From positions 1-36,462 of IMG/VR virus record IMGVR_UViG_3300042691_039044: a DNA stretch of 36,462 nucleotides. One strand, 5' to 3'. The first letter of the stretch is position 1. The number at the start of each line of letters is the position of its first letter. The stretch comes from a virus. The notes beneath the pieces were generated by a model that was not told where the DNA came from, did no database searches, and saw only the letters and a program-made list of their open reading frames with translations. Below, in pieces: positions 1 through 36,462 of this stretch. A program made the translations under genes and the position numbers.

Positions 1-70
1 AAGCGCGCCGGCAGGCCCGGCAGCGCATGGGGGAAGCCGTGCTTCTCCTGCAGCCGGCGCACGGTGGCGC
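1..70. repeat. Terminal direct repeat, left copy (circular closure)
   Basis: These 70 bases are identical to the last 70 of the window (36393-36462). A protein-coding gene reads without interruption across the join, so the sequence is most simply a circular molecule of about 36,392 bp cut at an arbitrary point with an assembly overlap. A genuine short direct terminal repeat of a linear phage genome is the alternative. The join inside a gene favours circular closure. Confidence 0.9.
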
Positions 71-137
71 GGGCCGTGGTTTCTTTCACATGGAGCTGGC
101 CGGCCAGCTCTTCGAGGGTGATGATGGGTGTGGCCAA
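1..137 (-). CDS. Excisionase-like HTH protein, N-terminal part (gene continues at 36392)
   Basis: Joined with 36392-36254 this makes a 91-residue protein. The start is taken as TTG at 137 because GGAGG sits five bases upstream. Residues about 8-30 (LEELAGQLHVKETTARATV) form a helix-turn-helix, followed by RRLQEKHGFPH and a FSRHCVDLW segment. This is the pattern of winged-helix excisionases and MerR/AlpA-like phage regulators. It is the first gene of the leftward operon that contains the integrase, which supports a role in controlling integration and excision direction. The start region overlaps a repressor-type control region (146-209), so expression is probably shut off in the lysogen. The HTH is seen directly; the Xis role is inferred. 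Confidence 0.75.
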   Translation of the reverse strand, partial: MATPIITLEELAGQLHVKETTARATVRRLQEKHGFPHALPGLPAR

Positions 138-145
138 GGGCGCCT

Positions 146-209
146 CCGCAAATCAGGTGCACGTGCAGAGGTAACATGCAGATCAGGACCTGCAAAGATG
201 CAGATCAGG
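146..209. promoter_or_regulatory. Left operator region (repressor/Cro binding sites)
   Basis: It contains a perfect inverted repeat CTGCA-AAGA-TGCAG (190-203), a direct repeat ATGCAGATCAGG (176-187 and 198-209, 22 bp or two helical turns apart), a palindrome TGCACGTGCA, and CCGCAAATCAG (146-156). The inverted repeat and CCGCAAATCAG both recur beside the repressor gene (1277-1312). The region lies between the leftward Xis/integrase operon (start 137) and the rightward membrane gene (start 260), the position of a lambda OL-type control site. I did not identify convincing -10/-35 boxes. Confidence 0.7.
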
Positions 210-259
210 GAAAAAAGTGATCTTGCAGCGCAGCAGGTTTTCCACCGCACAATGCCGCC

Positions 260-559
260 ATGCAGCAGATGCTTCATGATGCGTTGCGTGTCGCGGTTGC
301 GTTGTCGGTCCTCGGCGCGCTGGGGTTCACCGCAGTGGCCTTGCCCTGGCTGCTGCACCGCCACTACCAGATGCAGGCCAATCGCTGGCATGCCGCGCGG
401 CTGCAACGAGAAGAAAGCCCCCGCTCCCTTGCGCCGGTCGCGCCCTGGACGGGGCCCGACGTGCCGTTGCTGCCCTACCAGCGCCGTCGCGTGTGGCTGC
501 TGGCGCTGGCCGGCTTGGTGTGGTTCGGCTATGTCGTGGGGAGGCTTCGGGCCTTCTAG
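260..559 (+). CDS. Small two-helix membrane protein
   Basis: This 99-residue protein has hydrophobic segments at about residues 9-31 and 77-94, joined by a polar, basic loop of some 45 residues. Third codon positions are strongly G/C like the confident genes, which supports real coding. It converges on the repressor gene, overlapping its stop by four bases, and lies just right of the left operator region, so it may belong to the lysogeny module. Small membrane proteins at this position are sometimes superinfection-exclusion factors, but no family was recognised and this is speculation. No strong ribosome binding site is visible. Confidence 0.6.
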   Translation: MQQMLHDALRVAVALSVLGALGFTAVALPWLLHRHYQMQANRWHAARLQREESPRSLAPVAPWTGPDVPLLPYQRRRVWLLALAGLVWFGYVVGRLRAF

Positions 560-1260
560 CCGCGCCGGCGGACCAGGTCGGTCATGACGCCGACGATGCG
601 GCGTGTGGTGCCGTTGATGCTCTCCGGCCGGACGGCGCGCGGATCGAAGCTGGCGCCCACGAGGTTCGGCATCTGAAAGATGCGATAGACCGTGGTTGCG
701 CCCATGCCCTCCTCGAGCTGGGCGCAGACGACGTCACCGTCGGCCGGCGCCACCAGGGGGTCGATGATCATGATGTCGCCGGGGCGCACGCCCGCCAGCT
801 CAAGCGCGGTGGACTGCATCACCATGGCATAGGCATGCGGCCGGCCGGCGAGCAACGCGGCGACAGCGCCGGTGCGGGCAGGCGCATCGCCCTCCGCCAC
901 ATAGGGCACGGCCTCCTCGCGGAATGACCGCATGGGCGCCTGGCCTTCGTCGGCGCCCGGCCCGGCGATCCCTGTGTATTCCGAGATCCGCTGGACGGTG
1001 AGGGGGTTCAGCACGCCCTGGTAGTTCGGATTGTTCAGGAAGCGGGTGACCGTGGTGTCGGAAACCCCTGCCGCCTTCGCGATCTGCGACGCGCTCTCGC
1101 CCCGCGCGCGGACAGCTGTCTGAAGCCATTGCCGTTGCGCATTCCTGATTGCTTCTCGCGTGTCTGTCTTGGGCAGGCGTCGGGCCAAAAGCCGGCTCCG
1201 GTCGGTGAATTTGCCGACCGGAATATGCATCTGCGAAAAGCCGGTTGATGCCTGAAACAT
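556..1260 (-). CDS. LexA/CI-type phage repressor (S24 fold, catalytic Lys apparently lost)
   Basis: The 234-residue protein probably maintains lysogeny. Residues about 55-78 form the helix-turn-helix (SASQIAKAAGVSDTTVTRFL). Residues about 118-230 match the S24/LexA C-terminal domain, including the VRPGDIMIID strand and an ADGDVV segment. The nucleophile region normally reading GDSM is MQST here, with S150. The catalytic lysine of the usual V-K-R motif is replaced (VYR, Y192), and no clear Ala-Gly cleavage site is seen, so RecA-stimulated self-cleavage is doubtful. The start at 1260 was chosen because a longer frame would run through the operator and the divergent cro start; Met at 1230 is an alternative. 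It is transcribed away from the Cro-like gene, as in lambdoid immunity regions. Confidence 0.85.
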   Translation of the reverse strand: MFQASTGFSQMHIPVGKFTDRSRLLARRLPKTDTREAIRNAQRQWLQTAVRARGESASQIAKAAGVSDTTVTRFLNNPNYQGVLNPLTVQRISEYTGIAGPGADEGQAPMRSFREEAVPYVAEGDAPARTGAVAALLAGRPHAYAMVMQSTALELAGVRPGDIMIIDPLVAPADGDVVCAQLEEGMGATTVYRIFQMPNLVGASFDPRAVRPESINGTTRRIVGVMTDLVRRRG

Positions 1261-1276
1261 TGCCGTTGACGGTTGG

Positions 1277-1312
1277 CCGCAAATCAGATTGACCTCTGCA
1301 AATATGCAGATT
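1277..1312. promoter_or_regulatory. Right operator between repressor and cro-like gene
   Basis: It contains CCGCAAATCAG (1277-1287) and a perfect inverted repeat CTGCA-AATA-TGCAG (1296-1309) followed by ATT. Both elements recur in the left control region at 146-209, giving a shared core CTGCAAA(G/T)ATGCAGAT(C/T). The site lies between the divergent repressor (start 1260) and Cro-like (start 1331) genes. TTGACC at 1289-1294 is a possible -35 box for rightward transcription, with the operator in the spacer, but no good -10 is visible. Confidence 0.75.
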
Positions 1313-1330
1313 GCAGGGGCCACCCTAGAC

Positions 1331-1546
1331 ATGAAGCCGATGTCAATCAAGCAGCGCGCTGCCAGAATTCGCCTGCCTTTGAAGGAGCTGGCGGCACTGG
1401 CCGGCGTCTCCGAGGACAATCTGCACCGGGTGATCCGCGGGAATGTCGACCCGCGCGTCTCCACGGTGGAGAAGATCGAGGGGGCGCTGGCGGCCGAGGA
1501 AGAGCGCCTGCGCCGCGAGCTGGGCCTTGCCGGAGACGCGGCATGA
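1331..1546 (+). CDS. Cro-like helix-turn-helix regulator
   Basis: A 71-residue protein with an XRE/Cro-type helix-turn-helix at about residues 17-40 (LKELAALAGVSEDNLHRVI), followed by a segment typical of the family's fourth and fifth helices and an acidic/basic helical tail. It is the first gene of the rightward early operon and diverges from the repressor, as Cro does. Starts at 1304 or TTG 1289 would lie inside the operator, so ATG 1331 (or 1340) is preferred, although no clear Shine-Dalgarno precedes it. The end overlaps the next start (ATGA). Confidence 0.8.
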   Translation: MKPMSIKQRAARIRLPLKELAALAGVSEDNLHRVIRGNVDPRVSTVEKIEGALAAEEERLRRELGLAGDAA

Positions 1547-2124
1547 TGGCCGCGCCGGGCAAATCAGCGACGGCACCGCTGCGCAGGCAAGTGTCTGTGT
1601 TAAGCGCTTCGCCCGCCTCGCCGCGCTCCATGGACGAGCTGCGAAAAAAAATCGAGGAGGCGGGGGCCTCTGTTGCGGCCGTCTGCCGCCGCGCCGGTGT
1701 GGACACGCCGCACTTCTATCGGACGGCCGCCGGCAAGAAGACCGCCTCCCGCTGGTTCATCCGCCGCTGCGAGCTGGCGCTGGACAGCCTCCTCTCCGGC
1801 GAGGGCATGCCGGCCGACCCCGGCGAGAACCACCTGCGCGCCCATTACCGCGCCTTCCAGCACCAGCTGGCCGAGGCGCTGGGCGCGGCCGGCGCCGACC
1901 CCGACGACCGGCGGCCCACCGGCACCGCGGCGCTGGCGCGGCATGCGGCCTGGTATCTCCTTTCAACCGAATTCGCCGTGCGCCCGGCGCGGATCGCCGA
2001 CCTGTTCGGCGTGACGCGCGCCGCCGTGACGCAGGCGCTGCAAGCCATCGAGGACCGGCGGGACGAGCCCGCCTTCGACGCCGCGCTCGAGACGATCGGC
2101 CGGCGCATCATGGGGAGGACGTGA
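1543..2124 (+). CDS. DNA-binding protein with DnaA domain IV-like C-terminus
   Basis: This 193-residue protein has two parts. Residues about 30-85 (SMDELRKKIEEAGASVAAV and onward) resemble a small HTH fold. Residues about 125-193 (ALARHAAWYLL, then VRPARIADLFGVTRAAVTQAL and IEDRRDEPAFD) resemble the C-terminal DNA-binding domain of DnaA (Bac_DnaA_C), with its paired helices and final D-x-x-F/L segment. No ATPase domain is present, so it cannot be an initiator like full DnaA. It could bind DnaA-like sites, regulate transcription or help mark the phage origin. The start ATG overlaps the cro-like stop. Assignment to the DnaA-C family is by eye. Confidence 0.75.
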   Translation: MMAAPGKSATAPLRRQVSVLSASPASPRSMDELRKKIEEAGASVAAVCRRAGVDTPHFYRTAAGKKTASRWFIRRCELALDSLLSGEGMPADPGENHLRAHYRAFQHQLAEALGAAGADPDDRRPTGTAALARHAAWYLLSTEFAVRPARIADLFGVTRAAVTQALQAIEDRRDEPAFDAALETIGRRIMGRT

Positions 2125-2125
2125 C

Positions 2126-2476
2126 ATGGGTTTCCGCCGGAGTGCAGTCTTTGTTGGTGCTGCCGCTTTGGGGTTGGCCGGTATGTTCGCCTCGCCCGAT
2201 GTCGGGCGCGTCGCGCCATTGCCGAGCCGCGTGGTGATGCCTGCGCCGCCACGTGATCGGCGGCGCAAGAAGAAGGGGCCAGCCCCCAAGCCGATGAACC
2301 GCAAGCACCTTGGTCCGCAGTCGGCGTTCATGCGCCAGCTCGCAGAGGAGCGCGCGATCGGCGTTCATCCCAAGTATCGGCACGCCGCGGCCCGCCGCCG
2401 CGGACCGACGCCGGCCGAATGGGAAGACATGCGCCGACAGTGGCTGGAGCAGAACCCCATCGGAGGCCGGGCATGA
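2126..2476 (+). CDS. Hypothetical basic protein with hydrophobic N-terminus
   Basis: A 116-residue protein. Residues 4-22 are hydrophobic after an initial arginine pair, resembling a signal peptide or membrane anchor. The rest is basic and proline-rich (DRRRKKKGPAPKP at about 44-56). The C-terminal part, with GPTPAEWEDMRRQWLEQNP, looks like a folded helical segment. It starts two bases after the preceding stop and overlaps the next start, so it is co-translated with the early operon. No family was recognised. Confidence 0.65.
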   Translation: MGFRRSAVFVGAAALGLAGMFASPDVGRVAPLPSRVVMPAPPRDRRRKKKGPAPKPMNRKHLGPQSAFMRQLAEERAIGVHPKYRHAAARRRGPTPAEWEDMRRQWLEQNPIGGRA

Positions 2477-2685
2477 GCCCCGCGACCTCGGCCCTGCCGC
2501 TGGCCATCATGATCGTCACCGGCCTCGGCGCGCTGGTGGTGGCCGCCGGCGCCGCCTTCGTGGCGCTGCGCTGCCCGCTCAGGCAACGCCGCGAGGCGCT
2601 GGCGGCCTGCTTCGCCGCCCTGCTGGTGGCGCTGCTGGTGGCGGCCGTCGCCCAGCATCCGGCCTTCTGGCGGGGGCTGGCATGA
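2473..2685 (+). CDS. Small two-helix membrane protein
   Basis: A 70-residue protein with two transmembrane segments (about residues 9-32 and 43-61) separated by a short basic loop (RCPLRQRREA). This is a hairpin topology. Its ATG overlaps the end of the upstream gene and its TGA overlaps the next start, which indicates translational coupling in the early operon. No homologue was recognised. Hairpin membrane proteins in early regions sometimes affect host physiology or superinfection, but nothing here assigns a function. Confidence 0.6.
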   Translation: MSPATSALPLAIMIVTGLGALVVAAGAAFVALRCPLRQRREALAACFAALLVALLVAAVAQHPAFWRGLA

Positions 2686-3008
2686 CCGCGGCCCCGGAGC
2701 ACAAGCTCGAGATCGTCCTCGGCGAGGGGCCTTTCGTCACCGACGACGACAAGCGGCCGGACGGGCGGTGGCTCGGCCGCACGCCGGACGGCCGCGTGAC
2801 GCTGGTGAAGCGGCGCGACGGGGCGGAGACGATCGCCTTCCAGCCCATCGACTTTGCCACCGCCGTCGGCCTGGCGCACCGCGTCATCGCCGGCGACGCC
2901 CGCACCATCACCGACCCGCTGACCCTCGCCGCGCTCGCCGTGGTGGTGGCGGAGCTCGGCCTGCATGCGCCGCCGGCGGAGCCCGCGGCGAGCCAGAAGG
3001 AGGGCTGA
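2682..3008 (+). CDS. Hypothetical early protein
   Basis: A 108-residue soluble protein whose N-terminal half looks like beta strands (LEIVLGEGPFVTDDD, RWLGRTPDGRVTLVKRRDG), followed by helices ending in a short Ala/Pro/Glu-rich tail. Its start overlaps the previous stop (ATGA), and it lies just upstream of the ParB-like gene. Codon use agrees with real coding. No family was recognised. Confidence 0.7.
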   Translation: MTAAPEHKLEIVLGEGPFVTDDDKRPDGRWLGRTPDGRVTLVKRRDGAETIAFQPIDFATAVGLAHRVIAGDARTITDPLTLAALAVVVAELGLHAPPAEPAASQKEG

Positions 3009-3012
3009 CGCC

Positions 3013-3990
3013 ATGGCTTTGCGACCGATCATCCCGGTGGAGGACATCACCGTGCAGGCGGCGACGCCGGCGAACGACCGCGGCCCCGCGCCGCAGCTGC
3101 AGTGGCTGAAGATCGCCGACCTGGTGGTGGACGAGACCTATCAGCGGCCGATCGGCCGGGCCGGCCGGGCCAATGTCAAGGCGATCGCCGAGGGCTTCCG
3201 CTGGCAGTCCTTCTCGCCGGTCATCGTCTCGCCGATCGACGGCGGCCGCTTCGCCATCGTCGACGGCCAGCACCGCGCCACCGCCGCCGCCCTCTGCGGC
3301 ATCGAGACTGTGCCCTGCCAGGTGATCCTCGCGACACCCGACGGGCAGGCGGCAGCCTTCGCCCAGATCAACGGCCGCACGACGTCGGTGCATTCCATGT
3401 CGCTTTTCCGTGCGGCGGTGGCCGCCGGCGACCCGGCGGCGCTGGTGACGCAGTCGGCTGCGGACCGCGCCGGCGTGACGATCCTGCCCTATCCGAAGCC
3501 GGTGGCCGAGCAGAAGCCGGGTGAGACGATGGCCCATGGCGCCATCGGGCTGGCCGTGCGCGAGCATGGCGTCGACCTGACCGCGCTGGCGCTGAAGGCG
3601 ATGCGCGGGCCGAACAACGACCACCGGGGCGTGCTGGTGGCGCCGCTCATCCGCGCCGTCTGCAGCGTGGTGGCGCAGCTGGCCAAGGCCGGGAAAACGG
3701 CGGCCGAGATCCACGCGGCGATCGACAGGCTGCGGCTGGCGCGCGAGCTGGACAGCACCATGGTGGCGGCGCGCGAGAAGGGCCGACCGCTCATTCCGCT
3801 GCTGGCCGAGCGGCTGCTGCACCACGCCACCCGCACCCTCGAGGGCGGAGGCGTTGCGCCGCCGCTGGCCGTCCCGCCGAAGCCCGCCGCGGTGGTGCAG
3901 GCCGCAAGGCCGGTGGTGCCCAGCGCCCATGCCGAGGCGGTGGAGCGCGCCAAGGCGGCGGTGCCCAGCCGCATCGACAGCCTGCGCTGA
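3013..3990 (+). CDS. ParB-like N-terminal domain protein (DUF6551-like)
   Basis: A 325-residue protein. Residues about 30-105 form a ParB/Spo0J-type domain: LKIADLVVDETYQRP, then a loop with FSPVIVSP and the signature VDGQHRATAA (83-92). Phage members of this group occur beside replication genes and may be DNA-binding or CTP-binding switches, though their exact role is poorly known. The C-terminal part (about 110-325) is helical and ends in a basic Ala/Val-rich tail. No parA gene is nearby, so a plasmid-style partition system is not supported. It sits directly upstream of the primase, and a role in replication control is inferred. Confidence 0.85.
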   Translation: MALRPIIPVEDITVQAATPANDRGPAPQLQWLKIADLVVDETYQRPIGRAGRANVKAIAEGFRWQSFSPVIVSPIDGGRFAIVDGQHRATAAALCGIETVPCQVILATPDGQAAAFAQINGRTTSVHSMSLFRAAVAAGDPAALVTQSAADRAGVTILPYPKPVAEQKPGETMAHGAIGLAVREHGVDLTALALKAMRGPNNDHRGVLVAPLIRAVCSVVAQLAKAGKTAAEIHAAIDRLRLARELDSTMVAAREKGRPLIPLLAERLLHHATRTLEGGGVAPPLAVPPKPAAVVQAARPVVPSAHAEAVERAKAAVPSRIDSLR

Positions 3991-3994
3991 CATC

Positions 3995-5047
3995 ATGCCC
4001 GACCTGACCGTCGCCGCCATCAAGGACCTGCTGGTGCCGCGCCTGGCCGAGCTGCTGGTGCGGCTCGCGCCGGGCATGCGGCGGCATGGCGGCTACTGGC
4101 AGGGGCCGAACCCGACGCGGGCGAAGGACGGCAAGACCAGCTTCACCGTGTGGCACAACGGCGCCTGGAAGGAATTCGACAGCGGCGAGAAGGGCGACAT
4201 CATCGACCTGATCGCCTATTGCCGGCAGGGCACGCGCGGCCAGGCCATTGCCTTCGCCAAGGATTTCCTCGGCCTGCGCAACATGCCGGAGGCCGAGCGC
4301 CGGCGACTGGACGAGCAGGCCCGCGCCCGCGCCGAGAGGCACCGCAAGGCCGAGGACGACGAGCGCCAGGCGAAGCAACGCCGGGCCTTCGAGATGTGGC
4401 TGGCGGGCCGGCCGGTGACGCCGGCGAGCGTGACCGGCCGCTATCTCGCCGGGCGCGGCATTGCGCTGGCCGAGCTGGTCAATGCCGAAGGCGACCTGAA
4501 GGACAGCGCGGGGTCTCTGAAATACTGGGGCCCGCGCGGCGAGGGCGACCGGCCATGGCTGGGCCCGGCGATGCTGGCGCCGATCCGCCAGCTCACCGGC
4601 GAGATCCTCGGCGTTCACGCGACCTTCCTGAAGCCCGACGGCACCGGCAAGGCGCCGGTGCTCAATGCCAAGCTGATGCTGGGCCTGAAGCAGGGCGGCT
4701 TCGTGCGCCTGTCGCGGGGCGTGAGCGGGCTGCCCTTCGGCGACCTCGAGAAGGTGGGCCTTAGCGAGCCGCTGGTGCTGGGCGAGGGGATCGAGACCTG
4801 CCTTTCCGTGGCGCTGGCGGTGCCGGAGGCGCGCGTCTGGGCGGCGCTGGACCTCGGCAACATGGCGACGCTGCAGCCGCACCCGGGCATCGGCCCGCTG
4901 GTGATCCTGAAAGAGAACGACACCAAGCCCGCGGCGATCGACCAGCGCCAGCGCGTGATGGACCAGCTGGCGGCCAAGGGCTTCGACATCCGGGAAATGG
5001 TGCCGCCGGCCGGAAACGACTTCAACGACACCCTGAAGGAGGAGTGA
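3995..5047 (+). CDS. Toprim-domain DNA primase
   Basis: A 350-residue protein. The N-terminal part (about 1-95), with GYWQGPNP, TSFTVWHNGAWKEFDSGEKG and DIIDLIAYC, resembles the CHC2/DnaG N-terminal domain but lacks a visible zinc cysteine set. A charged helix spans about 97-130. The Toprim domain begins with LVLGEGIET (260-268), whose Glu is the metal ligand, followed by a VWAALDLGNMA strand, then KENDTKPA and finally GNDFND (340-345), typical of phage and plasmid Toprim_3 primases. It would lay down RNA primers for phage replication next to the helicase at 6084. It starts five bases after the ParB-like gene. Confidence 0.88.
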   Translation: MPDLTVAAIKDLLVPRLAELLVRLAPGMRRHGGYWQGPNPTRAKDGKTSFTVWHNGAWKEFDSGEKGDIIDLIAYCRQGTRGQAIAFAKDFLGLRNMPEAERRRLDEQARARAERHRKAEDDERQAKQRRAFEMWLAGRPVTPASVTGRYLAGRGIALAELVNAEGDLKDSAGSLKYWGPRGEGDRPWLGPAMLAPIRQLTGEILGVHATFLKPDGTGKAPVLNAKLMLGLKQGGFVRLSRGVSGLPFGDLEKVGLSEPLVLGEGIETCLSVALAVPEARVWAALDLGNMATLQPHPGIGPLVILKENDTKPAAIDQRQRVMDQLAAKGFDIREMVPPAGNDFNDTLKEE

Positions 5048-5050
5048 GCG

Positions 5051-5974
5051 ATGGATAGGGCGATATGGAGTGCATTCGGGGCGGCCAGCACGGCGGCCAT
5101 GGCGGCCGTGATGCCGGCGGACCCGGCGGAGCGCGAGCTGGCGGCGGCTTTCGACGGCAGCTGCTGGCCCTTCATGGGCGAGATCCCGGTGGCGATCACC
5201 ACGGCGCGCGCCGAGGGCGGCTTTCGCGCCTATGAGGCGGCCTTCATGGAGCGGATCGCGCCGCTGGTGGAATTCGCCCGCACCTGGCCGGACGCGCCCC
5301 TCGAGGCTCTCTATCGCCATGCCCGCAGCTGCGGCGTGCACGACCGCCCCAGCGACGGCTTCGACGACGTCGAGCCGGCCTTCCGCATCGCCTATGCGGT
5401 GTTCCGCGCGACGCTGATCGAGGCCGACCGCGTCTTCGCCGAGGAGGAGGCCCGCGCGGCGCGCAAGGCCGCCGCCGACAGGCCGCAGGCGCCGGTGCTG
5501 GTGCGGGCGGAGGACACGATCCTGGAGCAGCACGGCACGATCTTCGAGAAGGTCGACGACCCCGCGCCCATGGTGAACCTGGGCGGGCCGGTGGTGAAGG
5601 AAGGGGAGGGCGGCGATGCGGCGGAGCATCTGGAACAACTGGCAGGTGGCGCAGCGGATCAGGGCCACGTGGACCTGGCCGCGGGTGCTGCAGACGGGAG
5701 TGACCCCGCATCTGCAGGACCCGGCGTATCTGGTGATGATCAGCGCGTTGGTGATGCAGACTTCGCCGCCCACCAGGCGGAAGCCGAAGCCGGGGCCGCG
5801 CCGGCGGCGGATGATGCCGGCAGTGCCCAAGGCGTGGCGGGCGGAGCGGCGCAGCCGATTTCCGCCGACGGCGTGGATGGGCCTGCTGCCGCCGACCCCG
5901 CGTCCGAAGCGCCCTCGGCCGACGCCCTCGAGGCCGAGGCGAAGGCCGTGAGCCCGGCGCGCCGCAAGCGCTGA
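5051..5974 (+). CDS. Hypothetical early protein with low-complexity C-terminal third
   Basis: The 307-residue frame has two regions. Residues 1-188 have normal composition and very high G/C at third codon positions, with helical segments and a GVHDRPSDGFDDVEP loop. From about residue 189 the sequence becomes Ala/Gly/Asp/Glu-rich, and third positions fall to ordinary GC content. This is because another frame (5616-5951) carries the codon signal there. The folded N-terminal part is well supported; the tail may be a genuine disordered extension or read-on through an overprinted gene. It lies between primase and helicase, but no function was recognised. Confidence 0.7.
   Translation: MDRAIWSAFGAASTAAMAAVMPADPAERELAAAFDGSCWPFMGEIPVAITTARAEGGFRAYEAAFMERIAPLVEFARTWPDAPLEALYRHARSCGVHDRPSDGFDDVEPAFRIAYAVFRATLIEADRVFAEEEARAARKAAADRPQAPVLVRAEDTILEQHGTIFEKVDDPAPMVNLGGPVVKEGEGGDAAEHLEQLAGGAADQGHVDLAAGAADGSDPASAGPGVSGDDQRVGDADFAAHQAEAEAGAAPAADDAGSAQGVAGGAAQPISADGVDGPAAADPASEAPSADALEAEAKAVSPARRKR
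5616..5951 (+). CDS. Candidate overprinted gene in a second frame
   Basis: The 111-codon frame starts at ATG 5616, preceded by GGGGAGGG with good spacing. In this frame third positions are about nine-tenths G or C, whereas the long frame around it has many A/T third positions. The first 55 residues (MRRSIWNNWQVAQRI, then LQTGVTPHLQDPAYLVM) look like an ordinary small protein; the remainder is basic and Pro/Arg-rich. The caution is that an Ala/Gly/Asp-rich outer frame places G in this frame's third position, so part of the signal may be a reflection of composition. No family was recognised. Confidence 0.45.
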   Translation: MRRSIWNNWQVAQRIRATWTWPRVLQTGVTPHLQDPAYLVMISALVMQTSPPTRRKPKPGPRRRRMMPAVPKAWRAERRSRFPPTAWMGLLPPTPRPKRPRPTPSRPRRRP

Positions 5975-6021
5975 CACCCTTTCCCGCGCGGGCTTCCTGC
6001 TCACATCACCGCGCGGGGACC

Positions 6022-6053
6022 GGCCGGCAGGCGAGGCCATGCGCCTGCCGGCC
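6022..6053. other. Perfect 12-bp hairpin in the gap before the helicase gene
   Basis: GGCCGGCAGGCG (6022-6033) and its exact complement CGCCTGCCGGCC (6042-6053) flank an 8-base loop. It lies in the 109-bp gap 5975-6083. No T-run follows, so it is not a standard intrinsic terminator. It may be an RNA stability or attenuation structure or a protein site. Confidence 0.6.
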
Positions 6054-6083
6054 ATGTTCCATCCGCATCCCTGAAAGACCGCC

Positions 6084-7979
6084 ATGAGCCAGAAGGGCAA
6101 GAGCAACATCCGCGCGAGCTTCGCGGATGCGCTGGAGGGCCGCGTCTCCGTGACGCGGCGGCCGGACCCGCCGGCGGGCGACGACCGCCCGGTGGCCGAG
6201 GGCGGCTGGGGCTATGCCGCCAACCAGTGGGCCGGCGCGCCGGCCGACCGCATGCCGCCGGGCTGCCCTGTGATCGCGCTGGGCCGCGACGGCGAGCACT
6301 ACGTGTTCATGGACAGCATGGGCCAGCTGAACAAGGTGAAGCGCACGGAATGGTCGAAAAAGACCGTGCTGGACCTGTTCGCGGCCACCCCCAACTTTCC
6401 CATTCACCACTGGGCCCGCCTTTCGCCGCCGAAGAAGGGCGACGCGCAGTGGATCATCAACGGCATGGACGTGGACGACGCGGTGCAGTGCCTGATGCAC
6501 GCCTGCGCCCTCGAGGGGGCCATTTCCATCGCCAACACGGTGCGCGGCCGCGGCGCCTGGACGGTGGGCCCGCTGGCGGCGCTGCCCGGCCAGGGCGAGC
6601 TGGTGTGGCATGGCGGCGACGGGATCTATCGCGTGCGGCGGGGCAAGCTGGAAAGCGCCGGCCCCTCGGCGATCGACGGCGTGGTCTATCCCGGCCGGCC
6701 GCCGGTGCTGGCGCCGTGGAAGGAGCCGGTGCCGGTGAAGGACAGCCCGGCCACCGAGATCTTCGGCTGGCTGAAGACGTGGAACTTCGGCCGCAAGGTG
6801 CTGGACCCGGTGCTGGTGCTGGGATGGATCGGCGCGGCGCTGCTGGGCGGCGCCTTGCCCTGGCGGCCCTATATCTTTCTCGTGGGTGACCGCGGCGTCG
6901 GCAAGACGACGCTGCAGAACCTGGTGCGCGCCGTCCTCGGCGACACGCTGCTGCGCACCGCCGACGCGACCGCACCGGGCATTCGCCAGATGCTGGGCGC
7001 CGACAGCCTGCCCGTGGCGGTGGACGAGCTGGAGGGCGGCGCCGACGACCGGCGCGCCACCGGGATCCTCGACCTGGCGCGCATCGCCGCCTCGGCCGAC
7101 AAGGCGATCCGCGGCTCTTCCGACCATGAGGCGGTGAGCTTCACCATCCAGAGCGCCTTCATCTTCTCGGCCATCAACCCGCCGCGGCTGACCGTGGCCG
7201 ACAAGAGCCGCATGGCCTTCATCACGCTGGAGAAGCTGGCCCGCAGCCGCAGCGGCAAGGAGCCGGTGATCAACGACCAGGCGGTGGGCCGCCGGCTGCT
7301 GCGCGCCCTGATGGACGCATGGGCGGCCGACGGCGACACCGCCGGCTTCGCCCGCACCTTCGAGAACTGGCGGGCGGCGCTGCGCGAGGCCGACATGGAG
7401 GACCGCGCCCAGATGACCTATGGCACGCTGCTGGCCCTCGCCGAGCTGATGCTGGGGCCGGAGGCGCTCGAGGAGCACGGCGTGCCGATCGCCGAGCCGG
7501 CCCGCCTCGGCCAATGGGTGCGCGAGCAGACCGTTTCCGAGCGCGCCGAGCAGCGGGCCAACTGGACGCTCTGCCTCGACCGGCTCTTCGCCCACACGAT
7601 TTCCGCCTGGCGCGACGGCGTGCAGCCGACCGTGGGCGAGGTGGTGGACGCCTACATGCGCGACGAGCCGAACATGGGGAAGGAGGGCGCCCAGGCCCGC
7701 CTGAAGCTCGCCGGCCTTTCGGTGAAGGAGGACGGCGCAGGGGACGGGCGGCGGCCCTATCTCGCCGTGCCGATCTCGGCCGAGCTGGGGCCCGCCCGCG
7801 CCTTCGAGGGGACGCAGTGGCAGGGCGGCGGCTGGGCCACGGCGCTGAAACAGGCGCCGCCGGAGATCGTGATCCGCGACAGACAGAACTGGCAGGTGAT
7901 GAAGATCAACGGCCGGGCTGCGCAGTGCCTGATGGTGGATTTGCTGGCGCTGGAGAGCGCAGGGAAAGAGGAGGAATAG
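6084..7979 (+). CDS. Replicative ATPase/helicase (SF3/D5-like)
   Basis: A 631-residue protein. A Walker A motif is at 268-276 (GDRGVGKTT), and a Walker B-like strand VAVDELE is at 311-317. A later hydrophobic strand ending SAINPP (about 365-375) resembles the sensor-1/motif C region of SF3-type phage helicases, and a basic segment ARSRSGKEP follows. The N-terminal 220 residues would be the accessory or primase-associated domain, and the C-terminal part about 430-630 is helical. It follows the Toprim primase and precedes a GapR-family gene, so it is most likely the replicative helicase. It ends with the stop touching the next start. The exact superfamily is not certain; VirE/DUF927-like ATPases are an alternative. 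Confidence 0.82.
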   Translation: MSQKGKSNIRASFADALEGRVSVTRRPDPPAGDDRPVAEGGWGYAANQWAGAPADRMPPGCPVIALGRDGEHYVFMDSMGQLNKVKRTEWSKKTVLDLFAATPNFPIHHWARLSPPKKGDAQWIINGMDVDDAVQCLMHACALEGAISIANTVRGRGAWTVGPLAALPGQGELVWHGGDGIYRVRRGKLESAGPSAIDGVVYPGRPPVLAPWKEPVPVKDSPATEIFGWLKTWNFGRKVLDPVLVLGWIGAALLGGALPWRPYIFLVGDRGVGKTTLQNLVRAVLGDTLLRTADATAPGIRQMLGADSLPVAVDELEGGADDRRATGILDLARIAASADKAIRGSSDHEAVSFTIQSAFIFSAINPPRLTVADKSRMAFITLEKLARSRSGKEPVINDQAVGRRLLRALMDAWAADGDTAGFARTFENWRAALREADMEDRAQMTYGTLLALAELMLGPEALEEHGVPIAEPARLGQWVREQTVSERAEQRANWTLCLDRLFAHTISAWRDGVQPTVGEVVDAYMRDEPNMGKEGAQARLKLAGLSVKEDGAGDGRRPYLAVPISAELGPARAFEGTQWQGGGWATALKQAPPEIVIRDRQNWQVMKINGRAAQCLMVDLLALESAGKEEE

Positions 7980-8282
7980 ATGGAGGGCGTGCATGTGTTT
8001 CCGGCGACCTTGAAGGTCGCATGCTTCGACTGCGAAGAGCCGCCCGCCGTTACGTGGCTGGGCGACGCTTCTGCACTTCGCGAGGCCGGCTTCAGGCCCT
8101 CCATGTTCTTCGGCGGCCCGCCGGGCTGCGGAAAGACGACGGCGGCGATGGCGTTTGCCAGGGGCCGCGACACGAAGATCTGCAATGCCCGGCTCACGGA
8201 CGGAAGCGAAGGCCACGTGGTCTTCGTGCGCGACCCTGTGGTGGCGCAGCCGGCCGAGATCGCCGCGACGAAGGAGGGCTAG
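7980..8282 (+). CDS. Small protein with an isolated Walker A motif
   Basis: A 100-residue protein with a strong AGAGGAGGA Shine-Dalgarno. Residues 46-54 read GPPGCGKTT, a textbook P-loop preceded by the hydrophobic strand SMFF and followed by helix AAMAFARG. The whole chain is too short for a complete P-loop ATPase, and no Walker B is evident. The N-terminus has CFDC (residues 15-18), a potential metal pair. It may be a truncated ATPase remnant, a regulator of the neighbouring helicase, or a chance match. Codon use supports real coding. It sits between the helicase and the GapR-like gene, stop-to-start with both. Confidence 0.7.
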   Translation: MEGVHVFPATLKVACFDCEEPPAVTWLGDASALREAGFRPSMFFGGPPGCGKTTAAMAFARGRDTKICNARLTDGSEGHVVFVRDPVVAQPAEIAATKEG

Positions 8283-8528
8283 ATGGTCGACACGCAATCG
8301 GTGGCGGCCGACCAGCTGAAATCCATCATCGAGCGCATCGAGCGGCTCAACGAGGAGAAGAATGCCCTCTCCGACGACATCCGCGACGTCTATGGCGAGG
8401 CCAAGGCCAACGGCTTCGACAAGCGCGTGCTGAAGCGGATCGTGGCCCTGCGCCGGCAGGACCGCGACCAGCGGATGGAGGAGGAGGCGATCCTCGAACT
8501 CTACATGCAAGCCCTGGGGATGGCGTGA
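8283..8528 (+). CDS. gapR: GapR/UPF0335 (DUF2312) family DNA-binding protein
   Basis: The 81-residue protein matches this alphaproteobacterial family along its whole length: [18 protein letters not shown], then [16 protein letters not shown] and a final [15 protein letters not shown]. Caulobacter GapR forms a clamp on overtwisted DNA ahead of replication and transcription forks and helps topoisomerases. A phage copy beside the replication genes probably assists the phage fork or competes with the host protein. It has an AAGGAGG site eight bases before ATG, and its end overlaps the next start by one base. The family assignment is secure; the phage role is inferred. Confidence 0.92.
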
Positions 8529-8713
8529 TGAGCGGGCCGCCGTTCATTCGGGCCTATCTGACATCCTATTCCGACTGGCTTGCAGCGAGGGCTGACGAGG
8601 TCGAGCGCCGCGGCCGCATGAATGGCCTGTCTGCCCCGCAGGCCCGTCTCGTCGTCATCGAGCTGCGACGCGAGGTCAAGGCCTGTCGCGCAGCCCTGAA
8701 GGCCCTCGGCTGA
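8528..8713 (+). CDS. Small helical protein, last gene of the early operon
   Basis: A 61-residue, probably all-helical basic protein (SYSDWLAARADEVERRGRMNG, then LVVIELRREVKACRAALKAL). It starts on the last base of the GapR-like stop codon, so the two are translationally coupled. No homologue was recognised. Its position at the end of the replication operon suggests an accessory replication or regulatory role, but this is only context. Confidence 0.65.
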   Translation: MSGPPFIRAYLTSYSDWLAARADEVERRGRMNGLSAPQARLVVIELRREVKACRAALKALG

Positions 8714-8811
8714 CAACCTGACGCCCCGCGCCCCGTCATGGGTGCGAAGCGTCTTCCGCGTTCTCCCTGCCCCGGCCCGCTGGGGGTTCAAGCGGACCGC
8801 GCCGGGTTGCT

Positions 8812-8841
8812 CCGGATCGGCCTCGACCACGGCCGATCCGG
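8812..8841 (+). terminator. Strong hairpin after the early operon (possible terminator)
   Basis: CCGGATCGGCC (8812-8822) and its exact complement GGCCGATCCGG (8831-8841) enclose an 8-base loop, about 100 bp after the last early gene. No T-run follows, so it is not a classical intrinsic terminator. It could stop or stabilise the early transcript, or form part of the adjacent repeat-rich region. Confidence 0.45.
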
Positions 8842-8908
8842 CCGGCGCGGGCAGTTAACGCGGGCTGGACCGTGCATCAATGCAAGGGGTGGCGACAGGT
8901 GCCGCGCG

Positions 8909-9147
8909 GCGGTTAGGAGCCTAACCGCCATGTAACCGGGCCGTAACCGGGAAACCGCAGCAACATCAACGGGTTAGGGTGGCGGTTACAGGGTTATGGC
9001 CTTTCGCGCGCGCGTCACGTGCGTGTGTATCGCGTATGCATGCGCATGTGAGGGCGGTGTCTATAACCCTATAACCCTATAACCGGAGAGGTTAAGTCTA
9101 TGAGAATGCAGGGGATTTCCGGTTAGTGGCGGGTTATGCGGCGGTTA
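8909..9147. repeat. Phased GGTTA/TAACC repeat array; candidate replication origin
   Basis: Fourteen copies of the pentamer GGTTA or its complement TAACC begin at 8911, 8922, 8933, 8944, 8972, 8984, 8992, 9064, 9072, 9080, 9090, 9121, 9132 and 9143. Several are exactly 11 bp apart (one helical turn) and three form a tandem 8-bp repeat CTATAACC. The array opens with a palindrome GCGGTTAGG-AG-CCTAACCGC (8909-8928). It occupies the gene-free stretch 8714-9222 between the replication genes and terminase. Phased short repeats next to replication genes suggest an iteron-type origin, or an operator array for the late genes. Confidence 0.65.
9005..9050. other. 46-bp alternating purine-pyrimidine (Z-DNA-prone) tract
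   Basis: Bases alternate pyrimidine and purine from 9005 to 9050, with only two breaks (after 9015 and after 9030). The tract includes CGCGCGCGCG and a GTGTGTAT run, and lies between the two halves of the phased pentamer array. Such tracts adopt Z-form readily under negative supercoiling. A role in origin opening is inferred from position. Confidence 0.6.
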
Positions 9148-9222
9148 CATGGGCCGCCGATCATGCGCCGGGTGCATGGCTCGCGAGGGCCAAGGGATTG
9201 AATATGCGAGGGAAATCGGCCG

Positions 9223-9858
9223 ATGGCCAACCGCCTGCCAGCTGACGACGCCGAGGGGTCCGTTTCCGGGGCCGAACAGGGCGCACACGCGGGGATTTCC
9301 CAGCGGGAGCCGGCCGGCGGCAACGTCCAGGCCGTGGCCGACCAGGCGGCGGCCGACCATCTCGCCTTCGAGGACGGGCTCGACGGTTTCAGCGGGCAGG
9401 CGATCGCGCCGCCGGCCAAGCGCGGGGCAGGGCGCCCGGCCGGATCGCCGAACCGGGCGACGTCCAAGGTGCGGGAATATCTGCTGGCGCGCGGCTATCG
9501 CGACCCTCTGGAGCAGGCGGCGGCGCTGGTGACGGCCGATCCGCGCGAGCTGGCGGCGAAACTCGCGAACAAGGCGCCGCAGCTGGTGACCTTCGGCGAG
9601 GCGCTGGCCGTCCTGGCCGAGCAGGGGAAGGCGAGGGGGCAGCTGCTGCCCTACTTCCACCAGGAGATGCCGAAGCCGAAGGAGCCGGAGCGCGAGGTTG
9701 AGAGACATTTCGTCGTCATCGTCGACAGCCCCGAGAAAGCGCAGCAGGTTCAACGGGTTATCGATGCGCGGGCGAACCCCTCACAAGGCGAGGCCGACGA
9801 CTGGCTCTCTGAACCCGTTGTGATCACTGACGAATTCCGTGTGAGGGACCATGATTGA
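9223..9858 (+). CDS. Probable terminase small subunit
   Basis: A 211-residue protein located before the large terminase. After a disordered N-terminal 60 residues comes GRPAGSPNRATSKVREYL (about 69-86), the basic GRPxGSxN motif typical of small terminases and DUF5681-like packaging proteins. Helical segments suited to DNA recognition and oligomerisation follow (PLEQAAALVTADPRELAAKLA), then an acidic C-terminus. It would recognise the packaging site on phage DNA and regulate the large subunit. GAGGGA lies about eight bases before ATG. The assignment rests on the motif and gene order. Confidence 0.7.
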   Translation: MANRLPADDAEGSVSGAEQGAHAGISQREPAGGNVQAVADQAAADHLAFEDGLDGFSGQAIAPPAKRGAGRPAGSPNRATSKVREYLLARGYRDPLEQAAALVTADPRELAAKLANKAPQLVTFGEALAVLAEQGKARGQLLPYFHQEMPKPKEPEREVERHFVVIVDSPEKAQQVQRVIDARANPSQGEADDWLSEPVVITDEFRVRDHD

Positions 9859-10156
9859 AAATCACGTGCTCCACCTCGGCCGCCTGGCCCCGCGCGTTCC
9901 GCCCGCGCTCGCGGGTGCGCGCATGCCCCCCCGCCCCCTCGCGCGCCCGCCCGCGCCCGCCCGCGCGCGCGACCTCGAAAAACCGGCCCCGGCCCCCCCT
10001 CCCCGGGGGGTGCTCCAGCACACTCACCGCCGATCGAAAGGTCGCCCTCGGCCGGGGCGGGGCGGGCGGTCCATCGGGCTCGGGCAAGGGGCGCGGGGGC
10101 CGGGCGGTCCCGGTGCGCCGATCATCCGGGCGGCGGGCCAGCGGGGGCGGGCATGA
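9851..10156 (+). CDS. Doubtful Pro/Arg-rich small ORF between terminase genes
   Basis: A 101-codon frame overlaps the end of the small terminase gene and ends in ATGA with the large terminase start, so both ends look coupled. The product is extremely Pro-, Arg- and Gly-rich (MPPRPLARPPAPARARDLE). Both its composition and its G/C third positions simply follow the extreme base composition of the stretch (see 9926-10104), so codon signal is uninformative here. It may be a real small gene or merely a non-coding packaging or structural region lacking stops. Confidence 0.3.
   Translation: MIENHVLHLGRLAPRVPPALAGARMPPRPLARPPAPARARDLEKPAPAPPPRGVLQHTHRRSKGRPRPGRGGRSIGLGQGARGPGGPGAPIIRAAGQRGRA
9926..10104. 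other. Strand-switching C-run/G-run region between terminase genes (G-quadruplex-prone; possible packaging site)
   Basis: Positions 9926-9962 carry six C-runs on the plus strand (7, 5, then four of 3), giving quadruplex potential on the minus strand. Positions 10054-10104 carry eight G-runs on the plus strand, with a canonical four-run motif at 10076-10104. The switch falls around CCCCGGGG (10001-10008). Lying beside terminase, it is a candidate cos or pac site, but no cleavage site can be seen. Confidence 0.5.
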
Positions 10157-11820
10157 CCGACATCCTCACCTCGGGCGAAAAGCTGTCCAGCCGCCAGCTC
10201 GAAGATCTGATGAATTCCTATCGCGGCCTCGGCGAGACGCCCTTCCGCATGCCTCAGCAGGCCACCTTCTCGCTCGGAACCTACACGCCGCCGGGCCCGG
10301 TCTGCGGCGCCTATATCCGCTCCGAGGGGCCGATCGACGCCATCATGGGCCCCGGCGGCTCCGGCAAGACGATCGGCAGCGCCTTCAAGGCGGTGCGCTT
10401 CGTGGTGAAGCTGATGCCGATCTGCCTCGACGGCGTGATCCGCGGCAAGGTCACGGTGGTCCGCGACAACTACCGCCAGCTCTACAAGTCCACCCTGCAG
10501 AGCTGGTTCCACTGGTTCCCGACCACGCGCCACCCGGACTTCTCCGGCGGTCAGGACCGCCCCGGCACGCACCGGCTGAAGCTGATGACCTATCGCGAGA
10601 TCCGCGGCGTCATGCGCGAGGTGAAGGTCGACCTGCAGGTGGAGTTCTTCGCCATCGCCGATATCGACTATGAGTTCGCCTTCAAGTCGTATGAAACCAG
10701 CTACGCCTGGCCCACCGAGGCCGACAGCCTGCCGCCGGCGTCCATCCCGTTCTTCTTCTCGCGCACCGGCCGCTATCCCTCGCTGGACCTGCTGCCCGAC
10801 GAGGTGCGCGCCCTGGACGAGCCGCTGCCCCGCGCCCTCGGCTGGGACATGAACCCGCCGCCGCCCAAGCATCCGACCCTTGTGGCGGCCCAGCGCGGCT
10901 CCTTCCGCGAGGACTTCGACCCGGCGAAGGACCGCCGCACCATCAACTTCTTCGTCCAGCCCTCCGGCCTCGCCGAGAACGCCGAGAACCGCGCCGGCAA
11001 GACCCGCCGCGCCTACGAGCTCGAGCTCGAGGTGATGCCGAAGGACGACGCCCGCCGCATGGTGCTCGGCCTGCCGGGCCGCGTGAAGGACGGCCTGCCG
11101 GTCTATGACGAGGACTTCGACCGCGAGAAGCATGTCGCGCCGTCGGCCATCGAGATCCTGCCGAACGTGCCGCTGCATCTCGGCTTCGACCAGGGCGGGC
11201 AGTCGGGCGGCGCCGGCCAGCCGGCCGTCGTCGGCTTCCAGGTCGCGCCGAACGGGCAATATCGCGGCGTTCTGTCCATCGCCACCAAGCCGGGCACCGG
11301 CGCCGAGCGCTTCCTCGACCAGCTGGTGCCGGTCCTGCGCGGCCGCTTCCGAAACGTGCCGCCGGGCGTCTGGACGGGCGACCCCGCGGGCTTCATGGGC
11401 GGCGACAAGGTCTATGGAACGCTGTCATGGTTCGAGATCGTGCAGCGCACCCTCGGCCACCGCATCGATCCGGCGCATACCCAGCAATGGACCGAACGGC
11501 TCGAGGCGCTCGGCACGCTCATGCGGCGCGACATCAGCCGCGACACGCCGCGCCTTCTCCTGTGCCCCATTCATTGCGGCCCGCTGATCGAGGCGCTGGC
11601 CGGCGACTTCAAGTTCGGCAAACGCCACGACGGCACCTATGACCCGCTGCCGGTCAAGAACATGGCGGCCAACGTGGCTGAAGCCGCGCAATATGTCTGC
11701 CTCGGCCTGCAGGGGCTCGCCGGCGTGGCGGGCATGATCACCAACTCCTTCAACCCCTCCAACGTCCATTCCCTCACGCCCCGCGCCGTCGTGCAGACGG
11801 GCGACTGGCCGGTGTTTTGA
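10153..11820 (+). CDS. terL: Terminase large subunit
   Basis: A 555-residue packaging motor. The Walker A motif is GPGGSGKT (66-73), followed by the family segment VTVVRDNYRQLYKSTLQSW (100-118). The adenosine-binding/ATPase region continues through FFAIADIDYEF (165-175) and TEADSLP. The RNase H-like nuclease domain begins at LGFDQGG (D346), with a further acidic GDPAGFMGGDK segment. It translocates DNA into the prohead and cuts the concatemer. The small-terminase-like gene precedes it and the portal follows two genes later, the standard order. The start ATG overlaps the previous frame. Confidence 0.93.
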   Translation: MTDILTSGEKLSSRQLEDLMNSYRGLGETPFRMPQQATFSLGTYTPPGPVCGAYIRSEGPIDAIMGPGGSGKTIGSAFKAVRFVVKLMPICLDGVIRGKVTVVRDNYRQLYKSTLQSWFHWFPTTRHPDFSGGQDRPGTHRLKLMTYREIRGVMREVKVDLQVEFFAIADIDYEFAFKSYETSYAWPTEADSLPPASIPFFFSRTGRYPSLDLLPDEVRALDEPLPRALGWDMNPPPPKHPTLVAAQRGSFREDFDPAKDRRTINFFVQPSGLAENAENRAGKTRRAYELELEVMPKDDARRMVLGLPGRVKDGLPVYDEDFDREKHVAPSAIEILPNVPLHLGFDQGGQSGGAGQPAVVGFQVAPNGQYRGVLSIATKPGTGAERFLDQLVPVLRGRFRNVPPGVWTGDPAGFMGGDKVYGTLSWFEIVQRTLGHRIDPAHTQQWTERLEALGTLMRRDISRDTPRLLLCPIHCGPLIEALAGDFKFGKRHDGTYDPLPVKNMAANVAEAAQYVCLGLQGLAGVAGMITNSFNPSNVHSLTPRAVVQTGDWPVF

Positions 11821-12284
11821 TGCTCACGCTGGTCTCGCCGGTGGACCTGTTCGAGGCCCGCCAGCTCTATGCCGACTGCCTCCGCGAGGGGCTCTTCAAG
11901 CCCGGCCGGCGCGGGCTCATCGCGCGCCAGCTCGCCGGCGGCGCCATGATGGGCTTCGAGAAGGACGGCCGGCTCATCGCCCTCATGGTGGCCACGCCCA
12001 CGGATCTGATCACCGACGGCCTGCCGACGCTGGAGATCTCCGTCTGCGGCCGGCGGGCCGAATGCGCGGCCCTGATGCTGCCGCTCGCACGGCTGGCGCG
12101 CTTAACCCTCGATGCCTGGCTGCATGATGGCACCGTGGCGCTCTGCTGCGTGGTGAAGGCCGGCCACCGGCCGGGCGAGAAACTCGCCCGCCTCGGCCTC
12201 TTCGGCCGCATGCAGAGCGAGAACGGGCTGCAGCTCTGGACGAGGTATCCTGATGGACGCGATCAAGACCCTGATCTTCGGTGA
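11820..12284 (+). CDS. GNAT-like acetyltransferase fold protein (tentative)
   Basis: A 154-residue protein starting on the last base of the terL stop. The order of elements (an N-terminal helix around LYADCLREGL, central strands GGAMMGFEKDGRLIALMVA, and a late segment HRPGEKLARLGLFGR followed by LQLWTR) resembles the acetyl-CoA-binding fold seen in small proteins next to terminase in several podoviruses. The usual Q/RxxGxG/A loop is not clear, so catalytic activity is uncertain. Its end overlaps the next gene by 32 bases. Confidence 0.6.
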   Translation: MLTLVSPVDLFEARQLYADCLREGLFKPGRRGLIARQLAGGAMMGFEKDGRLIALMVATPTDLITDGLPTLEISVCGRRAECAALMLPLARLARLTLDAWLHDGTVALCCVVKAGHRPGEKLARLGLFGRMQSENGLQLWTRYPDGRDQDPDLR

Positions 12285-12483
12285 CGGCGGCGCCTCGAAG
12301 CGCGCGGCCGATGAAGCCCGCCAGCAGGCGGCCGTGGCCGCCACCCGCCAGCAGTCGCTGGCGCAGGAGGAACAGGCCCGCGCCGACACCCAGGCCGGCA
12401 AGACGATCGCCACGCCGCGCGGCCGCCGCCTGCTGCTGGACGGCCCCGCCGGTGGCTCCAACCTGTCCGCCACGGTGGGCTGA
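12253..12483 (+). CDS. Small virion-module protein, IATPRGRRxLL type
   Basis: A 76-residue protein with a long polar helix (about residues 14-48, Ala/Gln/Glu/Arg-rich) and a C-terminal motif TIATPRGRRLLLDGPAGG. Small proteins with a coiled helix followed by a PRGRR segment are often found between terminase and portal in T7-like phages of proteobacteria. The role is unknown; it may be a head or portal accessory. It overlaps the end of the preceding gene and sits three bases before the portal gene. Confidence 0.7.
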   Translation: MDAIKTLIFGDGGASKRAADEARQQAAVAATRQQSLAQEEQARADTQAGKTIATPRGRRLLLDGPAGGSNLSATVG

Positions 12484-12486
12484 CCC

Positions 12487-14121
12487 ATGGCGGAACCCGC
12501 CTTCGACCTGAAGCGCCACGCCGGCCGCATGGCCCATGCCTGGTCGCACAAGGGCATCTGGGACAGCTACACCCGCGAGGCCTATGACTACGCCATCCCC
12601 TTCCGCCGGCCCGTCTCCGGCGCGCAGTCCTCCGGCCGCACCGACGTCGTCTTCGACGTCACCGCCATCGACAGCACCTTCCGCGGCGCCGGCCAGCTGA
12701 AGGAGGACCTGTTTCCCTCGGGGCAGGACTGGTTCAAGCTGAAGGGCGGCCCGCTGGCGAAGAAGCTGGTGAAGGCCTCCAACGACAATGCCGGCCGGCT
12801 CGCCTTCGAGCGCCAGCTCGAAAACCTCACCGACCAGATCCTGCCGCATTTCCAGACCGGCGAATTCGACCTGGCCGCGGCCGAGATGTGCCTCGACATC
12901 TTCGCCGGCACCGGCATCCTGCTGCCCGTCCGCGGCGACGATCTCAACCCCATCCGCTTCGTCTGCCTGCCGGTGGAGGAATGCTGCCTCACGCTGGACG
13001 GCTTCCGCCGCCCCAACGGCCTGTCCTGGGGCCGCATGTGGAAGGTCGCCGACATCAAGGACGCATACCCGTCCTACCAGCTGCCGGAGAAGCTCGAGAA
13101 GGAGCTGGCGGCCAACGCCGAGGCCGAGGTGAAGCTCTTCCAGGAGTTCGTGCGCGAGGGCAAGCGCTGGCGCTGCCTCGCCCGCCTCGAGGACGACAAG
13201 GCCCCGCCGCTGCGCATGTGGTGGCGCAAGGCGCAGCCCTTCGTCGCGGCCCGCTATCACGTGGTGCCCGGCGAGACCTATGGCCGCGGCCCGGTCATGC
13301 TGGCGCTGTCCACCATCAAGGTGGTGAACAAGGTGAAGGAGATGGCGCTGCGCTCGGCCGCCATCAACCTGCTCGGCCTCTGGGGCTACAGGCCCGGCGG
13401 CGCCTTCAATCCCGACGTGCACAAGATGCGCCCCGGCGCCTTCTGGCCGGTCAATTCCACCGGCGGCATGCTGGGGCCGGACGTCGCCCGTCTCGACACG
13501 CCCGGCAAGGGCATGGACGTCGCCAACATCGTCCTCTCCGAAGAGCGCGCCGTCATCCAGCGCATGCTCCACGACGAGGTCACCGACGGCAAGGGCAAGA
13601 CGCCGCGCTCGGCCGAAGAGATCCTGATGATCGCCCAGCGCATCAAGCGGGCCTATGTCGGCGCCTTCGGCCGGCTCATCAACGAGATCATCCCGGTGCT
13701 CATCCCGGCGGTGTGCGAGATCCTGCACGAGCAGGGCCTGCTCACCATGGAGCTGACCTTCGACCAGCTGCTGCTGGCGGTGGAGGTCACCTCGCCGCTG
13801 GCCGCCACGCTGAAGGCCGGCCACCTCGAGCCGCTGATCCAGGGCTTCCAGCTCATCGCCGCCCTCGGCCGCAATCCCGACCGCGAGCTGATGCTGGACG
13901 AGCTGCTGCCGCAGGTGCTGCAGGACACCGGCATCAAGGCCGCCCACATCGCCGACGAGGCCCACAAACAGGCCTTCGACCAGAAGGCCGCCATGGCGCA
14001 GATGGCCGCCGCGGCCGCCGAGATGGCGACGAAAAACCCGGAGCTGCTCATGGGCGGCGAAGGCGGCCAGGCTGACCCGGCCGCCGGCGGCAATGTCGTG
14101 CCGATGCGGGGGGCCGCATGA
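12487..14121 (+). CDS. Portal / head-to-tail connector protein (T7 gp8-like)
   Basis: The 544-residue protein matches podoviral head-to-tail connectors (PF12236 type) in length and features: an N-terminal WDSYTREAYDYAIPFRRP, then VFDVTAIDSTFRGAGQLKEDL and DWFKLKGGPL, a central VVPGETYGRGPVMLAL segment, and a C-terminal region with PRSAEEILM and LIPAVCEILHEQGL. Twelve copies form the ring through which DNA enters and leaves the capsid and on which the tail assembles. The C-terminus is Gln/Met/Ala-rich. It overlaps the next start (ATGA). Confidence 0.92.
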   Translation: MAEPAFDLKRHAGRMAHAWSHKGIWDSYTREAYDYAIPFRRPVSGAQSSGRTDVVFDVTAIDSTFRGAGQLKEDLFPSGQDWFKLKGGPLAKKLVKASNDNAGRLAFERQLENLTDQILPHFQTGEFDLAAAEMCLDIFAGTGILLPVRGDDLNPIRFVCLPVEECCLTLDGFRRPNGLSWGRMWKVADIKDAYPSYQLPEKLEKELAANAEAEVKLFQEFVREGKRWRCLARLEDDKAPPLRMWWRKAQPFVAARYHVVPGETYGRGPVMLALSTIKVVNKVKEMALRSAAINLLGLWGYRPGGAFNPDVHKMRPGAFWPVNSTGGMLGPDVARLDTPGKGMDVANIVLSEERAVIQRMLHDEVTDGKGKTPRSAEEILMIAQRIKRAYVGAFGRLINEIIPVLIPAVCEILHEQGLLTMELTFDQLLLAVEVTSPLAATLKAGHLEPLIQGFQLIAALGRNPDRELMLDELLPQVLQDTGIKAAHIADEAHKQAFDQKAAMAQMAAAAAEMATKNPELLMGGEGGQADPAAGGNVVPMRGAA

Positions 14122-14501
14122 GCGACGGCGTCGTCATCCCGCCGAGCCACGGCGCGCGCGAGATCCTGCCGGCCGAAAGCTATGTCGGCAATGCGTGGAA
14201 AGCCCTCGAGGTCGGCGGCGGCCCGAAATCGGAGATCGCCGAGGCTTTCCACCGGATGAAGGTGGAAGAGCGCGACGGGGCCGTGCGCGCCGCCGTGCGC
14301 CTCCTCGAGGACGCCTCCCTGCGCCCGCTGCTCGAATTCCTCACCGACATGACGTTGCGCCGGCCGGTCGCCCTCGGCGTGACGAAGGAAGACTGGCTCC
14401 TCGCGCAGCGCCGCGAGGGTGCCAACGGCGTCGTCTGGGTCCTTTACCAGCTGATCGCCGAAGCCCGCGGCCAGATGCCGCCCCCCAGAGAAGGACTGTA
14501 A
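14118..14501 (+). CDS. Hypothetical head-module protein
   Basis: A 127-residue, mainly helical acidic protein between the portal and scaffold genes. Its ATG overlaps the portal stop. Features include ESYVGNAWKALEVGG near residue 20 and a C-terminal WLLAQRREGANGVVWVLYQLI. The position suggests a role in head assembly, but no family was recognised. Confidence 0.75.
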   Translation: MSDGVVIPPSHGAREILPAESYVGNAWKALEVGGGPKSEIAEAFHRMKVEERDGAVRAAVRLLEDASLRPLLEFLTDMTLRRPVALGVTKEDWLLAQRREGANGVVWVLYQLIAEARGQMPPPREGL

Positions 14502-14504
14502 CCC

Positions 14505-15395
14505 ATGACCGACGCAGCCACTGCCGCCGGCGCCGCCGGCGCCGCCGCTTCCCCCGATCTCGCCGCCGCCGGCGCTGCCGCCGGCGCCGTCACCCCCGAT
14601 CCGAAACCGGCTGCCGCGTCTGGGGGCGCGGCGCCGGCAGGGCAGGCCCCCGCCGATGCCGGAGCGTCGGCCGTCTATCGGCCGGAGGGCCTGCCCGACC
14701 ACTTCCTCGGCAAGGACGAGCGCGAGACGATCGACAAGCTCTTCAAGGCGGTCGACGGTTACCGCAAGGGCGATGCCGCGCGCGGCGAGAAGATCGGCGC
14801 GGTGCCCGATGCGCCGGAAAAATACGCCTTCACCCCGGCCGCCGAGGTCGCGGCCTACCTGCCCAACGTCGCCGACGATCCGGTCCTGAAGATCGCCCAG
14901 GCCGCCGCGCACAAGTTCGAGCTGGGCGGCAAGCAGTTTTCCGGCTTCATCAACGAGTTCATGCAGGGGCTGGTGACCGGCGGCCAGCTGGACGACCCGT
15001 TCTCGGCCGAGAAGGAGCGCGCCATCGTCGCCGGCGACGTCGCCGACCCGCAGGAGCGGGCGAAGGTCGCGGGCAAAGTCGCCAACGACACGATCGCCTA
15101 CATCGACGCCCTGCAGCAGCAGGGCAAGATCGACCAGGCGACGGCCGACTGGGCCAAGGGCCGCACCGATCGCGGCCACTTCCTGAAGCTGATGCAGACC
15201 ATGCGGTCCACCGCGCCGACGCTCGAAGTGGGCGGCGCTGCCGCCGGCGGCCAGAGCATCGACAAGATCCTCGACGCCCGCATCGCCGATCCCCGCTCGA
15301 AATGGGGATCGTCGACCTATGACCCCGCCTTCGTCGCGGAGACGAAGAGGCTGGCGCAGCAGGGCATCGGCGACGGCGAGCCGGGCCGCGCTTAA
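14505..15395 (+). CDS. Scaffolding protein (capsid assembly)
   Basis: The 296-residue protein has an Ala/Pro/Gly-rich disordered N-terminus (1-58), then GLPDHFLGKDERETIDKLF and PDAPEKYAFTP. This opening is typical of podoviral scaffolds located before the major capsid gene (GLPEHLLG and PxxYEF-like motifs). The C-terminal half is helical and charged, ending with KWGSSTYDPAFVAET. It would guide procapsid assembly and then leave the head. It is followed by a 148-bp gap and the capsid gene. Confidence 0.8.
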   Translation: MTDAATAAGAAGAAASPDLAAAGAAAGAVTPDPKPAAASGGAAPAGQAPADAGASAVYRPEGLPDHFLGKDERETIDKLFKAVDGYRKGDAARGEKIGAVPDAPEKYAFTPAAEVAAYLPNVADDPVLKIAQAAAHKFELGGKQFSGFINEFMQGLVTGGQLDDPFSAEKERAIVAGDVADPQERAKVAGKVANDTIAYIDALQQQGKIDQATADWAKGRTDRGHFLKLMQTMRSTAPTLEVGGAAAGGQSIDKILDARIADPRSKWGSSTYDPAFVAETKRLAQQGIGDGEPGRA

Positions 15396-15543
15396 CGCGC
15401 GCGCCACGCGAGCATGATCGAGGGCGGACTGACGGGAAGGACCCGCGGTCCGCCTCCGCTTATCCGGCGCCGCGCCGGACCGGGGGCGGCCCGGCCAATC
15501 GCCCCGAGGTGAACCCCAATCCCATCACCTTCGGAGAACAATC
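15389..15543 (+). promoter_or_regulatory. Leader before the major capsid gene with a repeated 14-mer
   Basis: CGCTTAACGCGCGC (15389-15402), followed shortly by CGCGAGC, recurs at 28780 before the tailspike gene, so it may mark a late promoter or regulator site. An inverted pair GGCGGAC (15423-15429) and GTCCGCC (15448-15454) follows. GGAG lies eight bases before the capsid start. Recognisable -35/-10 boxes are absent. Confidence 0.4.
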
Positions 15544-16416
15544 ATGACCGCTCGCGCTTATGCGTGGTTCGAAACCCTCTACGTCAAGGGCGCAATGCAT
15601 GCGCTCCAGGACAGCGGCTACCGCAGCAAGGGCCTTTTCGCCACCGCCGCCAACATGAAGGGCAACACCGTCACCTGGAAGATCGCCGGCAAGGGCGAGG
15701 CGACGGAGATGAGCGAGAACATCGAGGTCCGCCCGACCATCAATGCGGCGCGCACCACGGTGACCTCCACTCTCAAGGCCTACGAGGCCAACGAGGACAT
15801 CAACGTCACCGACCTCACCCAGATGTCGGAGAACGAGATCGCGATCGCGCAGCAGTCCTGCGCCATGGCCATCGGGCGCAAGTTCGACAAGATCCCGTTC
15901 CAGGCCATGGACGACGCCACCTCGTCCATCACCACGATCGGCGACGGCTCGGCCCAGATCTCGCCCATCGACCTCCTCGCCGGCCAGGCCGCGATGCTCG
16001 CCCAGGGCATCACCGGCTCGCCGATCATCCATGTCGGCGTCTCCTACAACCAGCTCGCCTCCCTGCTGCGCTACAAGGAGATCAACAACGCCGACTACGG
16101 CGGCGACAATCCGCTGCTCCGCCAGCTCGGCGCGCGCACCTGGATGGGCATGAACATCATCCCCTTCCCGGACGACACGCTGAACACCTACGACACCGAC
16201 GAGAAGGCCGGCTACATGTGGTTCAAGGACTGCATGGGCTTCCACACGCCGACCGGGCCCGACGGCAAGATCGCGATGGCGACGCGCATCGACTACATCC
16301 CGCGCGAGAAGTGCCATCACGCGGCGAACACCATCCAGGCGGCCGCCAAGCCCATCCTCTTCGAGGGCATCCGCCGGCTGCGCTTCCTCAACACGGCTCC
16401 CACCGCCTTCGCCTGA
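15544..16416 (+). CDS. Major capsid protein
   Basis: The 290-residue protein follows the scaffold gene and is preceded by a strong Shine-Dalgarno. It has the features of HK97-fold podoviral capsids: an N-terminal WFETLYVKGAMHALQ, a beta-rich central part (TVTWKIAGKGEATEM, then INVTDLTQMSENEI), a helical segment DLLAGQAAMLAQGI, and a late GYMWFKDCMGFHTPTGPDGKI loop. Many copies form the shell. The following hairpin at 16424-16448 may tune downstream expression. The family call is by gene order and overall pattern. Confidence 0.88.
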   Translation: MTARAYAWFETLYVKGAMHALQDSGYRSKGLFATAANMKGNTVTWKIAGKGEATEMSENIEVRPTINAARTTVTSTLKAYEANEDINVTDLTQMSENEIAIAQQSCAMAIGRKFDKIPFQAMDDATSSITTIGDGSAQISPIDLLAGQAAMLAQGITGSPIIHVGVSYNQLASLLRYKEINNADYGGDNPLLRQLGARTWMGMNIIPFPDDTLNTYDTDEKAGYMWFKDCMGFHTPTGPDGKIAMATRIDYIPREKCHHAANTIQAAAKPILFEGIRRLRFLNTAPTAFA

Positions 16417-16423
16417 TGAGCTG

Positions 16424-16448
16424 CCGGGCGCGCCACCCGCGCGCCCGG
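16424..16448 (+). terminator. Hairpin after the capsid gene
   Basis: CCGGGCGCG (16424-16432) and its exact complement CGCGCCCGG (16440-16448) enclose a 7-base loop, eight bases after the capsid stop. No T-run follows, so it may be an mRNA-stabilising or partial attenuation structure rather than a full terminator. It lies in the 97-bp gap before the next gene. Confidence 0.5.
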
Positions 16449-16513
16449 CCGCCACCGCATGAGCGCGCGCCGCGCGTTTCCGCCCATCACGTCATCCGCT
16501 GGAGACCAGCACC

Positions 16514-16810
16514 ATGTCCTTCTCGAAGCTGTCCCTCGCCCGCGTCACCAAGCAGGTGGCCGTGGGCCTCACCACCGGCCTGCCGGGCGCCCTCCAGGTC
16601 GCCGGCTACATGTATGCCACCGACGACGCTGCGGCGACCGTCGAAACGGCGGGCTATTTCAACAATGCCCGCAATCTGGTCCGGAAGGGCGACTTCCTCG
16701 TCGCTGTCATGGTCCATTCGGGCACCGTCGTCATCAAGCTCTTCGTCTTCGACGCCGTGCCCGCCTCCGGCAACGTCACCATCAAGGTGGCCTCCGTCAC
16801 GGCCGCCTGA
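16514..16810 (+). CDS. Hypothetical virion protein after capsid
   Basis: A 98-residue, beta-rich protein containing GYMYATDDAAATVETAGYFNNA (about residues 31-52) and then KGDFLVAVM. The pattern of a 'T-D-D, GYF, KGD' block occurs in small head-associated proteins of several phages, which may be capsid decoration or fibre proteins, but I cannot name the family. It lies between the capsid gene and a strong intrinsic terminator-like hairpin. Confidence 0.7.
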   Translation: MSFSKLSLARVTKQVAVGLTTGLPGALQVAGYMYATDDAAATVETAGYFNNARNLVRKGDFLVAVMVHSGTVVIKLFVFDAVPASGNVTIKVASVTAA

Positions 16811-16833
16811 TCCCGGCCGCCGTCAACAGCCCC

Positions 16834-16861
16834 GCCCTCGCGCCACCGGCGCGGGGGCTTT
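16834..16861 (+). terminator. Rho-independent terminator-like hairpin
   Basis: GCCCTCGCGCC (16834-16844) pairs with GGCGCGGGGGC (16848-16858), with one T-G wobble, around a 3-base loop ACC, and is followed by TTT. It lies in the 70-bp gap after the two capsid-region genes. T7-like phages carry a partial terminator just after the capsid genes, which lifts capsid over tail expression. A similar role is inferred. Confidence 0.65.
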
Positions 16862-16880
16862 CCCGCAACGGAGCCTCGCC

Positions 16881-17333
16881 ATGACGATCGTCGCAGCCAA
16901 CGACACGGTGACCTATCTCGACCACACCGGCCAGCCTCGCGCAGCGCAGGGCGTCCAGCTCCTCGGCCGCGCCGCCGAGCGCGTGGAGGGCCCGCACGAG
17001 CAGATCGCCTTCCGCTCGCTCGCCACCGCCAACCCGCTGGTGCTGCACGCCGGCGCCTGCCGCCTGCTGGCCAGCGCCCTCGGCAATGTCGGAACCGGCT
17101 GCTTCCTGAAGTTCTACGACAAGGCCACGGCGCCGAGCGAGGCCGACACGCCTGTGCTCACCGTGGCGCTCGCCGCGAGCACCTTCCAGGGGCAGGTGCA
17201 GGACTATCTCGCCGGCCGCGGCATCCATTTCACCAACGGTTGCGCCATCCGCATCACCGGCGCCGTGGCCGACAACGACACCACGGCGATCGCCGCCGGC
17301 CAGGTCGCGGGCTTCTTCGCGCTGGTGAGCTGA
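16881..17333 (+). CDS. Hypothetical virion protein before tail tubular A
   Basis: A 150-residue, beta-rich, Ala-rich protein (LDHTGQPRAAQGVQLLG, then VGTGCFLKFYDKATAPSEADT and RGIHFTNGCAIRITGAVADND). The last segment resembles baseplate or head-fibre-type beta proteins that end in T-x-I-A-A-G. It precedes the tail tubular A gene by one base. It could be a head-completion or decoration protein. No family was firmly recognised. Confidence 0.7.
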   Translation: MTIVAANDTVTYLDHTGQPRAAQGVQLLGRAAERVEGPHEQIAFRSLATANPLVLHAGACRLLASALGNVGTGCFLKFYDKATAPSEADTPVLTVALAASTFQGQVQDYLAGRGIHFTNGCAIRITGAVADNDTTAIAAGQVAGFFALVS

Positions 17334-17334
17334 C

Positions 17335-18000
17335 ATGCCGGACGTCCTGGACGACCTCGCGATCGCCAACAAGGCGCTGGCCGTCTTCGCCGGCGGCTCC
17401 ATCACCGGCTTCGACGAGGGCACGCCGCTGGCCAACACCTGCGCCGCCATCGTGCCGCGCATCATCGACCGCTGCCTGATCGCCCAGGGGTGGAAGATGA
17501 ACCTCGTGACGCGCCAGCTCGAGCGCATCGCCTTCACCACCGAGGACCCGCTGCCGCCCAACGGCTTCCGCTACGGCTATGCCTTCCCGTCGAACGCGCT
17601 GCGCGGCCCCTTCCGCGTCTCCCGCCACCGCGACATCCGCACCGGCGCCTTCCGCGAGTGGAGCCGCGAGGGCCGCCGCATCTTCACCGATGCGGAGGAG
17701 GTCTTCGCCACCTTCCTGCTGCGCCTCTCGGCCGATCAGTGGGGACCGACCTTCCTCGACTTCTGCATCACCGCGGTGGCGGCCGAGCTGGTGGTGCCCG
17801 TCTGCGACGACAAGGACCATGCGGCCGAGCTTTTCGCCAAGGCCTGGGGCACGGCCCGCGAGGGCGGCCGCGGTGGCCTCTCCGCCAAGGTGCTGGACGA
17901 GGACGTTTCCACCGACACCGGCTTCGACGCCTCCGGCGACGACGGCGAGCTGGTGGCCGCCCATATCTCCGGCCAGCCGACCTTCATGGACTTCCGCTGA
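17335..18000 (+). CDS. Tail tubular protein A (T7 gp11-like)
   Basis: The 221-residue protein has the features of the gatekeeper/adaptor family (tail tubular A): an N-terminal AIANKALAVFAGGSITGFDEGT, a long helix with CAAIVPRIIDRCLIAQGW, and PLPPNGFRYGYAFPSNALR. This is the segment in which the family shows a P-x-x-x-Y-x-Y-x-x-P motif. It forms the ring below the portal. It is followed with a one-base overlap by tail tubular B. Confidence 0.87.
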   Translation: MPDVLDDLAIANKALAVFAGGSITGFDEGTPLANTCAAIVPRIIDRCLIAQGWKMNLVTRQLERIAFTTEDPLPPNGFRYGYAFPSNALRGPFRVSRHRDIRTGAFREWSREGRRIFTDAEEVFATFLLRLSADQWGPTFLDFCITAVAAELVVPVCDDKDHAAELFAKAWGTAREGGRGGLSAKVLDEDVSTDTGFDASGDDGELVAAHISGQPTFMDFR

Positions 18001-20429
18001 TGGTCGCGCGCCCCGGCCTCCAGTTCCTGTCGTGGAATTCCGGCGAGCTGGCGCCAGAGTTCCATGCGCGCCGCGACGTCAAGAACTTTCATTCGGGCTT
18101 CGCCGCCGGCCGCAACATGGAGGCAAACCCGCTGGGCGGCGGCCGCCAGTCGCCGCGCACGCGCTACAAGGGCCGCGGCGGCCGCCTGGTCACCACCGGC
18201 GTCAATGCCACGGTCGGCGCCACCGGCTCGATCTCGTCCGGCACCGTCGTCGCCACCGCCGATCTCGGCGCCGATGGCGCGCTCTGCGGCGCCGACATCA
18301 GCTTCACCGGCGTTTCGGCCGTGGCGGACGGCCTGCGCGTCGAGCTGCAGGATAGCGGTGGCACATGGGCGGCCATCTCGGCGACGATCGACGTTGCGGC
18401 CTCGGCGCGGGCCTATCGCATCTGCATCGCCCCCGGCGCGCCGGTCACCGGCCGCCGCGCCCGTCTGGTGGCGGCCGCCACCATCAACCTCTCGGCCGCC
18501 TCCGTCACCGTCCTCACCGAGACAGCGACGACGGCCGGCCGGCTTCTGACGCATACCTTCTCGACCTCCGAGGCCTATGCGCTGACGGTCGCCGCCGGCC
18601 ATGCCGACATCTGGAAAGCCGGGACCTTCGTCGGCGCCGTCGCCATCCCGCACACGGCCGGCCAGCTCGCCACCCTGCAAAAGACGCAGCGCGGCGCCTC
18701 CATGCTCCTCTGGCACAAGGACGTGGCGCCGCACGAGGTCCGCCGCGACGGCGCGGACCACCAGTGGACGCAGGCCACCCGCACCTGGCTGGCCATTCCC
18801 GAGGTCGACTATGGCGGCACCTATGTCGACACGGCCGAGAAGTGGAACGTCTATGTGACCTGGACGACCGACGGTGGCTTCACCATTGTCGGCCAGAGCA
18901 TCGTCGTCACCGTCAACGGAGAGGACACAAGCCCGGTCGAAGTGCCGACGACGGGCTTTTCCGCCGACTGGCCGGCCTTCGCTTCCGCGCTCGAGACGGC
19001 GCTGGAGGCGCTCGCGGCGCTTGAAACCGGCATCACCTGCGCCGTGGTCGGAACACCGTCCAGCACCGCCGCCACGATCTCGATCGAGTTCACCGGCACC
19101 GGCAATGCCGGGGCGCAGTTCGTCGTCACCGCGAAGGTGGCCACCAACAGCGACAAAGCCGCCGCCAATGTCGGCCGCACCGTGCGCGGCCGCGCTGGCG
19201 GCGAGGCCGTCATGTCGGTGACGCGCGGCTGGCCGCGCACCGGCATCTATGCCGAGGATCGCCTCTTCATGGGCGGCTTCGCGTCGCGGGGCGACGCCTA
19301 TCTCGGCAGCCGCACCGGCGAATATTTCGACCTCAATGCCGAGCTGGAAACCGCCGCCTCCGCCTTCGTCTTCGGCCTCAACGCCGACGGCGCCGAGGAC
19401 ATCCTGCGCTTCCACCGCGGCCCGCATTTCATCATCTTCACCAATGAGCGCCACTATTACGTGGCCAACCCGCCGTTCAACCGGCAGCAGCCGCCCAATC
19501 AGCGCGTCTCCGAGACGCCCGGCATCCAGCCCAATTGCGAGCCGGTGGAGATCGAGGGCCGCATCATCTATGTCGGCAACGACGGATCGCAGCTTTTGGC
19601 CGCGCAATACTCCGACGTCACCCAGAAATACGATACGAGCCCGATCAGCCTGCTCGCCAACCACCTGGTGCGCGGGATCGTCTCCACCGCGCTGCAGCGC
19701 GCCAGCTCCGACACGGTGGCCAACCGCCTCTTCATGGTGCGCGACGACGGCGACATGACGCTGGGCGGCATCGTCCGCAACCAGGACGTCACCGGCTTCT
19801 GGCCGTGGCAGACCGACGGCGATGTGCTGGACGTGGCGGTGGACGGCACCGGCGCCGCCTGGCTGCTGGTGAAAAGGCCGATCGGCGAAGGCGAGGCGCT
19901 GACCTTCGAGCAGCTCACCCTCGACACGCAGCTCGACTGCACCGTCACCGTCAGCCAGGCCGAAAGCGTGACCGTCGCGGGCCTCGGCGTGCATGAGGGC
20001 CGGGAAGTCTGGGCCAAGGCCGGCGGCACCTATGCCGGCCCCTTCACCGTGACGGGCGGCGCCATCACGCTGCCCTGGACGGCTGCCGCCATCGAGGTCG
20101 GCCGCTGGATCGCGCCGCGGCTGAAGGTGCTGCCGATCCAGCGCGAGCTGAACGAGAAAAGCGTCGTGGTGCGGCCCGGCCGCATCCACACGGCCAAGAT
20201 CACCGCCAATGCCGTCTCCTCGCTGGCGATCGCCGCCAATGGCCAGCCGGCCTTCGACGTGCCGCTGGCGAGCGGCGACGACGATGCCGAAGGCCCCTGG
20301 GACCCGGTCACCGGCCTCATCACCGTCACCGGCCTCGCCGGCTGGCAGGTCGGCGCCCAGCTCGAGCTGACCCAGCTGCGGCCCGGCGCCTTCGACATCC
20401 GCGACATCACGCTGGAGGGACGTTTCTGA
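18000..20429 (+). CDS. Tail tubular protein B / nozzle (T7 gp12-like)
   Basis: An 809-residue beta-rich protein matching podoviral nozzle proteins in length, position and opening (FLSWNSGELAPEFHARRDV, then GRNMEANPLGGGRQSPRT). The typical segment TRGWPRTGIYAEDRLFMGG (about 407-425) and the later IIYVGNDGSQL and FWPWQTDGDVLDVAV blades are also present. Six copies form the tail nozzle through which DNA and ejection proteins pass. It starts on the last base of the tail tubular A stop and ends one base into the next gene. Confidence 0.88.
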   Translation: MVARPGLQFLSWNSGELAPEFHARRDVKNFHSGFAAGRNMEANPLGGGRQSPRTRYKGRGGRLVTTGVNATVGATGSISSGTVVATADLGADGALCGADISFTGVSAVADGLRVELQDSGGTWAAISATIDVAASARAYRICIAPGAPVTGRRARLVAAATINLSAASVTVLTETATTAGRLLTHTFSTSEAYALTVAAGHADIWKAGTFVGAVAIPHTAGQLATLQKTQRGASMLLWHKDVAPHEVRRDGADHQWTQATRTWLAIPEVDYGGTYVDTAEKWNVYVTWTTDGGFTIVGQSIVVTVNGEDTSPVEVPTTGFSADWPAFASALETALEALAALETGITCAVVGTPSSTAATISIEFTGTGNAGAQFVVTAKVATNSDKAAANVGRTVRGRAGGEAVMSVTRGWPRTGIYAEDRLFMGGFASRGDAYLGSRTGEYFDLNAELETAASAFVFGLNADGAEDILRFHRGPHFIIFTNERHYYVANPPFNRQQPPNQRVSETPGIQPNCEPVEIEGRIIYVGNDGSQLLAAQYSDVTQKYDTSPISLLANHLVRGIVSTALQRASSDTVANRLFMVRDDGDMTLGGIVRNQDVTGFWPWQTDGDVLDVAVDGTGAAWLLVKRPIGEGEALTFEQLTLDTQLDCTVTVSQAESVTVAGLGVHEGREVWAKAGGTYAGPFTVTGGAITLPWTAAAIEVGRWIAPRLKVLPIQRELNEKSVVVRPGRIHTAKITANAVSSLAIAANGQPAFDVPLASGDDDAEGPWDPVTGLITVTGLAGWQVGAQLELTQLRPGAFDIRDITLEGRF

Positions 20430-20986
20430 TGGAACTGGCCGCGACCCTCATGACCTCCCTGGCCTCGACCTTCTCCACCGTCGCCCCGGCCGCGGCGACG
20501 ACGGCCACCACGGCCGCCACCGCCACGGCCTCGGCCGGCTCCTCGCTCTGGTCGATCCTGCAGGGCACGGCCACGGCGCTGTCCGTTGTCGGCGGCCTGC
20601 GCTCGGCACAGGCGCAGGCCGATGCCCGCAACGCCCAGGCCGAGGACGCCAAGCTCGAGGCGGCCATGGAGGGCACGCGCGGCATCGAGCGGCGCACCGC
20701 CATCCGCCAGCGCATGGTCGAGGACCTCGGCGCCCGCGACGTGGCCTATGCCGCCTCCAATGTGGACCTCTCCTTCGGCACGCCGGCCAAGGCCCGCGAG
20801 GGCGCCGTGGCCGACGCCAACGCCGCCCTGTCCACCGACGCCGAGACCGAGACCATTCGCCGCAACCGGCTGCTGTCGCGGGCGGCGCAATACCGGATGA
20901 TGGCCGACGACGCCAGCGCGGCCGGCACGCTGAAGGCCATCACCGGCGGCATGTCCATGCTCGCCGACGTGTCGCGGAGGCGTTGA
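20429..20986 (+). CDS. Internal virion protein (T7 gp14-like position)
   Basis: A 185-residue protein with an Ala/Thr-rich N-terminal 40 residues and a hydrophobic helix around SLWSILQGTATALSVVGGL (about 39-57). A long charged helical region follows, with QAQADARNAQAEDAKLEAAM and RRTAIRQRMVEDLGARDVAYAAS. This architecture and its location directly after the nozzle gene match the smallest ejection protein of T7-like phages, which is thought to form the outer-membrane part of the ejection channel. Sequence similarity to gp14 itself is not visible. Confidence 0.78.
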   Translation: MELAATLMTSLASTFSTVAPAAATTATTAATATASAGSSLWSILQGTATALSVVGGLRSAQAQADARNAQAEDAKLEAAMEGTRGIERRTAIRQRMVEDLGARDVAYAASNVDLSFGTPAKAREGAVADANAALSTDAETETIRRNRLLSRAAQYRMMADDASAAGTLKAITGGMSMLADVSRRR

Positions 20987-20989
20987 TCC

Positions 20990-23632
20990 ATGGCCCAGCA
21001 GCCGCGCCAGTTCACGATCGAGAAACAGACCTACAAGGGCGCCGTGCCGGACGGCCTCGCCCCCGTCCCCATGCCGACCGGCGAGGCGGGGCAGGCCGCC
21101 GCCGCTGGCTTCGACGCGCTGGCGAAGAAGTTCTCCACCTGGGCCGACCAGGACGCGAAATTCGAGGGCGAGCGCGACGCGAAGGTGGCGGCCGCATCGA
21201 ACGACTTCACCCGCACCGGCGCCGGCACGATCTACGGCCGGGCCCGCGACGCGACCGCGCTGGACGCGCAGGTGACGAGCGCCACGGCGACCTTCCGCGA
21301 CCGCACCCTGTCGCTGTTCCAGGAGCATCGCAACAACCCGGAAGCCCTGCGCGCCGAGCTGGAACGGGAGGCCCGCGACACCGCCGGCCTGTTGCCGCCC
21401 GAGGCGCAGGCCGGCTTTCGCGCCCGGGCCAGCGACATCGGCGTGGTGCTGCAGCGCCAGGCGATCAACAACCAGACGAGCCAGCAGCAGGACGCGGCCC
21501 GCGCCGTGCTGATCCGCCGCTCCGCCGAGAACGAGCGGCAGCAGGCGCAGATCCTGTCCGTGTCACCGTCGGACCCGGCGGCCGAGGCGGAGGCCCGCAG
21601 GGCCAGCGGCGAGCAGGTGGCGCATATCCGCGGCATGGTGGCCACCGGCATGATGGACGCCAGCGCCGCCGAGCGCGCCATCCTGCAGGAACAGCAGGCC
21701 CTCGAGGGCCGCATCATCCAGGCGCGCGCCGCCACCCTGCGCACGCCGGAGGAGATCGACGCCTATCGCACCCACCTGCGCGGCGAGTTCCAGGCCGGCC
21801 GCCTGCCGGGCCTCACCGACATTTCCGGCGTCGACGAGGCGCTGCAGAAGCTCGGCACCCAGAAGCGCGTGGAGGGTGACCGGCAGGCCCGCGCCCTGCA
21901 GACGAGCCTGGACGATGCGCTGACCCGCGCGGCGAGGGGGCAGCAGCCCACCGCCGCCGAAATGGCGGTGCTCGAGGCCGAGGCGGCGAAGCTCGGCCCG
22001 CGCGGCACGGTGGCGCTGGAAACCATGCGCGGCCGCATGGTGCTGGCGCAGCGCATCGCCGCCCTGCCGATCGCCGACCAGGAGCGCGCGGTGCGCGAGC
22101 TGGAGGCGCAGACGCGGGCGGCCTCGACGCCGAACCCGGAGAACGAACGCCGCCTGCAGGGCGTCTCCGATCCGGCCCGGCGCATGTGGCAGGGACTGAC
22201 CGCCACCCCCGGCCTGCCGGCGGTGACGATCAGCTCCGGCCACCGCACCCCGGAGCGCAACGCGGCCGCCGGCGGCGCGTCGGGATCGCAGCACATCCAT
22301 GGCAACGCCCTCGACCTCGACACCAAGAACCTCTCCGACGAGGACAAGGCCAAGGTGCTGGCGGCGGCGATCGCCAACGGCGCGCGCGGCATCGGCATCT
22401 ACCCGTCCGGGGCGATCCACATCGACACGCGCGCCGCCCCGGCCTTCTGGGGGCCGAACGGCTATCGTGGATCTCCGATCGAGAGTTTCCCGGCCTGGGC
22501 GCAGCCGCACCTGCGGCGTCTGCAGGAAACCGGCGGCGCCGAACCGCCGCCGGCCCGCCCCGGCCCGCCCGCCATCACCCGCGCCGGTGCCGAAAACGTG
22601 CAGTGGATGCGCGAGCAGGTGACGGCCAACCGCAACGCCATGAATGCCGACCTTCTCGGCTATGCCGCCGATCGCGGCCTCGCCGGGGGCCCCGTCACCG
22701 CCGTGGACATGGCCGCGCCGCCCGACCAGCTCGCCGCCCAGATGCGCGCCCGCGTCGACCAGGTGGACGCGGTGGCGCCGCGCCTCGGCAAGGCGGACCC
22801 GACCTATCTGCGACCCGACGACAGGGCGGCGCTGCAGGGCGTGGTGGCGGCCGGCGGTGAGCGGGCGCTGGCGACGGTGGAGGCCATCGTGCGCGGCGGC
22901 GGGCCGCGCGCCACCCAGATCCTGAAGGAGATCGGCGGCGATGCGCCGGAGCTGGCCCATGCCGCGGCGATCGGCGCGGCCACCGGCGATCGCGGCTTTG
23001 CCCGCACGATCGCCGAGGGCCTGCAGGCGCGGCGCGTCAGCGGATCGTCGCCCGAGCGGCCGCCGGTGGCGGACATGGACGCGGCCGAGCGCGCGGCGCT
23101 GGGCGCCTCGCTGCGCGGCATGCGCACCGACGAGCGCGAGCGCACCCGCGCCGCCGTCGCCGTCTGGGCCGAGGTGACGGCGCAGCGTCGCGGCATCGAC
23201 CTCAAAGCCAATGCCCAGTCGCTGCTCGAGGAAGGCTTCCGCGCCGCCCGCGGCGAGACCCGGCAGGGCGACCGCACCTATGGCGGCGTGACCACCTGGC
23301 GCTCGCCGGCATGGGGCGGCGGATCGGTCGAGGTGCAGGTGCCCCCCGCCGTGCGGCAGGACCGCTTCGGCGACGTGCTGAAGGCCATCACCACGGACGA
23401 CCTGGCGGCGCTGCCCAATCCGCCGGTGCTGCCCAACGGCAGCCCGATGGACGCCGGCGCACTGCGCCGCATGCAGCCGATCTTCGGCCCCGGCGGCTAT
23501 CGCTGGGCCATGCCGCCCGATGCCAGCGGCAACCGCCGTCCCGTCATGGGCAAGGACGGCCGGCCCTTCGTCCTCGACTTCGAGGCCCTGACCCCGGCGC
23601 TGCGCCAGCGCCTGCCGGATGCTTTCCGATGA
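20990..23632 (+). CDS. Internal virion/ejection protein with M15-type peptidase domain
   Basis: An 880-residue protein. Residues 1-400 are mostly long polar helices. Residues about 410-485 form a peptidase M15 (D-Ala-D-Ala carboxypeptidase-like) domain, with SSGHRTPERNAAAGGASGS, then SQHIHGNALDLD (zinc ligands H435 and D442 of the SxHxxGxAxD motif) and AIHIDTR (H477, D479). The C-terminal 400 residues are helical again. The likely role is to cut peptidoglycan cross-links locally as the ejection channel passes the periplasm. T7 uses a transglycosylase for this task, so the peptidase is a replacement enzyme. The neighbours are the two other ejection proteins. Confidence 0.85.
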   Translation: MAQQPRQFTIEKQTYKGAVPDGLAPVPMPTGEAGQAAAAGFDALAKKFSTWADQDAKFEGERDAKVAAASNDFTRTGAGTIYGRARDATALDAQVTSATATFRDRTLSLFQEHRNNPEALRAELEREARDTAGLLPPEAQAGFRARASDIGVVLQRQAINNQTSQQQDAARAVLIRRSAENERQQAQILSVSPSDPAAEAEARRASGEQVAHIRGMVATGMMDASAAERAILQEQQALEGRIIQARAATLRTPEEIDAYRTHLRGEFQAGRLPGLTDISGVDEALQKLGTQKRVEGDRQARALQTSLDDALTRAARGQQPTAAEMAVLEAEAAKLGPRGTVALETMRGRMVLAQRIAALPIADQERAVRELEAQTRAASTPNPENERRLQGVSDPARRMWQGLTATPGLPAVTISSGHRTPERNAAAGGASGSQHIHGNALDLDTKNLSDEDKAKVLAAAIANGARGIGIYPSGAIHIDTRAAPAFWGPNGYRGSPIESFPAWAQPHLRRLQETGGAEPPPARPGPPAITRAGAENVQWMREQVTANRNAMNADLLGYAADRGLAGGPVTAVDMAAPPDQLAAQMRARVDQVDAVAPRLGKADPTYLRPDDRAALQGVVAAGGERALATVEAIVRGGGPRATQILKEIGGDAPELAHAAAIGAATGDRGFARTIAEGLQARRVSGSSPERPPVADMDAAERAALGASLRGMRTDERERTRAAVAVWAEVTAQRRGIDLKANAQSLLEEGFRAARGETRQGDRTYGGVTTWRSPAWGGGSVEVQVPPAVRQDRFGDVLKAITTDDLAALPNPPVLPNGSPMDAGALRRMQPIFGPGGYRWAMPPDASGNRRPVMGKDGRPFVLDFEALTPALRQRLPDAFR

Positions 23633-26205
23633 TCACGCTCGGCGCCTGGTCCGACGACACCTTCACCGGCGCGCCGGCCGACCCGGCCGACACGCAGACC
23701 TTCCTCGAGCGCCTCGGCAGCTATGCCGGCAGCGCGGCGCGGGCGGTGGACACGGCCGGCACCTTCGGCCGCGATATCGGCATAGCCGTAGCCGATCCGG
23801 AGAAGCGCGCCGGCCTCTCGTCGCTCTTCGACGCGGCCGAGCGGCAGACCCGCCTGGTGGACGCCTCCTCGGCCCGCCGCGCGGCGCAGGAGCATGTCTA
23901 TGACCGGATGATCGCCGAGGTGCGCCGCGTCACCGGCGAGGATCTCGCCAATCCGCTGATCCGCAACACGTCGGAGCTGGCCGGCCGCATCGGCCGCGGC
24001 GAGTTCACCGGCTGGGCCGACCCGCGCCTCGAGGAGCTGATCGCAGGCCGGCAGGACGCCTTCCTCGCCCGCGTGCAGCAGCTGAAGGCGAAATTCGGCG
24101 ACCGCCTCGCCGTCGACCCCTTCACGCCGGTGCCGACGCAGGCGGCCGTCTCCGCCCGCATGGCCGAGTTCGACTTCAAGCGCGAATGGGCGCGGACCGA
24201 CCTGCCGCTGGCGGCGCAGGTCGCGGCCATGTTCGCCGGCGCCATGATCGGCTCCCGCGAGGACCCGCTCTTCTGGCTGTCGTTGCCCTATGGCGGCCCG
24301 GCCAAGGGCGCGGCGACGCCGCTTGCGCGCATCGCGACCTCCGCCCTCTCCAACGCCGTGGCCAATGCCGGCTTCTCGGCCGTCGCCCAGCCGACGGTGC
24401 AGGGCTGGCGCGCCGAGATCGGCGTCGAGAGCGGCCTCGGCGAGGCGGTGCAGAATGTCGGCATGGCCGCCCTCATCGGCGCGGCGGCCGGCGGCGGGTT
24501 GACCGCGGCCGGCGAGGGCCTCGGCGCCCTTTTGCGTGGCCGGGGCGGCGCTGCCCGCGCCATCGAGGCCATCGAGAAGGCCGGCGGCTTTGTCGACGAT
24601 GATACCAGGGCGGCCCTGCGCGCGGCGGAGATGGCCGGTGAGGCCGATGCGGCGACCTTCCGGGCACCCGAGGGCATCAACCCCGCCGAGGCCGCCCAGG
24701 GCCTCGCCGATGCGGCGCGCGCCGCGGTGGAGGTGGACGCGCCGCTGCCCATGGGCTCGCGCCCTGTCAGGCCCGGCGTGACCGATGCGCTGGCGCGCGA
24801 GATCCTCGACGATGGCGACGACCCCGTCGCCGCCCTGCAGCGCCTGCGCGAAAACCCCGACGCCATCGAAAGCGCCATCGCCTCCGAGCTGCCGGATGTC
24901 AGGGCGGCCGGCTATGCCGCGACCCTGTCGGATGGCGCCTTCGCCCGCGCCCTCGCCGGCGAGGTGGACCCGGTGGCGGCGAGCGTGGTGGCGCGCATGG
25001 CGGACGATGCCGCCGACCAGGCGGCGCTGCTCGGCCGGCTGGCCGAAGCCGGCGCGCGGACCGAGGAAGCGGCCCGCGAGGTGGTGAGCGATGCGATCCG
25101 CGCCCAGAACGCCGTGCGCGCGGCCGAGGCCGCCATGGCGGAGGAGGGGCCCTTCATCGACGTGGCCGTGACCATGCGCCGCCGGCAGCGCCGCCAGCCC
25201 CTGTCGCTCCTCGAGTTCCTCGCCGCCGATGGCGGGCTGAAGCCCGACCCGGAGCTGGGCGCCATCTTCGACGGGCAGAAGTTCATGCCCGGCTATGGCC
25301 AGCTCGTGCGCGACAGCGGCCGCACTCTCGACCGCGCCTTCGAGGCGGCGCAGGAGGCCGGCTATTTCCGCGACGCCCGCTTCGAGGCGGGCGGCACCCG
25401 GTCCATCAGCTACAACGAGATGCTCGTTGCGATCGAGGCCGAGCACCGCGGCACGAAGCTCTACCGCGAGGCGGACATTCCCTTTTTCGCCGATCGCGAG
25501 ATGAAGGCCCGCAACGCCGAGCTGCGCCACCAGGTCGAGCAGCAGATGGAGCGCTTCTTCGTCGAGAACGACATCCAGCCGCACACGATCGACAAGGGCC
25601 TGTGGACGCGCACCCGCGAGCTGCTTGAGCGCGGCGAGTTCGACGATCCCGACATTGCCTTCGAGCGTGCCGTGATGGAGGATAGCCACCGCTTCGAGAG
25701 CGTGGTGGCCAGGCGCAAGGAGATCGCCGATGACATCCCCGGCTGGGACGTTCCTGATGACCGCCGTGCAGCACCGCGCGCTCGCCAAAAAAATCCGCAA
25801 GACCCCGACGCTGGACCCGGCGGAGCGCGAGCGGCTGGCGAAGCACCACGAGCTGGTGGCGTCGATCCAGGACGCACGGAAGCAACGCCAGCAGGCGAGC
25901 AAGGGCTGATCCCCGGCGTCGACCCGCTCGACCTCAAGGCCGTCGCCGAGCTTGCCGCCGCCCGTCCGCTCGCCGGCGGCGACGCCGCGCCGCCCGCCGG
26001 CGGCCTCTTCGATGACGCGGCGCGGGCCCAGATGGACCTCCTCGACAGCCCGGCCCTGCGCCGTGCCGATCCCGCCGAGGCCCGCAACCTGGTGCCGCTG
26101 ATCGACGATGCCGGCAACGCCATCGCCGTCGATCGCGCCTCCCTCGATGCGATCGGCGAGCGGCCGCGCCTTCTCGCCGACATCGCCGCCGCCTGCAGGA
26201 TCTGA
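23629..26205 (+). CDS. Internal virion protein, large helical
   Basis: An 858-residue, Ala-rich helical protein overlapping the previous gene (ATGA). A hydrophobic stretch around residues 190-300 (LPLAAQVAAMFAGAMIGS, NAGFSAVAQPTV and a Gly/Ala-rich AALIGAAAGGGLTAAGEG) could insert in membranes, as ejection proteins do. Residues about 500-700 are charged. From about residue 702 to 760 the frame has poor codon signal, because a nested frame (25730-25909) carries it, after which the normal signal returns. Position between the M15 protein and the last ejection protein supports a core or ejection role. Confidence 0.8.
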   Translation: MITLGAWSDDTFTGAPADPADTQTFLERLGSYAGSAARAVDTAGTFGRDIGIAVADPEKRAGLSSLFDAAERQTRLVDASSARRAAQEHVYDRMIAEVRRVTGEDLANPLIRNTSELAGRIGRGEFTGWADPRLEELIAGRQDAFLARVQQLKAKFGDRLAVDPFTPVPTQAAVSARMAEFDFKREWARTDLPLAAQVAAMFAGAMIGSREDPLFWLSLPYGGPAKGAATPLARIATSALSNAVANAGFSAVAQPTVQGWRAEIGVESGLGEAVQNVGMAALIGAAAGGGLTAAGEGLGALLRGRGGAARAIEAIEKAGGFVDDDTRAALRAAEMAGEADAATFRAPEGINPAEAAQGLADAARAAVEVDAPLPMGSRPVRPGVTDALAREILDDGDDPVAALQRLRENPDAIESAIASELPDVRAAGYAATLSDGAFARALAGEVDPVAASVVARMADDAADQAALLGRLAEAGARTEEAAREVVSDAIRAQNAVRAAEAAMAEEGPFIDVAVTMRRRQRRQPLSLLEFLAADGGLKPDPELGAIFDGQKFMPGYGQLVRDSGRTLDRAFEAAQEAGYFRDARFEAGGTRSISYNEMLVAIEAEHRGTKLYREADIPFFADREMKARNAELRHQVEQQMERFFVENDIQPHTIDKGLWTRTRELLERGEFDDPDIAFERAVMEDSHRFESVVARRKEIADDIPGWDVPDDRRAAPRARQKNPQDPDAGPGGARAAGEAPRAGGVDPGRTEATPAGEQGLIPGVDPLDLKAVAELAAARPLAGGDAAPPAGGLFDDAARAQMDLLDSPALRRADPAEARNLVPLIDDAGNAIAVDRASLDAIGERPRLLADIAAACRI
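25730..25909 (+). CDS. Nested small gene in a second frame (candidate)
   Basis: A 59-codon frame inside the large ejection-protein gene. ATG 25730 is preceded by AAGGAG with seven bases spacing. From about 25757 nearly all of its third positions are G or C, while the surrounding long frame loses its G/C-third bias exactly over this stretch and regains it just after the nested stop at 25907-25909. The product is helical and basic (ALAKKIRKTPTLDPAERER, then HHELVASIQDARKQRQ). A run of seven A's at about 25797-25803 inside it makes programmed slippage or a sequence error worth considering as alternatives. No family was recognised. Confidence 0.6.
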   Translation: MTSPAGTFLMTAVQHRALAKKIRKTPTLDPAERERLAKHHELVASIQDARKQRQQASKG

Positions 26206-26207
26206 CC

Positions 26208-28718
26208 ATGGCCCAGTTTCACGACTGCATCGCCTCCGCCGCCGCGCAGGGCGCCATGTCCAGAGAGGAGGCCGACCTCCTGCGCGCCATGTATGACGCG
26301 CAGGTCAAGGCCACCGGCGACGATCTCGCCGCCAAGGCCAAGGTGGTGGAGCAGCTCACCGCCGAGGCCGAGCTGCGCGCCCGCCATGCCCGCCTCTCGG
26401 CCGAGCGGGCGGACGCGATCGCCACCGCCTTCGAGGAGTTCCGCGGTCCCGACGGCAAGGCCGACGCCATGGCGGTGGCCATGGGCGTGCTCGACAACCG
26501 CAACAACAGGCTGCTCGGCATGCCCTCCGTCACCGGCCGCCGCGACGCCATCGTCGGCTATGCCCATGGCCGCCTCGAGGAAGTGCTCTACACTTTCCGC
26601 CGCAAGGCCGGCACCGGCTTCCGCCGCGGCGCCGCGCTGCTGGACGACATGGTGAAGGCGGCCTTCGGCGAGAACGTCGGCGACGTGAAGGCCCGCGACT
26701 TTCTCGCCGCCTGGCAGACGGTGGCCGACGAGCTGGTGGATCGCGCGAATGCAGCGGGCATGAGTATCGCCAAGCTTGCCAACTACCTCCCGCAGAACCA
26801 CGACGCCGGCAAGATGATGGCGGTGGCGAAGGACGAGTGGGTGGCCTTCATCATGCCGCGCCTCGACATCTCGAAGATGACCGATCCGCTGACCGGCGGG
26901 CCGCTGACCCCTGCGCGCGTGGTGGAAAGCCTGCGCGTCATCTATGACCGCATCGTCACCGACGGGGCGATCGACATGCAGCCCTCGCGCCAGGCGCAGG
27001 GCCGCGGCGCGCTGGCCAACCAGCGGCAGGAGCACCGCTTCCTGGTGTTCAAGGACGCCACCGCCTGGCGCGACTACAACCAGGCCTTCGGCAATGGCGA
27101 CATATACGCCGCGCTGATGAGCCATATTCACGGCCTCGCCAAGGACATCGCCGCCCTCGAGGTGCTGGGGCCGAACCCGCACGCCACCGTGACATGGATG
27201 AAACAGGTGGTGGAGGGCGAGATTGCCAAGGCGCAGCTCGGCCAGCCGACCCTCTGGAACGGCGCTGCCACGGCCCGCATGGAGGGCCGCACCGACGCGA
27301 TCGACCGCCTGTGGAACGTCGTCAACGGCTCCGTCGGCACCGGCAACCAGAACGCCGCCGACGCCTTCCAGGCGGTGCGCAACGTCCTCACCGCCGCCCA
27401 GCTCGCCGGCACGGCACTGACCGCCGTGCTCGGCGACCCGTTCCAGCAGCGCAATGCCAAGGTCTTCGCCGGCATCCCGACGCTGCGCTTCCTCGCCGAC
27501 CTGCCGAAACAGCTCTTCGACGGCGCATCCAAGCGCGACATCACCCGCGCCGGCGTGGTGCTGCAGGACGCCATGGACGTGCTGACCACCGACATGCGCG
27601 GCCGCACCCTCGCCAATCGCTCGGCCGAGCTGACCAAGTGGCTGCCCGACCGCGTCTTCCAGTGGACCGGCCTTTCGCCCTGGACGACGGCGAACCGGCG
27701 CAGCCAGGCCATGTCCTTCATGTTCGAGGCCGGCGACCGGCTCGGCCAGTCCCTCGAGGAGATGGCGGCCGACGGCGCGCGCGGCGAGCGCTTCGCCCGG
27801 TGGCTGCAGGGCTTCGGCATCGGCGAGGCGGAATGGGCGATCATCCGCAACGCCCGGCCGGCCGACCACGGCGAGGCCGGCGGGCTGCTGCGCATGATGG
27901 ACATCTGGGACAGCGCCCCCGGCGATCGCGCCGTGCAGGAGGCAGCGCTGCGCTATGGCGACGCGGTGCATGCCTTCATGGAGGAGGCGGTGCCCATGGG
28001 CACGGCGACGACGCGCGCCATGCTCGGCCGCTCCACCCGCGCCGGCACCGTCGCCGGCGAGGCCGTGCGCAACGTCACCATGTATCTGTCCTATCCGGCC
28101 AGCGTCATGCTGTCGCTCATCCGCGCCGCCCAGCACGAAATGACCGATGGCGGCATGGCGCGCGGCGGGCTCTACACCGCCGGCAGCCTTGTCTCGCTGA
28201 CGATCGGCGGCGCCCTGGTGCTGCAGATGACGGAGCTGCGCAACGGCCGCGACCCGCGCGACGTCACCGACTGGACCTTCTGGGCCATGGCGCTCGCGAA
28301 GGGCGGGGCCCTCGGCTATTACGGCGACTATGTGCTGGGCGACTACACCCGCGGCTCCTCGCAGCAGGTGGCAAAGCTCGCCGGCCCGGTGGCCAACACT
28401 GCCGGCGACCTGCTGGCGGCGACGATCGGCGGCAAGGACATCGCCGGCGCGCTCACCGGCGAGGCCGAGTTCAACCGCGGCCGCCGCCTGGTGGACGTCG
28501 CCCGCCGCACCACGCCGCTGCTCAACATGTGGCAGATCAAGCCGGTGACCGACCGCCTCATCTGGGACCGGCTGACCCTGCTGGCCGATCCGAACGCGCA
28601 TCGCCAGTGGCGCACCAAGGAACGCCAGCTGATGCGCGAGGAAGGGCAGGGCGTGTGGTGGGGCCGTGGCGAGGCCGAGCCGCGCCGGGCTCCCGACTTC
28701 TCGACCTTGTGGCAATAG
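26208..28718 (+). CDS. Large internal virion/ejection protein (T7 gp16-like position)
   Basis: An 836-residue, mainly helical protein closing the internal virion gene block. Notable segments are MAQFHDCIASAAAQGAMS at the start and GMSIAKLANYLPQNHDAGKM (about 185-204), which resembles the conserved 'YLPQ-x-H' segment of podoviral ejection proteins. There is also a membrane-compatible region (about 650-690, including AGSLVSLTIGGALVLQM) and a C-terminus with LPDRVF-like and NMWQIKP patches. It would be ejected first to form the inner-membrane end of the DNA channel. No transglycosylase motif was found. Confidence 0.82.
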   Translation: MAQFHDCIASAAAQGAMSREEADLLRAMYDAQVKATGDDLAAKAKVVEQLTAEAELRARHARLSAERADAIATAFEEFRGPDGKADAMAVAMGVLDNRNNRLLGMPSVTGRRDAIVGYAHGRLEEVLYTFRRKAGTGFRRGAALLDDMVKAAFGENVGDVKARDFLAAWQTVADELVDRANAAGMSIAKLANYLPQNHDAGKMMAVAKDEWVAFIMPRLDISKMTDPLTGGPLTPARVVESLRVIYDRIVTDGAIDMQPSRQAQGRGALANQRQEHRFLVFKDATAWRDYNQAFGNGDIYAALMSHIHGLAKDIAALEVLGPNPHATVTWMKQVVEGEIAKAQLGQPTLWNGAATARMEGRTDAIDRLWNVVNGSVGTGNQNAADAFQAVRNVLTAAQLAGTALTAVLGDPFQQRNAKVFAGIPTLRFLADLPKQLFDGASKRDITRAGVVLQDAMDVLTTDMRGRTLANRSAELTKWLPDRVFQWTGLSPWTTANRRSQAMSFMFEAGDRLGQSLEEMAADGARGERFARWLQGFGIGEAEWAIIRNARPADHGEAGGLLRMMDIWDSAPGDRAVQEAALRYGDAVHAFMEEAVPMGTATTRAMLGRSTRAGTVAGEAVRNVTMYLSYPASVMLSLIRAAQHEMTDGGMARGGLYTAGSLVSLTIGGALVLQMTELRNGRDPRDVTDWTFWAMALAKGGALGYYGDYVLGDYTRGSSQQVAKLAGPVANTAGDLLAATIGGKDIAGALTGEAEFNRGRRLVDVARRTTPLLNMWQIKPVTDRLIWDRLTLLADPNAHRQWRTKERQLMREEGQGVWWGRGEAEPRRAPDFSTLWQ

Positions 28719-28735
28719 CTGGTCGCGCGGCCGGA

Positions 28736-28834
28736 CGGAAAACCGGTTCCCACTTTTCCTGGCCGTCGCTCCCGGCACACGCTTAACGCGCGCCCGCGAG
28801 CCCCACACTGGCAGCCTCGGAACCTCTGGGGCTC
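28736..28834. promoter_or_regulatory. Gap before tailspike: rhizobial-type motif, repeated 14-mer and hairpin
   Basis: The 122-bp gap 28719-28840 holds three elements. AAACCGGTTCCCACTTTT (about 28740-28757) resembles a motif very common between genes of Rhizobiales chromosomes. CGCTTAACGCGCGC (28780-28793), followed by CGCGAGC, repeats the sequence before the capsid gene. GAGCCCCA (28798-28805) and TGGGGCTC (28827-28834) form an 8-bp stem just before the tailspike ATG. Together they suggest a separate promoter for the tailspike and lysis genes. Confidence 0.45.
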
Positions 28835-28840
28835 GCCGGC

Positions 28841-31606
28841 ATGTCCACCTCCATCCCGATCACGCGCTCGACCCGGCAGGTGACGCTGGAGGCCTCGGCC
28901 GCGCAAACCGTCTTCACCTTCAATGCCGGTCCCGTCTGGGACACCGAGGACCTGGTCGTGCAGCGCAAGATCGCGCCGGCCACCCGCTTCACCACCATCA
29001 CCACAGGTTTCACCAAGGCGCAGACCGGCTCGCCGGCGGGCGCGACCGGGGCCACCGTCACCTTCTCCGTCGCGCCGCGGCCGACCTCCGGCGATGCGGC
29101 GGTGCAGATCCGCATCACGGCGCGGCGCACCCATGAGCGCTCCACCGACTTCAGCCGCGCCGGCCGGCTGCACACGCCGTCCATGGAGCGCGAGGCCGAC
29201 GAGGTCACCACCGTGCTGCAGGAGCTGCGGCGCGACGTGGATGCCGGCGACGCGGCGATCACCGCGCTCGAGGAGGCGGACGAGGCGCTGGCCGAGCAGA
29301 TCGTCGACGTGGTGCTGGGCCAGATCCCCGACGGCTCGCTGACGCCGGAGAAATTCGAGCCCGCCGCGGTGGAGACTTCGCTCTACACGCCCGGCGGAAC
29401 CGGCGCCGTGCCGCGCATCCTCCGCTACAAGCTGCGGCCGTGGATCGAGCCGCAGGACTACTCCGCTGCGACCCTCAACACCTATGAGGTGGATGCGACC
29501 GACGCCAGCAACAAGGCGATCGACTACGCAAAGTCGAACGGCGAGCAGGTCGTGCTCACCGCCGGCGCCTTCATGATCGGCGGTTCCATCAACATCGAGG
29601 GCAACGGCACGGTGCTGCGCGGGCGCGGCCAGAAGCTGTCCACCATCCTGAAGAGCCCGAGCGCCGGCAACGACATCATCACCTTCCAGGCCGGCATTTC
29701 CGGCGTGCAGCTGGAGGGTCTCGACATCGACCGGGCCGTGGCGGCCAGCGCCGGCGCGCATGGCATCCGCGTGCCAAATGCCTTTATCGACTGCATCCTG
29801 CGGGACATTCGCGTCCGGCACAGCGACGTCGGCGTGCTGCTCGGCCCCACCGCCTTCGGCAAGGTCATCAACCTCTGGTGCTCGGAGAACTTGAGCCACG
29901 GCGTGCTGCAGACCAACGCGGACGGCGCGATCGGCTCGCAGTGGTATTCGTCCGACTGCTACATGGGCAACAACGGCGGCTGGGGCTGGCTGCAGCAGCC
30001 GGATGCGGCGGCCGTCGGCAGCATGGCCGCCGGCGAACATTCCGACCTGAAGACCTTCGGCAACGACCTCGGCGGCTTTGCGGCCATCGGCCGGGCCGAT
30101 GCCCCGATCGCCGCCGTTCGCATCAAGGGCCAGAACTTCTCCGGCCAGAACGGCGGCCCCTCCTACTATCTCGACACCTACGGCACCAACCACGAGCTGC
30201 ATGGCCTGCATGCCGAGGAAGACGGCACGATCGCCACCGGCCCCACCAATTCGACGCCCGCCACCTGGGAGGCCCATGGCCTGCACCTGACCGCCAACAA
30301 CGGCGACGTGCACCTCGAGGGCAGCCTGATCAACGGCCATGCCTGGTCCGGCATCTACTCCGAGACGCCGCGCCTGCACGTCGACGGCGTCGTGACCAAG
30401 AACAACGGCCGCGCCGAGGATGTCGGCCACGCCTATCAGTCCGGTGCGCATATCGCCGCCGGCACACTCATCGGCCACATCTCGACCGCTGGCTCGTCGG
30501 ACCCGGCGCAGAAGTGGGGCGTCACCTTCGCCGCCGACAACGACCACCACCTGGACGGCCACAACCTCACCGGCAACACCACCGCGCCGATCGCGGCGTC
30601 GGTCGCCCTGACCAAGCTGCTGCTGTCCGGCGGATCGCCGGCCGAGGTGCGCTGCACCGACGTGGATGCGCCCGACTTCATCCTCTCGCCCGTCTCCGGC
30701 AACCCCTATCCGGCCGGGACGCTGACCAACCAGGTGACGCTCTACATCACGCCGGCCGGTCGCGGCCGCAAGCTGCCGCTGTTCAACGGCGTGAACTGGT
30801 CCAGCCACAACGCCTCCGAATTCGCGTACACGATCAACGAGAGCGCGATCAGCCCCTCGGCGGCGGGCGTCAACGAGAACCGCGACGTCTTCGCCTTCTA
30901 TGACCGCGCCACCTTGGCGCCGAAGGGCTCCAAGGGCTTCGCCTGGGCCTCGGCCACCTCGCGCGGCACCGGCCCGGGCACGACGGAGCTGGAGCTGTTC
31001 AACGGTTTCTGGGTGAACAAATACGACATCACGAACGCCGCGGCGGCGGTGACGATCCCGGCGCGCTGCGGGCTCTATCTCGGCACGATCCGCTGCAACG
31101 TCTCGGCCCTCATCGACTACAATTTCCACAATGTCGACGTGAACGGCAGCAACCCGGCCAACCGCTGCGCCATCGGCATCTGGAACCAGTTCAACCGCCG
31201 CCGGCTGGTGGCGAGCCTCTACACCTCGGCCTCGTCCTGGTCCTACTCCTCGCAGACGATCCGCCAGCGCAACGGCGAGGCTAACGACAAGTTCTGCATC
31301 GTGTCGGGCATGGCGATCGACGATTTCCAGACCTCGATCGACGGGCTCATGAGCAGCGCGGACGTCACCGTCGCCTTCCGCCGCGGCGCGGGCCTCGACA
31401 GCACCACGGCCTATTACGGCGCCAACGGCTCCAACCTGACGGAGGCGGCCGGCGGCTTCCCGCGGGCGCCGGTGCCGGACGGCATCCCGGCGCAGCTCGG
31501 CTATCACGAGATCACCGTGCTCGAGAACATCCAGCAGGCGTCGAAGACCGCGACCGGCTACGGCGGCCGCGACGACAGCACCTGCCTGCTCGCCTGGGCG
31601 GCCTGA
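28841..31606 (+). CDS. Tailspike / tail fibre with beta-helix domain
   Basis: A 921-residue protein. Residues 1-150 resemble the T7 gp17-type N-terminal virion-attachment domain (TFNAGPVWDTEDLVVQRK, then RTHERSTDFSRAGRLH and a helix LQELRRDVDAGD). Residues about 205-560 have repeated beta-strand turns with Gly/Asn (AGAFMIGGSINIEGNGTVLRG, then VQLEGLDIDRA, CILRDIRVRHSDVGVLLG), the pattern of right-handed beta-helix tailspikes and pectate-lyase folds. A C-terminal beta domain (about 640-920) probably trimerises and binds the receptor. It likely recognises or degrades a surface polysaccharide; catalytic residues were not identified. The lysis genes follow at once. Confidence 0.85.
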   Translation: MSTSIPITRSTRQVTLEASAAQTVFTFNAGPVWDTEDLVVQRKIAPATRFTTITTGFTKAQTGSPAGATGATVTFSVAPRPTSGDAAVQIRITARRTHERSTDFSRAGRLHTPSMEREADEVTTVLQELRRDVDAGDAAITALEEADEALAEQIVDVVLGQIPDGSLTPEKFEPAAVETSLYTPGGTGAVPRILRYKLRPWIEPQDYSAATLNTYEVDATDASNKAIDYAKSNGEQVVLTAGAFMIGGSINIEGNGTVLRGRGQKLSTILKSPSAGNDIITFQAGISGVQLEGLDIDRAVAASAGAHGIRVPNAFIDCILRDIRVRHSDVGVLLGPTAFGKVINLWCSENLSHGVLQTNADGAIGSQWYSSDCYMGNNGGWGWLQQPDAAAVGSMAAGEHSDLKTFGNDLGGFAAIGRADAPIAAVRIKGQNFSGQNGGPSYYLDTYGTNHELHGLHAEEDGTIATGPTNSTPATWEAHGLHLTANNGDVHLEGSLINGHAWSGIYSETPRLHVDGVVTKNNGRAEDVGHAYQSGAHIAAGTLIGHISTAGSSDPAQKWGVTFAADNDHHLDGHNLTGNTTAPIAASVALTKLLLSGGSPAEVRCTDVDAPDFILSPVSGNPYPAGTLTNQVTLYITPAGRGRKLPLFNGVNWSSHNASEFAYTINESAISPSAAGVNENRDVFAFYDRATLAPKGSKGFAWASATSRGTGPGTTELELFNGFWVNKYDITNAAAAVTIPARCGLYLGTIRCNVSALIDYNFHNVDVNGSNPANRCAIGIWNQFNRRRLVASLYTSASSWSYSSQTIRQRNGEANDKFCIVSGMAIDDFQTSIDGLMSSADVTVAFRRGAGLDSTTAYYGANGSNLTEAAGGFPRAPVPDGIPAQLGYHEITVLENIQQASKTATGYGGRDDSTCLLAWAA

Positions 31607-31608
31607 CC

Positions 31609-31719
31609 ATGACGGAGCTGCCGGCCATCCCCGTCATCCTCATCGGCCTCGGCATGGGCGGCGCGCTGGTCGTCTTCGTTCTCGGCGTGCAGCGCGCGCT
31701 GGCCCGCAGGGAGGGGTGA
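31609..31719 (+). CDS. Tiny membrane protein, possible holin component
   Basis: A 36-residue protein (opening MTELPAIPVILIGLGMGG) with one transmembrane segment and a basic tail QRALARREG. It sits two bases after the tailspike stop and three bases before the endolysin start, so it is in the lysis cassette. Single-span holins exist, but at this length it could also be a regulator. Function is inferred from position only. Confidence 0.55.
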   Translation: MTELPAIPVILIGLGMGGALVVFVLGVQRALARREG

Positions 31720-31722
31720 TAG

Positions 31723-32487
31723 ATGCAGGTTTCCAACCGCGGCCTGAATGTCATCAAGGAATTCGAGGGCTGGCGCCCGCGGGCCTATGTCTGCCCGGCC
31801 GGGCACTGGACGATCGGCTATGGCCACACCGCCATGGCAGGCCCGCCGACCGTCGTGGCCGGCATGGTCATCAGCCGCGAGGAAGGCTTTGCCATCCTGA
31901 AGCGCGACGTGGCCAAGTTCGCCGCCGAGGTGCTGCGCCTGGTCAAGGTGCCGCTGACGCAGGGCCAGTTCGACGCCCTGGTCTCGTTCCACTTCAACAC
32001 CGGCGCGCTGGGCAAATCGACCATCCTGAAGCGCGTCAACGCCCGCCGCTTCGAGGATGTGCCGGCACAGCTGATGCGCTGGACGCGGGCTCGCGACCCG
32101 AAGACGGGGCAGATGGTGCAACTGCAGGGCCTGGTGCGCCGCCGGCGCGCCGAGGCCGCCCTGTGGCGCGAGATGAGCGAAGGGCCTGTGGCGACCCGCG
32201 CCGGCCGCGGCGAGGTGGCCGAGGTCGAGGAAGCGCCGACGGAGACGCCGCCGGCGAAGAGCTGGACCTTCCGCTCCATCGTCTCGGCCATCTTCGGCGG
32301 CAGCTTCATGCTGCCCTTCGGCGTGGACAACCTCTGGGCCTTCCTCGCCATCGCCGTGCTGCTGGTCCTTCTCGCCGTCGTCGGCGTGATGATCTGGACC
32401 GGCCGCCTGACAGTCGCCGGCCCGGCCGACAGCGTGCCGCTCGACACCGAGACCGGCACCGAGCCGATCGAGGAGGGCGGCGGATGA
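31723..32487 (+). CDS. Endolysin: GH24 muramidase with C-terminal membrane region
   Basis: A 254-residue protein. Residues 1-155 match T4-type lysozymes (GH24), with catalytic E15 in EFEGW and the spacing E-8-C-5-T (E15, C24, T30), the variant in which Asp is replaced by Cys. GYGHT, FDALVSFHFNTG and RRAEAALW follow as in the family. It cuts the glycan strands of peptidoglycan. No N-terminal signal is present. Instead residues about 182-226 are hydrophobic (SIVSAIFGGSFMLPFG, then LWAFLAIAVLLVLLAVVGV) and could span the inner membrane once or twice, followed by an acidic tail. This may be a fused holin-like part or a membrane-holding device. Confidence 0.9.
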   Translation: MQVSNRGLNVIKEFEGWRPRAYVCPAGHWTIGYGHTAMAGPPTVVAGMVISREEGFAILKRDVAKFAAEVLRLVKVPLTQGQFDALVSFHFNTGALGKSTILKRVNARRFEDVPAQLMRWTRARDPKTGQMVQLQGLVRRRRAEAALWREMSEGPVATRAGRGEVAEVEEAPTETPPAKSWTFRSIVSAIFGGSFMLPFGVDNLWAFLAIAVLLVLLAVVGVMIWTGRLTVAGPADSVPLDTETGTEPIEEGGG

Positions 32488-32576
32488 GCCTGCCCGAACC
32501 GATCACCACCATCTTTCTGGTGTTCGCCGCGCTCTTCGTGGCGGCCAGCATCGCCCGCATCTGGGGGTGGCCATGA
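32484..32576 (+). CDS. Tiny membrane protein in the lysis cassette
   Basis: A 30-residue protein (opening MSLPEPITTIFLVFAALFVA) with one transmembrane segment. Its ATG overlaps the endolysin stop and its TGA overlaps the next ATG, so it is tightly coupled. It might be a pinholin-like or regulatory peptide. It is too short to assign by family, and is supported by the coupling and the good hydrophobic segment. Confidence 0.5.
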   Translation: MSLPEPITTIFLVFAALFVAASIARIWGWP

Positions 32577-32836
32577 CCTGGCTGATTTCGCTCATCACCG
32601 GATCGCGCCTCGGCCGCTGGGCCGCCGCTGGCCTTCTGGTGGCGGCCGCGCTGGCCGTCGCCGTCTTCCGCCTCATCGCCATCGGTGCCCAGCGCGAGCG
32701 CGCCCGGCAGACGCAGGCCTCCCTCGACAACCTCCGCAACAGGGTCAGAACCGATGACGATCTCGCGCGTCTTTCAGCTGATGAGCGTCGCCGCCGTCTC
32801 GCTCGCGATTGGGGCGTGCCAGACCGCCGGCAATAG
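32573..32836 (+). CDS. Rz-like inner-membrane spanin (candidate)
   Basis: An 87-residue protein with one N-terminal transmembrane segment (about 17-39, with LGRWAAAGLLVAAALAVAVF) and then a charged helical periplasmic part. That part includes QRERARQTQASLDNL and LSADERRRRLARDWG, the coiled-coil plus RLxxDW ending typical of Rz-type i-spanins. An Rz1-like lipoprotein is encoded inside it in another frame (32754), the classic embedded arrangement. The pair would fuse inner and outer membranes at the end of lysis. Confidence 0.7.
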   Translation: MTWLISLITGSRLGRWAAAGLLVAAALAVAVFRLIAIGAQRERARQTQASLDNLRNRVRTDDDLARLSADERRRRLARDWGVPDRRQ

Positions 32837-32963
32837 CTGCGACGGCTGGCGGCCGATCCGGCCGACGCAGGCGGAGATCCGCGCCATGTCGGATGCGCAG
32901 GTCTCCCAGCTGCTGGCGCATAACGAGCACGGCCGCCGCACCTGCGGCTGGCGCGGCAGGTGA
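32754..32963 (+). CDS. Rz1-like outer-membrane spanin lipoprotein (candidate)
   Basis: A 69-residue protein, start ATG 32754 inside the Rz-like gene in a different frame. It begins with a signal peptide MTISRVFQLMSVAAVSLAIG followed by Cys (lipobox LAIGAC), so it would be lipid-modified and anchored in the outer membrane. The mature part contains CDGWRPIRPTQAEIRAMSD and ends CGWRGR. The proline content is lower than in lambda Rz1, but the location and the lipobox fit an o-spanin. Confidence 0.72.
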   Translation: MTISRVFQLMSVAAVSLAIGACQTAGNSCDGWRPIRPTQAEIRAMSDAQVSQLLAHNEHGRRTCGWRGR

Positions 32964-32978
32964 GGGGAGGGGCAGGCG

Positions 32979-33281
32979 ATGACCATCAAGACGGACTGGA
33001 AGCTCAACGTCCCCAGCTTCGCCATGACGGCGCTGGCCAGCGCTGCCGGATGCGTCGTCGCCTTCGTGGTGTTGCAGAGCGACGTCAAGGCCCTCAACGG
33101 CCACGTGCTGCGGGTGGAGCAGCGGGTGGAGCGGATCGAGGCGCGCCGCGAGGCCGACCGCGAAGAGAGCCGCATCCAGCGCAATGCCGATCGCGAGGCC
33201 GTCCTCACCATGCAGGGCGACATCCGCGTCGTTCGCCAGATCCTCGAAGGCATGCGCACGAGCCCGTCCGGGCCGCGCTGA
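32979..33281 (+). CDS. Membrane-anchored coiled-coil protein, last late gene
   Basis: A 100-residue protein with one transmembrane segment (about 13-33, AMTALASAAGCVVAFVVL) and then a charged coiled coil (residues about 36-90, including RVEQRVERIEARREADREE). It is the last gene before the late terminator. It could be a holin accessory or antiholin-like protein, or a second spanin-like component. The membrane topology is seen in the sequence; the role is inferred from the lysis cassette. Confidence 0.65.
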   Translation: MTIKTDWKLNVPSFAMTALASAAGCVVAFVVLQSDVKALNGHVLRVEQRVERIEARREADREESRIQRNADREAVLTMQGDIRVVRQILEGMRTSPSGPR

Positions 33282-33357
33282 ACCGTTCGGCCGTTCGTGA
33301 GGCGGCCGGAGCAGTGCAGTGCATGCAGCCCTCCTTGGGCGTTTCCTCCCTGAACTC

Positions 33358-33395
33358 GAGCCCGCGTCGCCAACCGTCCGGCGCGGGCTCTTTTT
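33358..33395 (+). terminator. Rho-independent terminator of the late operon
   Basis: GAGCCCGCG (33358-33366) pairs with CGCGGGCTC (33382-33390), and TTTTT follows directly. It is 77 bp after the last late gene and reads rightward, ending the late transcript before the attachment site. Confidence 0.9.
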
Positions 33396-33414
33396 CATGG
33401 CGGAAACACCGCAA

Positions 33415-33422
33415 GGTCACAC
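33415..33422 (+). repeat. GGTCACAC repeat left of attP core (possible arm-type site)
   Basis: The octamer GGTCACAC stands here, about 45 bp left of the tRNA-like core, and recurs right of the core (33583-33624). This is the layout of integrase arm-type sites on both attP arms. Two of the right copies also form the minus-strand terminator stem, so part of the repetition may have that cause. Confidence 0.4.
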
Positions 33423-33466
33423 GGCCGCCCTCGCCAAGCCATTGACGGACCAAGGGTCGGTTGAAA

Positions 33467-33511
33467 CTTTTAATCATGTGGTCGAGGGTTCGATCCCCTC
33501 CCCGCTCACCA
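33467..33511 (+). other. attP core: 3' half of tRNA-Lys(UUU)
   Basis: The sequence reads as the 3' part of a tRNA: anticodon loop CTTTTAA (anticodon TTT at 33469-33471), stem half TCATG, 5-base variable loop, T-arm GAGGG-TTCGATC-CCCTC (33484-33500), acceptor strand CCCGCTC, discriminator A and CCA (33509-33511). The 5' side does not pair with it, so it is not a whole tRNA gene. Phages that insert into the 3' end of tRNA genes carry exactly such a fragment to rebuild the gene. The adjacent tyrosine integrase supports this as attP. Confidence 0.88.
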
Positions 33512-33582
33512 TCCACAAACCCGCATGAATGCTGGAAAGTGCGGGGCCGTCGGTCGGCCGAATTTCAGAACAAGATGAGAAC

Positions 33583-33624
33583 GTGTGACCTGAAAACAGG
33601 GTCACAAAGGTCACACGTGTGACC
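33583..33624. repeat. GTGTGACC/GGTCACAC cluster right of attP core
   Basis: GTGTGACC at 33583-33590, GGTCACAA at 33600-33607, and a perfect 16-bp palindrome GGTCACACGTGTGACC at 33609-33624. Together with 33415-33422, copies flank the attP core on both sides, which suggests arm-type binding sites for integrase or Xis. The palindrome lies at the end of the last minus-strand gene, overlapping its stop. Confidence 0.5.
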
Positions 33625-33627
33625 CTG
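33592..33627 (-). terminator. Rho-independent terminator of the leftward integration operon
   Basis: Read on the minus strand, CAGGGTCACA (33627-33618) pairs with TGTGACCCTG (33606-33597), followed by TTTTC. The 10-bp stem plus T-run sits at the end of the last gene of the int operon. With the plus-strand terminator at 33358 it insulates attP from both sides. Confidence 0.75.
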
Positions 33628-34000
33628 CCGGTTTCGGGGCCGCCGCCTTCACGCTTTCAAGGTCCGTCGTCACGATCATCGACTTGTCGCAAACCGTGAT
33701 GACCTGGATCAGGATCACCCCGTCTCGCCACCCTGCCGGCTGGCCGCATCGAGCATGCGCGGCATGCATATCGACATGGGGAGGGCAGATCAGGATCGAT
33801 ACCGGATTGCCGCTCCGGACGAGCTGCTGCGCCGAACCATGACGAGCCACGGTCCACGCCAAGGCCGCTTCGACTGCTCCCGCATATTCCTGCACGATCC
33901 GGTCCAGCAATGCCGCAGCCTCGCCTCTGAAGGGCTGCCGCGACAGGTCGATCTTGAGGTCTGCCAGCACGTCGCGCGCCTTGCGGTCCATCCCCGTCAC
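33611..34000 (-). CDS. Hypothetical protein downstream of integrase
   Basis: 129 residues from GTG 34000 (overlapping the integrase stop), or 126 from ATG 33991; both starts are plausible. The N-terminal half is helical (VLADLKIDLSRQPFRGEAAAL, then IVQEYAGAVEAAL), and the C-terminal half has beta-like hydrophobic stretches (VSILICPPHVDMH, VILIQVITVCDKSMIV). It is the last gene of the leftward operon, and its stop lies within the terminator palindrome. No family was recognised. Possibly a recombination accessory factor by context only. Confidence 0.6.
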   Translation of the reverse strand: MTGMDRKARDVLADLKIDLSRQPFRGEAAALLDRIVQEYAGAVEAALAWTVARHGSAQQLVRSGNPVSILICPPHVDMHAAHARCGQPAGWRDGVILIQVITVCDKSMIVTTDLESVKAAAPKPAGSHV

Positions 34001-35334
34001 CCCGTCTGCTGGTCAAACCACGCCACGGCCGCGGCGATCGCCTGGTCGCCATAGTCCTTGTGCGCCACCAGGTAGTGCTTGAGAATGGCGTGGATCGTCA
34101 CCAGCGAATGGCCGGTGACGGCGGCGATGCGGATGGGGTCGTTGCCGGCGCGGGCGAGCCAGGTGACGCAGGTGTCGCGCAGGTCCTGGTCGGTCAGGTC
34201 GGCCACCGAAGGCATCGGCTCGAGCGCCCATGAGGCGAAGCGGGGGCCGGCGATAATTTTCTCCGGCTCATCCGAGGCGACATGCAGGCCGCCGTCCTTG
34301 TCGCGCCAGATGCCGGCGGCCGCCGCCGCGCGGACGCGGGCGAACATGGCGGCATAGGTGGTGCCGTGGCTGAAGGGCTGGCGCGTCTGCGAATTGACCA
34401 CCAGCGGCAGGTCGATCTCCTCCACCTTCCAGTCCTTGCGGCGGGTCTTGATGGCGGCGATGCGGGCGACCAGCTCCGGCGCCTGGGGGAAGTCGACGCG
34501 GGCCAGCGTCTTCTGCTGGCGCTCCACCACCCGGCCGGAGGCCATGTGGGCGGCGGTCATGGTGAGGCGATCGGCCTGGCGCTGGCCTGTCCAGACGCCG
34601 AGGATGGTCATGTCGCCGACCTCCGGCAGGGCGACGAGGGCGTGGTGGCCCTTGCGCTGGGTCGGATAGACCGGCAGCTCGGAGGCCGCCACCAGCTGGC
34701 GCAGCTCGGCCGGCGTCGCGGCCCGCAGGCGCGGCTCCGGCGTCTCCATGGCCAGATCCTTCGCAGGGTGGACGACGAGGCCCGGCACCTTGCCGGCGCG
34801 CATGGCCCATGACAGCACGACCGACATGGAGGCGAGGGCGGCGCGGGCGGTGGCAAGGCCGCGCTCGGCCCAGAGCGCCTCGTAGAGCCCGCGGCAATGG
34901 GGCTGGCGCAGCGCCGCCGCCGGGCCGTGGTAGAGGTCGGCGTCGGCCTCCTCGATGCGCAGCAGGCCGCGCCTGTAGAAATCCACCGTGGCCTTGGCCT
35001 TCGGCTTCGTGACGCGCTTGCCCTGCCGGCCGCCGGTGACGACGGGGGAGGCGAAATAGGCCTCGGCCAGGGTGCAGAGCGAGGGGCCCATGTGGTTGCG
35101 CCGGATCTTCGCCAGCGCCTGGCGCGGGCGGGCGCGGCCGTCGGCGGCGGCGCGGTCGGCCTTCCACTGCTCGACCCAGGCGAGCGCCTCCTCGGCGGTG
35201 AACCAGCGGCCGTCCGGGTGTTTCATGTCCTCGCCCTTCACGCCATAGCGGCGGCGGGTTTCAGGACCGGGGGTGAAGCGCGGTCGGCCCCCCCGCCACG
35301 AGACGGAGGGGATGGTGATGGTGACTTTCGCCAT
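33997..35334 (-). CDS. int: Tyrosine recombinase integrase
   Basis: The 445-residue protein catalyses integration into and excision from the host tRNA-Lys site. The catalytic domain shows R252 (WTGQRQADRL), R386 in QDLRDTC (family H-x-x-R, with Gln in place of His), H409 in VTGHS and the nucleophile Y421 in LKHY. The N-terminal part (about 80-200) is a SAM-like core-binding domain. An Arg-rich N-terminus may bind arm sites. ATG 35334 was chosen over 35352; neither has an ideal ribosome site. attP lies about 490 bp past its end, with one small gene between. Confidence 0.92.
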   Translation of the reverse strand: MAKVTITIPSVSWRGGRPRFTPGPETRRRYGVKGEDMKHPDGRWFTAEEALAWVEQWKADRAAADGRARPRQALAKIRRNHMGPSLCTLAEAYFASPVVTGGRQGKRVTKPKAKATVDFYRRGLLRIEEADADLYHGPAAALRQPHCRGLYEALWAERGLATARAALASMSVVLSWAMRAGKVPGLVVHPAKDLAMETPEPRLRAATPAELRQLVAASELPVYPTQRKGHHALVALPEVGDMTILGVWTGQRQADRLTMTAAHMASGRVVERQQKTLARVDFPQAPELVARIAAIKTRRKDWKVEEIDLPLVVNSQTRQPFSHGTTYAAMFARVRAAAAAGIWRDKDGGLHVASDEPEKIIAGPRFASWALEPMPSVADLTDQDLRDTCVTWLARAGNDPIRIAAVTGHSLVTIHAILKHYLVAHKDYGDQAIAAAVAWFDQQTG

Positions 35335-35364
35335 GGTGCGTCGGCTCCGCATGGTGAGGCGTCC

Positions 35365-35640
35365 TCATGCAGCGGTGCGTCGGGGCCCGATGTCAACCTG
35401 CCGGTGCTCGGCCATGCGGCCGGCCGCGCCGATGGACGGGCGGATGATGGCCGGCGTGGTCTTCGTTCCGAGGCGGTGCACCGACAACAGGCCCTTGCGG
35501 ATGAGGGCGCGGATGATGCTGCCGGGCAGCACCGTGCCCTCGGCGGTGGCGAAGTCGCGGCCGTCGGTGCCGCGCAGCTCGCCGACGGCGATGACGATGG
35601 CGAGGACGCGGCGCTCGACCGGGGTGAGGCGGATGGTCAT
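35365..35640 (-). CDS. Small winged-helix-like protein
   Basis: A 91-residue protein. TPVERRVLAIVIAVGEL, then FATAEGTVLPGSIIRALIRKGLLSVHRLG suggests a winged helix-turn-helix (recognition helix about 50-65). Its ATG overlaps the preceding stop (35637). It precedes integrase by 30 bases. It might act as a second regulator of the operon or as a recombination directionality factor. The fold is inferred from pattern alone. Confidence 0.6.
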   Translation of the reverse strand: MTIRLTPVERRVLAIVIAVGELRGTDGRDFATAEGTVLPGSIIRALIRKGLLSVHRLGTKTTPAIIRPSIGAAGRMAEHRQVDIGPRRTAA

Positions 35641-35900
35641 GGCGTCGGGGCCTCGACCAGGTCGGAGAGGAGCACAAGGAGCAGCGGCCACTCGTCCGAA
35701 ATCATCACCCGAATGAAGGGTCCCAGACGCGCCGTCTCGGCCACAAGGCCGCGGAAGGTGCGCTCTCCGCAGCGAAACCAGACGGTGTCGCCGATCCGCA
35801 AGACCTGCTCGACTTCACCCTGCAGCTTCGCCTCGGCGAGCTTGACCACTTCGACGCCGGTCCTGATGCGCTGCAGCTTCTCGGAATAGGTCAGTTCCAT
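35637..35900 (-). CDS. Hypothetical protein, small
   Basis: An 87-residue protein with GGGGGGA shortly before ATG. It has an N-terminal helix (KLQRIRTGVEVVKLAEAKLQ) followed by beta strands (VEQVLRIGDTVWFRCGERTF), which together resemble a small beta-barrel. It lies within the leftward operon, three bases after the upstream stop. No family was recognised. Confidence 0.65.
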   Translation of the reverse strand: MELTYSEKLQRIRTGVEVVKLAEAKLQGEVEQVLRIGDTVWFRCGERTFRGLVAETARLGPFIRVMISDEWPLLLVLLSDLVEAPTP

Positions 35901-35903
35901 CGT

Positions 35904-36257
35904 TCAATCCCCCCTGTCGATGCGCTTCGTGCGGTTGTCCCAGAGCCGGCGCAGCTCGGGGTCCTTGCCCATGGCCGTCTCGAAGTCCGCCGGCGACAGG
36001 AAGCCGTTGATGGCGTCCGACATGGTCTTCAGGCGGGCGTCGTCGGTGAAGGCCGGCGGCCGGTCGCGGTCCTCGCCGGCGGCGTCGCGGCGCGCCGGGC
36101 CCGCTTCGAGGAGGCCGACACGGCGGCGGATGTCGGCGCCGAGATCCACCATGCGGGTGAGAATACCGCGGATCGTCTCGACATGATCGTCGATGCGGCC
36201 GAGCGCGGCGGCGATGCCCTCGCGCGCCTCGGCGGAGGGGTCCGGTCGCGGGGTCAT
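35904..36257 (-). CDS. Hypothetical protein, helical
   Basis: A 117-residue protein whose start overlaps the stop of the Xis-like gene (ATGA). The N-terminal half is a long helix with heptad-like spacing (GIAAALGRIDDHVETIRGIL, then DIRRRVGLLEAGP), suggesting oligomerisation. The C-terminal part has FLSPADFETAMGKDPELRRLW. No family was recognised. It is the second gene of the integration operon. Confidence 0.65.
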   Translation of the reverse strand: MTPRPDPSAEAREGIAAALGRIDDHVETIRGILTRMVDLGADIRRRVGLLEAGPARRDAAGEDRDRPPAFTDDARLKTMSDAINGFLSPADFETAMGKDPELRRLWDNRTKRIDRGD

Positions 36258-36462
36258 GGCGCAACTCCATAGCGCTGGTCGAGAAGGGAGCGGTGCTGGG
36301 CGACGGCGTCGGCCGGGCGATCGTTCGCCGGCGCAGGCGCTGCGAAGGCGCCGCCATTGGTGCGGAACCAGAGGTCGACGCAGTGGCGGGAGAAGCGCGC
36401 CGGCAGGCCCGGCAGCGCATGGGGGAAGCCGTGCTTCTCCTGCAGCCGGCGCACGGTGGCGC
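36254..36462 (-). CDS. Excisionase-like HTH protein, C-terminal part (gene begins at 137)
   Basis: C-terminal portion of the 91-residue Xis-like protein whose start lies at 137 after circular closure. The residues shown include RRLQEKHGFPHALPGLPARF and FSRHCVDLWFRTNGG. The gene as a whole is 36392-36254 joined with 137-1; bases 36393-36462 are the duplicated overlap. Its stop overlaps the next start by ATGA. Confidence 0.75.
   Translation of the reverse strand, partial: ATVRRLQEKHGFPHALPGLPARFSRHCVDLWFRTNGGAFAAPAPANDRPADAVAQHRSLLDQRYGVAP
36393..36462. repeat. Terminal direct repeat, right copy
   Basis: Identical to 1-70. Removing one copy gives a circular molecule of about 36,392 bp with an uninterrupted Xis-like gene across the join. 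Confidence 0.9.

Follow-up and report, generated by a model that had tools for sequence, protein, structure and literature searches.

The window analyzed in this work is the entire virus record IMGVR_UViG_3300042691_039044, a stretch of 36,462 bases with a GC content of 70.7%. Since positions 1 to 70 recur as a direct repeat of 70 bp at positions 36393 to 36462, and contig L002 bridges the join between the two ends, the virus genome is very likely circular and fully contained in the record, a point absent from the initial annotation. No near DNA match for bases 1 to 25000 was found in the phage sequences searched. The genes leading up to the locus encode a ParB-like protein (2965 to 3990); a primase on the forward strand (3854 to 5047) with DUF7146 and Toprim_3 domains, whose start codon is uncertain; an SF3-type helicase of 631 amino acids, also on the forward strand (6084 to 7979), which carries the Walker A motif GDRGVGKT at residue 268 and is our proposed initiator; and a GapR-like DNA-binding protein (8283 to 8528, forward strand; PF10073, E value of 1.7e-32). 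After the small ORF that follows the GapR-like gene comes a gene-free stretch of 509 bp (8714 to 9222), which harbors the repeat array described below. The next ORF (9223 to 9858, forward strand) is the probable small terminase gene, terS. This assignment rests on a GRPxG motif and on the position before the large terminase gene, TerL (10153 to 11820, forward strand), and on nothing further; the ORF has no Pfam match and a single weak, unnamed PHROG. The gene-free stretch and the primase, helicase-like and GapR neighbors agree with the initial annotation of this DNA, which had also named a DnaA-C-like gene; no DnaA-C domain was found among the ORFs scanned. Elsewhere in the phage genome, positions 33321 to 33403 match the Rfam suhB/mmgR sRNA family (RF00519) with 52.8 bits, against a gathering threshold of 41.

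Within the gene-free stretch, 14 copies of the pentamer GGTTA or its complement TAACC were observed between positions 8911 and 9147, all of them where the initial annotation had placed them and with exact spacings of 11, 11, 11 / 12, 8 / 8, 8 / 11, 11 bp. The whole record contains 18 such pentamers, so that 14 of the 18 fall within 237 bp; shuffled records contained a mean of 6.08 (standard deviation, 2.25; maximum, 12), and none of 100 reached 18. The left outer group (8911 to 8948) has GGTTA on the plus strand at 8911 and on the minus strand at 8922, 8933 and 8944, in 11-bp steps, and is followed by a left inner group of plus-strand sites (8972 to 8996) at 8972, 8984 and 8992, with steps of 12 and 8 bp. 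On the other side, a right inner group of minus-strand sites (9064 to 9084) at 9064, 9072 and 9080, in 8-bp steps, mirrors the left inner group. A lone extra plus-strand site (9090 to 9094) comes next, and then, 41 bp from the inner group, the right outer group (9121 to 9147), with plus-strand sites at 9121, 9132 and 9143 in 11-bp steps. The two half-arrays mirror each other, with 12 of the 14 sites pairing within 5 bp about a center at 9028; the initial annotation had not described this symmetry.

The central step of 72 bp between the half-arrays contains a tract of alternating purines and pyrimidines (9005 to 9050), a candidate opening site. The tract had been described as a 46-bp alternating stretch, but the alternation is not perfect, holding in 43 of 45 steps. 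It consists of three abutting runs (11, 15 and 20 bp) separated by T-C breaks, one at 9015/16 and one at 9030/31, and is the most alternating 46-bp stretch of the whole record. A home-made Z-energy ranking placed the tract twelfth among 24-mers and gives no support for a unique Z-proneness; this ranking was set aside because strict alternation was not enforced. The center of the array is not significantly AT-rich (GC content of 0.63 versus 0.71 for the record; p = 0.11).

Conservation of the array was evaluated in two diverged relatives, contig L006, found by a TerL search (TerL 63% identical), and L008, found by an array-pattern scan (DNA 72.8% identical over 8.3 kb). Scans of genome contigs with the helicase and with the array pattern gave no match. 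All 14 pentamers are retained in L008 and 13 of 14 in L006, with order and sense unchanged. The four sites of the left outer group, both inner groups and the right outer group are kept in both relatives; the sole site lost is the lone extra one, which reads GGTAA in L006. The steps equal those of the window except for the central step (81 versus 72 bp). As many as 69 of 70 pentamer letters in L006 and 70 of 70 in L008 match the window, compared with 61 (L006) and 56 (L008) of 100 letters in the spacers beyond the center; the center itself matches at 54 of 67 letters in each. The initial annotation had stated that loss of the pentamers in relatives would refute its reading; instead, they are conserved, and above the level of the spacers, in both relatives. 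Together with the shuffled records, this site conservation rules out a tandem or chance repeat.

Two further elements were observed upstream of the array. A bulged 20-bp hairpin (8797 to 8850, plus strand) has a predicted energy of -44.3 kcal/mol as RNA (z score of -4.3). In L006 and L008, whose sequences agree with each other there, three of its pairs have both partners altered; the bulge RTTGCT and the loop TCRACCAC are retained in both. Between the hairpin and the array, a CCGTGCATCAATGCAAGGG block (8870 to 8888) has the same letters in the window, L006 and L008.

Next, loci of related helicases were surveyed. Alignment of the helicase against IMG/VR gave 413 relatives, of which 80 were listed; these were grouped at 80% identity into 61 clusters, including that of the window itself. 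Each locus was given a score combining word clustering and mirror pairing and, since mirror pairing is part of it, this score rewards symmetry by design. Among the 80 of 413 relatives listed, 56 of 61 clusters exceeded 8.70, the highest score reached by any of 183 dinucleotide-shuffled loci; 50 scored above 12 and 44 above 15. One array, that of L072, was dropped as a false positive, leaving 49 of 50. As seen in these 49 arrays, the word is variable, with 30 distinct best-scoring strings (again among the 80 of 413 relatives listed) that merge into 13 groups when those sharing a 5-mer are joined. Tandem inner sites 7 to 9 bp apart flank the center on both sides in 35 of the 49 and on at least one side in 47, and a step of 39 to 46 bp leads to an outer group in 37, of which 17 have it on both sides. 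The array of L042 is a perfect mirror and that of L054 is one base off. In 15 of the 49 the array starts within 200 bp of the 3' end of the helicase gene; in the window this distance is 932 bp, with three small ORFs between.

As a control, 35 loci (21 clusters) were fetched with the TerL of BcepC6B, which is 29% identical to the window TerL; the helicase studied here was absent from all of them in the DNA available. Only 4 of 21 control clusters scored above 12, versus 50 of 61 helicase clusters (Fisher p = 4e-7), and when at least six mirrored sites were also required, 1 of 21 remained versus 44 of 61 (Fisher p = 4e-8); L072 is still counted in both comparisons. In three of the four high-scoring controls (L125, L126 and L132), a different gene of the primase/SF3 type ends directly before the array; its domains are DUF5906/D5/Toprim, DUF5906/VapE or RepB-primase, and in L125 and L126 a CACACACGC-type tract again occupies a gap within the array. 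The fourth, L128, is a plain tandem repeat. The array layout may therefore extend to other SF3 families.

The same layout with other words was also observed in GenBank phages. In phage MT835534, the helicase is 31% and TerL 29% identical to the window counterparts over the matched parts, and between these two genes lies a GGTTCT/AGAACC array with 8-bp steps and sites facing each other across a CACGCG-type tract. Further arrays, sought by a blind word-cluster scan, were built on GTTAC in MT835930, CGTTAG in Synechococcus phage S-H1, GTTACA in Acinetobacter phage Acjo_20, and GTTACC in Bdellovibrio phage phi1422, where the steps 9, 10, 14, 64, 8, 89, 8, 64, 14, 10 and 9 form a perfect mirror. 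A helicase match was present in 23 GenBank records, 10 of which were examined for arrays; seven of the 10 scored above 12. KLER1-1, with 8.4, is below this threshold, and PBb001 and ZRG1 possess the helicase without an array in the stretch read, which counts against an origin. The array abuts the helicase 3' end in phi1422, S-H1 and MinM1, as in the survey loci L095 and L097, and lies 265 bp before the helicase gene in Acjo_20. The helicases of S-H1, MQ-4, Acjo_20, phi1422 and MinM1 match that of the window with E values of 6e-34 to 2e-16. In contrast, the large terminases of S-H1, MinM1, MQ-4 and phi1422 have no significant similarity to the window TerL (best E value of 0.036), and neither does the gene beside terS in Acjo_20 (0.036 or worse). 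Therefore, what these five phages have in common is the helicase and the array. The small gene directly after the S-H1 array (9757 to 10122 of L016) has a weak NikA-like/ribbon-helix-helix match, and the one directly after the phi1422 array (9883 to 10071 of L018) resembles it by eye, without a Pfam match. No description of such phage arrays was found in the titles and abstract openings searched; most subscription papers were outside this coverage.

We also compared the centers of the survey arrays. A center could be defined in 46 arrays (4 of 50 were dropped), and in 38 of the 46 it contains an alternating run of a length reached by at most 1% of equal-length windows of the same locus. Significantly AT-rich centers (at a p threshold of 0.05) numbered 7 of 46, and 44 of 46 had a long alternating run or were AT-rich. 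These windows are mostly coding, which limits the control, and a few centers look misplaced, for example those of L068, L069 and L094 (40 to 41 bp). An earlier method of choosing the centers, which had given a long alternating run in 36 of 49, was replaced since some of its centers were wrong. Among the exceptions, the center of L095 is a long CT repeat (6690 to 6770) and that of L086 is purine-rich; those of phi1422 and Acjo_20 are AT-rich by eye. Overall, the novelty lies in this array family, which combines a single geometry with many words and a recurring center of alternating purines and pyrimidines, mostly in GC-rich phages.

The helicase itself has no Pfam match at an E value of 0.01, and a PDB sequence search with its profile returned only weak P-loop or chance matches; several of its relatives contain primase domains within the same protein. 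An AlphaFold model was built from 60 sequences (mean pLDDT of 91.7). Its best VIA-align match is SCCmec Cch (5dgk_B; Z score of 16.3, root mean square deviation of 6.0, 437 residues), followed by SaPI5 Rep (7ola_B; Z score of 13.6), which is tied with MCM chains (Z scores of about 13); SaPIbov1 Rep (8tch_B) reaches a Z score of 12.5 over 344 residues extending to residue 628. Only Cch stands above the MCM chains. By Foldseek E value, ASFV PrimPol and NrS-1 helicase chains come ahead of 5dgk, but their TM-scores are lower than its 0.42. The window helicase is thus predicted, from this model, to have the SCCmec Cch/SaPI Rep fold.

Covariation between protein and word was evaluated along the helicase and for the small terminase. 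Among helicase segments, residues 575 to 615 rank first (partial r = 0.20, corrected p = 0.032, N = 43); this significance was confined to the 40-residue scan, and the C terminus as a whole was not significant (p = 0.175, N = 49). A first comparison of helicase with TerS gave 0.285 versus 0.253 (N = 34). One pair from it, L069 and L070, which seemed to combine the same word with different TerS proteins, was discarded because the TerS ORF chosen for L069 looked spurious. In a rerun, 4 of 35 loci without the GRPxG motif were dropped and 31 kept, of which 30 were compared, the one left out being L020, a near copy of the window. Partial r values were then 0.288 for helicase residues 575 to 615, 0.238 for whole TerS and 0.321 for the TerS motif region. 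Such correlations do not decide for either the helicase or TerS as the putative reader of the word.

Consequently, a packaging site (pac/cos), in which TerS would bind the repeats and terminase would cut at or near the array, has to be weighed. The covariation of TerS with the word, as good as that of the helicase tail, speaks for it, as does the position of the arrays: among those with a window-type TerL match, 37 of 40 end 771 to 1,349 bp before TerL, and their distance to the helicase end varies from 11 to 3,328 bp (under 200 bp in 10 of 37). Moreover, about 60 bp separate the end of the L079 array from a following ORF that has a GRPKG motif, and the arrays of L074, L076 and L078 adjoin or overlap an ORF that is TerS-like by eye; in these four loci primase and helicase follow, the helicase 2.0 to 3.7 kb further on. 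The two of these ORFs that were scanned, from L079 and L074, have no Pfam match. Nevertheless, adjacency to terS is not family-wide. The phi1422 array is about 7.5 kb from TerL, that of Acjo_20, assuming a circular record, is separated from terS by about 4 kb, and in S-H1 an annotated beta-clamp gene stands between array and terminase. The same layout recurs beside the helicase in phages whose large terminases lack significant similarity to that of the window. In the converse case of a homologous TerL unaccompanied by this helicase, 17 of the 21 control clusters have no array scoring above 12; the 29% identity of the control TerL to that of the window makes this a better test of packaging. L080 and L026 differ in word (AATTAG versus GGTTGA) despite TerS proteins that are 59% identical and have the same GRPKGAANKRT stretch; their helicases are 46% identical in segment 575 to 615 versus 75% in the AAA+ part. 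Three near-identical assemblies also continue unbroken through the array. We therefore regard packaging as improbable, but not fully excluded.

Regulation of transcription, by an operator or late-promoter control at the boundary of early and late genes, would fit an array that, in the window and its clade, stands between the replication genes and those for terminase. In Acjo_20 and phi1422, however, the arrays belong to the replication region and the terminase genes are kilobases away. An operator with about 12 mirrored sites spread across 230 bp and a special center would, in our judgment, also be unusual, which leaves this explanation with very little weight. Centromeres can be iteron arrays, and the ParB-like gene at 2965 to 3990 could supply the reader of a partition site; yet a ParB-like match is near only 3 of the 49 survey arrays (in flanks reaching at most about 5 kb beyond the helicase), and partition appears highly implausible. 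The outline of about 240 bp, with mirrored repeats around a core, is also similar to attP and protelomerase targets, which would make the locus a site of attachment or telomere resolution whose core is flanked by arm-type repeats. The window ORFs that were Pfam-scanned (not every ORF) contain neither an integrase nor a protelomerase domain, the central tract is by eye no long palindrome, and we give this last possibility almost no credence.

The initial annotation had proposed a candidate phage origin, and this remains the best-supported reading, given the site conservation and the recurrence of the layout near homologous helicases. We consider it probable, in the absence of replication data, that the array is a podovirus replication origin working like PICI, SaPI and P4 origins, and we infer that it is bound by the SF3-type helicase. 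The cumulative GC skew of the record peaks at about 9001 to 10500 and hence turns near the array; this turn is a maximum, the polarity of a terminus and opposite to that of a usual origin, and counts against the reading. As for the reader of the sites, it is likely the helicase rather than the ParB-like or GapR-like protein, because a ParB-like match is so rarely near the arrays and a GapR-like match is near only 7 of the 49 (same flanks); this is inferred without binding data. A GapR homologue was matched by tblastn in 14 of 80 helicase loci, one of them weakly (80 of 413 relatives listed). A DnaA-like reader, like ParB or GapR, was rejected, there being no DnaA-C domain in the ORFs scanned.

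We propose that the helicase (6084 to 7979) would bind the pentamers, probably via its C-terminal segment, and that copies on the two mirrored half-arrays, inferred to be two opposed hexamers, would face each other across the center. The facing helicases would melt or distort the tract at 9005 to 9050 and then might travel away from the center, giving two forks with primers made by the phage primase, so that replication would be bidirectional. A broader proposal, which is speculative and which we hold to be possible but rather doubtful, is that of a widespread class of phage origins in which SF3-type helicases keep the mirrored layout while lineages rewrite the word, and in which GC-rich members open at the conserved alternating tract, by a Z-DNA flip or breakage at a B-Z junction under negative supercoiling, and not at an AT-rich element. 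From sequence, the rule of site geometry indicates where the origin is likely to lie in dozens of uncultured phages, and the rewritten words offer a natural series from which to learn how the origin code of an SF3 helicase is read and altered. The alternating center, moreover, makes an old question testable, namely, whether Z-prone DNA can serve as an origin opening element.

The closest known systems are the origins of PICIs and of P4. In PICI origins, one iteron set lies on each side of a putative melting region, and the Rep helicase is beside them (PMC6092414, PMC7581432); the coli PICI origins compared always have the two sets around an AT-rich region (PMC6092414), and SaPI Rep reads the iterons through its C-terminal domain (PMC7581432). 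The window likewise has two iteron sets, its mirrored halves, around a central region (9005 to 9050), and its helicase is, by the fold of the AlphaFold2 model, of the Cch/SaPI Rep kind. It differs in being a phage genome and not a satellite island, in having primase and helicase as separate genes with the array 0.93 kb past the helicase and three small ORFs between, and in its center, which is alternating purine-pyrimidine and failed the test for AT richness. Because an AT-rich center was tested and not met, we do not file the array as a PICI origin. SF3 initiators such as SV40 T antigen and papilloma E1 are viral helicases that recognize their own origin (PMC7581432); theirs is an N-terminal DNA-binding domain, whereas a C-terminal segment is suspected in the window helicase. 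No O-like initiator was found among the window ORFs scanned, and this sets the locus apart from lambda-type origins, in which iterons bound by the O protein lie beside a melting region; there, a single tandem iteron set is present instead of mirrored half-arrays.

The spacing of the sites resembles that of P4, whose alpha protein has a solved structure for its C-terminal part (1ka8). The annotated type 1 repeats of P4 ori are at 9310-, 9320-, 9331-, 9353+, 9396- and 9406- (position and strand), giving steps of 10, 11, 22, 43 and 10 with senses ---+--; a half-array of survey locus L036 has steps of 10, 10, 13, 41 and 8 with the same senses. Each copy of P4 crr contains two sites spaced by 9 bp, together with a 43-bp step, but the outer steps of 18 and 14 match less well than those of ori. 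Furthermore, the P4 word is GGTGAACA and not GGTTA, and its two halves are apart, one located in ori and the other, in the form of direct repeats, about 4.7 kb away in crr; those of the window, by contrast, are adjacent and face each other. Given the two-iteron-set origins of PICIs and the matching half-array spacing of P4 ori, the statement in the initial annotation that no known origin type has this pattern was too strong: both are comparable, and one site geometry would tie together phage, PICI and P4 origins.
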